A stretch of DNA of 64,000 nucleotides from Ignavibacteriaceae bacterium (GTDB taxonomy: Bacteria; Bacteroidota; Ignavibacteria; Ignavibacteriales; Ignavibacteriaceae): the NCBI GenBank assembly GCA_019638025.1, contig JAHBUO010000001.1, positions 310,001-374,000 of the forward strand. The letters are read 5' to 3'. The position numbers were made by a program, and so were the translations under genes. Below the pieces are notes generated by a model. It worked only from the letters and a program-made list of their open reading frames with translations. It did not search any database and was not told the DNA's origin. Positions 1 through 64,000 of the stretch are shown piece after piece (position 1 is the stretch's first letter; each line of letters opens with the position of its first letter).

Positions 1-183
1 TATATTGGTGATAATTATAAAGAGAATGTTAAACTCAATCAACAAAAAGAATCTCTAAAGCTCGTAATGGAAAATAGATTTGATACACCGGAAAGAATGC
101 TATCTTTTTTAATTAAATTTTCGAGAGAGATTGCAGAATTGTTCGGTGTAAAATTGGATTTGGCAGAATCAGAACATAAATAA
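1..183 (+). CDS. C-terminal part of an unrecognised protein
   Basis: Frame 1 is open from the first base of the window to a TAA at 181-183, giving the last 60 residues of a protein that starts outside the window. The fragment is charged and probably helical, ending in LDLAESEHK. I see no motif that identifies a family. The next gene begins about 90 bp downstream on the same strand and no terminator is evident between them. Confidence 0.6.
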   Translation, partial: YIGDNYKENVKLNQQKESLKLVMENRFDTPERMLSFLIKFSREIAELFGVKLDLAESEHK

Positions 184-272
184 GCAATCATTTATAAAAT
201 TAATTTGTTCTAATCAGTTTTTGAGGATAAATTTCAGATACAAATTTGGGGTCAAACTTTCGGAGTTACTTC

Positions 273-2378
273 ATGAAAACAAAATATTTTTTAATTGTCA
301 TTTCATTATTATTCATTAACAATTTAATGGGTGCATCCTTGTTAACGAGCAATAAATTAAATCATCTTACTGCAAAACAACAAGTCTATCAAAAGAAATT
401 ACAAGATCTTGATAAATATTACTCAACAAAAAAACTTGGTGCTTTTGTTGAGAACGGTAAAACAGTATTTAGGATTTTTGCTCCTCAAGCATTGGCTGTT
501 GTCCTCTGCACATTTGTTGAGCCGGAACAATCAAAACCCGAAAAATTTCCTCTCGAAAAAGATAAAGATGGTGTTTGGGAAGTATCTCTTGATGATGAAT
601 TATATGGACTGTATTATGGTTTTCAAATATATAACGTCGGAGATAACACCAACAAAGAGCGGACTATTGTGCTCGACCCGTACGCAAAAGCAGTTACATC
701 TTACAATACATATATGTCACCGAGACGAGGAATTGTTATCAAAGAAAATGATTACGATTGGGAAGGTGATGAATGGGTTCAGCAAGATTGGCGAGATTTA
801 ATAATTTATGAAATGCACGTTCGTGATATGACTCGCCATGAATCATCCGGAGTTGAGAAGCCGGGAACTTATCTCGGCTTAACTGAAAAAAACAAAAAAG
901 GGGGATTGAGTTATATAAAAAATCTTGGGGTAAATGCTGTAGAGCTACTTCCCGCACAAGAGTTTGCAAATGTTGAAATTCCATTTAAAGATTCAGCTTA
1001 TGGTAGATTTAACACTTGGAATTATTACGAGAGAAATCATTGGGGATATATGACTGCTGCGTTCTTCTCTCCCGAAGCTTACTATAGTGAGGAGGCTCCT
1101 GATTTACAATGGAATACTTGGCAAGGAAAATCAGGTAAACAAGTCAAAGATTTTAAGGATATGGTAAAAGCTTTTCACAAAGAGGGAATAGCCGTAATAA
1201 TGGATGTTGTTTACAATCACCTTTCAGAGTATGAAATAGGAAACTTGAAAGAGATTGATAAGGAATATTATTTCAGACTTGATGCAAACGGAAATTACAT
1301 CGCCGAAAGTTATTGCGGTAATGATTTAAAAACCGAAAGACCGATGTTAAGAAAATTGATTATCGAAAGTATTCTCTACTGGATGAAAGAATATCATGTT
1401 GATGGTTTTCGGTTTGACCTCGGAAAGCTTATTGATTGGGAAACTTTAGAAGATATAATTTATGAAGCACAAAAAATAAATCCACATGTAGTTTTTGTAG
1501 CTGAACCTTGGGGTGGTGGTTATGACCCAATGGGTTTTTCTTTGCGCGGCTGGGGAAGCTGGAATGACCAAATCAGAAACGGTATCAAAGGTGAAAATCC
1601 CAATAATGGACACGGATGGATTTTCGGTAAATGGTACGGAAACAATAATCCTCAGAGAATTAAAAGCTATGTAAACGGAACATTGATAGTTGATACTTTA
1701 GGTTTATTTCAGAAGAAAGAACATTCGGTAAATTATCTTGAATCGCATGATGGCTATACTTTGGGAGATTTTATTCGAATCGGCTTAAAAGATGTTTCTG
1801 AGAACGAAGTAATTAAAGATGTTGATAAATTTGTAAAACTTACGCCAACACAACTAAAACTGAATAAGCTTGGTGCATTGTTCTTGTTTACTTCTCAAGG
1901 GATAACAATGATTCATTCAGGACAAGAGTTTGCTCGCACTAAAGTTATTCCTCTTAATATTGATGTTAATGATCCTCACAAAGGAATGATTGACCACAAT
2001 ACCTATGATAAAGATAACGAAGTAAATTATATCAATTATAATCATGCTGAAACAAATAAGGAATTACTTGAATATTATAAAGGATTAATAGAGCTTCGAA
2101 AAAAATATGATGCTTTCAGACGAGCAGAACATAATGAAGTTACCTTTTTCTCTATAAGCGATAATCAATTTGCTATTGGTTTTCACGTCAATCATAACAA
2201 AGAAGAGTTCATAGTTTTAATGAATGCAAACTTAAATATAGAAGAAGAGTTTACTTTACCCAAAGGGAAATGGAATGTTTTAGTTAATCAATCAAAAGCC
2301 GGAACAGAAACCATCGAAACAAAATCTGGGAAAATCGTAGTTCCACCTTCATCGGGAGTAGTATTAAAGAAAAAGTAG
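273..2378 (+). CDS. Secreted GH13 alpha-glucan hydrolase, pullulanase/isoamylase type
   Basis: This is a glycoside hydrolase family 13 enzyme with an N-terminal CBM48-like beta domain (about residues 45-150, including VFRIFAPQA), so it probably cleaves alpha-1,6 or mixed alpha-glucan linkages. The four GH13 signature regions are present: DVVYNH, GFRFDLGK with the nucleophile Asp382, VAEPWG with acid/base Glu411, and ESHDGY with Asp493. A beta-sandwich domain C closes the protein. The frame is open further back to a TTG at 246, but I chose ATG 273. It starts a clear signal peptide (MKTKYFLIVISLLFINN) and has GGAG 8 bp upstream. The protein is therefore exported, to the periplasm or outer membrane. 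The WGY segment reads HWGYMTAAFFSPE, closer to isoamylase/GlgX than to the classical pullulanase YNWGYDP, so substrate preference is uncertain. Confidence 0.88.
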   Translation: MKTKYFLIVISLLFINNLMGASLLTSNKLNHLTAKQQVYQKKLQDLDKYYSTKKLGAFVENGKTVFRIFAPQALAVVLCTFVEPEQSKPEKFPLEKDKDGVWEVSLDDELYGLYYGFQIYNVGDNTNKERTIVLDPYAKAVTSYNTYMSPRRGIVIKENDYDWEGDEWVQQDWRDLIIYEMHVRDMTRHESSGVEKPGTYLGLTEKNKKGGLSYIKNLGVNAVELLPAQEFANVEIPFKDSAYGRFNTWNYYERNHWGYMTAAFFSPEAYYSEEAPDLQWNTWQGKSGKQVKDFKDMVKAFHKEGIAVIMDVVYNHLSEYEIGNLKEIDKEYYFRLDANGNYIAESYCGNDLKTERPMLRKLIIESILYWMKEYHVDGFRFDLGKLIDWETLEDIIYEAQKINPHVVFVAEPWGGGYDPMGFSLRGWGSWNDQIRNGIKGENPNNGHGWIFGKWYGNNNPQRIKSYVNGTLIVDTLGLFQKKEHSVNYLESHDGYTLGDFIRIGLKDVSENEVIKDVDKFVKLTPTQLKLNKLGALFLFTSQGITMIHSGQEFARTKVIPLNIDVNDPHKGMIDHNTYDKDNEVNYINYNHAETNKELLEYYKGLIELRKKYDAFRRAEHNEVTFFSISDNQFAIGFHVNHNKEEFIVLMNANLNIEEEFTLPKGKWNVLVNQSKAGTETIETKSGKIVVPPSSGVVLKKK

Positions 2379-2419
2379 ATAGGTAAAATCCGCAGATTTA
2401 AAAACTCAATAATTGAGAG

Positions 2420-2800
2420 TTAAGCGGTTTGGTCGGCTAATGCTTTTGCTATGATTGCTAAAATATCTTTTTTGAAGAATGGTTTAGACAAATAGTGTGT
2501 ACATCCTTTTTGTAAAAATTCTCTTTTGTCAGATTCCATGGCATAGGCTGTAATAGCAACTATCGGAGCGTTTTTGTATTTATCTTGTTGTTTTAAATTT
2601 TGAGCTACGTCAAGACCATTTAGTCCGCGTCCTAAGTTTATATCCATCAAAAACAAATCATAATTGTTTTTTTCGGCTAATTCCAAAGCAATTTGACCGT
2701 TTTCCGCATGATCAACCTCATATTCAGCACTCAAAAAAACTTTTATAACGCCTGAATTAAGCTTGTCATCTTCAACTAATAAAATTCTCTTTTTGCTCAT
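2420..2800 (-). CDS. Stand-alone CheY-like response regulator receiver
   Basis: A single receiver domain of 126 residues with no output domain. The acidic pocket (Glu10, Asp11, Asp12 in LLVEDD), the phospho-acceptor Asp53 (LFLMDIN), Thr84 and Lys106 (LSKP) are all present, so it should be phosphorylatable. This is the form common in multistep phosphorelays or as a diffusible partner of hybrid kinases. No kinase is adjacent. It converges on the GH13 gene, with stop codons about 40 bp apart. Its partner cannot be told from the sequence, but the large hybrid sensor at 60460 has a similar C-terminal receiver. Confidence 0.9.
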   Translation of the reverse strand: MSKKRILLVEDDKLNSGVIKVFLSAEYEVDHAENGQIALELAEKNNYDLFLMDINLGRGLNGLDVAQNLKQQDKYKNAPIVAITAYAMESDKREFLQKGCTHYLSKPFFKKDILAIIAKALADQTA

Positions 2801-2900
2801 AAATAATTTAAAAACTACCTGTTATTCCGATACTGAAGACGTAATTGTTTTTATAGCAATACGCAATATATTTTATTGCGTCTGTTATTCCTAATTAATT

Positions 2901-3590
2901 TTATAGATCATCAACTGACCAAACAGCAAGTGATTTATCTGTGTAAGTTCCCTCACCCTCGGTACAATTTTCGTTTAAAAGAAAGATTGGTTTTGGAAGA
3001 TTGAACGGTGCAATCTCTAAATTAATTACGCGCCAATCGCCGGTTATAATGTCTAAGTTTTCGGTGCATTCAGGGAAAGTTGTAGAAATAAAATACTTTG
3101 CAGAACTTCTTCTGATATTGATAATTGATTTAATTATATCATCATTTGAGAGATGAACAAGGCAATCGCGACATAAAATTGCATCGCAATTTGGAAGTTT
3201 GTCCGTTATTAAATTTAGCTCATAAAAATCACGTGATGGGGTTCGGTATAAATTAATATTTCGTTGAATAATCTCCGGAACAATGTCTCCGCCAATATAT
3301 TTTTTTATAGGCAGTTCTAACTTACTTAGCCAATTAAAATCACCACATGGTAAATCGAGAAGAATATCAATATTCAATTTTGCAAAAAGTTTAGGAAGTT
3401 CCGTTGCTAAAGTTTTGGTTTGATTATCGTTCGAGCCGTTACCCGATGCAGAGTTAGCGTCGCCCCAATGGTTACTCCGATAAATTTTTTCAAATGTTTC
3501 TTTAACGCTATAATTGATTGAGTTAAGTTTCTCTTTTTGAAAGAAATTTGTATCAAATGGTAATGGATGTCTATATTTTTTGCTCATCAT
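2901..3590 (-). CDS. Class I SAM-dependent methyltransferase
   Basis: A 229-residue protein with a Rossmann-type SAM-binding motif, LLDLPCGDFNWL, near residue 75-90, followed by GGDIV as the acidic strand-2 motif and an ILCRDCLVHLS segment at the strand-4 position. The N-terminal FEKIYRSNHWGD segment is typical of a methyltransferase family often found near surface-polysaccharide genes. The substrate is not predictable. The ATG at 3590 is followed directly by another candidate ATG, and either could be used. It is divergent from the DUF5686 gene, sharing only about 60 bp of upstream DNA. Confidence 0.75.
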   Translation of the reverse strand: MMSKKYRHPLPFDTNFFQKEKLNSINYSVKETFEKIYRSNHWGDANSASGNGSNDNQTKTLATELPKLFAKLNIDILLDLPCGDFNWLSKLELPIKKYIGGDIVPEIIQRNINLYRTPSRDFYELNLITDKLPNCDAILCRDCLVHLSNDDIIKSIINIRRSSAKYFISTTFPECTENLDIITGDWRVINLEIAPFNLPKPIFLLNENCTEGEGTYTDKSLAVWSVDDL

Positions 3591-3649
3591 TTTAATTGAA
3601 ACTATGTAACTCTAATATCTGTTAATATTCTAAAATAGGAATAATTCAA

Positions 3650-6061
3650 ATCAAAAGTCTAATACTATTAATTCTAATTACTGCCGTCTCTTTTGGAGAA
3701 ACTGCAAATGGGACAATCAAAGGAAAAATTTCCGACGCTGAGACAAACTTCCCTTTGTCTTTCGTTAATATTTATGTATCCGGAACAACGCTCGGAACCA
3801 CGACGGATGCTGATGGGAACTACATTTTAAAACTCCCCTATGGTGAATATGAAGTTAATTTTTCAATCATCGGCTATAAAAGCCAAAAGAAAAAACTACT
3901 CTTAACAAATAAAGAATTATTAGTTAATGTTTATCTCTCCCCTGTTTCTTATGAACTTCCCGAAGTTGTTGTTACAGGAGAAGACCCCGGAACATTAATA
4001 ATGCGCCGAATGATTGAGAAAAAAATTAATCAAACAAAGAATTTGTTTTCTTATTCTTATAACCTGTATACAAAGTTTTATGTAAGTACAGACACAGTTA
4101 CAGCGGGAAGGTCTTCTCAAGACGGCGATACAACAATATTTTCGATATTTGAGTCTTACTCAATAGGTTATTATAAACAGCCCAATAAATATTTTAATAA
4201 AATTATTCAACGACGCCAGAGCGCAAATGTACCGCCCCAGGCAAATTTTGTTACCTTCGGAACAAACATTAATGCCTTTGATGATTACGTTACGGTTATT
4301 AGCGAAGAGATTGCAACTCCGTTTCACCCCGATGCAATTAATTTTTATGACTTCAAACTTGAGAACTGGTTCTCCCCCGATAATAATACTAACATTGCAG
4401 TAATAAAGATTACACCAAAATCAACATTCAGAAAGTTGTTTAATGGTTATGTTTTTATTGATGGAGTAAAATTAATTCCACTTGAAGTCTCATTAACCCC
4501 ATCAATAGCGGTTAAACTCCCATTTAATGCAACCTTAACTTATCGTCAATATTTTACCGAAAGTGATGGATTTATTGTCCCGACTAATCTTCAAATTAAA
4601 TCTAATATCCCGATTGATATTTACTGGATATTCGATGCAAGATTAGATATTCAAATAAATACAGTTGCTTATGATTATAAATTTAATCTTCAGTTAGATG
4701 ATAATCTTTTTGAACAACGCCGTGTGGAAGCTGATAAATCAGCCGATACATTCGATGAAAAGTTTTGGGATGAAAATTCGGTTCTTCCTTTAAGCGAAAA
4801 AGAGGTTAAAGCTTACGATGATATAAAGGCCGCAAGAGAAAATCCGGACTCAATTTTCCAAGCTTCTTTTGTCGATAGATATATCGGTGTAGTAACTCGC
4901 GAAATTGCAAAATTAGATCGTTCCCCCTTCACCGGTTTTGATGATTTTTTTAGGTTCAATAGAGTTGAAGGAGCCTTTCTCGGTGGAGGATATATTTATG
5001 CAGACAATGATAAATTTAAATCATATGTAAAGGTCGGTTATTCTTTTGCAGATAAAAAACCGAAAGGAGAATTGTTTAACGAATATTTTTTAGATGAATA
5101 TAAAAAGTATTCTGTGAGTCTTAATCTTTTCAGCCGATTAAACAGAAGAGATGACCCAAATTTTTTTGGTGCCCGTTCTATAACAATGTTGTCATTACTG
5201 TTTAAGAATGATTATGGCGATTATTACTATTCATCAGGATATAATTTAGAGTTTAAAGCCGGCTTTGGTCAGCTTAGATTTATACATCGTGAGATTTTCG
5301 AGCGACCCTATACTATCAAGTTAGCTTTTAGGGATGAAACGAACTTATCTGCAGATGTTAATACAGAGTTTTCTTTTTTGGGAAGAAGACAGCTAATTAG
5401 AGATAATCACAAAATATTTAACGGAAGATTAAGGTCATTATATACCGAATGGAATTATGATTATTCCCCATTAAGGAGAATGTCTGATTTCGGTTTTCAA
5501 TTAAGCTATGAGTATTCTTCCAATAAAATTCTTAAAAGTGATTTTGAGTTTAAGCAAGTTAAATCGATAATTAATTTCAGAACCACAACATTACCGTTAT
5601 GGACTTTAGATATGAGATTGGCTGCGGGTAAGTCATTCGGAAAACTTCCACCACAGAGATATTTTAGTGTTGAGTCATCAGCATCTTCATTTGCACAAAA
5701 GGGAGCATTTCGAGGTGTAAAGTTAAAAGAGTTCTACGGTGAAGATTACGCAACTTTTTTTGTCGAGCATAATTTTGGTGAAGTTATTCCGGGTCTAATT
5801 CGAATTCCAAACGTAGCATCGTTCGGTGTAGAGCTAATAATAAACGGAAATATAGGCTTTACAAAGTTTAATAATCCCGCTGAAGTAAAGGTGCTCAATC
5901 CCCTATTAACTTCAACCGAAGAAACTAAAGAGAAATATTATTATGAAGCCGGAGTTGCTCTAAATCGTTTATTGTTGTTTTTTAGATTTGACTTATCGGC
6001 AAGAATATCACAGTTATCGACACCCCAGTACCGATTTACATTTTCGATAGCAACGAATTAA
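3650..6061 (+). CDS. DUF5686-type outer-membrane protein with CarboxypepD_reg-like domain
   Basis: The N-terminus carries a carboxypeptidase-regulatory-like beta domain (GTIKGKISD ... TTTDADGNYILKLPYGEYEVNFSIIGY). A DUF5686-type region follows, then a long C-terminal part rich in alternating aromatic strands, as in outer-membrane barrels. No ATG, GTG or TTG begins the full protein. The frame is open from 3626 and encodes a good signal peptide (KSLILLILITAVSFG), but the first canonical start is a TTG at 3755, inside the regulatory domain, which would remove the signal peptide. I place the start at ATC 3650, which has AGGA 9 bp upstream; ATT 3644 is an alternative. The gene either uses a rare start or has lost its ATG. 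The product probably sits in the outer membrane; function unknown. Confidence 0.72.
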   Translation: MKSLILLILITAVSFGETANGTIKGKISDAETNFPLSFVNIYVSGTTLGTTTDADGNYILKLPYGEYEVNFSIIGYKSQKKKLLLTNKELLVNVYLSPVSYELPEVVVTGEDPGTLIMRRMIEKKINQTKNLFSYSYNLYTKFYVSTDTVTAGRSSQDGDTTIFSIFESYSIGYYKQPNKYFNKIIQRRQSANVPPQANFVTFGTNINAFDDYVTVISEEIATPFHPDAINFYDFKLENWFSPDNNTNIAVIKITPKSTFRKLFNGYVFIDGVKLIPLEVSLTPSIAVKLPFNATLTYRQYFTESDGFIVPTNLQIKSNIPIDIYWIFDARLDIQINTVAYDYKFNLQLDDNLFEQRRVEADKSADTFDEKFWDENSVLPLSEKEVKAYDDIKAARENPDSIFQASFVDRYIGVVTREIAKLDRSPFTGFDDFFRFNRVEGAFLGGGYIYADNDKFKSYVKVGYSFADKKPKGELFNEYFLDEYKKYSVSLNLFSRLNRRDDPNFFGARSITMLSLLFKNDYGDYYYSSGYNLEFKAGFGQLRFIHREIFERPYTIKLAFRDETNLSADVNTEFSFLGRRQLIRDNHKIFNGRLRSLYTEWNYDYSPLRRMSDFGFQLSYEYSSNKILKSDFEFKQVKSIINFRTTTLPLWTLDMRLAAGKSFGKLPPQRYFSVESSASSFAQKGAFRGVKLKEFYGEDYATFFVEHNFGEVIPGLIRIPNVASFGVELIINGNIGFTKFNNPAEVKVLNPLLTSTEETKEKYYYEAGVALNRLLLFFRFDLSARISQLSTPQYRFTFSIATN

Positions 6062-6135
6062 TTGCTTGATTATAAAATCTTAGGCAGTAATTTTGAGATG
6101 TAAAATCAATTTACATTTAACACAAAGGTCATCTC

Positions 6136-6978
6136 ATGAAAAATATCATATTCATAATCACACTTTGGATGACATTACAATTCTCCTCAAACATTTTCTC
6201 ACAAACAGATTCTTCAACAACTCTATTAAGAATTACTTTGCAAGACGGTTCAGAGTTTGTCGGAAATATTGTTGAAGAAACCGACTCGGAAATCTTTTTC
6301 AAAACTCAAGCCGGTTTACAGTTAACGATTAAAAGAGAATTGATTACCGAACAAAAAGAAATTAAAGGAACTTGGAGCGAAACCGGTTTTTTAAGAGAAG
6401 ACCCGAATCAAACACGTTTATTCTTCTCTCCTACAGGAAAAACACTTTTGAAAGGGAAAGGATATTTCTCAGATTATATGTTGTTCTTTCCCTTCTTGGC
6501 GTATGGAGTAAATGATGTTTTTACATTATCGGGAGGGATGAGTTTATTTCCCGGAGCTACATCTCAAATTTTTTATTTTGCACCCAAAATTAGACTTCTG
6601 CATCAAGATGAATTTCATCTCAGTTCAGGAGTTTTATATATTCAAGCAATGGAGACAAGCCTTGGAATTGGTTACGGAGTTTTTACTTACGGAAGTGAAA
6701 AATTTGCGGTGACCGGAGGATTGGGCTGGGGATTTTCTCAAGGAGAAGTAACATCATCACCTTTAGCATTAATCGGATTTGAAGCTCGAGTCGGAAAATA
6801 TGTTAAAATTATTTCGGAAAACTGGATACCTCCAAACTCCGATGTTATTGCTTTAATGTTCGGAATAAGATTTTTTGGTGAGAACTTAGCGGCAGATTTA
6901 GCTATGGTAAGAGTAACAACTTCGGAATGGACAGGATTCCCGTTCCTACCATGGGTAGGCTTTGCATATAATTTTTAG
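6136..6978 (+). CDS. Putative outer-membrane beta-barrel protein of unknown function
   Basis: The protein has a signal peptide ending near FSQ (residue 23). A short beta domain follows (residues 30-70, ITLQDGSEFVGNIVEE), resembling the small all-beta domains found at the start of some membrane-associated proteins. The remainder has glycine- and aromatic-rich alternating strands and ends with a terminal Phe, as outer-membrane barrels do. I do not recognise the family. The TAG stop overlaps the stop of the convergent histidine kinase gene by 4 bp (6975-6978). Confidence 0.72.
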   Translation: MKNIIFIITLWMTLQFSSNIFSQTDSSTTLLRITLQDGSEFVGNIVEETDSEIFFKTQAGLQLTIKRELITEQKEIKGTWSETGFLREDPNQTRLFFSPTGKTLLKGKGYFSDYMLFFPFLAYGVNDVFTLSGGMSLFPGATSQIFYFAPKIRLLHQDEFHLSSGVLYIQAMETSLGIGYGVFTYGSEKFAVTGGLGWGFSQGEVTSSPLALIGFEARVGKYVKIISENWIPPNSDVIALMFGIRFFGENLAADLAMVRVTTSEWTGFPFLPWVGFAYNF

Positions 6979-9224
6979 TTTTTTGAGAAACCGGGAAGTG
7001 AAATGTAAAAAGTGCTCCCTTTGTTGGGTTCGGATTCAACATAAATAGAGCCATTATTTTTTTCAACAAATTCTTTGCATAGTCCAAGTCCTAATCCCGT
7101 CCCTTTTTCGCCGCCGGTTCCGACTGTTGAATTTATCGAATTTATATTAAAGAGTTCTTTCTTTGTTTTTTCATCCATTCCAATGCCGTTGTCTTTAATT
7201 ATAAGTAATATATTTTGGTCATTGAATTTTGATAACAACTCAATCTTCCCTTCAGGATTTGTATACTTCACAGCATTATTAACAAGATTTCTAATTACAA
7301 TTTCTAGCATTTTTTCATCGGCGTAGACAATCTGATTTTCATCTATCGAATTACTTAAAACTATATTTTTTTCTTTTATCTGATTTTGATAAAGATTGGT
7401 TACTTTTTCAAGAAGTTCTTTTATTTTTATTTCGATAGGATTAAAATCAATCTTCCCTGTTCTTGAAGCTGATAAATTTAATAAGTTTTCAAGCAACTCA
7501 TAAGTTTTAACAGAAGTTTCTTGAATGTTCCCAATAAACTCCAACCTTTCGGAATCAGCCATCTCGTTGTAATCTTCTTTAAGTATTAAAGAATAATTTA
7601 TAAGAGCAGAGAAAGGATTTTTTAAGTCATGCGCAATTATTGAAAACAATTTTTCTTTTGAATGATTTAACTCAGTCAGTTCATTATTCATTTTTTCAAG
7701 CTCTTGAGACTGCCCTTCGATTAGCTCATTCTTCTGCTGAAGAGTTAAATTAATTTTCTTTCGTCTATTGTTCATCACAAAAAAGAAAACGGCTGCAGAT
7801 ATTGCTCCAACAAGAACTATTACAATAGCCAAAAGAATAATTCGTTGTTTTTGGTTTTCGTACTTTTGAGAATCAATTTCACGCTGATATTTTTCAAATT
7901 CAAACTTTGTCTTGAGGTCACTAATTTTTCTTTGAGAATCTTCATTATCAATTTGTGTCTTATAATAAAGATGCTCTTTGAGCGAAGCTAAAGCACCGGA
8001 AATGTTGTTATTCAACTCATAAATTTCACTTAAATCTTTATAAGCATCTCGCAGAAATAGTTTTGTGTTCATTTCTAAACTAATTTCGATACACTTTTCA
8101 AAATAGTCTTTAGCGGAGTTCAAGTTATTCTGAAGTTTATAGATTTTGCCTAAATAGTTGTATGCTTCGGCTACACGAAGATTGTTCTTTTCAGAAAGAG
8201 CGATGTTTAAAATCTGATTAAAATAATTTTTTGCTTCTTCAAGCTGATTTTGTCTTATATAATTCTCCCCTAATCCTTTTAAGCAGATAATTATTCCGCC
8301 ACTGGAATTTACTGCGCGGTAAGCTCTTAAGGATTTTTGGTAATAGTAAATGGAAGAGTCTCTATTAGATTCTAGAAATGCTCCTGCAATAGAGTTGTAA
8401 ACATATGCGATATTTGACGTATCGTTTGCTGCAGTCGCATAATCAAGACTCTCGCGAAAATACTCCATAGCTCTGTTATTCTGGGAAGTCTCTTGATATA
8501 CAATACCGATGTTTGTGAGTATTATAGAAATGTTGTTGTAGTTATTTATTTCTCTATTATAATTTAAAGAAATTAAATAATATTCAAGAGCTTTATCATA
8601 CATTGCCCATTGGTAATAAACAGTTCCAATGTTGTTTGTGGTAGAAGCAAGATGTTCTTTGTTATTAAGTTTTTTTCTAAGCTCAAGGGCTTTTTCAAAA
8701 TAAACAATAGCGCTATCAAATTTGGAGACATTCCAAAACATAAAGCCGATATTGTGCAGAGCAGCTCCAACGCCGGTTGAATCACTGATGTTTTTTCTAA
8801 CTTCAACAGATTTTTTGAAAGAGATTATTGCCGAGTCAACATTTTTTAATCGATTGTAGGTTTTTGCAAGAAGATCATAATCTTCACCCAAATCTTTTGA
8901 GGGTCCGTTTACGCGGTTGACTTTAATAGCTAATAGTGAGTGTTTAAGAGCCTCTTCATAATTGCCATCGCGGTATAAAATCTTTGATAAAAACGAGTAA
9001 TATTTTGCGATTCCGCGTGAGTAGTTTATTTCTTCGGAACGATTTTTTAAGTAATCAATTTTAATTTTAATTCCGGGAGAATCAATTCCTTCATCCTCTA
9101 TTTCAGCAATTACCTTTTCAATCCCTAGTTCGTCATTACGTTCTGTGTTTTCACAGCCGAAGACGAAACTAAGTATAAGCAATAAAAGAAATGAAAAATA
9201 ATACCCCGATTTTAGCTGTTTCAT
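6975..9224 (-). CDS. TPR-containing membrane sensor histidine kinase with lipoprotein signal
   Basis: The domains in order are: a signal sequence with a lipobox (LSFVFGC, Cys24), about eight TPR units (residues 60-420), a transmembrane helix near residues 465-490, a short coiled coil, a HisKA domain with phospho-acceptor His532 (IIAHDLKNPF), and a HATPase domain with intact N box (NLVNNAVKY), G1 (DNGIGMD) and G2 (GTGLGLGL). The TPR part should lie outside the cytoplasmic membrane and sense a protein or peptide. The frame extends back to an ATG at 9251, but ATG 9224 gives the better signal peptide; neither has a convincing Shine-Dalgarno. It lies about 70 bp downstream of the LytTR regulator on the same strand, and the two are probably co-transcribed. 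Confidence 0.9.
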   Translation of the reverse strand: MKQLKSGYYFSFLLLLILSFVFGCENTERNDELGIEKVIAEIEDEGIDSPGIKIKIDYLKNRSEEINYSRGIAKYYSFLSKILYRDGNYEEALKHSLLAIKVNRVNGPSKDLGEDYDLLAKTYNRLKNVDSAIISFKKSVEVRKNISDSTGVGAALHNIGFMFWNVSKFDSAIVYFEKALELRKKLNNKEHLASTTNNIGTVYYQWAMYDKALEYYLISLNYNREINNYNNISIILTNIGIVYQETSQNNRAMEYFRESLDYATAANDTSNIAYVYNSIAGAFLESNRDSSIYYYQKSLRAYRAVNSSGGIIICLKGLGENYIRQNQLEEAKNYFNQILNIALSEKNNLRVAEAYNYLGKIYKLQNNLNSAKDYFEKCIEISLEMNTKLFLRDAYKDLSEIYELNNNISGALASLKEHLYYKTQIDNEDSQRKISDLKTKFEFEKYQREIDSQKYENQKQRIILLAIVIVLVGAISAAVFFFVMNNRRKKINLTLQQKNELIEGQSQELEKMNNELTELNHSKEKLFSIIAHDLKNPFSALINYSLILKEDYNEMADSERLEFIGNIQETSVKTYELLENLLNLSASRTGKIDFNPIEIKIKELLEKVTNLYQNQIKEKNIVLSNSIDENQIVYADEKMLEIVIRNLVNNAVKYTNPEGKIELLSKFNDQNILLIIKDNGIGMDEKTKKELFNINSINSTVGTGGEKGTGLGLGLCKEFVEKNNGSIYVESEPNKGSTFYISLPGFSKN

Positions 9225-9294
9225 GGAAACAAAATCTTTTATTTTTAGCATTAGGCTAAAATATACAAAAAAGAATAAATAATAAGTTAATTTT

Positions 9295-10050
9295 CTAATT
9301 ATTTAACCACTCAATAAATTGAGCATTATTCTTTACATCAACGGTTGCCCTAACCTCATCCGGTTCAACCGGGCTTAACTCAATCGATATCTCGGAATTT
9401 AAACCCGGTAAAATTTTACTTATTGCATGAAATGCAACAATCATATTTTTATTAATTCTAAAAAAATCAATCGGATTAAGGAGCGAACTTAATTCATCTA
9501 TTTTGAAGTTAAGCGGATAAACCTTGTTCTGCTTAGTTACACAGTAAACCGTTGACTTAACCTGGTAGAAGTAGGCAATATCGAAAATTTCAACTTTTCT
9601 GATTTTTGTACCGGTTCTAATCATAAATCTTTTTTTGTAACCCGCCCGCCGCTTAAAAAAATCAACTAACTCACCTCTCATTTTATCTAATGAACTTATA
9701 TCAAGATTTCCTTTTAGATAAAGAATGGTTTTAACTGAATCCGAAGAGAATGGTTTTGTCAAATAACAAACAGATGTTGATTTGATACTCTTCGCCGAAT
9801 GTGAATTGTTTTCGGCAATCAAAACAAATAATGAAGTTGAAGGGACTAATTGGAAAAGCTTTAATATATTCTCATCTGCAATATTTACATCAATAAATAT
9901 AATATCGGGATGGTTAATGGATAAGTATTTATAGGCTTTTTCAGCTGAGGTTAAAGTTGAAGCAAAATTAATATCGGGATTTAATTTTTCAGCAACCTTT
10001 TTGAGTTTTGAAGCTACCAGGATTTCTTTATCTATTATAAGTGCTTTCAC
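9295..10050 (-). CDS. LytTR-family response regulator
   Basis: An N-terminal receiver domain (residues 1-115) has phospho-acceptor Asp54 (IIFIDVN) and Lys in the LTKP motif. It is followed by a LytTR DNA-binding domain (residues 140-250, FMIRTGTKIRKVEIFDIAYFY and INKNMIV). The acidic pocket is unusual: the common DDE triad reads Asp7-Lys8-Glu9, so metal binding or phosphorylation may be altered. The gene precedes the TPR histidine kinase and most likely forms an operon and signalling pair with it. LytTR regulators usually bind direct repeats; no target site was identified here. Confidence 0.87.
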   Translation of the reverse strand: MKALIIDKEILVASKLKKVAEKLNPDINFASTLTSAEKAYKYLSINHPDIIFIDVNIADENILKLFQLVPSTSLFVLIAENNSHSAKSIKSTSVCYLTKPFSSDSVKTILYLKGNLDISSLDKMRGELVDFFKRRAGYKKRFMIRTGTKIRKVEIFDIAYFYQVKSTVYCVTKQNKVYPLNFKIDELSSLLNPIDFFRINKNMIVAFHAISKILPGLNSEISIELSPVEPDEVRATVDVKNNAQFIEWLNN

Positions 10051-10187
10051 TTTGCCGCGAATCTACATGTTTAGAAAATATTAGTTCTAAAATAAACCTT
10101 AAGATGTTCAGAATAAACAATCTGTGAGACAAAATCTAACAAGATTTAATACTCCTCATCCTTAAAAATTTCCATTTATCATAAATT

Positions 10188-10201
10188 CTACCGAACGGTA
10201 G
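10188..10201. promoter_or_regulatory. Operator-like palindrome upstream of the TetR/efflux operon
   Basis: CTACCG-AA-CGGTAG is a perfect inverted repeat with 6-bp arms, 61 bp before the TetR start. Its GC-rich core stands out in this AT-rich spacer. Palindromes built on ACCG/CGGT are typical operators of TetR/AcrR-family repressors, so this is probably the autoregulatory site controlling the whole efflux operon. A further CGGTA half site lies near 10234. Confidence 0.6.
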
Positions 10202-10261
10202 GTATATTTGTGAATGTTTTAATAGTTTTGTAACGGTAATAAAATATTTTTGGAAAATTGG

Positions 10262-10873
10262 ATGAAAATAGAAAACCTAAAAAATAACGACAACAAGGAA
10301 AAGCTATTCATAGCGGCAACCGAACTCTTTGCGAGCGAAGGATATCATAAAGTTTCGGTACGTGAAATTTGTGAGGCGGCGGGAGTAAGTAAGCCCGTAT
10401 TGTACTATTACTTCAAAGATAAAGAAAACCTTCTCGAAGAATTAATTAACGAAACATATTTACGGTTTGATAAACTTAAAGAAGAGCATATTTCAAAAGA
10501 AGAAACTCTCGAAGGAGTATTGAGAGGGGTTGTAAAAATTTATATCAGTTTTATAAAGGATTCTCCCCATTTATCAAAATTTTCCGCAATACTTCAGTCA
10601 GTCAATGTACCGGAAAAAATACTGAGTAGGAAAATTGAAAGATATAGGAAGGATAAAAAAGAGTTTGTTGATTTGATAAAACTAAATCAGAAAAAAGGAA
10701 TCTTATCAAATTCGATTGATGCAGAAACTCTTTTCTCATCTTTCTTGGGACCTATATTGGTCTATGTTATTGAAGCTATAGTTATGGGTGAATCATTAAC
10801 AACCATTACAAAAAAAATGAATTCTTTTGTTGATTTTTGGATTAATACTTATCTGAATAAGGAGGTTAAATAA
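10262..10873 (+). CDS. TetR/AcrR-family transcriptional repressor
   Basis: An N-terminal helix-turn-helix domain is obvious (LFIAATELFASEGYHKVSVREIC ... KPVLYYYFKDKENLL, about residues 15-60). A helical ligand-binding domain of ordinary length follows. The frame reaches back to a TTG at 10250, but ATG 10262 is preferred. The stop TAA overlaps the next start as TAATG, and GGAGG at 10861-10865 inside the gene serves as the ribosome-binding site of the TolC gene, so the two are translationally coupled. It most likely represses this efflux operon through the palindrome at 10188 and is released by a pump substrate. Confidence 0.9.
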   Translation: MKIENLKNNDNKEKLFIAATELFASEGYHKVSVREICEAAGVSKPVLYYYFKDKENLLEELINETYLRFDKLKEEHISKEETLEGVLRGVVKIYISFIKDSPHLSKFSAILQSVNVPEKILSRKIERYRKDKKEFVDLIKLNQKKGILSNSIDAETLFSSFLGPILVYVIEAIVMGESLTTITKKMNSFVDFWINTYLNKEVK

Positions 10874-12222
10874 TGATAAAAATAAAAATTCGGGTTCTTA
10901 TAATTTTTTTATTTGCAATTGGGAATATCGTTGCTCAATCCGGAGAAAAACGGATAGTACACCTTTCAATGAATGAGGTTATCGGAAAATCTTTATCAGA
11001 CAATCTTTCTCTTAAATCAAAGATGCTTGAATATGATGGTCAGAAGTATGAAGAATGGAAATCATACTCTCTATTTATACCAACTTTTAATTATCAGGCT
11101 GTGGCAACAAATAATCTTGAACTCCCCGTTTTTGTTTTCATGGGGCAACAGTTTATAGTTGGAACAAAATTCGCTTTTCAACATTCGCTTGACTTATCCG
11201 TTCCTTTATTTACGGGGGGTACTCGTTGGTTCAATATGAAAATTCAACGGAGTTTACGTAAATCATTAAGTGAGGAATTAAAGGGAAAGGAAGAAGAGGT
11301 TATTCTTCAATCATTACAAGCTTATTATGCAATAATGCTTTCAGATGCAATCTATAAAACTTCTCTTGAAGCTGTTGAAGTAGCTAAAGCGAATTTAGAA
11401 CAAGTTGAGAAGTTCTATAATGCAGGAACATCTACAGAACTGGATTATCAAAGAGCAAAAGCACAGTATTCATCAACTCTTCCTTCGCTTGAAAAAGCGA
11501 GGGGGGAAAAAGCCCTTTCTCTCCAGAGATTAAAATTTTTATTGAACATTGACCTCAATGATTCGCTTGTTATAACTGATGTTTTACAAGGGTTAGATTT
11601 TTTAAGAGATTATAAATCATTAAGATTAGAAGATCTGAAAACTATTTCTAAAGAAAAAAGATCAGATTTAAAAGCTCTTGCTCACAAACTCTATGCAACA
11701 GAGCAGGGAGAGAAAATAGCTGCCGGGAGTTTTCTCCCAACTGTGGCTCTCTCTGCCAATGTTGCACATCAAGCTCAATTAAGTAATTCAAGTGTAATGT
11801 GGAATGATTATATAAGATCAAAATCAGTTAATCTTGTTTTGTCCTGGCCTTTATTTGAAGGAGGAAGAAGGTTTGTCAATTATCAGCAAGCAAAGGTGCA
11901 AACGGAACAAATAAAAACCATAATTGAGCAAGCTGATAAAGGAAGAGAACTCAGTGTAGAAGAAAGTTTTCTTTCGTTCAATGAAGCGATGGCGAATTTA
12001 GAAAGCCTTAAAGAACTCACGCTTCAAGCGAATGAAAGTTTAAGGCTATCAAATTTATTATACAGCGAAGGAATGAGTACGCAACTTGATGTGCTTAATG
12101 CTCAGTTATTCAAAACATCAAGCGATATGCAATATTATCAAGGCTTATTTGCTTATAATGTAAGTCAATTGAATTTGCTTTATTCAATTGGAATGTTAAA
12201 TGAACTTTGGAATAAAAATTAG
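10873..12222 (+). CDS. TolC-family outer-membrane efflux protein
   Basis: A 449-residue protein with a signal peptide (to about AQS, residue 23) and two internally repeated helical halves of the outer-membrane efflux (OEP) family. The segments VEKFYNAGTSTELDYQRAKA and NLLYSEGMSTQLDVLNAQ are the equivalent positions of the two repeats. It would form the trimeric outer-membrane channel of the tripartite pump encoded here. The start overlaps the TetR stop by one base, and the adaptor gene follows after 8 bp. Confidence 0.93.
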   Translation: MIKIKIRVLIIFLFAIGNIVAQSGEKRIVHLSMNEVIGKSLSDNLSLKSKMLEYDGQKYEEWKSYSLFIPTFNYQAVATNNLELPVFVFMGQQFIVGTKFAFQHSLDLSVPLFTGGTRWFNMKIQRSLRKSLSEELKGKEEEVILQSLQAYYAIMLSDAIYKTSLEAVEVAKANLEQVEKFYNAGTSTELDYQRAKAQYSSTLPSLEKARGEKALSLQRLKFLLNIDLNDSLVITDVLQGLDFLRDYKSLRLEDLKTISKEKRSDLKALAHKLYATEQGEKIAAGSFLPTVALSANVAHQAQLSNSSVMWNDYIRSKSVNLVLSWPLFEGGRRFVNYQQAKVQTEQIKTIIEQADKGRELSVEESFLSFNEAMANLESLKELTLQANESLRLSNLLYSEGMSTQLDVLNAQLFKTSSDMQYYQGLFAYNVSQLNLLYSIGMLNELWNKN

Positions 12223-12230
12223 AGGCAAGA

Positions 12231-13337
12231 ATGAAAAAATATTTTGTGTTATTAACCGTGTTAATTTTATTTACATTAATTGGATGCAGTAAAGAAGAAG
12301 AGAAAAAAGAAGAAAAATCAGTTCCCGTTAAAGTCTTTACGGTTAGAAATGATAGAATTGAAAATGCAATTAAAGTAACCGGAAGTATCTCCGCAGGCGA
12401 AGATGTTTATGTGCCGGCAAAAGTCACTGAACGGATTGAAAAGATTTATGTAAAACCCGGCGACCGAGTATATAAAGGGCAACCTATTGCAGTTCAATAT
12501 AATGCAATATTTAAGCAAGGAGTTGAAGCAGCAGAAACAGCCGTTAAATCTGTTGAAACGCAAGCAAAATTGGTGAATCAAGATTATCAACGGATGAAAA
12601 AACTTTTTGATCAAAAGGCAATAAGCCAGCAACAATATGATCAAATCAAAACACAATATGATGCAACACAATTTTCAGTTGAACAGGCTAAAGTTCAACT
12701 TCTTCAAGCAAAGGAACAATTCGACAATAGTTTTGTAAAAGCTCCTTTTGCTGGAGTTGCAGCTTCAATCATGGTTGAAAATAATCAAATGATTATTGCC
12801 GGAACACCGGTTGTGCAAGTGATTAATCCATCTTCAATGAAAGCAAAAATTAAAATACCGTCTGAAGATATTAAAGGAATATTTAAAGGTCAGAATGTGA
12901 AAATTTCTTTTCCGTCTATTCCGGATAAAAATTACTTAGGAACGATTTCACAAATAGATCAAGCGGTTGACCCGATAACCAAAAATCTTCAGGTTGAGGT
13001 TTTATTAAAGAATCCGGATAATTTTATTAAGTCGGGAATGTTCGGAGAATTTTTTATCGAGACGAAAATAAAAGAAAACTCAATAGTAATTCCGGAAAAT
13101 GCAGTTCAAAGTAGAACGGAAGTTGCAATAGACAGAGAAACCGGATTACAAAAATCGATTAAAAAGCACTTTATTTTTGTTGTTAAAAACGGAATTGCTC
13201 ATTTAACGGAAATTAAAATTGGTATCTCCAATAACGGACGTATTGAGGTAAGTTCAGGATTAAATGATGGTGATGTGGTTGTTGTAGTTGGGCAAAACAT
13301 CGTAAAGTCCGGCGATAAAGTTAAAATTATTGAGTAA
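12231..13337 (+). CDS. RND efflux periplasmic adaptor (membrane fusion protein), lipoprotein
   Basis: A lipoprotein signal with lipobox LIGC (Cys19) is followed by a charged linker. Then come the barrel-sandwich (lipoyl-like) halves (VKPGDRVYKGQPI and FVKAPFAGVAAS), a helical hairpin between them (residues 95-160), a beta-barrel domain and a membrane-proximal domain. This is the HlyD/AcrA-type adaptor linking the RND pump to TolC. It sits in the middle of the operon with 8 and 11 bp spacers, so co-expression is near certain. Confidence 0.93.
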   Translation: MKKYFVLLTVLILFTLIGCSKEEEKKEEKSVPVKVFTVRNDRIENAIKVTGSISAGEDVYVPAKVTERIEKIYVKPGDRVYKGQPIAVQYNAIFKQGVEAAETAVKSVETQAKLVNQDYQRMKKLFDQKAISQQQYDQIKTQYDATQFSVEQAKVQLLQAKEQFDNSFVKAPFAGVAASIMVENNQMIIAGTPVVQVINPSSMKAKIKIPSEDIKGIFKGQNVKISFPSIPDKNYLGTISQIDQAVDPITKNLQVEVLLKNPDNFIKSGMFGEFFIETKIKENSIVIPENAVQSRTEVAIDRETGLQKSIKKHFIFVVKNGIAHLTEIKIGISNNGRIEVSSGLNDGDVVVVVGQNIVKSGDKVKIIE

Positions 13338-13348
13338 GGATTTATGAT

Positions 13349-16300
13349 ATGATATTAACTAAATTTTCGTTAAGACGACAAATCACAATGCTGATGTTCT
13401 ATGCAGTAGTAATCGGCTTCAGCTTGTTTTCATTTTCTCAATTGAAGATTGATTTTTTCCCTGATATTCAGTTTCCGATTGCCGGTGTTATTACTAATTA
13501 TTCAGGCGTTGGTCCGGAGGACATTGAGAATCTTGTGACGCGACCAATTGCAGAAGCGGCATCATCGGTTAAGAATATCGAAAAAGTCAGCTCACAATCT
13601 TTTAAGGGTGGTTCTATTGTTATGCTTGAGTTCAGGTATGGAATAAATATGAATCAAGCCGAAACCGATATTAGAAAAAATATCGATATGATAAGAGATT
13701 TTTTGCCTCAAGATGCAACCGAACCAATTGTCTTTGTTTTTGATCCATCAATGAGTCCTATTTACTTTCTGAATTTAAGCTCAGAGTATCTAGGTTCGGC
13801 AGAGTTAAGAAGATTAGCTGAAGAAACCATCGAACCTTTGCTTGAAAGAGTAGAGGGAGTTGCTTCGGTTCAAACGCAAGGTGGGCTTCAGAGACAAATA
13901 AATATTAATTTGAATCCGGTTAAGTTAGCTTCTTATGGTTTAGCACCAAATGATGTAGCGCAAGCAGTCCAATTCGGTAGCGGTCTATTACCCGGAGGAA
14001 CACTTGAAACTCAAAGTAAAAGTTACAACTTGCGCGTATTTAGTGAGTTCCGTTCACTTGACCAAATAAGAAATACTATCGTTACTATGCGTGGTACTGA
14101 GGCTGTATTGGTTAAAGATGTTGCAGAAGTTGAAGATGGTTTTAAAGAAAATGCCTCCGAAGTAAGAGCTGATTATGGCGAAGGCGTGCTTGTTTGGGTT
14201 ATGAAGCAATCAGATGCAAACACTGTTCTTACATCACGCAGAATTGATGAGGCTATCCCCGACATATTAAACAGATTGCCTCAAGGAACTAAGCTTACAA
14301 AACTTTGGGATCAATCTGATTTTATTATGCTCTCGATTAACAACTTGAGTAGCACTGCAATTTATGCCTTCATTCTTGCGTTTATCGTTATATATATCTT
14401 CCTCAGAAATTTGAGGGGGAGTATAATAATGGGGATATCGATACCTCTATCGGTGATTGTAACTTTTGCGGTTTTGTATGCTTCAAAACTCACTCTAAAT
14501 ATAATCTCAATGGCGGGACTGGCTCTGGCTATTGGTATGTTGGTTGATAATTCCATTGTAGTTCTTGAAAATATTTATCGCCATCGAGAGTTAGGAAAGA
14601 ATAGAATGGATGCTGCAGATTACGGCGCCACGGAAGTGGGGATGGCAATAACTGCATCAACGTTAACTACAATAGCGGTTTTTGTTCCGGTATTATTCGT
14701 TCCAAATATAACCGGGCAATTATTTAAGGATTTGGTATTAACCATTACTTTCAGTCTTGTTGTCTCGTTAATAGTTGCTTTAACGGTTGTTCCTATGATG
14801 TCTTCAAATATATTGAAAGTCGAAAAAACAAACCCCAATAATTTCTTTGGGAAGCTTAAGCAAAAGATTTCAGACATATTATCTGTTATAACATCGAACT
14901 ATGAAAAAGTGTTAAACTGGTCAATCGGACATAAAAAAACACTACTTGGAATAGTAACTTTATTATTGGTGATTTCTCTTGGCTTAACCCCGTTCATGGC
15001 TGGAGAGTTTTTACCCAAAAGTGACCAAGGCTTTTTGAACTTTTTAATTGAGTCACCTTCGGGGACACCTATTGAAGGAACTCGCTTATATGCGTATCAA
15101 GTTGAAGATATTATTAAACAAGTTGTTCCTCAAGATGCGATGGAATCAGTTGCAATTTTTTATGGCGAAAGAGAAGGAATTGGTGCATTTGGCACTACTT
15201 CAAGTACTGTGGAAACTATTATTAAACTGAAACCAAAAGAACAAAGAACATTAACTCAAAAACAAATTCAAGATTCACTTAGAAAAAAACTAGATGATAT
15301 TCCCGGGGTTACTTACTTTTTCCAAGAAGGAGCAACATTCTCTACTGAAAAAGATATCGAAGTTAAAATAGTAGGCTTTGATGTTGATGGAGCAAAAGCA
15401 ATTGCAAATCAGCTAAAGGATAAGTTTCAAAAAGTTGATGGCTTTGTTGATGTTTCACTGAATATTAAGGAGACTACTCCCGAGTTACAAATTCATTTAG
15501 ATAAAGAAGTAATGAATGATTTGAAACTTTCGGCATTTGGTGTTGCCGGAAATATCTCTACCGCAATGCAGGGAAAAGTTGTATCGCAGTTTCGAGAAAA
15601 AGGTGATGAGTATAATGTAAGAATTCAGTATGATAAAAAATTCAGAAATCAAAAAGAGATGTTAGAGAATATGCAGATTGCCTTGCTTAATGGTGATTTT
15701 GTATCTCTAAAACAAATTGCAAAAATATCTGAAGAAGAATCAGCTCCAACAATATTTAGAGAGAATCAGAGCCGCTATGTATCCGTTGGAGTTGCGCTTT
15801 CGGGGAAAGATCTTTCGTCTGCAATTGAAGAAGTAAACAAAATTATTTCTGAAACTCCAATTCCATCAGAATACCAAGTAATCATCGGAGGGACAGCTGA
15901 AGACCAACAGGAAGCATTCTTTTATTTGATGTTAGCGTTTATAGCCGCTATTTTATTGGTTTATATGATTATGGCTGCACAATTTGAATCTCTTGTAGAC
16001 CCATTAATAATTATGTTTACCGTTCCCCTTTCAGTGATTGGTGTTTTTATCTTTCTGTTTATTACGGGAACTAGTATAAGTGTGATGGCGCTGGTTGGTC
16101 TTGTAATGCTTGTAGGTATTGCCGTTAATAATGGAATCGTTTTGGTTGATTATATTAATCAACTCAAAAAACAAGGCTTAGAATTAATCGATGCAGTTAA
16201 ACAAGGATGCGCTGCAAGACTTCGTCCCGTTCTGATGACAGCGTTAACAACAATTTTAGGTATGGTTCCACTTGCTCTCGAATTTGGTTCCGGTTCAGAA

Positions 16301-16447
16301 ACTTGGACACCGTTAGCTCGTGCTGTTATCGGAGGTTTAACAACAACCACAGTATTAACACTTCTCGTTATTCCGGTAATGTATATAATTTTTGAAAGAA
16401 TGGAAGAGAGAATAAAATCTTTTTGGAAGAAAAAATTCAGCAATTAA
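13349..16447 (+). CDS. RND-family efflux transporter, inner-membrane pump
   Basis: A 1032-residue protein of normal AcrB/MexB-like length. It has TM1 at the N-terminus (LMFYAVVIGFSLFSF), two large periplasmic loops and two sets of six helices. The TM4 proton-relay segment reads GMLVDNSIVVLEN, so the second Asp of the usual Asp-Asp pair is Asn; this is frequent in RND pumps outside the Proteobacteria. The C-half has the matching LVGIAVNNGIVLVDYIN. It uses the proton gradient to export drugs, detergents or metabolites; the substrate is unknown. AAGGA at 13336-13340 is the ribosome-binding site, and a terminator follows the gene. Confidence 0.93.
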   Translation: MILTKFSLRRQITMLMFYAVVIGFSLFSFSQLKIDFFPDIQFPIAGVITNYSGVGPEDIENLVTRPIAEAASSVKNIEKVSSQSFKGGSIVMLEFRYGINMNQAETDIRKNIDMIRDFLPQDATEPIVFVFDPSMSPIYFLNLSSEYLGSAELRRLAEETIEPLLERVEGVASVQTQGGLQRQININLNPVKLASYGLAPNDVAQAVQFGSGLLPGGTLETQSKSYNLRVFSEFRSLDQIRNTIVTMRGTEAVLVKDVAEVEDGFKENASEVRADYGEGVLVWVMKQSDANTVLTSRRIDEAIPDILNRLPQGTKLTKLWDQSDFIMLSINNLSSTAIYAFILAFIVIYIFLRNLRGSIIMGISIPLSVIVTFAVLYASKLTLNIISMAGLALAIGMLVDNSIVVLENIYRHRELGKNRMDAADYGATEVGMAITASTLTTIAVFVPVLFVPNITGQLFKDLVLTITFSLVVSLIVALTVVPMMSSNILKVEKTNPNNFFGKLKQKISDILSVITSNYEKVLNWSIGHKKTLLGIVTLLLVISLGLTPFMAGEFLPKSDQGFLNFLIESPSGTPIEGTRLYAYQVEDIIKQVVPQDAMESVAIFYGEREGIGAFGTTSSTVETIIKLKPKEQRTLTQKQIQDSLRKKLDDIPGVTYFFQEGATFSTEKDIEVKIVGFDVDGAKAIANQLKDKFQKVDGFVDVSLNIKETTPELQIHLDKEVMNDLKLSAFGVAGNISTAMQGKVVSQFREKGDEYNVRIQYDKKFRNQKEMLENMQIALLNGDFVSLKQIAKISEEESAPTIFRENQSRYVSVGVALSGKDLSSAIEEVNKIISETPIPSEYQVIIGGTAEDQQEAFFYLMLAFIAAILLVYMIMAAQFESLVDPLIIMFTVPLSVIGVFIFLFITGTSISVMALVGLVMLVGIAVNNGIVLVDYINQLKKQGLELIDAVKQGCAARLRPVLMTALTTILGMVPLALEFGSGSETWTPLARAVIGGLTTTTVLTLLVIPVMYIIFERMEERIKSFWKKKFSN

Positions 16448-16471
16448 GAATAATATTGTAATTGTTGAATT

Positions 16472-16505
16472 AAGTCCATCTTTCTTTATGAGGATGGACT
16501 TTTTT
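16472..16505 (+). terminator. Rho-independent terminator of the efflux operon
   Basis: AAGTCCATC (16472-16480) pairs perfectly with GATGGACTT (16493-16501) across a 12-nt loop and runs into a T-tract (TTTTTA). It lies 25 bp after the RND stop, before msrB. Confidence 0.9.
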
Positions 16506-16567
16506 ATTAAGTTGAAATTAGAAACTATTATCTTGTATTGAATGTTATAACTAAAAAATGAGGAACT

Positions 16568-16960
16568 ATGGAAAAAATAAATAAGACGGATGAAGAATGG
16601 AGAGAAATTCTTTCTGAAGAAGAGTTTCTTGTTACCAGAAAAAAAGGAACAGAGCGAGCTTTCACAGGCAAGTATTATAAGAATGAAGAAAACGGACTCT
16701 ATAATTGCATTTGTTGTGGACACGAGTTATTCTCATCTGAGCACAAGTATGATTCGGGTAGCGGTTGGCCCAGTTTTTATCTTCCATTGAATCAAGAAAG
16801 TATAGAAACAGAAACTGATTTTAGTCATTTCATGAAACGAACCGAAGTTCATTGCTCCAAATGTAATGCACACTTAGGGCATGTTTTTGATGACGGACCT
16901 GAACCGACTCGTTTACGTTACTGCATAAATTCAGTTTCGTTAAAGTTTCAGAAAAAATAG
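16568..16960 (+). CDS. msrB: Peptide-methionine (R)-S-oxide reductase MsrB
   Basis: Reduces methionine-R-sulfoxide in proteins using thioredoxin. The 130-residue protein is a complete single-domain MsrB. It has zinc ligands Cys47/Cys50 and Cys96/Cys99 in two CxxC motifs, the substrate-binding segment YDSGSGWPSF, HLGHVFDDG, and the catalytic Cys119 in LRYCINS. There is no signal peptide, so it is cytoplasmic. GAGGA precedes the ATG. It stands alone after a terminator and converges on acs with 6 bp between the stops. Confidence 0.96.
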   Translation: MEKINKTDEEWREILSEEEFLVTRKKGTERAFTGKYYKNEENGLYNCICCGHELFSSEHKYDSGSGWPSFYLPLNQESIETETDFSHFMKRTEVHCSKCNAHLGHVFDDGPEPTRLRYCINSVSLKFQKK

Positions 16961-16966
16961 AAAATA

Positions 16967-18931
16967 TTAATCTTCGTCCCTTAACTTTTCTAACACAGAG
17001 AAGTCTTCGAGTGTTGAAGTATCACCAATTACATTTCCACTCGTTGCAATTTCACGGAGCAATCTCCGCATGATTTTTCCGCTTCGTGTTTTTGGTAGAG
17101 AATCTGTAAATCTAATTTCATCAGGTTTGGCAATATGTCCGATTTCTTGAGCAACGTGATTTCTCAATTCTTCCTTTAATAAGAGAGTTGGAATTTTGCC
17201 TGATTCAAGTGAAACAAAAGCAACGATAGCACTTCCTTTTATTTCATCCGGACGAGCAACAACTGCTGATTCTGCAACATCTTTATGACTTACTAAAGCA
17301 CTCTCGATTTCTGCCGTTCCCAACCGATGACCCGAAACATTAATAACATCATCAACTCTTCCCATTACCCAGAAATATCCATCTTTATCTTTTCGAGCAC
17401 CATCCCCCGTAAAATAAAATCCTTTATAATCGCTAAAGTATTGTTTTTTGAAACGCAGCTTATCTCCATGAATAGTGCGCAACATGGAGGGCCATGTATC
17501 TTTGATAATTAAAAATCCACCGGAGCCCTCAGGGACTGGTTTTCCCTTTTTATCAACAACTTCAGGCATAACGCCGGGAAGCGGAAATGTGCAAGAGCCA
17601 GGTTTAGTTGCCGTAATTCCCGGTAATGGTGATATCATAATTGCACCTGTCTCGGTTTGCCACCAAGTATCTACTATCGGGCATTTTCCTTTCCCGATTA
17701 TTTTGTAATACCACATCCAGGCTTCGGGATTAATCGGCTCACCGACTGTTCCAAGTAATCTTAAGCTTGATAAATCATGTTTTAGCACCCATTGTTCACC
17801 CCATCTAATAAAGGCACGTATGGCTGTGGGTGCAGTATAAAAGATGTTTACTCTATATTTATCTATTATTCGCCAAAATCTATCAGGGTCCGGATAATTC
17901 GGAGCTCCTTCATACATGAGAGTTGTTGCGCCATTCGCAAGCGGTCCATATACAACATAAGAGTGTCCTGTAATCCATCCGATATCAGCAGTGCACCAAT
18001 AAATATCTTCATCTTTTAAGTCGAAGACTATTTTTGAAGTGAAGTAAGTGCTAACCATATATCCACCGGTAGTGTGAAGAATTCCTTTTGGCTTTCCGGT
18101 AGTACCACTTGTATATAAGATGAACAAAGGATGTTCTGAGTCGAGTTGTTCGGCTTCGCATTTATCATTAACTGATTGCATTATTTCATGCCACCAGTGG
18201 TCTCTTCCGGCAGTGATGGCAGTGTGAGAATCTGCAATTCTTCTATAAACTATAACATTATCAACTTGTGGGCAACTTTCTAATGCTTTGTCAACAGCTG
18301 GTTTAAGAGGAACAAGGGAACCCCTTCTTACTGCAAAATCTGAAGTTATAACAAGTTTTGCGTCTGCATCGTTGATTCGGTCTTTGAGGGCTTCGGCACT
18401 AAAGCCGCCAAATACAACTGTGTGAACAGCACCAATTCTTGCACAAGCCAATAAAGCAATTGCCAGCTCGGGGACCATCCCCATATAAACTGCAATTCGG
18501 TCACCTTTTTGAATTCCAAGTTTTTTAAGAACATTAGCAAATTTGCATACTTCTCTATGAAGGACTTGATAAGTTAGAATTCTTGTTTCTCCGGGTTCAC
18601 CTTCCCAAATGATAGCGGCTTTATTTCTTCGCCATGTAGTTAAATGCCTATCAACACAGTTATAACTGATGTTAGTTTTTCCGCCAATAAACCATTTTGC
18701 ATTTGGTGGGTTCCATTGCTTAACTTTTTTCCAATACTTAAACCAATGAAGATTTTCAGCAACTTCTCCCCAGAATTTTTCCGGATTAAGAATAGATTCT
18801 TTATACATCTTCTTATACTCTTCAACAGATTTAATTGTAGCAGTCTTTGTAAAATCTTTTGAAGGCTTAAATAAACGATGCTCTTCTAATACGGAAGTAA
18901 TGTTTTCTTGCTGGTTAGATTTGTTCTTCAT
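16967..18931 (-). CDS. acs: Acetyl-CoA synthetase (acetate-CoA ligase)
   Basis: Activates acetate with ATP and CoA to acetyl-CoA. The 654-residue length is normal for the family. The AMP-binding P-loop is [11 protein letters not shown], the acetate-pocket and adenylate motifs include DTWWQTETG and [17 protein letters not shown], and the C-terminal A10 motif [11 protein letters not shown] carries Lys619, the usual acetylation-regulated lysine. It is cytoplasmic and supports acetate use. It appears to be a single-gene unit; the next minus-strand gene upstream ends about 80 bp away. Confidence 0.97.
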
Positions 18932-19011
18932 TTAGTTCCTCAATTTAGTTACACACACATTGATTGATGGACTGAAAGATAGAAATTAATTATCCGAATT
19001 TCCAAATGAGG

Positions 19012-19623
19012 TTAAAAAAATTTTATTGATTTGTTTAGGATTACAAGAAGAGTTGATAATTCATCTTTTGATAAATTTAAGACCTCACCAATTTTCATAT
19101 TATCTAACTTAATATTTTCGATGCGAGTACGGATTAATCTCAAAGTCGGAAAACCAATAGCTGCGGTCATTTTTCTAACTTGTCTATTTCTACCCTCAGT
19201 TAAGATAAGTTTTATCCATGTGTCGGGGATATTTTTTCTGAATCTGATTGGCGGAGTACGGTCATGAAATTTGATTTCATCACCTAGAAATGAAACCTCT
19301 GCAGGTTTAGTTTTTATTTTATCAATTATAACTCCTTCTCGCAACCTTGATAAATCAGCTTCAGTAGGAATTCCTTCTACTTGAACAGAGTATTCTCTTC
19401 TGTGTCCATATTTGGGATTGAGTAATAAGTCAGTTAATTTTTTGTCATTAGTAAGAAGAAGAAGTCCTTCGCTATCGCGGTCCAAACGACCGACCGGATA
19501 CACCTCTTCAGGAAACCTGTAAAGATTAGATAAAGTCTCTCTTCCTTCTGAATCGGTAAATTGACTTAATACCCCATAGGGTTTATAAATTTTAAAATAA
19601 TAGAGTTTATTGTTCCGTTTCAT
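19012..19623 (-). CDS. RsuA/RluB/RluE-family 23S/16S rRNA pseudouridine synthase, no S4 domain
   Basis: Isomerises a uridine in ribosomal RNA. The catalytic motif GRLDRDSEGLLLLTND has Asp48, and the family motifs KPYGVLSQF and EGRNRQVRKM are present. At 203 residues it lacks the N-terminal S4 RNA-binding domain of RsuA, RluB and RluF. It is therefore most like RluE, which modifies 23S rRNA; the exact target is an inference. The ATG at 19623 is the only sensible start. Confidence 0.88.
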   Translation of the reverse strand: MKRNNKLYYFKIYKPYGVLSQFTDSEGRETLSNLYRFPEEVYPVGRLDRDSEGLLLLTNDKKLTDLLLNPKYGHRREYSVQVEGIPTEADLSRLREGVIIDKIKTKPAEVSFLGDEIKFHDRTPPIRFRKNIPDTWIKLILTEGRNRQVRKMTAAIGFPTLRLIRTRIENIKLDNMKIGEVLNLSKDELSTLLVILNKSIKFF

Positions 19624-19766
19624 TAAAAAGTCGGATAAAAAGTAATTTAAGTTAGGATTTTTATAAATATTAAATTCGAAAAAAATCCATAGAAATCATA
19701 TCAATTAACACGTCTAATTTCATATCTTTACAGAATTGTTTTAGAATATTAGTTGAAAGAGTAAAT

Positions 19767-20018
19767 ATGTCTTTTCGAGATCAGAAAAAATATATGGAAG
19801 AACTTAAACGCTATGATTACAAAATTAAGGGAAAAGATAGCGACGATTTTAAGCTTTTGCTGAAGAGACACAAAGATGAAGAAGAATTTGATACAATTTC
19901 ACTTTCTAAAGCAAAAGGATTGTATGAAAAGTATTGTATTTCGAATGTAAAGAAAAATTACGACCACTTCTTTAAGAAGCTTGATAACAGCGGTCGAGAT
20001 GAGCCGTCCAACCCGTAA
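19767..20018 (+). CDS. Small charged protein of unknown function
   Basis: An 83-residue, lysine- and aspartate-rich, mostly helical protein. It has an ATG at 19767 behind a purine-rich stretch (GAAAGAG) and no overlap with other genes. I do not recognise a family and there is no signal peptide or membrane segment. The composition looks like a real cytoplasmic protein rather than noise. It precedes the DUF2723 gene by 67 bp and may share its transcript. Confidence 0.6.
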   Translation: MSFRDQKKYMEELKRYDYKIKGKDSDDFKLLLKRHKDEEEFDTISLSKAKGLYEKYCISNVKKNYDHFFKKLDNSGRDEPSNP

Positions 20019-20085
20019 TTTTTAAGTTGATAAATAATTTTGTTGTAAGTAATTTTTTTGTTTCTGTTTTATTAATGAGGATAAA

Positions 20086-23055
20086 ATGAATTATAAACTT
20101 CTTGAACGCATTATCGGTGTCGCAGTGTTTTTAATATCGGCAACGGTTTTGTTTTTAACTGTTCAACCATCGGTATCGTTTTGGGATTGCGGTGAGTTTA
20201 TTGCCGCCGGATATTATTTACAAGTGCCCCATCCACCCGGAACCCCGTTTTTTCTTCTCTTAGGTAGAATATTCTCTATGATTCCTTTTGCTGAAAATAT
20301 TGCATTCAGAGTAAATACAATTTCGGTATTAGGAAGTGCATTTTCGGTTTGGTTTTTATATTTGATAGCTGTAATGCTTATTCAAAACTATCGCGGAAAA
20401 GAACCTAAAAACTTAGTTGACGGACTAGGAACCTATATTGCTGCAGCAATAGGGGCCTTATCATTTTCTTTTAGTGATACCTTTTGGTTTAATGGTGTTG
20501 AAGCAGAAGTTTATGCCACAAGTACTTTTCTTTTAGCAGCCATTACTTATTTGATGATGAGATGGAACGACAAAGCTGATAATAGGGATAATGAGAAATA
20601 TATTTTATTGATTGCTTATCTAATAGGTCTTTCAACAGCAGTTCACTTGATGAGCGTACTTGCAATTATATCTGTTGTTATGATAATAATGTTCAAAAAA
20701 TATGTTGATGATGACGAAGCATTTAAAAAATCAGCATATATTTTGCTTGGACACATTGCTTTAGTAATAGTGTTGGCGATTGCTCTTTGGGGGGCTCAAA
20801 CAGGTACAAATCCTCCCTCACCCGAAGAATACCAATCATTCGATTCTAAATTTAAATTAATTGTTGCCGGAATAAGTGTTCTAATAATAGGTGCATTCTG
20901 GAAGAAATTATTCAGTAGAAACTCGATTTATTTACAGCTAATCATTGGCGGGATAGCGTTATTTGTAACTTATCCCGGGATAGTTAAGGTTCTCCCGGGA
21001 ATTATGTCAAGTGTTGCCGGAAATAATTTAGCAAGCGAAATTTTGTTTCTAGTTGTTCTGCTTGGTGCATTTGCTTATGGAGTTTATTATTCGGTTAAAA
21101 ATAATAAACCCACATTACACTTAGTTTCGCTCTCCTTAGTCTTCATTTTCTTGGGATTTGCAACTTATGCGATGGTGATTATCCGTGCTAATCAACAACC
21201 TCCGATGAACGAAAACGAGCCAAATGATTTTACTGAATTGGTTTCCTATTTAAATCGTGAACAATATGGTGACTTCCCTACGTTCAAAAGAAGATTTGCA
21301 ACAGAACCGCATCAGATGGGTGTTTATACAAACTACTCAAGCGATTTAGATTTTTGGTGGCGTTATCAAATGAACCATATGATGACAAGATATCTTCTTT
21401 GGAACTATGCCGGTAGAGAAAGTTGGAACCAAGACGCCGGTGTCAATATGTGGCCATTTAATGCGGTGGGAAATGCGATTGGGAAAGCATTTAATATTCG
21501 TTTTGATGGAGAAGCAAAAGACTCACTCTTCGGAATTCCACTTTTGTTGGGCTTGCTTGGTATTTATTTCCACTTCAAAAAAGATTGGAAAATGGCTTCG
21601 ACATTTATGATTCTCTTTGTTTTTATGGGATACTTGACTGCATTTTATCAAAATCAGCAACAGCCTCAGCCGAGAGAACGAGACTATTTTTATGTCGGCG
21701 CATTCTTTGTTTATTCGATTTGGATTGCAATCGGTATTCGCGGAATTATCGATTTAATTCAAGAAAAACTTACAGCTGAATCAGCACAGAAAGGTGCAAT
21801 ATTCGGACTGCTTCTTTTGGGAATTATTTTTGTCCCGGGTAGAATGCTTCAGGCAAACTACTTTACACACGACCGCTCAAATAATTGGGTACCTTGGGAT
21901 TATTCTTACAATCTTTTACAAAGCTGTGCGCCAAATGCAATTCTATTTACCAATGGTGATAATGATACATTCCCACTTTGGTACTTACAAGATGTTGAAG
22001 GCGTAAGGCGTGATGTTAGAATAGCAAATCTTAGTTTAATAAATACACCTTGGTATATCAAGCAGTTGAAAAATACCGAACCATACGGAGCCGCAAAAAT
22101 AAAAATGCGTTTAAGTGATGCTCAAGTTGATGATATAAGACCTATTCAATGGAATCCGCAAGATGTTACTATTCCGGCTCCAAATACAAGTCTGTTATCT
22201 GCTGCAGATTTCCAACAATACAATATAATTGATTCAAGCGTTCTGAAAACCGGAAGTATCACATTCAGAATGAATAATACAATCGGTTATGGTGAAATTA
22301 AAGCTATCCGAGTTCAAGACTTGATGGTGAAAGAAATTATTGAAGCCAATAATTGGGAGAGACCAATTTATTTTGCCGTTACTTGTTCTGAAGATAGTAA
22401 AATAGGACTTGGTGATTATCTTAAAATGGAAGGAATGGCGCACCGCTTAGTTCCGGAAAAGAAAAAACCGGGAATGGAATTTATTAACGAAGAAATTATG
22501 CGTGCGCAATTGTTTGAGGTTAATCCAACATACAGTAAAGATTATAAACCCGGATTTAAATTCAGAGGGTTAGATGATAAAAATATTTTCTTTGATGATA
22601 ATCATGAAAGATTAACTCAAAATTATCGAAACTCTTATATTAGATTGGCTTTATATTACATCAACAACGGAAATCAAACCGCAAAATGTATTGAGGTTCT
22701 TGATGAAATGGAAAAGAGAATTCCTCGTTCAGTGATTCCAATTGACCATAGAATCTTGTTTGATATTGCCGGATTATATTTAGCCGCAGAGTCTAAAGAT
22801 AAGTATGCGGAACTTGCACGCGAAGTTGAAAAGAAGGCATTGAATCTTATAGAAACTAATCCGAACGATGTTTCATCGGGATATAATCCATATCGTTTAT
22901 TAATCGATATTTATGAAAATCTTGGTGAGTACGATAAGGCGGTAAATATTTTAACAAGATTACAAAATTATTATCCAAATGATCCTTCTATTCAGAATAT
23001 GATTGGTCATTTTAAATCACAAATGACGAGCAAGGATACATCGGCTAAGAAGTAA
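20086..23055 (+). CDS. DUF2723 (GT117-type) polytopic membrane glycosyltransferase
   Basis: The N-terminal part holds the DUF2723 signature SFWDCGEFIAAGYYLQVPHP followed by GTPFFLLLGR, with about ten to twelve hydrophobic helices over residues 1-600. This resembles the GT-C fold of protein O-mannosyltransferases. The soluble C-terminal part ends in TPR-like helices (YDKAVNILTRLQNYYPNDP). In Bacteroidetes-type bacteria such proteins are linked to O-glycosylation of exported proteins; that role is from family knowledge. The acidic residues of WDCGE are the expected catalytic site. A perfect terminator hairpin follows at 23075. Confidence 0.88.
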   Translation: MNYKLLERIIGVAVFLISATVLFLTVQPSVSFWDCGEFIAAGYYLQVPHPPGTPFFLLLGRIFSMIPFAENIAFRVNTISVLGSAFSVWFLYLIAVMLIQNYRGKEPKNLVDGLGTYIAAAIGALSFSFSDTFWFNGVEAEVYATSTFLLAAITYLMMRWNDKADNRDNEKYILLIAYLIGLSTAVHLMSVLAIISVVMIIMFKKYVDDDEAFKKSAYILLGHIALVIVLAIALWGAQTGTNPPSPEEYQSFDSKFKLIVAGISVLIIGAFWKKLFSRNSIYLQLIIGGIALFVTYPGIVKVLPGIMSSVAGNNLASEILFLVVLLGAFAYGVYYSVKNNKPTLHLVSLSLVFIFLGFATYAMVIIRANQQPPMNENEPNDFTELVSYLNREQYGDFPTFKRRFATEPHQMGVYTNYSSDLDFWWRYQMNHMMTRYLLWNYAGRESWNQDAGVNMWPFNAVGNAIGKAFNIRFDGEAKDSLFGIPLLLGLLGIYFHFKKDWKMASTFMILFVFMGYLTAFYQNQQQPQPRERDYFYVGAFFVYSIWIAIGIRGIIDLIQEKLTAESAQKGAIFGLLLLGIIFVPGRMLQANYFTHDRSNNWVPWDYSYNLLQSCAPNAILFTNGDNDTFPLWYLQDVEGVRRDVRIANLSLINTPWYIKQLKNTEPYGAAKIKMRLSDAQVDDIRPIQWNPQDVTIPAPNTSLLSAADFQQYNIIDSSVLKTGSITFRMNNTIGYGEIKAIRVQDLMVKEIIEANNWERPIYFAVTCSEDSKIGLGDYLKMEGMAHRLVPEKKKPGMEFINEEIMRAQLFEVNPTYSKDYKPGFKFRGLDDKNIFFDDNHERLTQNYRNSYIRLALYYINNGNQTAKCIEVLDEMEKRIPRSVIPIDHRILFDIAGLYLAAESKDKYAELAREVEKKALNLIETNPNDVSSGYNPYRLLIDIYENLGEYDKAVNILTRLQNYYPNDPSIQNMIGHFKSQMTSKDTSAKK

Positions 23056-23074
23056 TTTATTTATTAAAAGCTTT

Positions 23075-23122
23075 AAGCTGTCTTGGTTTGTACTTGCAGA
23101 GTCAAATTAAGACAGCTTTTTT
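23075..23122 (+). terminator. Terminator-like hairpin directly in front of the GT9 start
   Basis: AAGCTGTCTT (23075-23084) pairs perfectly with AAGACAGCTT (23109-23118) across a 24-nt loop and is followed by a T-run. It lies between the DUF2723 gene and the GT9 gene, ending only 8-12 nt before the GT9 ATG. Confidence 0.75.
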
Positions 23123-23129
23123 AATTATT

Positions 23130-24197
23130 ATGAAAAAAAAGATTTTAGTTTATGCGCTTTCCGGAATTGGTGATGCGCTTATGTTTACCCCTGCATTAGT
23201 TTTAATGCGGAAACATTTACCCGATGCACAAATCGACGCATTAGTAATGTTCTCGGGAGTTAAAGATATTTATGAAAGAACCGGAAAATTTGACAATGTA
23301 TTTCATTTCGAGTTCTTAAAACAAGGTGCTGTTAAATCCCTTTTGTTTCTTTCTAAGCTTTTTAGAAAATATACTCACGTCATAAATGTTTATCCTTCAA
23401 ACAGAAAAGAGTATAATATTATTGGCTTTCTGTCACTCGCGAAACATCGAGGTGGCGTAAAATATTTACGTAAAGATTTTAACAATTTTGGATTTCTAAA
23501 TACAGTCCGAATTCAAGAAAAAGATTCTTTCCATAATGTTGAAGAAAACATGCTTCTCGTTAGGAAGATGTTTGATATCAAGGATTATAAAGAGTATGAT
23601 TTACTTTTCCCTTTGGGTGAAGAAGATGAACAATATGCCGATAATTTTTTAATTCGAAAAAACATCTCCCATTCAGATTTATTAATTGGATTTCATGCAG
23701 GCTGCGCAACTATGAAAAATCACATTATGCGACGATGGGAACCGGAAAAGTTCGCTGAGCTTGCAAAGCGTTTAATTGTTGAATTAAACGCTAAAATAAT
23801 TTTATTCGGTGGTCCGGATGAGATCGAGTTAAATCAGCTTATCAGTTCGAAAGCAAACCACAATAATCTTTTCATAGTTGATTCAAAAAATCTTGCACAG
23901 AGCGCAGCGTTAATCAAGAAATGTGAATTAATGATTACAAATGATTCGGCATTAATGCATGTTTCTGCTGCAATGAAGCGAAAGGTTGTGGCGATAATCG
24001 GACCAACAAACAGAAGTTATATCTATCCTTGGAAAACACCTTATAAGATTGTGAGTCTTAATTTGGATTGTTCTCCATGCTTTTTCTATTCACCCAAACC
24101 TTTAAGTTGTAGCAGAAGTGACGCTCAATTCAAATGTATAAAGGAATTAGATGTTAATCTTGTTTTTAACGAAGCAAAAATTTTCTTATCTGAATAA
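23130..24197 (+). CDS. Glycosyltransferase family 9 (heptosyltransferase-like)
   Basis: A cytoplasmic GT-B glycosyltransferase of the ADP-heptose:LPS family. The N-terminal domain starts MKKKILVYALSGIGDALMFT with the expected glycine-rich loop. The C-terminal nucleotide-sugar domain contains ILFGGPDE, the TNDSALMHVSAA segment and IIGPTNR. It probably adds a sugar to the lipid A core. The frame extends to a TTG at 23088, but that lies inside the terminator hairpin and ATG 23130 starts the fold properly. No Shine-Dalgarno is visible because the T-tract of the hairpin occupies that position. Confidence 0.87.
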   Translation: MKKKILVYALSGIGDALMFTPALVLMRKHLPDAQIDALVMFSGVKDIYERTGKFDNVFHFEFLKQGAVKSLLFLSKLFRKYTHVINVYPSNRKEYNIIGFLSLAKHRGGVKYLRKDFNNFGFLNTVRIQEKDSFHNVEENMLLVRKMFDIKDYKEYDLLFPLGEEDEQYADNFLIRKNISHSDLLIGFHAGCATMKNHIMRRWEPEKFAELAKRLIVELNAKIILFGGPDEIELNQLISSKANHNNLFIVDSKNLAQSAALIKKCELMITNDSALMHVSAAMKRKVVAIIGPTNRSYIYPWKTPYKIVSLNLDCSPCFFYSPKPLSCSRSDAQFKCIKELDVNLVFNEAKIFLSE

Positions 24198-24211
24198 AAA
24201 ATGAGCTAATT

Positions 24212-25690
24212 ATGAAAATGAAATTTATATTTTTATTCTTGCTTATTCTTTCCGCTAACTTTTCCTTTTCGCAAAGCAATTTCAATGGATTTATCAGCTA
24301 TGTAAATAGCCTCTCTGATTCAGTTCAAAAAAGTAGTGTAATAGATAGCTTTATAAATCATCATAAAAATATCAGAATTCCTTTGGTCGAAGATTCTTGG
24401 GCGATTTTTCTTTACAAAGGAAACATTAATACAGTTTCTGTTGCTGGTGATTTTACGGGATGGGCAGCAAATCAATCTTTTGTAAAAGTTCCCAATACTA
24501 ATTTCTTCTATTTTAAGAAAACTTTTGAAAACAACGCTCGTCTCGATTATAAATTAGTTTTAAATGGAAGCACATGGATTCTTGACCCATACAATCCCAA
24601 CAGAGTTTCGGGAGGTTATGGGCCAAATTCTGAATTAGCAATGCCCGAATACATTCAGCCGTGGGAAATAAATTACAATCCGAATATTCAACATGGAAAT
24701 TTAATTACAACATCTATCTCAAGCCTTTACACAAGTAAAACTTATCAAGTTTATGTATTGCTTCCCGCATCATATAATCTGAACTTGAACAAGCGATACG
24801 CAACAGTCTATTTTCAAGATGGATCTGAATACATAACTCTTGGCAGCGGTGTTAATGTGATTGATAATTTAATTGCCGCAAATAAAATCGAAGAAGTGAT
24901 CGGAGTTTTTGTAAAGCCGACTAACCGCAACGATGAATATGCCGGAAATTTACGAACACAATATCAGCGGTTTTTTGTGAATGAATTAGTTCCGAGAATC
25001 GATTCACTTTATCGAACGATTGATAGCTCATCACAACGGTTAGTATTGGGAGATTCATTCGGTGGGAATATTTCGGCATTAATAACTTTTAATTATCCTG
25101 AAGTGTTTGGTTTATGCGGGCTTCACAGCGCAGCGTTTTGGCCCAACGATTACGAAGCATATAGTTTGATAATGAATAGCCCTAAAAAAAATATTCGCTA
25201 CGCTTCAGTCTGGGGAACTTATGAATCAATTTATCAAAATCTGAGACCTTTTCGTGATACACTATTAAGCAGAGGTTATGATTATCATTGGAGCGAATTA
25301 CCGGAGGGGCACAGTTGGGGCTTATGGCGCGCTAATATCGATTTTCTATTAGAATATTTTTTCCCTTCGAGCGGAACTAGTGTTGAACAATCAAGTTTTG
25401 TAAATGAAAAATCATTCGAGGTATTTCAAAATTATCCCAATCCTTTTAATCCATCAACTCGAATTAGATTTTCAATTCCAAATAACATCAATGAAAATCA
25501 GCTTGTAACAATAACACTCTATGATATTTTAGGAAGAGAGTTGTCTACTCTTCTAAATGAAGAAAAGGCTCCCGGATATTATGAATATCTTTTTAATGCT
25601 GAATCACTCTCACTTACATCAGGAGTCTATTTGTACAAACTTCAAGCAGGTGAGTTTATTTCAATCAAAAAAATGATTTTAACAAAGTAA
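24212..25690 (+). CDS. T9SS-exported esterase with N-terminal CBM48/E-set domain
   Basis: The order is: signal peptide (MKMKFIFLFLLILSANFSFS), an E-set/CBM48-like domain (residues 45-130, SVAGDFTGWA and DYKLVLNGSTWILDPYNP), an alpha/beta-hydrolase esterase domain of the esterase D/enterochelin-esterase type (Ser nucleophile in LGDSFGGN, His in EGHSWG), and a C-terminal type IX sorting domain starting NYPNPFNPSTRIRF and ending KMILTK. It should be moved across the outer membrane and anchored or released there. The substrate may be a feruloyl or acetyl ester or a siderophore ester. This is the clearest type IX secretion marker in the window. Confidence 0.9.
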   Translation: MKMKFIFLFLLILSANFSFSQSNFNGFISYVNSLSDSVQKSSVIDSFINHHKNIRIPLVEDSWAIFLYKGNINTVSVAGDFTGWAANQSFVKVPNTNFFYFKKTFENNARLDYKLVLNGSTWILDPYNPNRVSGGYGPNSELAMPEYIQPWEINYNPNIQHGNLITTSISSLYTSKTYQVYVLLPASYNLNLNKRYATVYFQDGSEYITLGSGVNVIDNLIAANKIEEVIGVFVKPTNRNDEYAGNLRTQYQRFFVNELVPRIDSLYRTIDSSSQRLVLGDSFGGNISALITFNYPEVFGLCGLHSAAFWPNDYEAYSLIMNSPKKNIRYASVWGTYESIYQNLRPFRDTLLSRGYDYHWSELPEGHSWGLWRANIDFLLEYFFPSSGTSVEQSSFVNEKSFEVFQNYPNPFNPSTRIRFSIPNNINENQLVTITLYDILGRELSTLLNEEKAPGYYEYLFNAESLSLTSGVYLYKLQAGEFISIKKMILTK

Positions 25691-25706
25691 GAACGGTGGG
25701 GAGATT

Positions 25707-26237
25707 ATGTCTTTCTATATAGATTTGGTTACGGCTTATCCGATTTTAACTGCAATGATTCAATTTGCAGTTCTTGGAACTTTGGGGGATTCAATTTCTA
25801 AGTGGATTGTTAATAAAAAAATATACATTCCCTTCGACATTAAAACTTTTGTTTTAAAAATGCTTGAGTGGGCGCTGCTTGCTGTTTTTATTAAATATGC
25901 TTTTGTCGGTTTCGGATATTTTGTTTCAGGACTTGTAGAAAAGAACTTGCTTCCGGAACTAAATCATTTCTGGAATGCCTTTGCAATATCAACAACTATG
26001 AATCTGCAATTTGGACCCTTTCTTGTGCTTATACATCGGCTGCTTGACAATTTAATCGCCAAAGAAAATAATTGGAAGAATATCGATAAAGGGTTTTATT
26101 CACTTTTGTGGTTTTGGCTTCCGGCTCACACAGTTACCTTTATGCTTCCCAAACCCTTTCAAATAGGGTTAGCCGCATTGTGGTCTGTGGCTCTTGGGTT
26201 AATTTTGGGACTTTATAGCACACGAAAAACAGATTAA
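25707..26237 (+). CDS. Multi-pass membrane protein, possibly Mpv17/PMP22-like
   Basis: A 176-residue protein with about four hydrophobic helices. It starts YPILTAMIQFAVLGTLGDSISK, and the arrangement of a Gly-Asp motif in the first helix and WFWLPAHTVTFMLP in the third is reminiscent of the Mpv17/PMP22 family. That resemblance is from memory of the pattern and is not certain. It follows the T9SS esterase by 16 bp with a reasonable ribosome-binding site (GGTGGGGAG), so the two may be co-transcribed. Confidence 0.65.
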   Translation: MSFYIDLVTAYPILTAMIQFAVLGTLGDSISKWIVNKKIYIPFDIKTFVLKMLEWALLAVFIKYAFVGFGYFVSGLVEKNLLPELNHFWNAFAISTTMNLQFGPFLVLIHRLLDNLIAKENNWKNIDKGFYSLLWFWLPAHTVTFMLPKPFQIGLAALWSVALGLILGLYSTRKTD

Positions 26238-26281
26238 AAAAAAATTCAAATGCCCCTTGACAGATATTCAAGAAAATATTA

Positions 26282-26295
26282 TTTTAACATTAAAA
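26282..26295. promoter_or_regulatory. MarR operator candidate upstream of marR-type gene
   Basis: TTTTAA-CA-TTAAAA is a perfect 14-bp inverted repeat 22 bp before the MarR start. The same core (TTTTAA-N2-TTAAAA) recurs at 26791-26804 in front of the pirin gene, which suggests a shared binding site. AT-rich composition raises the chance of coincidence. Confidence 0.45.
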
Positions 26296-26317
26296 GATTT
26301 AAGTTTTAAGCAAAATA

Positions 26318-26773
26318 ATGAAAACAACAAAAAAATACGGGGAACAGATTGATTTAGCTTTATCGACGTGGGTAAAGTTGGTAAGGGCTCATTCGGTATT
26401 TGCAAAAAAATCATTAGACGATATCAGAAGATATGGTCTGACTGAACCTCAATTCGGTGCACTTGAATGTTTGGGGCATTTAGGTCCGATGACTATCGGA
26501 AACCTCTGCTCAAAACAATTGGTAAGTGGCGGCAACATGACGCTTGTTGTGGATAATCTTGAAAAAGAAGGACTAGTTGAGAGGGTTCACAGCAAAGAAG
26601 ATCGCAGAACTATTATAGTACAACTTACATCCAAGGGCGAGCAGCGATTTAATGAGATTTTTTTACAGCATGCTGAAAGAATTAAGGATTTAACTTCCGT
26701 TTTAACAAACGATGAGCAAGTACAACTAAGCGGTTTATTAAAAAAACTTGGATTTGCGTTAAAAGACAAATAA
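26318..26773 (+). CDS. MarR-family transcriptional regulator
   Basis: A 151-residue winged helix-turn-helix protein. The recognition region is LVSGGNMTLVVDNLEKEGLVERVHSKEDRRT, with the wing motif DRRT and the dimerisation helices at both ends. There is no signal peptide. It lies upstream of pirin and YceI genes in the same direction, and palindromes with an identical core lie before itself and before pirin. It probably represses itself and the pirin-YceI pair and responds to a small phenolic or oxidised ligand; this is inference. Confidence 0.92.
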   Translation: MKTTKKYGEQIDLALSTWVKLVRAHSVFAKKSLDDIRRYGLTEPQFGALECLGHLGPMTIGNLCSKQLVSGGNMTLVVDNLEKEGLVERVHSKEDRRTIIVQLTSKGEQRFNEIFLQHAERIKDLTSVLTNDEQVQLSGLLKKLGFALKDK

Positions 26774-26788
26774 AATTTTTTACCAATA

Positions 26789-26806
26789 TATTTTAAGTTT
26801 AAAATA
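26789..26806. promoter_or_regulatory. MarR operator candidate upstream of pirin
   Basis: TATTTTAA-GT-TTAAAATA is a perfect 18-bp palindrome with 8-bp arms, in the 209-bp spacer between the MarR and pirin genes. Its core matches the palindrome at 26282-26295. The rest of this spacer shows no gene; a locally GC-richer stretch near 26865-26895 is unexplained. Confidence 0.5.
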
Positions 26807-26982
26807 ATTAAGATAAAAACTATAAAGATTGAAACTTATTTGAAAATTTAAATGTTTAATAAGTGATCCCCCAGCGCCTTCTTGGTCATTTGATTAGTGC
26901 TATGTTGGTTTAAGAGTATGATGAAAATATATGATTAGGTGATTTAGGCTTTGAAGGCGTTTATTTTAATAAGGAAAGTAAT

Positions 26983-27693
26983 ATGATTACAGCTAAGCGA
27001 AACAGCAAACGTGGTTATACAAAATTTGAATGGTTAGAAAGCTACCATAGCTTTTCTTTCGGCTCATATTATGATGCAGATAATATTAATTTTGGACCAC
27101 TCCGTGTAATAAATGATGATATTGTTGCGCCCGGGGGTGGATTTCCAATGCATCCGCATCAGAATATGGAAATTGTAACTTATGTTCTTAGTGGTGCCCT
27201 TGAGCACAAGGATAGCACCGGGACTCACGAAGTTATCAGAGCAGGTGAATTGCAAAAGATGACCGCCGGAAAAGGTGTTTATCATTCTGAATTTAACAGT
27301 TCACAAAATAATTCGGTTCATTTATTACAGATTTGGATTCTTCCCAACAAAGCCGGACTTGAGCCATCTTATGACCAGCGTTCTTGGAGTACGGAGGAAA
27401 GGAAAAACAAACTATTAAAAGTTGCTTCTCCGAACATGAACGAGGATACAATTTTTATAAATCAGGATGCATCAATTTTTATTTCAACACTCGAAGATGG
27501 AAACGAATTACCATTTCAGAATATTGACGGAAGAGGGACTTATATTCACATTATAGAAGGTGAAGTTAAAATTGATAATGAAGTCTATTCATCGGGCGAT
27601 GCAATAGAAATCACCGGTGATGAACTCTTCAAGTTAAAAGCCGAAAAAAAATCAGAATTAATAGTTTTTGAATTAGCAATGAATTTCAATTAA
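26983..27693 (+). CDS. Pirin-family bicupin (YhhW-like)
   Basis: A 236-residue bicupin. The first cupin carries the metal ligands in FPMHPHQNMEIVTYVL (two His and the following Glu) and KGVYHSEFN. The second cupin (residues 150-235) lacks an obvious metal site, as usual. Related YhhW proteins have quercetin 2,3-dioxygenase activity in vitro; the natural role here is unknown. It is cytoplasmic, has a ribosome-binding site AAGGAAAG, and is followed after 22 bp by the YceI gene, most likely as one operon. Confidence 0.9.
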   Translation: MITAKRNSKRGYTKFEWLESYHSFSFGSYYDADNINFGPLRVINDDIVAPGGGFPMHPHQNMEIVTYVLSGALEHKDSTGTHEVIRAGELQKMTAGKGVYHSEFNSSQNNSVHLLQIWILPNKAGLEPSYDQRSWSTEERKNKLLKVASPNMNEDTIFINQDASIFISTLEDGNELPFQNIDGRGTYIHIIEGEVKIDNEVYSSGDAIEITGDELFKLKAEKKSELIVFELAMNFN

Positions 27694-27715
27694 TAATCAA
27701 TAATAGGAGGTAAGT

Positions 27716-28294
27716 ATGAAACAGTTCTTTTTGTTAGTTTTTTCTTTTGTTTTTGCAACAGCAGTTTTTGCTCAAACATGGAATTTGGATCGATCACACA
27801 GCGGTGTTAAATTTTCAGTAAGTCACATGGTAATTACTGATGTGGATGGCAGCTTCAAAGAGTTTGAAGTGAACGCTACACCTAATTCAAAGGGTGAACT
27901 CGAAAAAGTTGAAGCAACAATCAAAGTTGAATCAATCGATACTGAAAATAAAGATAGAGATAATCATTTAAGATCAGCAGATTTCTTTGATGCAGCGAAT
28001 TATCCCGAAATAAAATTCGTTAGTACTAAAATCGAAAAGAAAGGGAAAAACGGAGTAAAGATTTATGGTGATTTAACCATGCGCGGTGTAACTAAAAAAG
28101 TTGTTCTCGATGGAAAATTTAACGGACAAGTAAAAGACCCTTGGGGAAATACTAAAGTCGGATATACTGCAACAACAACCGTAAACAGATTTGACTATGG
28201 TTTACAATGGAACAAAGCTATTGAAACCGGTGCTTTAGTAGTAGGAAAAGATGTAAAGATTACTCTCAACGCTCAGTTTGTAGTTAAATCATAA
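27716..28294 (+). CDS. YceI-family periplasmic lipid-binding-like protein
   Basis: A signal peptide (MKQFFLLVFSFVFATAVFA) precedes a complete YceI domain. It begins WNLDRSHSGVKFSVSHMV and contains the internal motif LRSADFFDAANYPEIKFVS and the closing RFDYGLQWN. These proteins form an extended barrel binding isoprenoids or amphiphiles in the periplasm; the ligand is unknown. A very strong Shine-Dalgarno (AGGAGG) precedes the ATG. The neighbourhood with MarR and pirin is a recurring arrangement that suggests a stress- or solvent-responsive operon. Confidence 0.93.
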   Translation: MKQFFLLVFSFVFATAVFAQTWNLDRSHSGVKFSVSHMVITDVDGSFKEFEVNATPNSKGELEKVEATIKVESIDTENKDRDNHLRSADFFDAANYPEIKFVSTKIEKKGKNGVKIYGDLTMRGVTKKVVLDGKFNGQVKDPWGNTKVGYTATTTVNRFDYGLQWNKAIETGALVVGKDVKITLNAQFVVKS

Positions 28295-28312
28295 TTGAAG
28301 TTTGATTAAACA

Positions 28313-28343
28313 AAAAAACCCACTTGAACAAAGTGGGTTTTTT
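28313..28343. terminator. Bidirectional rho-independent terminator
   Basis: AAAAAACCCACTT pairs with AAGTGGGTTTTTT around a 5-nt loop (GAACA). The A-tract and T-tract allow it to stop both the YceI operon on plus and the alkaline phosphatase gene on minus. Confidence 0.92.
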
Positions 28344-28361
28344 ATTTTTTTATTCAAAAAA

Positions 28362-29453
28362 CTATTTGAATTGGATATCAGGATTAACCAGTCTTATCAA
28401 GCGTCTCCCAATTTCATAATTATCATTTATCCCAGTGAATAGCTCAGCAGAAGGACCCTCACTGAATACCGGAACCATTTCAGCGGTGTGACTTTTGTGA
28501 GTCCAGCCTAACTCAAAATTTCCGTCTAAACTTCCTTTTTTTATGGACATCCCGCCGGTTTCGTGATCTGCTGTAACAAGAACGAGAGTGTTTTTATCTT
28601 CTTTTGCAAAATCTAAACAAGCGCGAATAGAAGTAGCAAAATCATTCATTTCAGAAATTGCATATTCGGCATTGTTCTCGTGTCCTGCCCAATCGATTTG
28701 GGAGCCTTCAACTAAAAGTATAAAACCATTTTCGTATTGCTTGAGATTTTTAAGGGCAATTTTTGTTAAATCTCCGAGAGAGTAATTTCGTTTTGAAGCA
28801 TTAGGAATGGCATCTATTTCCAGTACGGCTGCAATTTTTGATTTTGTCTCCGCATTTTGTAGTGACTGATAATTGTCATAATAAGTATATCCGAACTTAT
28901 CTAATTTCTTAATCAGATTAATGCTATCTTCTCTTATTCCGTTTATTTCAATCGGAAGGAAGAACTTCTGGCCACCCCCAATAAAAACCTCAACATCACT
29001 CTTTATTAATTGGTCTGCGATATCAAATTCTTCTTTTCTGGATTTAACATTTGCATAAAGTGCAGCAGGAGTAGCATTTGTTAATCCACTCGTAACAACA
29101 ATTCCTGTAGCATAATTTTTTTCTTTTGAATACTCTAAGATTGATTTAAGAGGAACTCCGGTAGAGTCTGTTCCGACATGACCGTTGTTTGTACGATAAC
29201 CTGCAAGTAAAGCAGTAGCTCCTGCAGCAGAATCAGTAATTAATTTGTCTGCACTGCAAGTAATAGAAAATCCGGAATAGCTAAAATCCTTGAAAGGAGA
29301 ATTTGGGTTTCTTAAAACCTCAGTACTTACGTAATTTACCCCCATTCCATCGCCAATCATTATTATTATGTTTTTGGGACGAACAGGATTTTGGGCAAAA
29401 TTTGCGACAGTTAAAGTAAAGAATATAAGAGCGATTGCTAATTTGTTAATCAT
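28362..29453 (-). CDS. Alkaline phosphatase, secreted
   Basis: Hydrolyses phosphate monoesters in the periplasm. A signal peptide (ending near NFAQ, residue 21) precedes an alkaline phosphatase domain with metal ligand Asp35 (MIGDGMG), nucleophile Ser75 (TDSAAGATA) and downstream metal ligands in WAGHENN and TADHETGG. The 363-residue length is on the short side but the motifs are complete. There is no type IX sorting tail, so it probably stays periplasmic. No pho-box-like element could be assigned. It ends at a bidirectional terminator. Confidence 0.94.
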   Translation of the reverse strand: MINKLAIALIFFTLTVANFAQNPVRPKNIIIMIGDGMGVNYVSTEVLRNPNSPFKDFSYSGFSITCSADKLITDSAAGATALLAGYRTNNGHVGTDSTGVPLKSILEYSKEKNYATGIVVTSGLTNATPAALYANVKSRKEEFDIADQLIKSDVEVFIGGGQKFFLPIEINGIREDSINLIKKLDKFGYTYYDNYQSLQNAETKSKIAAVLEIDAIPNASKRNYSLGDLTKIALKNLKQYENGFILLVEGSQIDWAGHENNAEYAISEMNDFATSIRACLDFAKEDKNTLVLVTADHETGGMSIKKGSLDGNFELGWTHKSHTAEMVPVFSEGPSAELFTGINDNYEIGRRLIRLVNPDIQFK

Positions 29454-29487
29454 TGAGTTCCTATTTTTTTTAAGTATGACAAGATAA

Positions 29488-29519
29488 AAAAAACTCTTCT
29501 CATAAAAGAAGAGTTTTTT
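29488..29519 (-). terminator. Rho-independent terminator after ilvE
   Basis: On the minus strand AAAAAACTCTTCT pairs with AGAAGAGTTTTTT around a 6-nt loop and continues into more T residues. It lies 24 bp after the ilvE stop, between ilvE and the alkaline phosphatase start. Confidence 0.9.
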
Positions 29520-29542
29520 GTTAAGAAAATGTAAAGATTAAA

Positions 29543-30625
29543 TTAAATGGATACAGGAATCGGTACTTGCTGAGTCCAACCAAATCTATCAGGAATTCTT
29601 CCATATTGGAAATTTAGCATTTCGTCGAATAGTTTGATTGCTAATTCTTCAGGTTCACCGTCATTGAATTTTAATAATTCATTGTTGTACTTAATTTCGC
29701 CAACAGAAGAAATAACAGCGGCAGTTCCGGTACCGAAAACTCCCATAACATTTCCGTTATGATACTGTTGAATTAATTCATCGATACTGATTAATCTTTC
29801 GTTTACGGTTAAGCCCCAATCACGCAACAAGTGAATAACTGAAGCACGGGTTACTCCATGTAAAATTCCGCCTGTAAGTTTTGGTGTAACAACTTCATCT
29901 TTAAGGTGAATAAAGATATTCATTGTTCCGACTTCTTCAATATATTTTTGCTCAACACCATCAAGCCAAAGAACTTGAGTATAACCTTCTTTGCGTGCTA
30001 TTTCAGCAGCTAAAAGGCTTGCAGCATAATTTCCGGGTGTTTTACATTCACCCATTCCTTTGCGAACAGTTCTGACATACTCATCTTGAACAAGAATTTT
30101 AACAGGTTTAAATCCTTCGGGATAATAAGCACCTACCGGAGTAAGTAGGATTATAAACTTGTAAGTTCTTGAAGGTCTAACCCCAAGTTGCGTATCAAGT
30201 GCAAAGAGAAATGGTCTTATATAAAGAGCTTCTCCTTTACGAGTAGGAATCCAATGGCGTTCGATAGAGACTAATTCTTTAAGAGCATGGATAGCAAAAT
30301 CAATATCAACCTCCGGCATGCATAATCTTTTTGCAGAATTGTTTAGTCGAATGAAATGACGCTCGGGTCTGAATAACAATACTTGATTGTTATCGGTTTT
30401 GAAAGCTTTCATTCCTTCAAATGCAGCTTGACCATAGTGAATAAACATTGCTGCAGGATGAACAGATAATTGCGAGAGAGGTTTAATTACAGAATTGTGC
30501 CACCCTTGTTCGGGTGAGTAGTCCATTTCAAAAACGTGGTCAGTAAAGATTTGACCAAAGCCTAACTCAGGTGGAAGATTAACATTATTTTCACGGTTGA
30601 GGAGTTCATAGCGAATATTTTTCAC
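29543..30625 (-). CDS. ilvE: Branched-chain amino acid aminotransferase
   Basis: Transfers the amino group between glutamate and the 2-keto acids of valine, leucine and isoleucine. The 360-residue protein is a PLP fold-type IV enzyme of the longer BCAT class. The Schiff-base Lys195 is in GMGECKTPGNYAAS; FEGMKAF, GTAAVISS and the EVGTMN motif are present. The start codon is GTG at 30623-30625, supported by the purine-rich AGGAAAGGGGAAG just upstream. About 75 nt further upstream on the same strand ends a structured, terminator-like RNA element (30692-30773) that may be an attenuator or an independent small RNA. Confidence 0.95.
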   Translation of the reverse strand: MKNIRYELLNRENNVNLPPELGFGQIFTDHVFEMDYSPEQGWHNSVIKPLSQLSVHPAAMFIHYGQAAFEGMKAFKTDNNQVLLFRPERHFIRLNNSAKRLCMPEVDIDFAIHALKELVSIERHWIPTRKGEALYIRPFLFALDTQLGVRPSRTYKFIILLTPVGAYYPEGFKPVKILVQDEYVRTVRKGMGECKTPGNYAASLLAAEIARKEGYTQVLWLDGVEQKYIEEVGTMNIFIHLKDEVVTPKLTGGILHGVTRASVIHLLRDWGLTVNERLISIDELIQQYHNGNVMGVFGTGTAAVISSVGEIKYNNELLKFNDGEPEELAIKLFDEMLNFQYGRIPDRFGWTQQVPIPVSI

Positions 30626-30691
30626 GATACTTCCCCTTTCCTAAAAGTTAAACATATTGTAAGCATATTTACGGAAAAAATTTGACAATTT

Positions 30692-30773
30692 AAAATAAAA
30701 ACGCCCGGTGGAGGGCCAACCGGGCATGGGGAACATTCCATCAGGTGGGGTAAACCTGATGAAAGTGGGATTC
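30692..30773 (-). ncRNA. Candidate structured small RNA or ilvE leader with C-rich loops
   Basis: Read on the minus strand, a hairpin CATCAGGT-TTACCCC-ACCTGATG (30761 to 30739) is followed by a linker GAATGTTCCCCAT. A second hairpin GCCCGGT-TGGCCCTCC-ACCGGGC (30725 to 30703) then runs into GTTTTTATTTTA, a rho-independent terminator. The element is strongly GC-rich compared with its surroundings. Four C-rich motifs are left unpaired: the 5' end, both loops and the linker. A promoter-like TTGATA-17-TATTTT lies just upstream. It would make an RNA of about 80 nt ending some 75 nt before ilvE. It does not match a riboswitch or T-box that I know. Confidence 0.62.
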
Positions 30774-30774
30774 A

Positions 30775-30803
30775 AAAATATTTGTATCTTTTGTAAATAT
30801 CAA
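30775..30803 (-). promoter_or_regulatory. Sigma70-like promoter of the candidate small RNA
   Basis: On the minus strand TTGATA (30803-30798) and TATTTT (30780-30775) are separated by exactly 17 bp. The predicted start is about 30769-30772, immediately before the first unpaired C-rich motif. Confidence 0.5.
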
Positions 30804-31087
30804 GTGTTTATTCAAATGTATGTGTATAATTTGCAAATTATTTTTTAAGAGGCATAGAGTTGGCTCAATCAAGCATCCGGCGATTCTCTTTTGCCGATTT
30901 TACTTTTTTATTCTTGTAAATAGATTTAAGTTTGTAATGTATCTTTTTAGAAATAAGGTATTATTTTGTGTTCTTAACGAACATTACAAGAACAAGTATT
31001 TATAAAGAGGCATTTTCTCTAACTGCGATTCCCCTTCCGCTATTTCATCCCTATGTTTTTTCTAACTTTGTAGTCAACAGATTTTTT

Positions 31088-31139
31088 CAATACTTTTTTC
31101 ATTTTGGTTATTCATAGCCTGGCTAAACCAAAAGTATTG
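31088..31139. repeat. Long imperfect inverted repeat in the gdhA leader
   Basis: CAATAC + TTTTGGTT + TAGCC on the left pair exactly with GGCTA + AACCAAAA + GTATTG on the right, with two left-side bulges and a 1-nt loop. This gives 19 paired positions ending 43 bp before the gdhA ATG. It could be a leader hairpin or a regulator binding site. Confidence 0.55.
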
Positions 31140-31182
31140 TAAACAAAATAAATTAAACAACTAATTTTAATTTGAGGTTATT

Positions 31183-32523
31183 ATGTCAGATTATCTAAAT
31201 AAAATATTATCAGAAGTAAAAGCTAAAAATCCGGCTGAACCGGAATTTCATCAAGCAGTTCAAGAAGTAGCCGAATCACTCGAAGTTGTACTCGAAAGAC
31301 ATCCGGAATATCGTTCAGCAAAAATTTTAGAAAGAATGGTTGAACCTGAAAGAGTTATTATGTTCAGAGTTCCCTGGATGGACGACCAAGGGGAAATTCA
31401 TGTGAATAGAGGTTTCAGAATTGAGATGAATAGTGCAATCGGTCCTTATAAAGGAGGACTACGTTTCCACCCGTCAGTAAACTTAGGTATTCTGAAATTC
31501 TTAGCTTTTGAACAAGTATTCAAAAACAGCTTAACAACCCTTCCTATGGGGGGAGGTAAAGGTGGTTCCGATTTCGACCCTAAAGGAAAAAGCGATAACG
31601 AGGTTATGAGATTCTGCCAAAGCTTTATGTCAGAACTTTATCGTCATATCGGTGCAGATACTGATGTTCCTGCAGGAGATATCGGTGTTGGTGCAAGAGA
31701 AATCGGATTTTTATTCGGACAATACAAAAAACTTAAAAACGAATTCACAGGTGTTTTAACCGGTAAAGGATTAAACTGGGGAGGTTCGTTAATTCGTCCT
31801 GAAGCTACCGGTTTTGGTGCAGTTTATTTTGCTCAAGAAATGTTAAAAACCAGAGGTCAGGATGTTGAAGGTAAAACTTTTGCGGTTTCCGGATTTGGTA
31901 ACGTTGCTTGGGGGGCAGTTATTAAAATTAATCAACTTGGCGGTAAAGTTGTAACCCTTTCGGGACCTGACGGATTTATTTATGACCCTGATGGTGTTAA
32001 AGGAGAAAAAGTTGATTATATGTTGAAACTCCGTTCAAGTGCAAAAGATGCAGTTAAAGATTACGCCGATGAATTCAAAGTTGAATTCTTCCCCGGCAAA
32101 CGTCCTTGGGGAGTTAAGGTTGATGTTGCAATGCCTTGCGCAACACAAAATGAACTTGACGAAAAAGATGCTAAAACTCTTGTTGATAATGGTTGTGTGT
32201 GTGTTTGCGAAGGTGCAAATATGCCTACAACTCTTGAAGGTTACAGAGTTTTTGAAAACGCAAAAATTCTTTATTCACCCGGAAAAGCTTCTAATGCAGG
32301 TGGCGTAGCTACTTCAGGATTGGAAATGTCACAAAACAGTATGCGTTTACCTTGGGCAGCTGATGAAGTTGATAATCGTTTACATGAAATTATGAAACGT
32401 ATCCACGAAACATGCGTAGTTACCGCTGAACGTTTTGGAAGTCCCGGTAATTATGTAGTTGGTGCAAACGTTGCCGGTTTCTTAAAGGTTGCAGATGCAA
32501 TGTTAGATCAAGGACTTGTATAA
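31183..32523 (+). CDS. gdhA: NADP-type glutamate dehydrogenase
   Basis: Reductively aminates 2-oxoglutarate with ammonium to give glutamate. The 446-residue length is that of hexameric bacterial GdhA. The substrate-binding and catalytic lysines lie in IGPYKGGLRFHPSVN (Lys90), FKNSLTTLPMGGGKGG (Lys114, Lys126). The dinucleotide-binding fold starts at VSGFGNVAWGA. It is preceded by TTTGAGG and by a long hairpin, and followed by a good terminator, so it is a single-gene unit. It lies divergent from ilvE, which consumes glutamate for branched-chain amino acid synthesis, so both genes concern nitrogen assimilation. Confidence 0.97.
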   Translation: MSDYLNKILSEVKAKNPAEPEFHQAVQEVAESLEVVLERHPEYRSAKILERMVEPERVIMFRVPWMDDQGEIHVNRGFRIEMNSAIGPYKGGLRFHPSVNLGILKFLAFEQVFKNSLTTLPMGGGKGGSDFDPKGKSDNEVMRFCQSFMSELYRHIGADTDVPAGDIGVGAREIGFLFGQYKKLKNEFTGVLTGKGLNWGGSLIRPEATGFGAVYFAQEMLKTRGQDVEGKTFAVSGFGNVAWGAVIKINQLGGKVVTLSGPDGFIYDPDGVKGEKVDYMLKLRSSAKDAVKDYADEFKVEFFPGKRPWGVKVDVAMPCATQNELDEKDAKTLVDNGCVCVCEGANMPTTLEGYRVFENAKILYSPGKASNAGGVATSGLEMSQNSMRLPWAADEVDNRLHEIMKRIHETCVVTAERFGSPGNYVVGANVAGFLKVADAMLDQGLV

Positions 32524-32542
32524 GTAACCGATTAGTTTTAAT

Positions 32543-32585
32543 AACTCTTTCTCTTCATTAAGTTGAGGGGAAAGAGTTTTTTTTT
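32543..32585 (+). terminator. Rho-independent terminator of gdhA
   Basis: AACTCTTTC (32543-32551) pairs with GAAAGAGTT (32570-32578), extended inward by five further G-C, G-T or A-T pairs, and is followed by nine T residues. It lies 20 bp after the gdhA stop. Confidence 0.9.
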
Positions 32586-32655
32586 ATATATTTGATTCAG
32601 TTAAGTTGCTCAAGAAAGATATTCAGTAATCAAAAAATAATCACACCGGAATTTT

Positions 32656-35640
32656 ATGGGTAAAAATAAGCACTTCAAAATTGAAGATAACTTCGGTAGC
32701 AGAATTAAAAAATTTCAGAAGCTGATGAAGTTCAAAATTCGCGATATACTCCTTGTTTCAAGTTTATATGATTATTATTTGTTTGAAGAAGACGGAAGAC
32801 TTTATGATTTAATCAGACTTGAGTATCAAAGCTTAAACTTAAGCCATGCACCCGAAATAACACACGTTTCAACAGGTGAAGAAGCACTTGAATTAGCATC
32901 AAATAATAATTATGATTTAATTATTTCTACTCTTCATATTGAAGATATGCATGTTATCCGTTTTGCACAGATGGCAAGACAAACAGGCATCGATACACCC
33001 ATCATTCTTTTAGCTTATGATAACCGTGAACGTAAAGAACTTGTTTCAAATTACGATACATCAATATTTGAAAGAATATTCATCTGGCAAGGAGATTACA
33101 AACTTCTAATCGGAATAATTAAATATCTTGAAGATAGATTAAACATCGAAAATGATACCCGCATAGCTGAAGTCCAAACTATAATTCTGGTTGAAGATAA
33201 TGTTAAATTTTATTCGGCATATCTTCCACTTATCTATGCAGAGATTTTCAAACATTCACAACGATTGATAGCTGAAGGTGTAAACCTTACTCATAAGTTT
33301 TTAAGAATGCGTGCCCGTCCTAAAATTATTCTCTGTACAAATTATGAAGAGGCGTGGAGTTTTTACGACAAATATGAAAGCACAATTTTAGGTGTTATTA
33401 CTGATATCAACTTCAAAAAAGATGGAGTTAAAGATCCCGAAGCCGGCTTAAAGCTTGCAATGAGTATTCTTGAACGGCAAAGGGATATTCCAATTGTTAT
33501 CCAATCAAGCAGTACGGAACTTGCCGAGAAAGCTCGTGCATTAGGAACTACTTTTTTGCAAAAGGGTTCACCAAGACTTCTGCATGAACTCTCCGAATTT
33601 ATGATTAACAACTTTGGCTTTGGTGATTTTGTCTTCAGAACTCCTGACTTGAGGGTTGTCGGAAGGGCTTCAAATCTGATTGAACTGGAAGAACAGTTAA
33701 GAATTGTTCCGGCAGAAAGCATTGAATATCACGCAGAGCGAAATCACTTTTCTAATTGGCTTAAAGCACGAACTGAATTTTGGCTTGCTCATCGGCTTAG
33801 ACCGAGAAAAGTTTCTGACTTTGAAACGCTTGAAGGTTTACGGCAAGAGTTAATTAATACTATAAATCTTTATCTCGATTTACGGCAACGAGGAATTATT
33901 ACAGATTTCTCTAAAGATACGTTTGATGCTGAAAATAGTTTTGCTCGTATTGGTGGCGGTTCACTTGGGGGTAAAGCGCGGGGTTTAGGCTTTGTAAATA
34001 TGCTGGTAAATAACTTTGGACTTTCCGATAGATTTTCCGGTGTTAAATTATTTGTCCCCTCATCTGTTGTAATTGGAACGGAGGTCTTCGATCAATTTCT
34101 CGAAGAAAATCAATTACACAACACTGCGTATAACTCAAGTGATGATGTTGAATTAACAAGAAGATTCGTCTCAGCCGAAAAATTTCCATGGGAGATACGA
34201 GATCGTTTACTGGAGTTTTTGGAAATTGTTACTGTACCGCTTGCAGTAAGGTCTTCTTCTCTCTTGGAAGATTCACAGTATCAACCTTTTGCGGGGGTTT
34301 ATGAAACTTACATGATTCCGAATAACAATCCCGATATTCATATTCGATTGGATGAACTGCTTCAGAGTATAAAATGCGTTTATGCCTCAACCTTCTTTCA
34401 AAAAGCAAAAGATTATATGAAGGCAACAACATATCGCCTTGAAGAAGAAAAAATGGCTATTGTAATTCAAACGATGGTAGGGGCGGCACATCAAGATAGA
34501 TTTTATCCCGATTTTGCAGGGGTTGCAAAATCATATAACTTTTATCCAATCGGCCCGCAAAAAGCAACTGATGGAATAGCAATGGTCGCATTGGGCTTAG
34601 GAAAAACCGTTGTTGACGGTGGAAGCTCGGTTCGGTTCTGTCCTAAATATCCACGCCATTTAATGCAATTCTTTTCAACACAGGAAACAATCCGAACCGC
34701 ACAACAAAAATTTTATGCACTCGATTTGAACGGCAGATTAGACCATAATGTAAATCAAACTCACGATATGCTTGTTCATAGTTATGATTTATCAAAAGCC
34801 GAAGAAGACCAAACATTGTTTTATTCAGGCTCAACTTATTCGGCACAAAATGATGCCGTGTATGATGGAATTTCTCGCCCGGGTAAACGAATAGTTACTT
34901 TTGCTCCTATTCTAAAACATAAAGTGTTTCCTCTTGCAGAAACTTTAGATATGCTTCTGGAAATTGGTTCATGGGGAATGGGTGTTGATGTTGAACTTGA
35001 ATTTGCGGTTAATATGAATGTCCCTAAAGGAGAGCCAAAGCAATTTGGACTGCTTCAGATGAGACCGTTAGTTTTGAGTCTTGAAGTTGAGGAGCTTGAT
35101 GTTGATAAGGTTGAAAAATCAGAATTGGTTTGTCAAAGTTGTCAGGTTCTCGGTAATGGTGCATACCGCGGCATTCATGATATTATTGCAGTTGATTACA
35201 ATTTATTTGATAGAAGTAAAAGTAGAGAAACAGCCGCCGAAGTTGCCGCATTAAATGCTAAGCTTTTACAGCAGCGGAGACCTTATATTCTGTTTGGTGT
35301 CGGACGCTGGGGAAGCCATGACCCTTGGTTGGGAATTCCGGTTACGTGGGACCAAATATCCGGAGCAAGTGTGATTGTTGAGGCGGGCTTCAAAGATTTT
35401 GATGTTACACCTTCGCAGGGCTCTCATTTCTTTCAAAATTTAACATCATTCAGAATAGGATATTTTACCATAAGTTCTCTTGGTAAGAGCGGTTTTATTG
35501 ATTGGGATTGGCTACTTAAAGAAACTCCGGTTGAATCTTTAACTTACACAAAACATTTCTATTTTGAAGAAGAAATTACGGTTCGTGTTAACGGACAACA
35601 AAACAAAGGGGTTATATTCAAACCCGGCTTGGGTTTATAA
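32656..35640 (+). CDS. Receiver-like domains fused to a PPDK_N/PEP-synthase ATP-grasp domain
   Basis: Two receiver-like domains come first. One spans about residues 30-170 (LLVSSLYDYYLFEEDG, no obvious phospho-Asp). The second spans about residues 175-330 (IILVEDN, VITDINFK). An ATP-binding domain of the pyruvate phosphate dikinase/PEP synthase type begins at residue 433 (GGGSLGGKARG) and contains LAVRSSSLLEDSQYQPFAGV. A unique C-terminal part follows (FGVGRWGSHDPWLGIPVTW). I find neither the swivelling phospho-histidine domain nor the PEP-binding barrel, so it is not an ordinary PEP synthase. It may be a regulated phosphotransferase of unknown target. The alpha/beta hydrolase follows by 12 bp. 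Confidence 0.8.
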   Translation: MGKNKHFKIEDNFGSRIKKFQKLMKFKIRDILLVSSLYDYYLFEEDGRLYDLIRLEYQSLNLSHAPEITHVSTGEEALELASNNNYDLIISTLHIEDMHVIRFAQMARQTGIDTPIILLAYDNRERKELVSNYDTSIFERIFIWQGDYKLLIGIIKYLEDRLNIENDTRIAEVQTIILVEDNVKFYSAYLPLIYAEIFKHSQRLIAEGVNLTHKFLRMRARPKIILCTNYEEAWSFYDKYESTILGVITDINFKKDGVKDPEAGLKLAMSILERQRDIPIVIQSSSTELAEKARALGTTFLQKGSPRLLHELSEFMINNFGFGDFVFRTPDLRVVGRASNLIELEEQLRIVPAESIEYHAERNHFSNWLKARTEFWLAHRLRPRKVSDFETLEGLRQELINTINLYLDLRQRGIITDFSKDTFDAENSFARIGGGSLGGKARGLGFVNMLVNNFGLSDRFSGVKLFVPSSVVIGTEVFDQFLEENQLHNTAYNSSDDVELTRRFVSAEKFPWEIRDRLLEFLEIVTVPLAVRSSSLLEDSQYQPFAGVYETYMIPNNNPDIHIRLDELLQSIKCVYASTFFQKAKDYMKATTYRLEEEKMAIVIQTMVGAAHQDRFYPDFAGVAKSYNFYPIGPQKATDGIAMVALGLGKTVVDGGSSVRFCPKYPRHLMQFFSTQETIRTAQQKFYALDLNGRLDHNVNQTHDMLVHSYDLSKAEEDQTLFYSGSTYSAQNDAVYDGISRPGKRIVTFAPILKHKVFPLAETLDMLLEIGSWGMGVDVELEFAVNMNVPKGEPKQFGLLQMRPLVLSLEVEELDVDKVEKSELVCQSCQVLGNGAYRGIHDIIAVDYNLFDRSKSRETAAEVAALNAKLLQQRRPYILFGVGRWGSHDPWLGIPVTWDQISGASVIVEAGFKDFDVTPSQGSHFFQNLTSFRIGYFTISSLGKSGFIDWDWLLKETPVESLTYTKHFYFEEEITVRVNGQQNKGVIFKPGLGL

Positions 35641-35652
35641 GAAAGGATTTTT

Positions 35653-36438
35653 ATGCTAGAAATAAACGGATTAAAAGTTTATGATAACGGAAATCAGAAT
35701 GGAAAAACTCTTCTTTTTGTTCATGGATTTCCGTTAACTTCAAATATGTGGAAATACCAAACGGAGTATTTCATCAAAGACCATCGTTGCATAACTTATG
35801 ATATTAGAGGGCTTGGTAATTCTTCTGCGGGTGACGGTCAGTTTACAATGGAATATTTTGTGGATGACTTAATATATATCGTAAATACTTTGGAGTTAGA
35901 TAAACCTATTTTATGCGGGCTTTCGATGGGGGGATATATTTCATTAAGAGCTGTTGAAAAATATCCTCAACTTTTTGGCGGGTTGATTTTGATGGATACA
36001 AGAAGTGAAGCCGACTCAAATGAAGGAAAGCTTAAGCGCGCTGCCGGTATAAAAAGAATTAACGAAGAAGGAGCTATGCCATTTATCTCCGACTTTGTCC
36101 CCAACTGTTTTTATAAAAGTTCAATCGAGAGATTGGGTGATAAATATATTTCATTCCTTGAAGAAGCAAAAAGTAATAGCGCAATCGGGGTTAAAGGAAG
36201 TTTACTCGCAATGTTGAGCAGAACCGATACCACCGAATTCCTCTCCCAAATTGAAATCCCCACATTATTGATATGCGGTGAATTTGATGCTCTTACTTCT
36301 CCCCCTGTTATGAAATCGATGGCAGATAAAATTCCGAATTCAACTTTTGAAGTAATTCCGGATTGCGGACATCTCTCCCCTTATGAAAGCGGTGACAAAG
36401 TTAATGAAGTTATGGATAGGTTTTTATTGAAGTTGTAG
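35653..36438 (+). CDS. Alpha/beta-hydrolase
   Basis: A 261-residue alpha/beta-hydrolase with the oxyanion motif HGFPLT, nucleophile Ser91 in GLSMGG, catalytic Asp in GEFDALT and His in CGHLSPYE. The triad is complete, so it should be an active hydrolase or esterase; the substrate is unknown. There is no signal peptide. AAGGA precedes the ATG and the gene follows the receiver-PPDK_N gene by 12 bp, so they are probably one transcript. It is the last ordinary chromosomal gene before the accessory region. Confidence 0.88.
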   Translation: MLEINGLKVYDNGNQNGKTLLFVHGFPLTSNMWKYQTEYFIKDHRCITYDIRGLGNSSAGDGQFTMEYFVDDLIYIVNTLELDKPILCGLSMGGYISLRAVEKYPQLFGGLILMDTRSEADSNEGKLKRAAGIKRINEEGAMPFISDFVPNCFYKSSIERLGDKYISFLEEAKSNSAIGVKGSLLAMLSRTDTTEFLSQIEIPTLLICGEFDALTSPPVMKSMADKIPNSTFEVIPDCGHLSPYESGDKVNEVMDRFLLKL

Positions 36439-36895
36439 AATCATTCATGGCTGACGAGGACTATTCCGCGACTGCGGATGTAACAAAACCAAAACTCAGC
36501 CGGTCTTCGATTCGCATATTTTGAAAACAATTTCTGAATATGGCGGAGTTGAGATTATCTAACCAAACTCCGGTCGAAGAGTGGTTCCCGATTTCCACTA
36601 TATGTTTTTAATGATGTGATGCAGCCAACATTGACTTCTCAAAAAAAATTGTTATACTAACAGCGAAATAATAACATTGTTGCAAACTCTGCATACGAAG
36701 AAAGTTAAGTATAGATTGCTTAATATTTGGCAGTTGTTTTTTAAGTGGAAACCTTGTTCTGCACTGTCGATTAGCGGTAGCAACGTTATTCTCTTTGAAT
36801 AAGCTTCAACTTTTTCAATAAAAAAATTAAAATCATCTTTCAATTAAATTATATTTATGTACACAATTTCTTGAATTATATTGAGATAATATTTT
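36439..36895. other. 457-bp non-coding left edge of the defence region
   Basis: No convincing gene. The first half (36450-36620) is GC-richer than average and has short inverted repeats such as CGGAGTT/AACTCCG (about 36544-36572) and AGTGG/CCACT (about 36584-36600). The second half contains a scrap related to dinD (36663-36704). The spacer looks like eroded mobile or accessory DNA. A 63-residue minus-strand frame starting with TTG at 36843 lacks support. Confidence 0.6.
36663..36704 (+). pseudogene. Scrap of a dinD-like 5' end
   Basis: The stretch GAAATAATAACA followed by TCTGCATACGAAGAAA (36688-36703) matches the 5' part of the broken dinD at 38534, with about 12 bp missing between the blocks. 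The second block is an identical 16-bp match to 38579-38594. It is too short to code; it is listed as a probable relic of a second or rearranged copy. Confidence 0.4.
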
Positions 36896-38518
36896 ATGCC
36901 CACACTAAACTGGATTGGTAAAGAAGCTGTTGAAAAACACCATTTAGAAATACCATACAGATTATTAGAATATGACGATGTACTCTCCGTCGGTGATAAA
37001 GAAGACGGTAACTTACTTATACAAGGAGATAACCTTCACGCATTAAAAGCATTATTACCTTATTATGCAGGGAAAGTAAAATGTATTTATATAGACCCCC
37101 CTTATAATACCGGCAATGAAAAATGGAGCTACAATGACAATGTCAATTCACCTGAAATGAAAAAATGGATTAATGAATTTGTTGGTAAAGAAGGCGAAGA
37201 TCTTACACGGCACGATAAATGGCTATGTATGATGTACCCAAGATTGCAACTACTTAAAAAACTACTAAGACCTGATGGAATAATTTTTTCAAGTATAGAC
37301 GATAATGAAGTTCATTCTCTAAGATTTTTGCTTGACGAGATTTTTGGTCGAAATAATTTTGTTTCTCAATTAGGTTGGCAGAAAGTTTATAGCCCTAAAA
37401 ATCAGTCAAAATACTTTTCAAATGATTACGAATTTGTGTTGTGCTATGCAAAAAACATCAATAAATGTAAAGTTAATCTTTTACCTAGAACAGAGGAAAT
37501 GAACAAGAGATATAAGAATCCAGACAATGACCCGCGTGGAGTTTGGAAACCCGGTGATCTTGTAGCAAATGAAGAAAGAACAAATGGACATTTTATAGTA
37601 AAAAGCCCTAAAACTGGTAAAGAGTTTGACGCTCCTGATGGAAAGCATTGGTCTTATTCTGAAACGAATATGCAGAAATTTTTAGAGGATAATCGCATAT
37701 GGTTTGGTAAAACTGGTAATAGTTTTCCAAGTATCAAGCAGTTTTTGAGCGAAGTAAAACAAGGAAGAAAAGCATCCTCTCTACTTTCATATAAAGATTA
37801 TGGTCATACAGACGGAGCAAAAAAAGATATTAAAAAAGTATTCTCAGAAACCGAAAGAATACCTTTTGAAACGCCTAAACCTATCAAATTAATTAAGAAT
37901 CTCATTATTTTAGGAAGTAACGAAAATGATATTATTCTTGATTCGTTTACTGGAACTGGTACTACAGGACACGCAGTAATGGAACTGAATAATGAAATTA
38001 TAGGAAACAGGAAATTTATTCTTGTTGAACTTGAAGAAGACATTGCAATAAATGTAACTGCTGAAAGATTAAAAAGAGTTATAAACGGTTATGAAATAAA
38101 AAAACAAAACGGAACAATTGAAAATGTAGAAGGGCTTGGCGGCGGTTTCCGTTACTGCAAACTTGGTGAAACATTATTTGATCAATTCGGAAATGTAAGA
38201 GAAGGCGTTACATTCAAACAGCTAGCTTATCATATTTTCTTTTCAGAAACCGGAGTTCCATTAAAAGAAAACACCAAACTCGATACACCTTTAATTGGTA
38301 AATACAAAGGCGTCGCTTATTACTTATTATTCAACGGAATACTTGGCGATAAAACTGTAAACGGCGGTAACGTACTAACAAGTAAAGTTTTAGATAGTTT
38401 ACCCAAATACAAAGGCGATAAAATTATATTCGGAATGGCAAGCCGTTTAAGTACCGCAAGACTCAATAAAGAAAATATTGTATTCAAACAAATACCGGTA
38501 GAAATTAAAACAAGTTAG
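36896..38518 (+). CDS. mod: Type III restriction-modification DNA methyltransferase (Mod)
   Basis: An N6-adenine DNA methyltransferase of the beta class: the catalytic DPPY motif (Asp67 in CIYIDPPYNTG) precedes the SAM-binding motif (DSFTGTGTTGHAV from residue 349), the order seen in type III Mod proteins. The target-recognition region lies between, about residues 160-330, and does not reveal the site. The C-terminal part is as usual for the family, and the 540-residue length is complete. Mod both recognises DNA for the Res subunit and methylates host sites. Its partner res lies 1.9 kb downstream, separated by a broken dinD and an AlbA_2 gene. No clear Shine-Dalgarno is present before ATG 36896. 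Confidence 0.93.
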   Translation: MPTLNWIGKEAVEKHHLEIPYRLLEYDDVLSVGDKEDGNLLIQGDNLHALKALLPYYAGKVKCIYIDPPYNTGNEKWSYNDNVNSPEMKKWINEFVGKEGEDLTRHDKWLCMMYPRLQLLKKLLRPDGIIFSSIDDNEVHSLRFLLDEIFGRNNFVSQLGWQKVYSPKNQSKYFSNDYEFVLCYAKNINKCKVNLLPRTEEMNKRYKNPDNDPRGVWKPGDLVANEERTNGHFIVKSPKTGKEFDAPDGKHWSYSETNMQKFLEDNRIWFGKTGNSFPSIKQFLSEVKQGRKASSLLSYKDYGHTDGAKKDIKKVFSETERIPFETPKPIKLIKNLIILGSNENDIILDSFTGTGTTGHAVMELNNEIIGNRKFILVELEEDIAINVTAERLKRVINGYEIKKQNGTIENVEGLGGGFRYCKLGETLFDQFGNVREGVTFKQLAYHIFFSETGVPLKENTKLDTPLIGKYKGVAYYLLFNGILGDKTVNGGNVLTSKVLDSLPKYKGDKIIFGMASRLSTARLNKENIVFKQIPVEIKTS

Positions 38519-38533
38519 TTGGGGGAGGAACAG

Positions 38534-38711
38534 ATGAAAAAAGAAATTATAACACAACTTCGCAAAAATTTTGAAGAATCTGCATACGAAGAAAATGGAG
38601 TGGAATATTGACTGTTAAGAGAATTACAAGAATTATTGGGATATTCAGATTGGAGAAATTTTGTAGGCGTAATTAACAAAGCAAAAGAATACAAAAAAGA
38701 AATAATAAAAA
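38534..38711 (+). pseudogene. dinD: Truncated dinD (BRO-N-like) with an in-frame stop
   Basis: Starting at ATG 38534 behind GGGGAGG, the frame reads like the N-terminus of damage-inducible protein D: ENGVEY, then a TGA (38609-38611) exactly where the family has Trp, then LRELQELLGYSDWRNF and INKAKE. The reading frame is then cut by the start of the AlbA_2 gene at 38712, and the rest of the roughly 280-residue protein is missing. It thus has both a nonsense change (TGG to TGA) and a 3' truncation. Intact dinD genes often accompany restriction-modification loci. Confidence 0.75.
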
Positions 38712-40169
38712 ATGAAAACGTTAACCGCAGAAGACCTTCAACATTTGTTAAAATCTTTAGTCTCTCATAAACGTGAGAATGAATGGGTAGAGTTCAAAAA
38801 AAATTTCCATTCTCCCGAAGAAATTGGTGAGACCATTTCTGCTTTATCCAATGGTGCTTGCTTACATAATCAACCTCGTGGTTATTTAGTTTTTGGTGTT
38901 GAAAATGAAACCTATGGTATTATTGGTTCAACATTCAAACCAAAATCTGAAAAAATTAAAAATGAAGAGTTGGAAAGTTGGATTTGTCAGCGTCTTAATC
39001 CGAGAATTGATTTGAGAATATATGAGTTTGAATATGAAGGTAAATATCTCGCTTTATTCGAGATTCCTGCTGTAACAAACCAGCCTCTTACTTTTTTCAA
39101 TGTCGCTTATATCCGTGTAGGCAGCATTAATAGAAAGTTACGGGATTTCCCGGATAAAGAACGTAAGATTTGGGGAAAGAACAAAGACAGTAATTACGAA
39201 AAAGAAATTGCATTAGAAAAAGTATCCGCTTCAGATGTTGTTTCTTTACTGGATACCCAGCATTATTTTGACCTGATACAGAGACCATATCCATCAACCC
39301 GTGAAGCAGTTATTGAAAAATTCATTTCTGAAAGATTAATCTTGAGATCCGATAGAAATTATTCAATAACAAATCTTGGTGGGTTATTATTTGCAAAAAA
39401 CCTAAAAGAATTTCCTTCTTTATTCCGGAAAACAATTCGGGTTATTGTTTATAAAGGGAAAAACAAACTTGATACAATTAAGGATATTCAAGGAACGAAA
39501 GGTTATGCCGTAGGTTTTGAAGGGCTCGTAGATTATATAAATGATCAGCTTCCCCAAAATGAAGAAATAAGCAAAACTTTAAGAAAACAGGTCCGAATGT
39601 ATCCGGAAGAAGCCGTTCGTGAGCTTGTGGCAAATGCCCTTATTCATCAAGACCTATATGAAAAGGGCTCACCTGTAATTGAAATTTTTTCCGATAGAAT
39701 TGAATTCACAAATCCCGGTCTTCCAATTATTACACCTATTCGTTTTATAGATGAATATCAATCAAGAAATGAATTATTGGCTGATCTGATGAGAAGGTTA
39801 CGCATGTGTGAGGAAAAAGGGAGTGGAATTGATAAGGTAATCTTCGGTTCTGAATTATTTCAGCTTCCCGGACCGGAATTTTTGGTTCAGGAAAAACATA
39901 CAAAAGCAATTATGTTTGCACACCAGCGTCTTAGTCAGATGGATAAAAGAGATAAAGTCCGAGCCTGCTATCAACACGCCTGTTTAAAATATGTTTCTAA
40001 TGAAAAAATGACAAATCAAACTTTGAGAGATAGATTTATGATTGATGAAAAAAATTCAGCCATGGCTTCTCGTATAATACGTGATACAATAGCGGACGGT
40101 TTTATTAAAGAGGATGACCCAAGCAGCGCATCAAGAAGGTTTGCCCGTTATATTCCATTTTGGGCTTAA
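38712..40169 (+). CDS. AlbA_2 (Schlafen-type) DNA-binding protein with RecG-like/HATPase C-terminal domain
   Basis: The N-terminal AlbA_2 domain (residues 15-150) is marked by NEWVEFKKNFHSPEEIGETISALSNGA and the YIRVGS segment. The central part contains an ATP-binding HATPase_c_4-like region (VRELVANALIHQDL, IEIFSDRIEFTNPG, GSGIDKVI). A winged-helix-like tail ends the protein (LRDRFMIDEKN). Such proteins (COG2865-like) are often annotated as transcriptional regulators or helicase-related and are common inside restriction-modification loci. The gene sits between mod and res in the same direction and may regulate or assist the system. The start ATG lies out of frame within the dinD relic. Confidence 0.87.
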   Translation: MKTLTAEDLQHLLKSLVSHKRENEWVEFKKNFHSPEEIGETISALSNGACLHNQPRGYLVFGVENETYGIIGSTFKPKSEKIKNEELESWICQRLNPRIDLRIYEFEYEGKYLALFEIPAVTNQPLTFFNVAYIRVGSINRKLRDFPDKERKIWGKNKDSNYEKEIALEKVSASDVVSLLDTQHYFDLIQRPYPSTREAVIEKFISERLILRSDRNYSITNLGGLLFAKNLKEFPSLFRKTIRVIVYKGKNKLDTIKDIQGTKGYAVGFEGLVDYINDQLPQNEEISKTLRKQVRMYPEEAVRELVANALIHQDLYEKGSPVIEIFSDRIEFTNPGLPIITPIRFIDEYQSRNELLADLMRRLRMCEEKGSGIDKVIFGSELFQLPGPEFLVQEKHTKAIMFAHQRLSQMDKRDKVRACYQHACLKYVSNEKMTNQTLRDRFMIDEKNSAMASRIIRDTIADGFIKEDDPSSASRRFARYIPFWA

Positions 40170-40177
40170 AAATTTGA

Positions 40178-40275
40178 AGTTTTTATTTGACTGTTATTTG
40201 ACTACTCCCCTTTTTTAATGTAAAAACGCATCAAATTCGATGCTTTTTATTTGACGGCAATTTGATTCATATTAA
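40178..40275. repeat. Short direct repeats TTATTTGAC and weak terminator before res
   Basis: TTATTTGACTG and TTATTTGACTA follow each other with an 11-bp period just after the AlbA_2 stop. A third copy, TTATTTGACGGC, followed by the related AATTTGATT lies about 60 bp further on. Between them GCATC-AAATTC-GATGC with a T-run (40228-40248) resembles a weak terminator. The repeats could be tandem protein-binding sites controlling res. Confidence 0.4.
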
Positions 40276-40364
40276 TAAACCATTTTGCTGCTGTCGGGAA
40301 AATAGTTCAATAAGAAAATAATTCTTTAAGATTAGTAAAAAAACAAAAGGACTTTGATAAATCG

Positions 40365-42995
40365 ATGTTAAAAAAATATCAACAAACTTCACTTGAAAAA
40401 CTAACTTCATTTCTACAAAAGTGCGCAATTGAAAAAGATGTAGATAGAGCATATTCTGATTGTACACTTGAAAACTTCGGACAGCGGGGGGTTTATAATG
40501 ATGCCGGTTTTACAAATATACCATATGTTTGTTTACGGTTGCCAACCGGGGGCGGAAAAACTATTTTAGCAGCTCATTCAGTCGGTATTGCAAGCAAGGA
40601 ATATTTAGCTCGCGATTTTTCTTTGGTCATCTGGCTTGTGCCAAGCAATCAAATTTTAGAACAAACTTATGACGCATTATCCGATACACATCATCCATAT
40701 AGGAAGGCATTAAATCAATATTTTAATGACAATGTTGAAATACTCAAAGTAGATGAAGCAAGAAGCATTCAAAAAGGAACACTTTTATCAAATACAATAG
40801 TTATCATTTCAACTTTTGCCTCATGGCGTGTTGATAAAACCGAGGGGCGAAAAGTTTATGAACAAAACGGAAGTTTATCTTCTCACTTCGAGCATTTAAA
40901 AAATAAACAAATTGATAACCTTGAAAAACTGAATGGTTCCAATATTCCAATTCACTCACTTGCAAACGTGGTTTATCTAAATAACCCCGTATTCATTATT
41001 GACGAGGCACATAACGCAAGAACAGAATTAACGTTTGAAGTTATTAAAAGACTTAATCCGGCTTGTATTATTGAATATACTGCAACACCAAAAACAAAAG
41101 GAAACGATAGAAGCAACGTACTTTATAGCGTATCTGCTGCGGAATTAAAAGCCGAAGATATGATAAAGATGCCGATTGAATTACTTACAACTGATGAATG
41201 GCAAAACGCAATATCAAATGCTGTTAAACAACAGCAATCCCTTGAACTAATCGCAAAAGAGGAAGAAAAATTAACCGGGGAATACATTCGTCCGATTGTG
41301 TTGCTACAAGCCCAACACGATAGCCAAACCGAAAGCACAATAAATGTTGATGAAGTTAAGAAATTTCTTATTAATACAATGCAGTTGTCCGAAGATCAAA
41401 TTGCCGTTGCAACCGGAACAGAAAGAGGAATCGAAGGCAAAGATTTATCAGCAACGGATGAACCAATAAGGTTTATTATAACTAAACAAGCACTTAAAGA
41501 AGGCTGGGATTGTCCCTTTGCTTATGTTTTTTGTTCAGTAGCAAAAGTAAGTTCAAGTAAAGACGTAGAACAACTTTTGGGTCGTGTTCTTAGAATGCCA
41601 AATGTTAAACGAAAAGAAATGAACGAGCTTAACAAAGCATATGCTTTTGTTTCAGCGGATAGTTTTTATAATGCTGCAAAAAATCTTCAAGATTCACTCA
41701 TCTCCGCTGGCTTTACATCAGCCGAAGCAGTTGACTTAATTGAGATTGCCCCGGCGCAATTCACGCTCGGTAAGTTTTTCGGTAATATTCAACTTGAAGT
41801 AAAAGAACTACCGGATTTATCAGGGTTGGATGAAACCATAAAAAATAAAATTGAAATTGACCATGAAACGAAGTCGATTGTAATAAAGGAAGACATTACA
41901 GAAGATGAAAAAGATGCCCTAAAAAATAGACTTACAGCTGAAAGCGATAAAGAAAAAATTGAGCAAGCATATCAAGAAATAAAATTATTCATTAACAAAA
42001 CAACATCCCCTCATAAAAGAGGTAAAGTATTTTCGGTTCCTCAACTATTAATAGATTTTGATGGTGAGTTTAGAGTTTTTGATGAAGAGGTTTTACTTCC
42101 TGCAGATTGGAATTTGGCTACTTGCGATAAGACTTTGACTGAAGAAGAATTTCCGACAAAAGTAGACGGTGGTACTAAGGGGTTAATTGATATTGATGGC
42201 AAAGGGAAAACTTATACTTATAATGCTTCAACGATTCAAGAAGAATTATCTTCCTTAATTATTTCAAGTGTGATGGATAAAAATGGATTGATTCAATGGC
42301 TTGTAAAAGAATGCCGACATCAATCGATTCCTTATGCACAGATTATTGTCTTCATTTCCTCTTTAGTTGACGAACTAATTGATAAGCGCTCATTGCATGT
42401 TGAACATCTCGTATTTATGCGGTTCAAATTAAAAGACTCCGTTAAAAGGAAAATTCTAAAGTTATATCAGGATGCAAAGAGAAAAGGGTATGAAGAACTA
42501 CTTTTCACTCAACCAGGTATTGTAAAAGAAGAAATCAGCCAATTTAAATTAGGTGAAGATTTTGTTTTCCCTTCCCTTTACCCTGCAAACCCTTATTACA
42601 ACGGTTCTTTCAAATTTTCTAAACATTTTCACGATCATATCGCAGATATGAATAATGAGGAAGCAGAGTGCGCTTTTAATATCGACTCTAATCCCAATGT
42701 AGAATTCTGGATTAGAAACCTTGACCGTCAAGAGACCTATGCTTTTTGGTTGCAAACATCAACTGATAAATTCTATCCCGATTTCATCGCAAAACTTAAT
42801 GATGGAACAATTGTAATTATTGAATACAAAGGAAGCGATAGATACAATAACGATGATTCAAAAGAGAAAAGACAACTGGGTGATTTTTACGCCGGAGTTA
42901 GTGAAAACAAATGTCGTTTCATTATGCTTAACGGAAAAGATTGGAATACTCTTAAAAATTTTTTGAATATTGAGAGAGAAGTAAAGTACAGCTAA
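40365..42995 (+). CDS. res: Type III restriction enzyme subunit (Res): helicase plus nuclease
   Basis: A superfamily 2 helicase/translocase fused to a restriction nuclease. Walker A is LPTGGGKT (residues 59-66), Walker B is IIDEAHNAR (Asp213), the TATPK motif follows, and motif VI is QLLGRVLRMP. The C-terminal nuclease has a PD-(D/E)xK arrangement: Asp806 in YPDF and Glu820-x-Lys822 in IIEYKG. All catalytic elements are intact, so with mod it forms a complete type III system that cuts unmodified DNA after translocation between head-to-head sites (family knowledge). The 876-residue length is normal. The roughly 195-bp spacer upstream suggests a promoter separate from mod. Confidence 0.94.
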   Translation: MLKKYQQTSLEKLTSFLQKCAIEKDVDRAYSDCTLENFGQRGVYNDAGFTNIPYVCLRLPTGGGKTILAAHSVGIASKEYLARDFSLVIWLVPSNQILEQTYDALSDTHHPYRKALNQYFNDNVEILKVDEARSIQKGTLLSNTIVIISTFASWRVDKTEGRKVYEQNGSLSSHFEHLKNKQIDNLEKLNGSNIPIHSLANVVYLNNPVFIIDEAHNARTELTFEVIKRLNPACIIEYTATPKTKGNDRSNVLYSVSAAELKAEDMIKMPIELLTTDEWQNAISNAVKQQQSLELIAKEEEKLTGEYIRPIVLLQAQHDSQTESTINVDEVKKFLINTMQLSEDQIAVATGTERGIEGKDLSATDEPIRFIITKQALKEGWDCPFAYVFCSVAKVSSSKDVEQLLGRVLRMPNVKRKEMNELNKAYAFVSADSFYNAAKNLQDSLISAGFTSAEAVDLIEIAPAQFTLGKFFGNIQLEVKELPDLSGLDETIKNKIEIDHETKSIVIKEDITEDEKDALKNRLTAESDKEKIEQAYQEIKLFINKTTSPHKRGKVFSVPQLLIDFDGEFRVFDEEVLLPADWNLATCDKTLTEEEFPTKVDGGTKGLIDIDGKGKTYTYNASTIQEELSSLIISSVMDKNGLIQWLVKECRHQSIPYAQIIVFISSLVDELIDKRSLHVEHLVFMRFKLKDSVKRKILKLYQDAKRKGYEELLFTQPGIVKEEISQFKLGEDFVFPSLYPANPYYNGSFKFSKHFHDHIADMNNEEAECAFNIDSNPNVEFWIRNLDRQETYAFWLQTSTDKFYPDFIAKLNDGTIVIIEYKGSDRYNNDDSKEKRQLGDFYAGVSENKCRFIMLNGKDWNTLKNFLNIEREVKYS

Positions 42996-43594
42996 ATAAG
43001 AAAGAGAGTATAAACTGTCCCCCAAGCCAAAAGCGTAATGGTATTCTCCCGGCTGACAAGAACCACCCCTCAACACTCATTAATTACTATTTTACGCCAA
43101 AAAAAAGCAAAAAGACTTCAAAATGCTTAATTGCTAGCCCGCTAAATAAGATATAATGCTCATTATATAAGCTATCGAGCTCGTTATATAGGATATAACG
43201 TCCATTATATAAGCTATTAAGCCCGTTATATAAGATATAATCCTCATTATATAGGATATAACGCCCATTATATAGACTATCGAGTCCGTTATATAAGATA
43301 TAGAGCTCTTTATATATTATATAATAACAGAGCATTAATGATTTTTATCTCACTAAACGGCAAAATTTGCAGAAATATATGCATGAAAGACTATTGGTTT
43401 TCTTACTTATTAGTAGAAATTAATTGTCTATTTTGAGTTAAATATATTGAAAAATAAATCAATAATAAAAGTTTGATTGATTTTATAGCTATAAATAATT
43501 AATTTTACACTACCGATAAAGTAAATCAAAAAAATATGATTTATACTAATGGGTATAATAAATTTATATTATCAATCAATAGATGAGGTTACTA
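42996..43594. other. 599-bp intergenic region with repeat array
   Basis: The first 145 bp hold no gene and are locally GC-richer. The centre is the 21-bp tandem repeat array (43141-43329). The last 260 bp are very AT-rich (43360-43580), without a recognisable gene, and presumably carry the promoter of the small protein at 43595. Confidence 0.7.
43141..43329. repeat. Tandem array of nine 21-bp hairpin-forming units
   Basis: Nine consecutive units of exactly 21 bp begin at 43141, 43162, 43183, 43204, 43225, 43246, 43267, 43288 and 43309; the last is degenerate. The consensus is close to RTTATATARGATATAAYGCYC, with a second subtype containing GCTATCGAGC (units 2, 4 and 7). Several units are near-perfect inverted repeats, for example CGTTATAT-AGG-ATATAACG. 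Because 21 is a multiple of three, the minus strand stays open and reads a 7-residue motif such as LYNGRYI. It is not a CRISPR array because there are no unique spacers. Confidence 0.88.
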
Positions 43595-43957
43595 ATGGCT
43601 GATAGAACAACTCGTGCGTTATCACCCAAAATTGTTCAGGATGACATGAACGGCTTTGCCGCATTAAAAGGCATCCCCGATTATTCCCCCAATAATTCTG
43701 CATTTGAGGTCAACAAGCTTGAAGAGAGTTACAACGCTATGCTTGCAAAGCAGGTTGACTTCGCCCAAAAGGAAGCAAGCTATAAGAGTGCAAGAGATGA
43801 AAAAGTTCTTGCAGAGTGGGACTTCCATAATAAAATTCTCGGTGCAAAAGAGCAGGTTATTGCTCAATACGGAAAAAGCTCAAATGAGGTTCAGGCAATC
43901 GGTTTGAAGAAAAAAACTGAATACAAAAAACCTTCCGGCAGAAAGTCTTCTTCCTAA
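43595..43957 (+). CDS. Small helical protein of unknown function
   Basis: A 120-residue protein, MADRTTRALSPK onward, predicted mainly helical (residues 45-95 look like a coiled coil). It has a basic C-terminal tail following SSNEVQAIGLKKKTEY. The tail resembles that of small hypothetical proteins found repeatedly in Bacteroidetes and cyanobacterial genomes, but I know no function. ATG 43583 is in frame, but ATG 43595 has GAGG at the right distance. A good terminator follows. Being next to the repeat array and between two defence-type modules is its only context. Confidence 0.75.
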   Translation: MADRTTRALSPKIVQDDMNGFAALKGIPDYSPNNSAFEVNKLEESYNAMLAKQVDFAQKEASYKSARDEKVLAEWDFHNKILGAKEQVIAQYGKSSNEVQAIGLKKKTEYKKPSGRKSSS

Positions 43958-43970
43958 AATTAATTACAAC

Positions 43971-44006
43971 GCTGTCGGGGAGAAATCTCTGACAGCTGTT
44001 TTTTTT
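43971..44006 (+). terminator. Rho-independent terminator after the small protein
   Basis: GCTGTC (43971-43976) pairs with GACAGC (43991-43996), with an inner GAGA/TCTC stem, followed by TGTTTTTTTT. Directly after it comes a run of eight G (44007-44014), making an unusual T8G8 tract. Confidence 0.85.
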
Positions 44007-44066
44007 GGGGGGGGAAATAGAGAAGATAGTATTTGACACTCTATAAATATTAACTAAGTTTGGATA

Positions 44067-44092
44067 GGTAACGCGAACATTTTTCTGTTACC
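44067..44092. promoter_or_regulatory. Inverted repeat upstream of the DGQHR gene
   Basis: GGTAAC (44067-44072) and GTTACC (44087-44092) form a perfect 6-bp inverted repeat separated by 14 bp, about 90 bp before the DGQHR start. A TTGACA lies near 44035-44040. It could be an operator or leader hairpin; the evidence is only the symmetry. Confidence 0.3.
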
Positions 44093-44183
44093 GACTAATT
44101 AACTTAAATTTGATTAGGATATACGGAAAGTATGTCTTCTGAAGTTAGGATCCATAATAAATAGAAAAAATGAAGAAATATCT

Positions 44184-45230
44184 ATGAGAAGTGAAGAGTA
44201 CAAATATGTAACGACAAGATTTTTCGAGAATGATATTTATACATTCTCAATGAAAATTTCTGACTTGCTCGACATTACATATGTAGCAGCAAGGGGTAAA
44301 AGTACAGAACAAGGCGCAGTTCAAAGAGTCCTTAACAAACAAAGAATTTCTTTAATTAGAAAATTCATCCTTGAAGGAAATTTATTTGTTAATACTTTTA
44401 TTTTAAATTGGACTGACACAGACAACTCACCTAAAATTAAAAAAGATTCACTAAATATTCCCCTACAAGGAAGGCGTGCTCAAATTCTTGATGGACAACA
44501 TAGAATTGAAGGTTTGAGAGAAGCGGTTACTTTTGATCAAGGGATTAAAGAAAAAGAAGTCCTTGTTTCGTTAGCTATAGGCTTAACGACGAAAGAAGCT
44601 GCCAAAATTTTCCTCAATATAAATAGTGAGCAAAAACCGGTTCCTAAGAGTTTAATCTATGATTTATTTGGCGAAGCTATCGAGGACAAGGAGCACGCAA
44701 TAAATAGAGCTACTGATCTTATAGAATTCTTAAATACTCATATCTCTTCACCTTTTTACCAGAGAATAAAATATCCAGGTAGTCCAAAAGGAACAGGATT
44801 GATTGACCTTGCAATAATTGTAAATGCCATTAAGCCCCATTTGGGTGTTGATGGTGTATTTCATAGACTGCAATTGCATGAAATTGAAGTCCAACAAAGG
44901 ATAATTATTAATTACTACAATGCAATTAAAAAGGCTTATCAAAAAGCAAATAATTTATGGGATAAAAGTACTGAAAACCCTTTTATTAAAGGAGCTGGTT
45001 TTAATGGATCTTTTGAATTCTTAGTTGAAACCCTGATACCCAAATGCCAAGCAGACAAGAACTTTTCTCAGGAGTATTTTGAAGAAATAATGAAATTAGA
45101 ACCCGATTTTCTAATTACCACTTCAAACTTTAGAAATCTTGATGGTAAAACAGCTAGGAAATCTGTAAAGAGTTTTTTTAATGAATGTTTTACCAAAGAT
45201 ATTCCGAAAAGTGATGAGTATAAGTTTTAA
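44184..45230 (+). CDS. DGQHR-domain protein (DndB-related)
   Basis: A 348-residue protein with the DGQHR signature at residues 103-107 (AQILDGQHRIEGL) and FLNINSEQKPVPKSL further on, as in the DGQHR/DndB superfamily. Some members regulate DNA phosphorothioation or accompany other defence systems; the biochemical role is not settled. No dndCDE or pbe-type genes are in the window, so a phosphorothioation role is not supported here. The last codons overlap the next gene (start 45214), indicating a translationally coupled two-gene unit. It lies in the accessory region right of a type III restriction system. Confidence 0.85.
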   Translation: MRSEEYKYVTTRFFENDIYTFSMKISDLLDITYVAARGKSTEQGAVQRVLNKQRISLIRKFILEGNLFVNTFILNWTDTDNSPKIKKDSLNIPLQGRRAQILDGQHRIEGLREAVTFDQGIKEKEVLVSLAIGLTTKEAAKIFLNINSEQKPVPKSLIYDLFGEAIEDKEHAINRATDLIEFLNTHISSPFYQRIKYPGSPKGTGLIDLAIIVNAIKPHLGVDGVFHRLQLHEIEVQQRIIINYYNAIKKAYQKANNLWDKSTENPFIKGAGFNGSFEFLVETLIPKCQADKNFSQEYFEEIMKLEPDFLITTSNFRNLDGKTARKSVKSFFNECFTKDIPKSDEYKF

Positions 45231-46038
45231 AAGAAATGAAATTCAAATTTATATAGAAAATGCCCAAAATTGTTTTGATGTTGAGAAATGGAGTTCATAC
45301 AGACAAGTTTTCGCCAATTGGAAAATCCAAGAAAAAGACATTATTCCATTAGAAAATTGTCGTGATAGTGATATTACATCATACTTCTTTAAAGCATTAG
45401 AATCTTTTTTACTCGCTATTAAGGATTTGCATTCCAGCAAGCAAAGTTGGTCAATAGTAAAGTTATACTATTCTCTTTTTTATCTTATTCGTTGTGACAT
45501 CTTGCTGTCTAATTATCTTCTTGTGCGTAATGGAGCCCTTTTCATTATTAAGTTAAAAGAAGATGAGGTTTTTACTCCCTTCAAAAAAAAAACACAGAGC
45601 GATCATAAATTATCAATAGCGATTCTTAAATTTTTAAAGGAAAAAGGAGAATTAGCTGACCCTATACTCGACAATACAATTGACCAGCTTGATCCTTATA
45701 CTTGGTATATGAAGCATCGAGAGAGGATAAACTATACCCAAAAGTGTTTTGTTGAACCCGAAACGGACCTGTGCTTTTCACACCTTGAGCAGTATTTTCA
45801 AAATAAAAAAGTAATTGAACTTTTTAAATTTTACAACACAAAGGATTATTCAATTTGCTTTGACACCGACCACTCAATTCTTTCAATACCATTTAAAAAA
45901 TTAATGCAAATTATTGAAAAAGGAAGAGACAAAATTGACATTGATAAGGCCAACTTAAAAAAAATAGTTTTTCATCTCAAGGAATTAAAAACTTGTGGCC
46001 TAAGTAAATCTGAACTCTTAAAACTAATAGTAACCTAA
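45214..46038 (+). CDS. Unrecognised protein coupled to the DGQHR gene
   Basis: A 274-residue protein with no family I can name. A central helical stretch, SWSIVKLYYSLFYLIRCDIL, resembles the W..vklYYS.fyl pattern of HEPN/YaaC-like helical domains, but the RNase motif R-x4-6-H is not present. An acidic and aromatic region follows (DPYTWYMKHRERINY), then a lysine-rich helical tail. ATG 45214 is preferred over ATG 45181 because it gives a short 17-bp overlap with the DGQHR stop. The overlap argues that the two products act together. There are no membrane segments or signal peptide. Confidence 0.8.
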   Translation: MSISFKRNEIQIYIENAQNCFDVEKWSSYRQVFANWKIQEKDIIPLENCRDSDITSYFFKALESFLLAIKDLHSSKQSWSIVKLYYSLFYLIRCDILLSNYLLVRNGALFIIKLKEDEVFTPFKKKTQSDHKLSIAILKFLKEKGELADPILDNTIDQLDPYTWYMKHRERINYTQKCFVEPETDLCFSHLEQYFQNKKVIELFKFYNTKDYSICFDTDHSILSIPFKKLMQIIEKGRDKIDIDKANLKKIVFHLKELKTCGLSKSELLKLIVT

Positions 46039-46188
46039 TGAATTAAATAAGCATTTCCAATTAAAGCTACATTGTTAGTTGAAAGGTGAAGCCTTTCTAA
46101 GACCGCAACATTTACCAACCGGTTATACTTTTTTACATAAAATAACTCCCTGTATTTTCTTATATTTTCAAAAAGAAAGGAATTATTT

Positions 46189-46686
46189 ATGATATTATTT
46201 ACCATACTTTGGGTTATTCACATTATTTCAGCGGCAATTTGGTTTGGGGCTTTTCCGGCAGATTTAATTTTGAGAAAATCCATTTCCGAGAATAAGGGGA
46301 AATCGGGTGAACGTAAATTAATTTCATCATGGTTAATAGTATTGAACATAAGTGGAATAATCGGGATGGTAGGTATTTTAGTAACCGGTGTATATATGTC
46401 AATCTTGAGAGCAGATTATGGTTTCTTTCAGTTTGCATCGGGTCAAAACCATTGGCTTTATACAAAACAATTTTTAATGATAGTTCTAATTGTTGTTATC
46501 GGTGCTTTGTTAATTCCACGGGCAAAAAAAATTAGATTAGCAATTCAAGATAATCTTGAAAGCCAATCCTCGCTTGATGAATCAACTTATTTAAACATTA
46601 AAAAGTTAGGAACATTAGCAACAACTGTGAATATCATTATTTTGTTAAATATACTATTTGCTGCTTCACGCAATCTCTTTAGATAA
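46189..46686 (+). CDS. Four-helix membrane protein, CopD/DUF2269-like
   Basis: A 165-residue integral membrane protein with four hydrophobic helices (residues 1-25, 45-70, 85-105, 140-160). The first helix has HIISAAIWFGAFPADL, a pattern with His and small residues resembling CopD/DUF2269-type proteins that may bind haem or copper. That assignment is tentative. AAAGGAATT precedes the ATG. It marks the return to ordinary chromosome after the defence region and lies 40 bp before dxr in the same direction. Confidence 0.65.
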   Translation: MILFTILWVIHIISAAIWFGAFPADLILRKSISENKGKSGERKLISSWLIVLNISGIIGMVGILVTGVYMSILRADYGFFQFASGQNHWLYTKQFLMIVLIVVIGALLIPRAKKIRLAIQDNLESQSSLDESTYLNIKKLGTLATTVNIIILLNILFAASRNLFR

Positions 46687-46725
46687 TAAATAAAAGCGAT
46701 AGAAAAAATCAATTAAGATATTTTG

Positions 46726-47868
46726 ATGAAAAAAATTGTTCTGCTCGGCTCAACCGGTTCAATAGGAGTTAACACCCTTAAAGTTGTTAAAACTTTCCCG
46801 GATAAGTTTTCTGTCGAAGCCCTTTCAGTAAATACAAACATTCAACTTCTTAAAGAACAGATAAAAGTATTTGCTCCAAAGGTAGTTGCTGTTACCGATC
46901 GAGCTAAAGCAAAAGAACTTCGGGAGGAAATCGGAAATTCAATTAAAGTTTTAGAAGGGGAAGAAGGTCTAAAAGAGATTGCGGCTTCTTCTGAATATGA
47001 TATCTTTGTCGGTGCGATGGTTGGCTTTGCGGGACTCGCTCCCACTATTGAAGCTATTAAGCGAGGAAAAAGAATTGCATTAGCAAATAAGGAAACTCTT
47101 GTTGTTGCCGGTGAATTAGTTACATCACTTATTCAAGAAAATAATGCCGAGTTAATTCCTGTCGATTCTGAACATAGCGCAATTTATCAATCTCTTGTCG
47201 GCGAAAAAATTAATGAAGTAGAAAAAATTATTTTAACTGCATCGGGTGGACCTTTTCTTCATCGAACTAAAAGCGAGCTTGATTCTGTTACTATTGAAGA
47301 TGCTCTAAACCATCCCAATTGGAAAATGGGGAGTAAAATAACTATTGACTCTGCGACTATGATGAATAAAGGGCTGGAGGTCATCGAAGCATTTTGGCTG
47401 TTTAATCTTCCTAAAAATAAAATTGAAGTTGTAATTCATCCTCAGTCGATAATTCACTCAATGGTAGAATTTGTTGATGGTTCGATTAAAGCACAATTAA
47501 GTACGCCTGATATGAAATTGCCTATTCAATATGCGTTAACTTATCCCGATAGATTGCCGGCTTCACATGTTGAAACAAAATTCCATGCAATAAAAAATCT
47601 AACTTTTTTTGAGCCGGATTTTGATAAATTTGAATGTTTGAAGTTAGCTTACAATGTAATGGAGATTGGCGGAACAGCACCCTGTATTCTTAACGCTTCA
47701 AATGAAGTAGCTGTTGAAAAATTTTTAACGGGGAAAATCGGATTTACGAAAATCCCTTATATTATTAATAAGTCTTTAGAAAAAATAGAAAATCATAAAC
47801 ACCCCGACATTGCTCAAATCTTTGAGTGTGATAAAGAGACACGATTATTTGCCGGGCAATTGAGTTAA
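46726..47868 (+). CDS. dxr: 1-deoxy-D-xylulose-5-phosphate reductoisomerase
   Basis: Converts DXP to MEP in the non-mevalonate isoprenoid pathway, using NADPH. The Rossmann motif GSTGSIG is at the N-terminus. The metal and substrate motifs ANKETLVVAGE, VDSEHSAIYQ, TASGGPF and MNKGLEVIEA are all present, and the 380-residue length is typical. The frame begins with a TTG at 46723, but ATG 46726 is the obvious start. rseP follows by 19 bp. In many genomes dxr sits next to rseP, uppS and bamA, as here in two blocks. Confidence 0.97.
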   Translation: MKKIVLLGSTGSIGVNTLKVVKTFPDKFSVEALSVNTNIQLLKEQIKVFAPKVVAVTDRAKAKELREEIGNSIKVLEGEEGLKEIAASSEYDIFVGAMVGFAGLAPTIEAIKRGKRIALANKETLVVAGELVTSLIQENNAELIPVDSEHSAIYQSLVGEKINEVEKIILTASGGPFLHRTKSELDSVTIEDALNHPNWKMGSKITIDSATMMNKGLEVIEAFWLFNLPKNKIEVVIHPQSIIHSMVEFVDGSIKAQLSTPDMKLPIQYALTYPDRLPASHVETKFHAIKNLTFFEPDFDKFECLKLAYNVMEIGGTAPCILNASNEVAVEKFLTGKIGFTKIPYIINKSLEKIENHKHPDIAQIFECDKETRLFAGQLS

Positions 47869-47887
47869 TAAGGAGAATCAATCTTTT

Positions 47888-49246
47888 ATGCAAGAAGTTA
47901 TTTATTTTGTTATTACTATAGCTATTTTGGTTTTTGTACATGAGTTTGGACATTTTGCCGCAGCTAAATTGAGTGGTATGCGCGTTGATGCCTTTGCTAT
48001 CGGATTTGGATTTAGATTATTCGGTTATAATAAACTAAAAGGTTTTTCTTTTGGGGAATTAGCTAAGGATTTTGACGGTGAAGGGAACACTGATTATAGA
48101 CTTTGTCTTTTCCCTTTCGGCGGTTATGTGAAAATTGCCGGAATGGTTGATGAAAGTATGGATACTGAATTCGCAAATAAAGAACCACAACCTTATGAAT
48201 TCAGATCAAAATCAACTATAAAAAAAGTATTTGTAATTACTGCCGGCGTTATGATGAACCTGATTCTCTCTCTGTTGATTTTCTGGGGCTCTAATTTCTT
48301 TTATGGAAAAAATCTTACAAAATCAACAGTGCTTGGTGTTGTTGAAACTGAAAGTTTAGCAGATTCGCTTGGCTTTAAAACGGGCGATAAGATAGTTTCT
48401 GTGAACGGAGCAAATGTTGTTTATTGGGAAGATGTTAGAAATCAAATGTTCATTGAAAATATGGGAAAAGATTTGAACGTAAAGGTTCAAAGAGAAAATG
48501 AAACATTAGATTTATTTGTTCCCAAATCAAGAGTTCCATCGGATGAATCACAAGCTTTATTTTTGCTGATTGAAGATTTGAAACCTGTTATCGGTGATGT
48601 GATGAAAGATAATCGTGCAGATAAAGCAGGTATAAAAGCAAACGATATAATATTGCGCATCGACTCAATAAATATTTATACAATTCCTCAAACAATAAAA
48701 ATTATTTCGGAATCGAAAGAAAAAGAAATTTCCTTAGCCGTACTTCGTGAAAAAGATACAGTTAATGTAAGTGTTGTCCCCGGTAAAGACGGCAAAATTG
48801 GAATCGCACTCGCAGGTTACACATATATGGGTGAAACAGAACGAGTTACCCACGGATTTTTTGAATCATTTATTCTTGGCGGAAAAGATATCGTTCGTAT
48901 GACCGACTTAACATTAACCATGATGAAGAGAGTTATTAGTGGTGATGTTGAATTTGGTAAAGCATTTGGCGGTCCGATTAAGATAGCTCAATTCGCTGCT
49001 AAATCGGCAGATTCGGGATTCGCAAGTTTTATGATGTTTCTTGGATTACTAAGTTTAAGTTTAGCAATTCTTAATATAATGCCGTTCCCTGTTTTAGATG
49101 GCGGACATCTTGTTATTATTTTGATTGAAGGAATTATGAAAAGAGAAATTCCAATCAAAGTTAAAATAGTAATTCAGAATACAGGCTTAGCCCTATTGCT
49201 ACTACTGATGGCATTTATAATTTATAACGATTTCTTGGGGCTTTGA
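47888..49246 (+). CDS. rseP: Site-2 intramembrane zinc metalloprotease RseP
   Basis: An M50 family protease that cuts membrane-bound anti-sigma factors or signal peptide remnants. The zinc motif is H18ExxH22 (FVHEFGHFAAAKL) in the first transmembrane helix. Two PDZ domains follow (about residues 140-225 and 225-315), and the second metal motif is in MPFPVLDGGHL near residue 400. There are four transmembrane segments. AAGGAG lies upstream of the ATG at a slightly long spacing. It is in an operon with dxr. Confidence 0.95.
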   Translation: MQEVIYFVITIAILVFVHEFGHFAAAKLSGMRVDAFAIGFGFRLFGYNKLKGFSFGELAKDFDGEGNTDYRLCLFPFGGYVKIAGMVDESMDTEFANKEPQPYEFRSKSTIKKVFVITAGVMMNLILSLLIFWGSNFFYGKNLTKSTVLGVVETESLADSLGFKTGDKIVSVNGANVVYWEDVRNQMFIENMGKDLNVKVQRENETLDLFVPKSRVPSDESQALFLLIEDLKPVIGDVMKDNRADKAGIKANDIILRIDSINIYTIPQTIKIISESKEKEISLAVLREKDTVNVSVVPGKDGKIGIALAGYTYMGETERVTHGFFESFILGGKDIVRMTDLTLTMMKRVISGDVEFGKAFGGPIKIAQFAAKSADSGFASFMMFLGLLSLSLAILNIMPFPVLDGGHLVIILIEGIMKREIPIKVKIVIQNTGLALLLLLMAFIIYNDFLGL

Positions 49247-49280
49247 TTTAGTAATTCTCAAATCAAATTAAAGTGAGAAT
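49242..49280. repeat. Overlapping alternative inverted repeats before the barrel gene
   Basis: TTTGATTT (49242-49249) pairs with AAATCAAA (49260-49267), and ATTCTCA (49254-49260) pairs with TGAGAAT (49274-49280). The two hairpins cannot easily coexist. The second covers the GTGAG that would be the ribosome-binding site of ATG 49284. No T-tract follows. Confidence 0.4.
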
Positions 49281-49283
49281 AAT

Positions 49284-50024
49284 ATGTGTAAGCAAGTTAG
49301 AATATTCATAGTCCTTATTTATATATTATTCTCACCTCAAATTTTTTCTCAAACCGAAAAGAGTAACTTTTCGTTTTATCTAAGTGCCGATTTTTTATCT
49401 TCTTATGTTTGGAGAGGGGCGGTTTTGCAAGGTCGTCCTGTTATTCAACCATTCGGTTCATTCAATTATAAGAATATTGAATTAAGTGTACTTGGATCTC
49501 AAAATTTAGTCACTTCGGGTTCATCATTTGTAACATATTTAGCTTATCACATTAAAACACCAATCGGAACTTTTTCCCCGATGTTTGTAGATTTTTATCC
49601 ATCACTCTTATCTTCAACTGATCCGGAAAATCATTTCTTCAATTATAAAACAAATGGATTTGGTGCTCACGTACTTGAAACAAATATTACTTACGAGGGG
49701 ACAAAGAAATTTCCTTTAAGAATTTTTGCGTCTGTCGATGTTTATAACGACCCCGAAAAAGCTGCTTATTTAGAAGTGGGTTATAGATTCCCAATCAGCG
49801 AGTATAATTGTATCCTTTACGTAGGAACATTATTAAGTGAAAAATCAGCATGGTATGCCTCTGATCCATCCAAACCGATTAGGCGGGGTGTTAATAATAT
49901 CGGATTTACGGCAACTAAAGATTTAATTCTTTCGGAAAGTTTTAAAATCCCATTTCGAGGAACATTCACCGTTAATCCTGCAGAAAAAAGAGCTATTTTT
50001 GTCTTCGGATTCAGAGTGGAATAG
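49284..50024 (+). CDS. Putative outer-membrane beta-barrel protein (TorF/TIGR02001-like)
   Basis: A signal peptide (IFIVLIYILFSPQIFSQ) precedes a 220-residue region of alternating aromatic strands. The opening FYLSADFLSSYVWRGAVLQGRPVIQPF pattern matches small outer-membrane barrels annotated as TorF or TIGR02001 family. The function is unknown. It interrupts the dxr-rseP and uppS-bamA blocks. Possible translational control by alternative hairpins lies directly upstream. Confidence 0.7.
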   Translation: MCKQVRIFIVLIYILFSPQIFSQTEKSNFSFYLSADFLSSYVWRGAVLQGRPVIQPFGSFNYKNIELSVLGSQNLVTSGSSFVTYLAYHIKTPIGTFSPMFVDFYPSLLSSTDPENHFFNYKTNGFGAHVLETNITYEGTKKFPLRIFASVDVYNDPEKAAYLEVGYRFPISEYNCILYVGTLLSEKSAWYASDPSKPIRRGVNNIGFTATKDLILSESFKIPFRGTFTVNPAEKRAIFVFGFRVE

Positions 50025-50101
50025 TAAAAATATTTTATAGAATTAAGTAAGTAATTCGATACTTTTTAATCTTCAAAATCAAATCTTATTAGAGGAATAA
50101 T

Positions 50102-50596
50102 ATGTACACAACACTTCAAGATTTTTTAGATGATTGGAAACGTGAAAGTTCAAGCACTTTAAAAATCTTTCAATCATTATCCGATGAATCATTAAATCAA
50201 AAAGTATATGAAAACGGAAGGTCACTCGGAAAGTTGGCTTGCCACATTGTTGAGACAATCAGTGAAATGCTGACTCATGCAGGCTTAACAATAGAAATAG
50301 CCGGAGAAGTAAATCGAGAATCAGCACAATCATTAGCCGAGCAATATAAACGTGCCTCAGAAATTGTTGAACCAACTTTATTAAACAATTGGAGCGATGC
50401 TCAACTCGATGATGTTATTAAAATGTATGGGCAAGATTGGAAAAAAAGAGATGTATTAATTTCTTTAGTTAGACATGAGATACATCATCGTGCGCAGATG
50501 ACAGTTCTGATGAGACAAGCCGGATTAAAAGTACCCGGTATTTATGGTCCCAGCAAAGAAGAGTGGGAAGCTTACGGAATGACACCGCAAGATTAA
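50102..50596 (+). CDS. DinB-family putative metal-dependent protein
   Basis: A 164-residue four-helix-bundle protein of the DinB/YfiT superfamily, with the three characteristic histidines in LACHIVET and RHEIHHRAQM. Family members bind a divalent metal and include thiol S-transferases; the function is unknown here. It is not the DNA polymerase of the same name. There is no signal peptide. AGAGGAATA precedes the ATG. The stop overlaps the convergent STAS gene by 4 bp. Confidence 0.87.
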   Translation: MYTTLQDFLDDWKRESSSTLKIFQSLSDESLNQKVYENGRSLGKLACHIVETISEMLTHAGLTIEIAGEVNRESAQSLAEQYKRASEIVEPTLLNNWSDAQLDDVIKMYGQDWKKRDVLISLVRHEIHHRAQMTVLMRQAGLKVPGIYGPSKEEWEAYGMTPQD

Positions 50597-50928
50597 CTTA
50601 GATTTGCTTCGGCTTCTTCTTGTGAGGTTGCAATTGTTAGAGCTTTATCAAAACCGGTTATAGTAAATATTTCTTTAACTTGATTATGAAGCGAGTAGAG
50701 AATTAATTTTCCGCCACTTGCTTTAAGTTTATTCGATGAAATAAATATTCCACGCAATCCGGCACTGTTAATAAATTCAACTCCGGAAAAATCTAACAGA
50801 ACATTTTTTGTTGAATTAGAAATTAATGTATTTACTTCAGTTTCCAGTAGTCCTGAAGCAGGTAAATCAAGATGCCCTTTTAGTTTTAAGATTGCGTAGT
50901 TTTCTTTAATATCGTGAAGGATTTCCAT
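50593..50928 (-). CDS. STAS-domain anti-sigma factor antagonist
   Basis: A 111-residue single STAS domain like SpoIIAA/RsbV, with the phosphorylatable serine in FINSAGLRGIF and the preceding VLLDFSGV strand. When dephosphorylated, such proteins release a sigma factor or another target from an HPK-type serine kinase (family knowledge). The likely partner kinase lies directly upstream on the same strand, 22 bp away. No sigma factor or PP2C phosphatase is in the window. Confidence 0.9.
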   Translation of the reverse strand: MEILHDIKENYAILKLKGHLDLPASGLLETEVNTLISNSTKNVLLDFSGVEFINSAGLRGIFISSNKLKASGGKLILYSLHNQVKEIFTITGFDKALTIATSQEEAEANLS

Positions 50929-50950
50929 AATAGTACCTTAAATTAACTTG

Positions 50951-51367
50951 TTAAAAAATAGACTTAACTAGTTTCATTACATTTTGGTTTTCGATATAGC
51001 TGTACTCAAACGAATCAACATATTTCTGAGCAAGAAAAATTCCAAGTCCACCCGGAGTTCTTAATTCAACCGGAGTATTCATATCGGGAATGTTAAATTC
51101 ACAAGGGTTAAATGGTTTACCGTCATCAGTAATTTCGGTGCGGATAATTTTATCTTCAATAATTAATTCAAGAAATATAAAGTGTTTTTCGTCATCGTCA
51201 TAACCATACAAAATAATATTCATCAGCAGTTCGTCGATTGCCAAAAGAAGTCCAAACATACAATCTTTGGATATTTTATTCTTCCGACAAAAATTTAGAA
51301 GTTTCTCACGACACATAGAGATTGCCGGAACTTTATTTTCAATTCGAATACTAAATACTGATTGCAC
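50951..51367 (-). CDS. RsbW/SpoIIAB-like ATP-binding serine kinase (anti-sigma regulatory factor)
   Basis: A 138-residue HATPase_c_2 domain without a HisKA domain. The ATP-binding elements are AIDELLMNIILYGY (N box with Glu and Asn), TDDGKPFNP (G1-like) and GGLGIFLAQKYVD (G2-like). This is the stand-alone kinase of a partner-switching module and would phosphorylate the STAS protein encoded just downstream. The sigma factor or other client is not visible here. Confidence 0.88.
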   Translation of the reverse strand: MQSVFSIRIENKVPAISMCREKLLNFCRKNKISKDCMFGLLLAIDELLMNIILYGYDDDEKHFIFLELIIEDKIIRTEITDDGKPFNPCEFNIPDMNTPVELRTPGGLGIFLAQKYVDSFEYSYIENQNVMKLVKSIF

Positions 51368-51493
51368 TTTTTGCTTAAATGAGTTACATAATTTGTTGAG
51401 GAAAAGTAGAAAAAAAAATCAACAGATAGTATAACTATAAAGAAGTATTTTAAGGTTCGAATAAATTATTTTTAAAATCAAAATAAGATTGCG

Positions 51494-51940
51494 ATGGAAA
51501 CCGATAGAAAGCCAATTTTTCACTTGAGGAAAGAGAATTATCTTTTAACTAACGATAATTCAAAACTTCAAGAAGACGTTGTACTTAATTATTTAAAGCG
51601 ATCATATTGGGCGGCAAAAACACCCCCCGAAGTAATTATAAAATCTATAAAAAACTCACTTTGTTTTTCTTTGTTTGAAGGAGATAAACAAATTGGTTTT
51701 GCCCGCGTTATTACTGATTATGCTCGTTTTGCATACTTGGCAGATGTTTTTATTCTTGAAGAATGGCGAGGGAAAGGTTTGTCAAAATGGATGTTAAACG
51801 AAATCCTAAATCTTCCGGATTTTAAGAATATAAAATGGATGCTTGCTACAAGCGATGCTCATAAATTATATGCTCAATTCGGTTTCGAAATGCTTATGGA
51901 TTGTGAAAAATATATGATTAGAAAACCGGCGGATAATTAA
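51494..51940 (+). CDS. GNAT-family N-acetyltransferase
   Basis: A 148-residue GNAT domain. The acetyl-CoA-binding motif A is LADVFILEEWRGKGLSKWML and the C-terminal YAQFGFEML motif B is present. The substrate is unknown. The gene begins in the divergent spacer with the HATPase gene. The downstream methyltransferase starts 1 bp after its stop, so the two genes form an operon. Confidence 0.9.
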   Translation: METDRKPIFHLRKENYLLTNDNSKLQEDVVLNYLKRSYWAAKTPPEVIIKSIKNSLCFSLFEGDKQIGFARVITDYARFAYLADVFILEEWRGKGLSKWMLNEILNLPDFKNIKWMLATSDAHKLYAQFGFEMLMDCEKYMIRKPADN

Positions 51941-51941
51941 T

Positions 51942-52601
51942 ATGAATAAAACTGTTCGATGGAAAACAGCACAATTTTTTGAATTCCTTTGGTGGAAAAG
52001 ATATCTGAAGAATAAAAGTCCGGAACTCTATCTTCAAAACAAATTAAAGTATTGGAAAGAGGTATATGAAAAACTTGCAGATAAGTTAACCATCAATGAA
52101 AGGACAAAAATATTAGATGCAGGTTGTGGACCTTCAGGAATGTATATGCTTTTTCCGCATAATGAAGTTTTTGCCGTTGACCCGTTATTATCTGAATATG
52201 AAAAATTAAATATATTTTCTTATTCGATGTATCCAAATGTTAAGTTTTTTCAATCAACAATCGAAGAATTTCAATTCACCCGGAAATTTGATGTAATCTT
52301 TTGTCTGAATGTTATTAATCATGTTTCCGACATCAAAAAAGCAATAGCGAATTTAACTTCCTGCTTATCAGACAATGGAAAAATCGTCTACTCAATTGAT
52401 GTTCATAATTATAATTTCTTAAAGTTCATTTTTAGCAGTATTCCCGGTGACATACTTCATCCCCATCAGTATTCTTCGGAAGATTACAAAAGTTTATTCG
52501 AAGAAAGTGGCTTGTTTGAAATATATAACGAAACGATCAAAAAAGGTTTGATTTTCAATTATGAGGTTTTTATTCTAACCAAGCCGACCGCCTTAAATTA
52601 A
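51942..52601 (+). CDS. Class I SAM-dependent methyltransferase
   Basis: A 219-residue methyltransferase with motif I ILDAGCGPSGMYML near residue 60, the acidic VFAVDPL and the motif FDVIFCLNVINHVSD. The N-terminal region is basic and helical. The substrate cannot be predicted. It is tightly coupled to the GNAT gene (1-bp spacing). The following 170 bp before uppS contain no gene; I see only AT-rich sequence there. Confidence 0.85.
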   Translation: MNKTVRWKTAQFFEFLWWKRYLKNKSPELYLQNKLKYWKEVYEKLADKLTINERTKILDAGCGPSGMYMLFPHNEVFAVDPLLSEYEKLNIFSYSMYPNVKFFQSTIEEFQFTRKFDVIFCLNVINHVSDIKKAIANLTSCLSDNGKIVYSIDVHNYNFLKFIFSSIPGDILHPHQYSSEDYKSLFEESGLFEIYNETIKKGLIFNYEVFILTKPTALN

Positions 52602-52774
52602 ATTGCCAACTGAGATGTTTTAACTCTTTATAGGACATATTTTTTCCTTTCATTAATTTATTAGGAATGATTAACTTTCCTTTCTGAATTTTGGGTAGTT
52701 GGACTCAAAATCGGTATTGAATTAAAAACTAATTCAATAGTAATTTGACGATTAATTAAGGATAAATAGTAGCT

Positions 52775-53581
52775 TTGGCAAAAGCAAAAAAAGAAGACGA
52801 TCAAAAATCTCAAAATTTACTTAAAGAATCCGGCGAAATTCCACGTCATATTGCTATCATTATGGATGGCAACGGTAGATGGGCAAGGAGTAAAGGTTTA
52901 CCGAGATACGCCGGGCACAAAGTTGGTGTTGATTCGGTGCGAGATATAGTTGAAGCATCGGCACAGATTGGGGTTAAATATCTTACTCTATATACTTTTT
53001 CAACTGAAAACTGGAAAAGACCCAAAGAAGAAGTATCTACTCTTATGAGGCTTCTTCTAAAAACCCTTAAAAAAGAATTAAATGAACTAAACAAGAATAA
53101 TGTTCGTCTAACTACGATAGGTGATACAGCAACTCTTCCGGCAGAAGTTCAAGCCGAGTTCAAAGATGCAATTGATAAGACTAAAAATAATTCAGGTTTA
53201 ACTCTCGTATTAGCATTAAGCTATAGCGGTCGATGGGAAATAATTGAAGCAGTTAAATCGATTGCTTCAAAAGTAAAAGATAATTCGCTTTCGATAAACG
53301 AGATTACATCAGAATTATTTGATGAGCATTTAACAACCGGTGAAATCCCAGACCCCGATTTAATGATTAGAACAGGCAATGAATTTAGAGTAAGTAATTT
53401 TCTGCTTTGGCAAATAGCATATACAGAATTATATATCTCAAATGTCTATTGGCCTGAATTCAGACGTAAAAATTTATACGAGGCAATAAAAGATTTTCAG
53501 AAAAGAGAAAGAAGATTTGGTAAAGTTAGTGAACAACTTCAAAAGAATGATAAAGGCTCCAAGAATGTCCCAACCCGCTAA
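52775..53581 (+). CDS. uppS: Isoprenyl transferase (undecaprenyl diphosphate synthase)
   Basis: Builds the C55 polyprenyl carrier for peptidoglycan and O-antigen synthesis from farnesyl and isopentenyl diphosphate. The motif HIAIIMDGNGRWA carries catalytic Asp31, and YTFSTENWKRP, DLMIRTGNEFRVSNFL and WPEF are all present. The start must be TTG 52775: the first ATG lies inside the catalytic motif, and AAGGA is upstream. The 268-residue length includes a lysine-rich N-terminal extension of about 20 residues. The 3' end overlaps bamA by 17 bp. Confidence 0.95.
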   Translation: MAKAKKEDDQKSQNLLKESGEIPRHIAIIMDGNGRWARSKGLPRYAGHKVGVDSVRDIVEASAQIGVKYLTLYTFSTENWKRPKEEVSTLMRLLLKTLKKELNELNKNNVRLTTIGDTATLPAEVQAEFKDAIDKTKNNSGLTLVLALSYSGRWEIIEAVKSIASKVKDNSLSINEITSELFDEHLTTGEIPDPDLMIRTGNEFRVSNFLLWQIAYTELYISNVYWPEFRRKNLYEAIKDFQKRERRFGKVSEQLQKNDKGSKNVPTR

Positions 53582-56063
53582 ACACAAAATAAATTATTGG
53601 TTAGTTACATTAGCATTAATAATAATCTCAGTCTCCCTTTCGGCCCAAACAGGAAAGAATTCTTTTCGAATATTGGGGATTTCTGTCGATGGGAACCGTT
53701 CAGCTGATGCTCGTACAATAATTGTAAATAGCGGATTAAAGGTCGATGATGAAATTCAAATCCCCGGCGATCAAACAATTAATGCAATAAGGCAATTGTG
53801 GTCTCTCAATATATTTTCAGATGTTCAAATTTTAATTGATAAGCAAATTGGTGATGGCGTTTTTCTACTTCTTAAAGTTGAAGAATACAGCAGGGTCGAA
53901 AAAGTTGTTTTTCGTGGTAATGATGAGGTTAGCACTTCTGACTTAGAAAAAAAAGTTAACTTAATCCGAGGACAAATATTAAAACCTCAAGAAGTACAAA
54001 GAATGAAGGTAACTATTCAAAAGTTGTACGACGAAGAAGGTTTGTTAAATGCTGAAATTTCACCTAAGTATTTCATCTTTTATAAGGCGGATACTTCCAA
54101 AAATGATGTTACGGTTACATGGCGCAATAAAAATGACTTTTCAGAAGAATATTCAGACGAATATTCATTATCAGAGAAAGCAAATTCAAATCTGATAGAA
54201 AAAATTAAAGATAGAATATTGTTGATTTTTGATATTAAAGAAAACGATCAAGTTAAAGTTAGGGCAATTAAATTTATCGGGAATAAAGCTTTTGATAATG
54301 ACGATTTATTGGGAGAATTTAAAGAGACTAACGAAGCAGTTTGGTGGAAGTTTTGGAATAGCGCAAAGTTTGAAAAAGATAAATTTGAAGAAGATAAAAA
54401 ACTTGTAGAACGCTATTATCAAAAAAATGGCTATAGAGATGCCGAAATCATAAAAGATTCAATTGTATATCTGAACAACAAAAAAGATATGCACATCTAT
54501 CTCTTTATTCACGAAGGTCCACAATACAAGGTACGAAATATCGCATGGGAAGGAAATACAATTTACACTTCTGAATATTTAACCGAGCGATTGGGATTTG
54601 AAAAGGGAGATATTTTTGATTATGAAAGATTTAACCAAAACTTACGACAGAACGAAAGACAAAACGACATTTCGTCTCTGTACTTAGATAATGGTTACTT
54701 AACATTTAGATTAAATCCTGTTGAATCGAGAGTTGGTGAAGATTCAATCGATATTACAATTCAGATTATTGAAAAAAATCAGTTTCGTGTAGGTAAAGTT
54801 GATATTTCCGGTAATGATAAAACAAAAGATAAAGTTATTAGAAGAGAACTATACACTGTGCCGGGCGATTTTTTCAATCGTGCATACATGATAAGAAGTT
54901 TACAGCAACTCGCAAATCTTCAATATTTTAACGTTGAAAAACTGTATCAAGAAGGTGTTGATTATCAACTCGAAAATGATAGCACTGTAAGTGTTGCCTT
55001 TAAAGTTGAAGAACGCTCAAGTGATTATTTAAATGCCTCGGTTGGTTATAGCGGAAGCTTCGGATTTAGCGGCGCTGTTGGTGTAACACTTACAAACTTC
55101 TCCATTTCTGAACCATTCTCGTTGGGCGGGGGACAGATATTGAGTTTCAACTGGCAATTTGGTGTAGGTAATATTTATAGAACTTTTTCACTCGGATTTA
55201 CAGAACCGTGGCTTTATGATACTCCAACATTAATAGGTTTTGATTTCTTCGATACACGCCAACAATATATTTATGATTTACGACAATCGGGTGGTTCGGT
55301 AAAACTTGGAAGAAGATTAAAGTGGCCCGATGATTATTTTTATGTTCAAGGAATGTTCCGATATCAAAATAACAATGTTATAAATGGAGCAAATTTTTAT
55401 CGTGAAGGAAAAACTCAACAGTTTACTTTAGGGGCAACGATTTCGAGACGAAATGTTGATAATCCAATTTTCCCATCAGCAGGTTCTTCTATTGTTTTAG
55501 ATGGAGAAATTTCGGGGGGTCCGTTTTTGCCCGGTGATGTAGATTATTACAAAATTTCTTTCAAAGCCGAATGGTATAAAAGATTATTTAATAGCAATAA
55601 ACTTGCTCTTTATACAGTTGCAGATATAGGCTATCTTGAAGAATTAAAAACCGGTACACCAATTCAACCTTTTGAATATTTTTACATGGGTGGTAACGGA
55701 TTAATAATTGCAACTACCCCTCTTCGTGGTTATGATGATAGAAGTGTTGGTCCAAGAAACGTTAATCAAGATGTAATAGGAGGAAGAGTCTCCGCACGCT
55801 ACACTGCAGAATTACGCTTTGCTGTAACTCTCGATCCTATGCCATTGTATGTCCTTGCATTTGCAGAAGCCGGAAATGTATTTGAAGATTTAAATAACGC
55901 ATCAGCTTTTAACCTACGGAGAGCTGCAGGTTTTGGTGCTAGAATTATGATTAATCCGATCGGTTTAATCGGTTTTGATATTGGTTATGGTTTTGATAGA
56001 AAAGCAGTTGACGGTAAAGACCCATCATGGCTTTTCCACTTCCAGTTTGGAAAAGGATTTTAA
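53565..56063 (+). CDS. bamA: Outer-membrane protein assembly factor BamA
   Basis: Folds and inserts beta-barrel proteins into the outer membrane. A signal peptide (WLVTLALIIISVSLSA) precedes five POTRA domains (about residues 35-430; for example VVFRGNDEVSTSDLEKKV and VDISGNDKTKDKVIRRELY) and an Omp85 barrel. The barrel carries the loop-6-type GGNGL and LRGYDDRSVGP segments and ends in a terminal Phe (FGKGF). The frame extends back to 53517, but ATG 53565 gives the best signal peptide and a 17-bp overlap with uppS. It heads the block bamA-skp-like-skp-like-lpxD. Confidence 0.96.
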   Translation: MSQPAKHKINYWLVTLALIIISVSLSAQTGKNSFRILGISVDGNRSADARTIIVNSGLKVDDEIQIPGDQTINAIRQLWSLNIFSDVQILIDKQIGDGVFLLLKVEEYSRVEKVVFRGNDEVSTSDLEKKVNLIRGQILKPQEVQRMKVTIQKLYDEEGLLNAEISPKYFIFYKADTSKNDVTVTWRNKNDFSEEYSDEYSLSEKANSNLIEKIKDRILLIFDIKENDQVKVRAIKFIGNKAFDNDDLLGEFKETNEAVWWKFWNSAKFEKDKFEEDKKLVERYYQKNGYRDAEIIKDSIVYLNNKKDMHIYLFIHEGPQYKVRNIAWEGNTIYTSEYLTERLGFEKGDIFDYERFNQNLRQNERQNDISSLYLDNGYLTFRLNPVESRVGEDSIDITIQIIEKNQFRVGKVDISGNDKTKDKVIRRELYTVPGDFFNRAYMIRSLQQLANLQYFNVEKLYQEGVDYQLENDSTVSVAFKVEERSSDYLNASVGYSGSFGFSGAVGVTLTNFSISEPFSLGGGQILSFNWQFGVGNIYRTFSLGFTEPWLYDTPTLIGFDFFDTRQQYIYDLRQSGGSVKLGRRLKWPDDYFYVQGMFRYQNNNVINGANFYREGKTQQFTLGATISRRNVDNPIFPSAGSSIVLDGEISGGPFLPGDVDYYKISFKAEWYKRLFNSNKLALYTVADIGYLEELKTGTPIQPFEYFYMGGNGLIIATTPLRGYDDRSVGPRNVNQDVIGGRVSARYTAELRFAVTLDPMPLYVLAFAEAGNVFEDLNNASAFNLRRAAGFGARIMINPIGLIGFDIGYGFDRKAVDGKDPSWLFHFQFGKGF

Positions 56064-56099
56064 TTAAATAGTTCATTAATAAATTAATAAGGAATAGTA

Positions 56100-56627
56100 G
56101 TGAAAAATTTTTCTTTGCTCATCGTATTTCTACTTTTAGGTGGTTCGTTAGTATTTGCTCAATCAACACAAAAAACAGGCTATGTTGATTCAGAAGTTAT
56201 TCTTAAACAAGTTCCGGAAGCAATAAAGGCGCAGGGCGAATTAGATGCTTTAATCAACAGATGGAATACTCAAGTTGATAGCATGAGTCAAAATTTACAA
56301 CAAGCTTATGCTGATTACCAAAAACAAGGCGCAAATATGCCTGAAGCTAAACGCAAAGAGACCGAACAAAAACTGGTTATGCAACAACAAACCATTGAAG
56401 AATTCAGAAGATCAAAGTTTGCTCAAGGAACCGGTGAAATTTATTCTAAACAAGAACAATTATTAAAGCCGGTAAAAGAAAAAATCTTTGCAGCTATTGA
56501 AGCCGTTGCTAAAGATGAAGGCATGTCTTTTATATTTGATAAAAGCGGAGACATTCTTTTACTTTATGCAGATTCAGCTTATGATATAACCTTTAAAGTT
56601 CTAGATAAGCTAAAAAGAGGAAAATAA
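56100..56627 (+). CDS. OmpH/Skp-family periplasmic chaperone, copy 1
   Basis: A signal peptide (to LVFAQ, residue 21) precedes a Skp-like domain. The conserved KTGYVDSEVILKQVPEA opens the body, a long coiled-coil pair follows (residues 50-120), and FIFDKSGDILLLYADSAYDIT closes it. Skp binds unfolded outer-membrane proteins on their way to BamA. The start is GTG 56100, preceded by AAGGAATA. A terminator separates it from a second, similar copy, so the two may be expressed at different levels. Confidence 0.92.
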   Translation: MKNFSLLIVFLLLGGSLVFAQSTQKTGYVDSEVILKQVPEAIKAQGELDALINRWNTQVDSMSQNLQQAYADYQKQGANMPEAKRKETEQKLVMQQQTIEEFRRSKFAQGTGEIYSKQEQLLKPVKEKIFAAIEAVAKDEGMSFIFDKSGDILLLYADSAYDITFKVLDKLKRGK

Positions 56628-56645
56628 TTTTTTTGACTTTTGGAT

Positions 56646-56682
56646 AAATCACCTTTCCGTTATGTTCGGTAAGGTGATTTTT
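56646..56682 (+). terminator. Terminator between the two Skp-like genes
   Basis: AAATCACCTT (56646-56655) pairs with AAGGTGATTT (56671-56680), with an inner CCG/CGG stem, and is followed by TTTATTT. Readthrough would be needed for the downstream copy and lpxD unless they have their own promoter. Confidence 0.85.
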
Positions 56683-56722
56683 ATTTAATCTATAATTTGA
56701 AATAATTTGTTTTGAGGAAATT

Positions 56723-57244
56723 ATGAAATCGTTAAAGTATTTAATTGCTTTTGCTTTAATCGTTTTTACAAGTAGTTCATTCGCTCAGTCGAAAATCGGT
56801 TATGTCGATTCAGATACGATTATGGATCAATTAACCGAAGCTCAAGACGCGCGTCAACAATTGGATACCTATATTCAAGAGTGGCAATCTGACCTAAAGA
56901 AAATGGAGAATGAGTGGAAATCAAAGTATGATGACTACGAGAAACGTAAACTCATTATGTCCGATCAAAACAGAGCCGAACTCGAAAGTGAATTAATTAA
57001 ACTCGAACAAAGTATCGGTGAATTCAGAGAGAAAAAATTCGGAACAAACGGTGAATTATTTCAAAAGCAAGATGAGCTTATGAAACCCGTACAAAACAAA
57101 GTATTTACAGTTATTAAAGAAGTAGCAGTAAGTGAAGACCTTGATTTTGTTCTCGATAGGAGTGGCGGTGTTTTGCTATTATATGCAAAAGAAAAATATG
57201 ATATAACAAATCTAGTCATCGAAAAACTAAAACGCGCACAATGA
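56723..57244 (+). CDS. OmpH/Skp-family periplasmic chaperone, copy 2
   Basis: A 173-residue paralogue of the preceding gene: signal peptide to SSSFAQ (residue 22), SKIGYVDSDTIMDQL, a helical pair, and the end motif FVLDRSGGVLLLYAKEKYDIT. The Shine-Dalgarno is GAGGAAAT. The stop overlaps the lpxD start as ATGA, so it is translationally coupled to lpxD. Tandem Skp-like genes are common in the Bacteroidetes group. Confidence 0.92.
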   Translation: MKSLKYLIAFALIVFTSSSFAQSKIGYVDSDTIMDQLTEAQDARQQLDTYIQEWQSDLKKMENEWKSKYDDYEKRKLIMSDQNRAELESELIKLEQSIGEFREKKFGTNGELFQKQDELMKPVQNKVFTVIKEVAVSEDLDFVLDRSGGVLLLYAKEKYDITNLVIEKLKRAQ

Positions 57245-58284
57245 AAATATCAGTAAAAGAAATTGCCGAATTAACCGGTGCCCAAATTTTTGGTGATGAA
57301 ACTGTTGAAATATCAAACCTTGCTAAGATAGATGAAGCAAAACAAGGGGATATAACCTTCCTCTATCTTTCTAATTACGAAAAATATTTTCCAACCACAA
57401 AGGCTAGTGCAATTTTTGTTAAGCCGGACTTTAATAAGGTTCGTGATGATATTGTTTATCTTGAAATCAAAGACCCGAACAAAGCATTTCTTTCGGTAAT
57501 ATTAAAATATTTCACTCCAAAATTAAATCTTGAAGGGATTGATAATACTGCATCAATTCATCCATCGGCAATTATTGGTAATAATTGTGCTGTAGGTAAA
57601 AATGTAGTTATCTCTGAAGGATGTGTTGTGGGTGATAGCACTAAAATATTTCATAATACAGTTTTAATGGATAATGTTAAAGTAGGTAACGATACTCTCC
57701 TCTATCCCAATGTTACTATCAGAGAAAATTGTGTAGTGGGAAGCCGGGTAATAATTCATTCCGGGACAGTTGTTGGTTCGGATGGGTTTGGATTTTCACC
57801 AAACGAAAAAGGGGAGTATCAAAAAATACCTCAAATAGGAAATGTGATTATTGAGGATGATGTTGAGTTGGGTTCAAATGTATCTATTGATAGAGCTGCA
57901 ATCGGTTCGACGGTTATTAAAAAGGGAGTTAAAATAGATAACCTTGTTCAAATAGCACACAACGTGGTAATTGGTGAGCATACGGTATTATCGGGACAAG
58001 CCGGTATTGCAGGAAGCTCAAAAATTGGTAAACATTGTATTATCGCCGGGCAGGTTGGTATTTCGGGTCATATAGAAATTGCAGATAAAACAATTGTTGC
58101 GGCACAAAGCGGTATTTCAAAAACAATTACTAAGTCGGGAATGTATTTTGGATATCCCGCAAAAGAACATCGTGAAGCGTTGAGAATCGAAGGTCATATA
58201 CGGAATCTTGATAATTACGCTAAACAAATAAAAGCTCTTGAAAGTAAAATAAAAGAACTCGAAGATAAAATAGAGAGTAAATAA
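57241..58284 (+). CDS. lpxD: UDP-3-O-acylglucosamine N-acyltransferase
   Basis: Third step of lipid A synthesis, adding the second acyl chain from acyl-ACP. An N-terminal uridine-binding domain (residues 1-100) precedes a left-handed beta-helix of hexapeptide repeats. The catalytic His240 is in NLVQIAHNVVIG. A C-terminal coiled coil ends the protein (ALESKIKELEDKIE). It overlaps the upstream Skp-like gene by 4 bp. Its presence supports an LPS-type outer membrane. It converges on truA with 1 bp between the genes. Confidence 0.96.
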   Translation: MKISVKEIAELTGAQIFGDETVEISNLAKIDEAKQGDITFLYLSNYEKYFPTTKASAIFVKPDFNKVRDDIVYLEIKDPNKAFLSVILKYFTPKLNLEGIDNTASIHPSAIIGNNCAVGKNVVISEGCVVGDSTKIFHNTVLMDNVKVGNDTLLYPNVTIRENCVVGSRVIIHSGTVVGSDGFGFSPNEKGEYQKIPQIGNVIIEDDVELGSNVSIDRAAIGSTVIKKGVKIDNLVQIAHNVVIGEHTVLSGQAGIAGSSKIGKHCIIAGQVGISGHIEIADKTIVAAQSGISKTITKSGMYFGYPAKEHREALRIEGHIRNLDNYAKQIKALESKIKELEDKIESK

Positions 58285-58285
58285 T

Positions 58286-59218
58286 TTATTTTAATACTCT
58301 CGCAAAGTTCATTATGTTGATGGGAACATTTATTTCAGCATTATAATCTACATCTTTATACCAGACCTGCTCTAAATACAAACCCGATGGCGGAGCTGTA
58401 AATACAGCCGGTTCATTTGTATAATTGCTTAAGAAGAATAATAAATCTTTGTCGCTTAATTTTCCTCTACCAATTTCGACTAAAACTCCAACCATTCTAC
58501 GAACCATTTTCCACAAAAAGTGAGAACCTTTAATGTGAATCATAATTAAATCTTCTTTTTCGATAATTGAAACAGAATCAATTACTACAAGCGTTGATTT
58601 TTCTTCCATATCTTTATCGGTAAATGAAGCAAAATCATTTTTCCCTTCGAAAAATTTTGCTGCGTCACGCATCAAATTGATGTTTAACTTATCCTTTAAC
58701 CACCAAATGTATTGCTTGCCAAAAGCGCTTCTTCTTTTCGATATTAAATATATATAACTTCTACCAACAGCATTATAACGGGCATGAAAGTCATGTGTGG
58801 CTTTTTGAACTTCAATTATATTAATATCGTGGGGAAGCAAATCGTTGAATTTCATTTTTATTATTTCCGGGGCGAGCATTGTTTTTACATCAAGATGAGC
58901 TATCTGACATAATGCATGAACACCAGCATCAGTTCTGCCGCTTCCGTAGAGTTCAACTTTTTCATCTTTGAAAATCTGTTCAGCGGCGCTTAAAATTGTT
59001 CCTTGAATCGTTTTACTGTTTTGCTGCATTTGCCAACCGCTGTAACGAGTTCCATCGTACTCAATAAATAGTTTGAAACGATTTGAGCTTTGTGATTTCG
59101 AATGTTTAAACGGTTTCTTCTCTGATTCATCCCAACGCTTAACAGCTTTTTTAGCTGTCTTGTTTCCGGGGTGTGAGGAGTTAAACTTATTTTTTGAGTG
59201 AAATGACTTCTTCTGCAT
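58286..59218 (-). CDS. truA: tRNA pseudouridine(38-40) synthase TruA with basic N-terminal extension
   Basis: Modifies U38-U40 in the tRNA anticodon stem-loop. The core begins at about residue 47 (RFKLFIEYDGTRYSGWQ) and has the catalytic Asp97 in GSGRTDAGVHA. The first 45 residues are an extra, lysine- and serine-rich basic tail not found in E. coli TruA. The start ATG 59218 is supported by AGAGGA 5-6 nt upstream. Both that Shine-Dalgarno and the first 32 bp of the gene lie inside the 3' end of queD, so translation is coupled. Confidence 0.95.
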   Translation of the reverse strand: MQKKSFHSKNKFNSSHPGNKTAKKAVKRWDESEKKPFKHSKSQSSNRFKLFIEYDGTRYSGWQMQQNSKTIQGTILSAAEQIFKDEKVELYGSGRTDAGVHALCQIAHLDVKTMLAPEIIKMKFNDLLPHDINIIEVQKATHDFHARYNAVGRSYIYLISKRRSAFGKQYIWWLKDKLNINLMRDAAKFFEGKNDFASFTDKDMEEKSTLVVIDSVSIIEKEDLIMIHIKGSHFLWKMVRRMVGVLVEIGRGKLSDKDLLFFLSNYTNEPAVFTAPPSGLYLEQVWYKDVDYNAEINVPINIMNFARVLK

Positions 59219-59606
59219 AATCGTCCTCTGTTTCGTAAATACGGACTTTAACTTTTGATACGTTTTTCGGTAATCCAGCAGTTTGAATTTTATCTAAAAA
59301 ATATAGACACATATTTTCAGCTGTTGAATGATAGTCAATTATAACTTTTTTTGAATTCAACATTTTAAGAGCTTCTATCAATTGGGTGTCATCCCTCCAT
59401 ACCAAATACGCATGATCAAGTTCTTCTACAATAGGATTAATAATAGCTTTTAAATCATAATAATCGACAACCATTCCATCTTTATCGAGGTCACCTTCAA
59501 CTTCAACTAACATCTTATACGAATGACCATGTAGATTAACGCATTTCCCTTGATGAAATGGGAGTCGATGACCCATTTCCCAACGGAATTCTTTAGCAAT
59601 TTTCAT
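59187..59606 (-). CDS. queD: 6-carboxytetrahydropterin synthase QueD
   Basis: Converts dihydroneopterin triphosphate to 6-carboxytetrahydropterin in queuosine precursor synthesis. The 139-residue protein has zinc ligands His13, His26 and His28, the catalytic Cys22 (GKCVNLHGHSYK), LDHAYL and the substrate-binding Glu in YETEDDYAEE. The frame extends further upstream inside queE, but ATG 59606 is the natural start; it overlaps the queE stop as TAATG and has AAAAGGTG upstream. The C-terminal codons also encode the truA ribosome-binding site and start. Confidence 0.95.
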   Translation of the reverse strand: MKIAKEFRWEMGHRLPFHQGKCVNLHGHSYKMLVEVEGDLDKDGMVVDYYDLKAIINPIVEELDHAYLVWRDDTQLIEALKMLNSKKVIIDYHSTAENMCLYFLDKIQTAGLPKNVSKVKVRIYETEDDYAEEVISLKK

Positions 59607-60244
59607 TAAACACCTTTTTTTGTTGGTTCCCAAATAATTTTGTGCATTTGTAACTGAAATCGTACCGGCAAGTTGTCTTCTAAAATCCAATTTACTAAAT
59701 CAATCGGTTTTAGCTGACCAAAAACAACCGAGAATAAAATGTGACATTTTTCTGAAAGATTATATTCTTCAATTATTTTCTTACACCAATCGTAATCTTC
59801 GCGAGTACCAATTACAAACTTTACTTCATCGATGGTTTTTAGATGATTTATATTTTCATAACGATTCTTTTGCATCATCTTGCTGGAGGGACATTTTAAG
59901 TCCATAATTACCGAAACTCGTTCATCAATTTTTTCAATTGGAAGACTTCCCCCGGTTTCAATCATTACCTCGTAACCCATATCGCAAAGCTTTTCCATTA
60001 ATGGGAGACACTCCGCTTGTACCAGGGGTTCACCCCCGGTTATTTCAACTAATTTGCAATTATATTTTTGAATTTGCTCAATTATGGTGTCAATTGAAAA
60101 ATCAGTTCCTTCATAAAAAGCATATTCTGTATCGCAATAAGAGCATCTAAGATTACAATAAGTCAATCTAACAAAAATACAAGGTAGCCCGGCTTTTGAG
60201 CTTTCCCCTTGTACCGAATAATATATTTCATTTACCTTTAGCAT
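59606..60244 (-). CDS. queE: 7-carboxy-7-deazaguanine synthase QueE (radical SAM)
   Basis: A radical-SAM enzyme that forms the deazaguanine ring from the QueD product. The cluster motif CxxxCxxC is at Cys30, Cys34 and Cys37 (TYCNLRCSYCDTEY), the SAM-binding GGEP motif is present (EITGGEPL), and the N-terminal substrate motif is YYSVQGES. The frame also offers a GTG at 60250; ATG 60244 begins MLKVNEIY. It is first in the operon queE-queD-truA. queC and the later genes of the pathway are not in the window. Confidence 0.94.
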   Translation of the reverse strand: MLKVNEIYYSVQGESSKAGLPCIFVRLTYCNLRCSYCDTEYAFYEGTDFSIDTIIEQIQKYNCKLVEITGGEPLVQAECLPLMEKLCDMGYEVMIETGGSLPIEKIDERVSVIMDLKCPSSKMMQKNRYENINHLKTIDEVKFVIGTREDYDWCKKIIEEYNLSEKCHILFSVVFGQLKPIDLVNWILEDNLPVRFQLQMHKIIWEPTKKGV

Positions 60245-60459
60245 CTGCACAAAATTGTATTTTAAACTAAATTTTAAGCGTAAATATACGATAATTATGT
60301 ATGAGGTTTAATTGATTATTTCCCAAGGGATAATGTCAATCATCCTTTAAGTTAGATTTTTTTATTTAACAAAAATAATTATTATTACAGATGAATATTG
60401 CTTTAGGTTCAGTAAAAAGTTTAAGAAGCAAATCATTTATTTTTTTTTCGAATTGATTA

Positions 60460-63129
60460 ATGAAAAGAATTTTAATTGTAAGCGAACACCAGAGTTTTGT
60501 TGAGGGTCTGAAGAGAGAATTGGCAAAACAATATGGAGAGGTTGAACTCCTTTTTATCGGTAACCCCGATGAAATCGCTTTGAGTGTTAAAAGGCTTACT
60601 CCGGATTTAATTCTGATAAATTTTAAACTTACCGGATATGATTTTCTAACTTCAATCGCTCTTATAAGAAAAGAAAATCCAGCACTCCCAATTTTATTTT
60701 ATAATGATGAAGAAGATGAACAGCAATTTTTCAAAACAGATGAAAGAGGATTTCTTTTCTCCGGATTAAAAAAGTTAACAACGCTGATTCAAAGTTCTGC
60801 TGATAAATCACCAAAAGAAGAACCTGATTTCGTAGTTCAATCGATGCGGAAAGATTCTGTTCTTTTCAGAAGACTTTTTTCGACACTTAATTCCTTTCCG
60901 GATTTAATTCTGCTTCAAGGTAAAGACGGAACTTTTATCGATTTCTTTTCACGCCAAACTAATTTGCTTCCGATAAATCCCGAAAAAATATTGACAAAAA
61001 AACCGACTGAAATTTTTCCGGAAAAATTGGCATCAAAATTTGAATCGATGAGGAATTTAGCTTACATCGAAAAACGTGTTCAGCAAACAGAGTTGGCTTT
61101 TGCTATCGATAATAAAAACCGAATTGTGGAATTTCGTTTTGTTTTTCTTGATGAATCTAAAACCGCTGTTGTTTTGAGAGATGTGACCGAAAGAAAATTT
61201 TCTGAAGCTCAACTTAATCAAAAAAGTATTATTGCCGATGGACTTAATGCGCCGATAATCGCTTTCGATTTGAACTTGAGGTTTATTTATCTAAATAAAG
61301 TCGCTGAAAAAATCGCAGGAGTTAAGTCATCAATTGCAAAAGGGAAAAAGTTAACAGATGTTTTTAAGTTTTTTGCAACTAATCTTTCAGATGACGCCAT
61401 AATTTTGGAATTAAAGCAAAAAGATATTTTTGATGTGGAATTAATTCCAATTTCTGAAAAAGGAATCACTGAACCATTAAATTTTTCTTTCTCCATTATT
61501 AAAAACTCGAAACAGGATAATGTTGCAATTGTTGCATCGCATAGATTTGTTAAAAAAGAAGTTTCTTTTGTTCACTTTGATGAGAGAACTCTACCAATTT
61601 TTGCCAACCTTAGCGATGGAATAATAATTCTACAAGATGAGTTAATTCAATATTCCAATAGTGCATTTTCAAGAATGACAGGATATGTTGAAAATCTTAT
61701 TAAGGGAAAGTCGTTTCTCGATTTCTTGCATGAAGAAGATCAACATTTCATAAGAAATTATTTTAATCAAAATGATGAACTTGAAAATTTTGTCCCCGGC
61801 CTTTTCGAAATTCGCTTCGACCATCGCAACCAGATAAATGTAATTTATGCTGAGGTTCATTTTGATGTTCTTTCGTATAAAGGAATTCCTTCTATTATAG
61901 CAGTGGTTAAAGAACTTCAAACAGGAAATTGGTCTTTTAATGAAGCTGCTTCGGAAGAAGATAATAATCAAAATGAAACTCAAAGAAGAACTGCTTTAGA
62001 AGCCTATATGAATCATGACATCAGAACTTCTCTGAATGGTATTTTAGGTTTTGCTGATATTTTGCGTGAGGAATTAAAGGACCAGAAAGATAAATCAAAT
62101 TACATTTATGCCGATAAAATCTATTCGGGTGGAAAACGATTAATTACACTTTTAGACCAAGAGTCTGATTTTCAGAAAATTGAAGCCAATACAGATTTAT
62201 TACAGATTAAGGAAATTTTATTAGTTCCTTTGCTTGATGAAGTTGTTAGCCTTTTGCAATCAACTGCAAACAAAAAAAATGTGAAGATAATTTCATCAAG
62301 CATTATCAAAAGTCCGGTTTTTGCTGATGAAAACCGATTGTTTGAAGCTTTGAATAACATTATTGGGAATGCAATTGAACGTTCTGAGAAGAATTCTATC
62401 TCAGTTCAAGCGATGCACATCAAAGGGAAACCTAAAGTTCAAATAGTAATTAAAGATTCAGGACAAGTTTTATCTGAAGAAAAACTTAATGCTATAACTC
62501 AAGGTGATACTGAAAAAAGTTTTTCACTAGATGATGCTCCGGAACCGACTTTATTCCGAATGGCAATTTCAAAGCGGTTGATTAGTTTTATGAATGGTGA
62601 TTTTGAAATATCATCATCTTCAGCAGAAGGAACAAAAGTTGTTATTACGCTCCCTGCCGTTGAAGTGAGCAAATCTGAAATTACTGTACAAGATACTATC
62701 TTCTTTGCGAGCTCATCCGAATTAATGTTTTTGAGTCAACGACAACCTAAGATTTTAATTGTTGAAGATGATGAAAGCAGTCGAAAGATGCTTGAAATTA
62801 CTTTGCATAAAGTATCCAGACTAACTTTAGCTGATAATGGGGAGGATGCTTTAAGAAAGATTGAGGAGAAAGAAGAAAATAACGATTCATTTCATCTAAT
62901 TTTAATGGATATAGGTCTGCCCGGTGGATGGGATGGCGTTAAACTTCGAGCAGAAATTATCAGAAGATGGAATCACTACAGAAATATCCCCTTTATTGCG
63001 CAGACAGCTTTTGCCTTAAAATCTGATAGAGATAAAATTACCGAGGCAGGATTCACAGATTATCTATCTAAGCCAATCGATAGAAAGTTCTTAATCAAGA
63101 CCATCTACAATCAGTTGAAAAACATTTAA
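60460..63129 (+). CDS. Large hybrid sensor protein: pseudo-receiver, PAS domains, degenerate kinase core, receiver
   Basis: An N-terminal receiver-like domain (1-120) has Asn54 where phospho-Asp is expected (LILINFKLTG). Two or three PAS-type domains follow (about 140-260, 260-370 and 380-490). A HisKA-type helix carries His519 (MNHDIRTSLNG). The HATPase region (580-730) has an N box (NNIIGNAIERS), but the G1 box reads DSGQVLSEE and the G2 glycine-rich lid is replaced by PTLFRMAIS. A complete C-terminal receiver has Asp817 (LILMDIGLPGG) and LSKP. The weak ATP lid raises doubt about kinase activity; it may act as a phosphatase, scaffold or slow kinase. No transmembrane segment, so it is cytoplasmic. 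Confidence 0.85.
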   Translation: MKRILIVSEHQSFVEGLKRELAKQYGEVELLFIGNPDEIALSVKRLTPDLILINFKLTGYDFLTSIALIRKENPALPILFYNDEEDEQQFFKTDERGFLFSGLKKLTTLIQSSADKSPKEEPDFVVQSMRKDSVLFRRLFSTLNSFPDLILLQGKDGTFIDFFSRQTNLLPINPEKILTKKPTEIFPEKLASKFESMRNLAYIEKRVQQTELAFAIDNKNRIVEFRFVFLDESKTAVVLRDVTERKFSEAQLNQKSIIADGLNAPIIAFDLNLRFIYLNKVAEKIAGVKSSIAKGKKLTDVFKFFATNLSDDAIILELKQKDIFDVELIPISEKGITEPLNFSFSIIKNSKQDNVAIVASHRFVKKEVSFVHFDERTLPIFANLSDGIIILQDELIQYSNSAFSRMTGYVENLIKGKSFLDFLHEEDQHFIRNYFNQNDELENFVPGLFEIRFDHRNQINVIYAEVHFDVLSYKGIPSIIAVVKELQTGNWSFNEAASEEDNNQNETQRRTALEAYMNHDIRTSLNGILGFADILREELKDQKDKSNYIYADKIYSGGKRLITLLDQESDFQKIEANTDLLQIKEILLVPLLDEVVSLLQSTANKKNVKIISSSIIKSPVFADENRLFEALNNIIGNAIERSEKNSISVQAMHIKGKPKVQIVIKDSGQVLSEEKLNAITQGDTEKSFSLDDAPEPTLFRMAISKRLISFMNGDFEISSSSAEGTKVVITLPAVEVSKSEITVQDTIFFASSSELMFLSQRQPKILIVEDDESSRKMLEITLHKVSRLTLADNGEDALRKIEEKEENNDSFHLILMDIGLPGGWDGVKLRAEIIRRWNHYRNIPFIAQTAFALKSDRDKITEAGFTDYLSKPIDRKFLIKTIYNQLKNI

Positions 63130-63152
63130 TAATTTTCAATCATTCTCAAATC

Positions 63153-64000
63153 ATGAAATTCTATTTGTTTTGTATTTACATTTTTATTCTCATTGCGAAT
63201 CCATTAATTGGACAAAAGTATAAATTTATTGTCTGGGGAGATTCGCAGTTCCAAAATCCGGAAACTTTTGAACGCATTGTTCATGAGACTGAACTACTAA
63301 AACCCGATTTTGTTCTTCATGTGGGAGATATGATACATGGCTATACTTATAATGTAAATGCAGCTCGCAAACAATGGGTGAAATTTAGGAAGCAAATTGA
63401 ACCGTTAACAGTTCCCTTTTATCCAACACCCGGCAATCATGATATTACAACAAAAGAAATTCAACCGGCTTATCTTGAAACGTGGGGAGAAGACAAGTTA
63501 TATTATTCTTTTGATTATTTGAGTAATCACTTTATAGTATTAAATGCATTTCATAATCAAAATTTTGATTCAGTATCGATGGAGCAATTTAGTTGGTTAA
63601 AAAAAGATTTAGAAAAAAATAAAAGCTCACATAATATTTTTGTCACAATTCACTCCCCCCTACATTTAAACAGAGGCTTTGATTGGAGCTACGTTCATAA
63701 TTTACTAAAGCAGTATCCCGTTCGTGCTGTGTTTACAGGGCATTACCACTATTATGATTATCGTAAAATAGACGAGATTGAATATTTTTGTTTAAACTCA
63801 TCAGGAAATATGAAATTATATAACTCTTATATCGGTTATTTTCACCACTTTCTGCAAGTCTCTGTAGATGGTAATAATATTGATTATGCTGTTCTGGGTG
63901 ACGGAAAAATATTTTCAAAAGATTTTGTATCAGTTACCGAAAGAGAAAGAGCTCAAAAGTTTTTTAATGAAAATTCTACTATTATTCTTTCAAGTGCATC
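63153..64000 (+). CDS. Secreted metallophosphoesterase, 3' end beyond the window
   Basis: The frame is open from ATG 63153 to the last base, giving 282 residues without a stop. A signal peptide (MKFYLFCIYIFILIANPLIG) precedes a calcineurin-like phosphoesterase core. The metal-binding motifs are WGDSQF (the usual Asp-x-His reads Asp-Ser-Gln), VGDMIHG, GNHD, IHSPLH and FTGHYHYYD. The first motif lacks the usual His, which is tolerated in several subfamilies. The substrate is unknown. It starts 23 bp after the hybrid sensor stop and may be on the same transcript. Confidence 0.87.
   Translation, partial: MKFYLFCIYIFILIANPLIGQKYKFIVWGDSQFQNPETFERIVHETELLKPDFVLHVGDMIHGYTYNVNAARKQWVKFRKQIEPLTVPFYPTPGNHDITTKEIQPAYLETWGEDKLYYSFDYLSNHFIVLNAFHNQNFDSVSMEQFSWLKKDLEKNKSSHNIFVTIHSPLHLNRGFDWSYVHNLLKQYPVRAVFTGHYHYYDYRKIDEIEYFCLNSSGNMKLYNSYIGYFHHFLQVSVDGNNIDYAVLGDGKIFSKDFVSVTERERAQKFFNENSTIILSSA

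What the first reader, a model, noticed from the sequence alone, without database searches (positions are those of the whole stretch)
30692..30803. Candidate small RNA with four exposed C-rich motifs upstream of ilvE
Seen in the sequence, minus strand: a TTGATA-17-TATTTT promoter, then an RNA of about 80 nt with a perfect 8-bp hairpin (loop TTACCCC), a linker with TTCCCC, and a perfect 7-bp GC-rich terminator hairpin (loop TGGCCCTCC) followed by a U-tract. The 5' end also has ATCCCAC. All four C-rich motifs are unpaired. From established knowledge, unpaired UCCC-type motifs in loops are how several Gram-positive sRNAs (for example the RsaE type) block Shine-Dalgarno sequences, and this genome does use G-rich Shine-Dalgarno sites. 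Inference: either a trans-acting regulator of translation, or an ilvE leader attenuator, since it ends about 75 nt before ilvE, whose own ribosome-binding region contains GGGG.
Basis: partly seen in the sequence, partly recalled or inferred. Interest (0 to 1): 0.68.

Follow-up and report, generated by a model that had tools for sequence, protein, structure and literature searches.

The report
Conserved C-rich small RNA in Ignavibacteria
The short stretch in front of ilvE is a real, evolutionarily conserved gene for an RNA of about 80 letters with C-rich loops that also sits elsewhere (including on phages) in related bacteria, so it most likely switches off translation of other genes by sticking to their ribosome-binding sites, although neither its expression nor a target has been shown yet.

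Summary
In detail: on the minus strand a promoter-like site precedes an ~80-nt RNA with two hairpins, C-rich loops and a U-tract terminator (fold z = -5.0). It is conserved: a covariance model finds 27 strong copies in 19 of 80 genomes of its family, with compensatory changes in both stems. CCUCC in the terminator loop is kept in 26/26 distinct copies and a C-run in loop 1 in 24/26; the linker motif in 15/26; the 5' ATCCCAC is not generally conserved. Most copies sit before ilvE, but two genomes carry five and three more beside unrelated genes, one has lost the ilvE copy and keeps one elsewhere, and three viral contigs carry it. Pairing to ilvE is not conserved. This favours a trans-acting sRNA over an ilvE leader. 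The search also uncovered a larger related family ("type II") in 74/80 genomes of the family and 169/391 of the class, once more in this genome. Neither is in Rfam. It works like LhrC, ar14 or FopS sRNAs but is not shown to be homologous to them. Expression, targets and protein partners are unproven; loop complements did not match start sites better than shuffled motifs.

The parts
30775..30803 (-). promoter-like site TTGATA-17-TATTTT (TATTTTTG, 30780-30773, also fits the Bacteroidota-type TAnnTTTG -7 box, from general knowledge)
   Evidence: boxes at the same distance in relatives
30692..30772 (-). predicted sRNA (type I), about 80 nt; 5' end inferred from the promoter
   Evidence: fold z -5.0; covariance model hit 77.8 bits
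30765..30771 (-).
30739..30761 (-). hairpin 1, 8 bp, loop UUACCCC; stem covaries and a loop C-run is kept in 24/26 distinct copies
30728..30733 (-). linker UUCCCC; UCCC present in the linker of 15/26 distinct copies
30703..30725 (-). terminator hairpin, 7 bp, loop UGGCCCUCC containing the anti-Shine-Dalgarno core CCUCC; CCUCC kept in 26/26 distinct copies, stem changed with compensation in G001 and extended in G009:C64
30692..30701 (-). U-tract of the intrinsic terminator
29543..30625 (-). downstream gene ilvE (class IV aminotransferase), GTG start; start region AGGAAAGGGGAAG

Best explanation
It is the gene of a trans-acting small RNA with its own promoter and intrinsic terminator. Shown by comparison: a two-hairpin RNA whose stems covary while C-rich loops stay fixed; ilvE-linked in most genomes but present at unrelated sites and on phage contigs in others; resembling a larger class-wide group of C-loop RNAs. 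Inferred: it is transcribed as a discrete ~80-nt RNA; the exposed ACCCC and CCUCC (and often UUCCC) act as redundant seeds that pair with G-rich ribosome-binding regions of several mRNAs and block translation, without Hfq and possibly with an RRM-type RNA-binding protein. The ilvE position is the usual site, not the target.
For: Type I: 27 strong copies (>54 bits) in 19/80 family genomes. Covariation: 14 of 18 pairs with double changes, 65 double-change cells vs 14.1 +/- 2.9 shuffled, 0/500; slid controls fall to 24-47% paired vs 97.4%. Loops fixed while stems change (L138, L139, L151). G009 has six copies and G034 four, only one each at ilvE; body identity 0.90 vs 0.65-0.67 upstream and about 0.50 downstream, so the RNA body and not the flanks is preserved. 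In G001 the ilvE copy is decayed but an intact copy exists on contig C120. Three viral contigs carry it, in L117 and L119 between terminase and Mu-type portal genes. Pairing to ilvE is not conserved (mean z -0.31 over 16 loci, two with a mis-set start). The genome uses Shine-Dalgarno sites (4-mers in 49% of start regions vs 23% control, peak -9 to -6). Hfq: 0/41 genomes over cut-off; RRM_1 proteins in 28/31. The same layout of redundant CU-rich motifs is experimentally proven in Listeria LhrC, which did not need Hfq for its target (PMC4132741).
Against: No expression data. Complements of the four motifs were not enriched at start sites beyond shuffled G-rich motifs (5-mers: 10.6% of genes vs a shuffled mean of 14.2%), so the seeds are not tuned to the commonest AGGA-type sites and the targets are unknown. 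17 of 19 type I genomes keep a copy at ilvE, and related terminators without C-loops stand before ilvE in the sister family (L170, L171, L174), which leaves a cis role open. Much of the terminator-stem invariance was selected by the exact-pattern search.
Confidence: 0.7

Rival explanations
1. A cis-acting ilvE leader or transcription attenuator: the terminator stops most transcripts before ilvE and read-through is regulated.
For: Copies lie about 53-82 nt upstream of ilvE in most type I genomes; a hairpin plus terminator is also found before ilvE in the sister family, even where C-loops are missing.
Against: Copies at nine host sites without ilvE (G009 five, G034 three, G001 one) and in three viral contigs. 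Decayed at ilvE in G001, G004, G068 and G018. No leader peptide rich in Ile/Val/Leu codons in the window copy, no T-box or other Rfam match, no conserved pairing with ilvE.
Confidence: 0.12
2. A protein-binding RNA: the fixed C-rich single strands are a binding site for an RNA-binding protein (RRM, KH or cold-shock type), and the RNA works as a sponge or is regulated by it.
For: Loops are fixed although they do not match the commonest start-site motifs better than chance; RRM_1 proteins are present in 28/31 relatives including this genome.
Against: CCUCC equals the anti-SD core; motifs of the same layout pair with mRNAs in LhrC and NfeR1. No protein has been tested.
Confidence: 0.1
3. Only a conserved intrinsic terminator of an ilvE-region transcript, spread as part of repeats, without a regulatory role.
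For: GC-rich stem and U-tract; the terminator is the most conserved piece.
Against: Loop CCUCC kept while stems change; the first hairpin covaries and keeps its C-loop; promoter-like boxes directly upstream of the copies compared.
Confidence: 0.05

Closest known systems
LhrC multicopy sRNAs of Listeria monocytogenes (PMC4132741)
   Same: Several copies; CU-rich motifs in a stem-loop, the single-stranded linker and the terminator loop, redundant; Hfq not required for the tested target.
   Different: Different phylum, no Rfam match of the window RNA; the LhrC target lapB is proven, here none.
ar14 / NfeR1 sRNAs of alphaproteobacteria (Rfam RF02344; PMC10746234)
   Same: Ultraconserved anti-SD motif in unpaired loops while the stems differ; type II relatives give weak ar14 hits (32.8 and 28.9 bits).
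   Different: ar14 has three hairpins with CCUCCUCCC; the type II hits are far below the 58.8-bit gathering score and the window RNA does not hit ar14 at all.
6C RNA of Actinobacteria (described in PMC4046766)
   Same: Two stem-loops with runs of about six C.
   Different: Actinobacteria; no Rfam match here.
FopS sRNAs with RbpB in Bacteroides thetaiotaomicron (PMC11697453)
   Same: Related phylum, multicopy paralogous sRNAs that act near start codons, phages suggested as spreaders, RRM-1 protein partner.
   Different: 'C-rich' does not occur in that paper's text, so the seed is not described as such; no homology shown.

Membership tests
trans-acting sRNA (general) | free-standing gene with own promoter and Rho-independent terminator | tested here: met
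   sequence and comparative evidence; no RNA data
trans-acting sRNA (general) | location independent of one target gene | tested here: met
   copies away from ilvE and in viral contigs
trans-acting sRNA (general) | regulates mRNAs by base-pairing | tested here: inconclusive
   no enrichment of loop complements at start sites over shuffled motifs
LhrC family | CU-rich motifs in loop A, linker and terminator loop | tested here: met
   layout met in this copy; linker motif in 15/26 copies
LhrC family | homology to a described family (Rfam) | tested here: not met
   no Rfam match
ar14 (RF02344) | covariance-model score above gathering, three CCUCCUCCC hairpins | tested here: not met
   window RNA no hit; type II 32.8 < 58.8 bits
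6C RNA | covariance-model match | tested here: not met
Hfq-dependent sRNA | Hfq in the genome | tested here: not met
   0 of 41 genomes over the cut-off, (G000 is 86% complete, but 34 of the 41 are high-quality)
BCAA leader-peptide or T-box attenuator | leader peptide or T-box upstream of ilvE | tested here: not met
ilvE cis leader | strict linkage to ilvE | tested here: not met
FopS / RbpB system | binding of the sRNA by an RRM-1 protein | not testable with these tools
   an RRM_1 protein exists in the genome, binding not testable

The most novel reading that the evidence does not exclude
The class Ignavibacteria uses a large, so far undescribed family of anti-Shine-Dalgarno-type sRNAs (type I and type II), up to eight copies per genome and also carried by phages, as a global, Hfq-free translation control system, possibly served by RRM proteins.
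Probability: 0.35. Interest if true: 0.75.

Novelty: new member of a known kind. Interest (0 to 1): 0.58.

Why it matters
A search of the held library for 'Ignavibacteri' with 'sRNA' found no paper, and these RNAs match no Rfam family. The alignments and covariance models define a class-wide, testable RNA family in a group where Hfq is not detected: an independent case of the redundant C-rich-seed design seen in Listeria, alphaproteobacteria and perhaps Actinobacteria, with phage-borne copies that could interfere with or exploit host translation control.

Tried and rejected
Rfam at gathering and at relaxed thresholds: only sub-threshold hits for the window RNA. Model R1 was built with hairpin 1 off by one column and replaced by R2. 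Exact-pattern scan of genome contigs: hits without hairpin 1, mostly in GC-rich DNA of other phyla, were treated as chance. Genome-wide target search by loop complements and duplex energies on 434 kb of the genome gave no significant signal; ilvE ranks 23 of 293. Conserved pairing to ilvE rejected. The anti-SD 14-mer was not found in the incomplete own genome; four of nine relatives have TGGATCACCTCCTTT. A weak Hfq hit in G041 is below cut-off and contains stops. G024's copy lies at a contig end, so its downstream neighbour is unknown and it was not counted as away from ilvE.

Full report
OBSERVATION. The RNA folds at -31.0 kcal/mol, z = -5.0 against shuffles, and a script found no second pair of C-loop stem plus C-loop terminator in the window and none in 20 Markov shuffles. 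The promoter match alone is not significant. In this copy two extra G-C pairs can form inside the terminator loop. The distance from the U-tract to the ilvE GTG is about 66 nt.

CONSERVATION. BLAST against 59 relatives found the element upstream of ilvE and several copies in two genomes. An exact pattern of the terminator (GCCCGGT-N0-6-CCCTCCACCGGGC) was scanned over 11.3 million genome contigs; the hits that also carry hairpin 1 are named Ignavibacteria, or Bacteroidetes or Melioribacteraceae MAGs, several of which are the same contigs as genomes of this family or order. Because that scan fixed the terminator sequence, its invariance in the first alignments is partly selected; the covariance model R2 was used to escape this. 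R2 found 27 copies above 54 bits in 19 of 80 genomes of the family and weaker, ilvE-linked relatives in the sister family f2.

STRUCTURE EVIDENCE. On the R2 alignment (38 distinct rows) 97.4% of cells pair against 85.7% in shuffles and 24-47% in slid controls; 14 of 18 pairs show double changes. That alignment was fitted to the model, which leans toward it, but hairpin 1 had 6 of 11 double-change pairs already in the MAFFT alignment. Among 26 distinct strong copies the terminator loop keeps CCUCC in all, the first loop keeps a C-run in 24, the linker keeps UCCC in 15. In G001 the terminator stem is GTCCAGC/GCTGGGC around CACCTCC, in G024 hairpin 1 is rewritten (GGTTCGCTAA.../...TTAGCGAAC) around AACCCCCC, and in G009:C64 the terminator loop is GGCCTCC. 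Stems change, C-motifs stay.

CIS OR TRANS. 17 of the 19 genomes keep a copy at ilvE (13 recognised by script, the others by the same N-terminal peptide). But G009 has five and G034 three further copies beside unrelated genes, and G001 has its intact copy on contig C120 while the copy at its ilvE is decayed. G024's copy is at a contig end, so its neighbour is unknown. Between copies of one genome the RNA body is 90% identical, the 60 nt upstream 65-67% and downstream about 50%: selection on the RNA. Copies at ilvE are also degenerate in G004, G068 and G018. Pairing between the C-motifs and the ilvE start region is not better than in shuffles (mean z -0.31; L023 and L126 used a wrong start). 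This is why I favour a trans-acting RNA, while a second, cis role at ilvE remains possible.

PHAGES. Viral contigs L117 and L119 carry the RNA between terminase large subunit and Mu-type portal genes, on the opposite strand; L120 carries it about 1.2 kb from an ArdC antirestriction gene, on a contig that also holds host-like genes.

A LARGER FAMILY. Weak R2 hits led to a second RNA: an outer stem, a hairpin with loop UUCUCCCCUG and a terminator with a C-rich loop ("type II"). Its model R3 finds it in 74/80 genomes of the family, up to eight copies, in 169/391 of the class, and in a phylum-wide sample only inside the class. Covariation is strong (121 double-change cells vs 35 shuffled, 0/500); 47/49 distinct copies keep CCCC in loop 1 and 48/49 keep CCCC or CCUCC in loop 2. 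In most loci inspected it lies just upstream of a small gene whose tested example is DUF3098. This genome has one, at G000:C98:26560-26639. R3, trained without type I, hits the window RNA at the same place with 31.3 bits, E 2.7e-5: common origin or a shared design, not decided.

MECHANISM. Established elsewhere: LhrC uses redundant CU-rich motifs in a loop, a linker and the terminator loop to block a Shine-Dalgarno site, without Hfq (PMC4132741); ar14/NfeR1 has ultraconserved anti-SD loops on variable stems (PMC10746234). The window RNA has the LhrC layout. This genome uses SD sites, relatives carry the CACCUCC anti-SD, Hfq is not detected in 41 genomes, and RRM_1 proteins are present in 28/31, the kind of protein that binds the FopS sRNAs in Bacteroides (PMC11697453). 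My inference is translation repression through redundant C-rich seeds. The direct test I could run was negative: loop complements are not more frequent at start sites than shuffled G-rich motifs, the common SD here being AGGA-like. Targets may be a subset with G-runs.

VERDICT. A real and, as far as Rfam and the held papers show, undescribed RNA family of a known functional kind, with a class-wide relative. Expression and targets are unproven.

Noticed in passing
G000:C98:26560-26639 (L252:8561-8640); L148, L167, L168, L176 and others: Second, class-wide C-loop sRNA family (type II), usually just upstream of a DUF3098-like gene; the terminator ends only about 20 nt before that gene's start, so the gene may depend on read-through.
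   Followed up: partly
G033:C120:6395-7108, G064:C357:8952-9352, G008:C1:3781349-3781636: Tandem arrays of two or three type II RNA genes about 160-320 nt apart.
   Followed up: no
L117:1864-1938, L119:2588-2659, L120:13008-13080: Type I sRNA on viral contigs, in two Mu-portal-type phage contigs at the same site between terminase and portal genes.
   Followed up: partly
L147 (G088:C113:1604-1679): A possible third variant: hairpin loop with UUAACCCCCAG and an ordinary terminator loop.
   Followed up: no
L170, L171, L174 (sister family f2): Hairpin plus terminator upstream of ilvE without C-rich loops; either loss of the sRNA motifs or an ilvE attenuator.
   Followed up: no
G002, G019, G026 (closed genomes): The exact 16S 3' end TGGATCACCTCCTTT was not found; a variant 3' end like that of other Bacteroidota is likely (general knowledge, not checked).
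   Followed up: no
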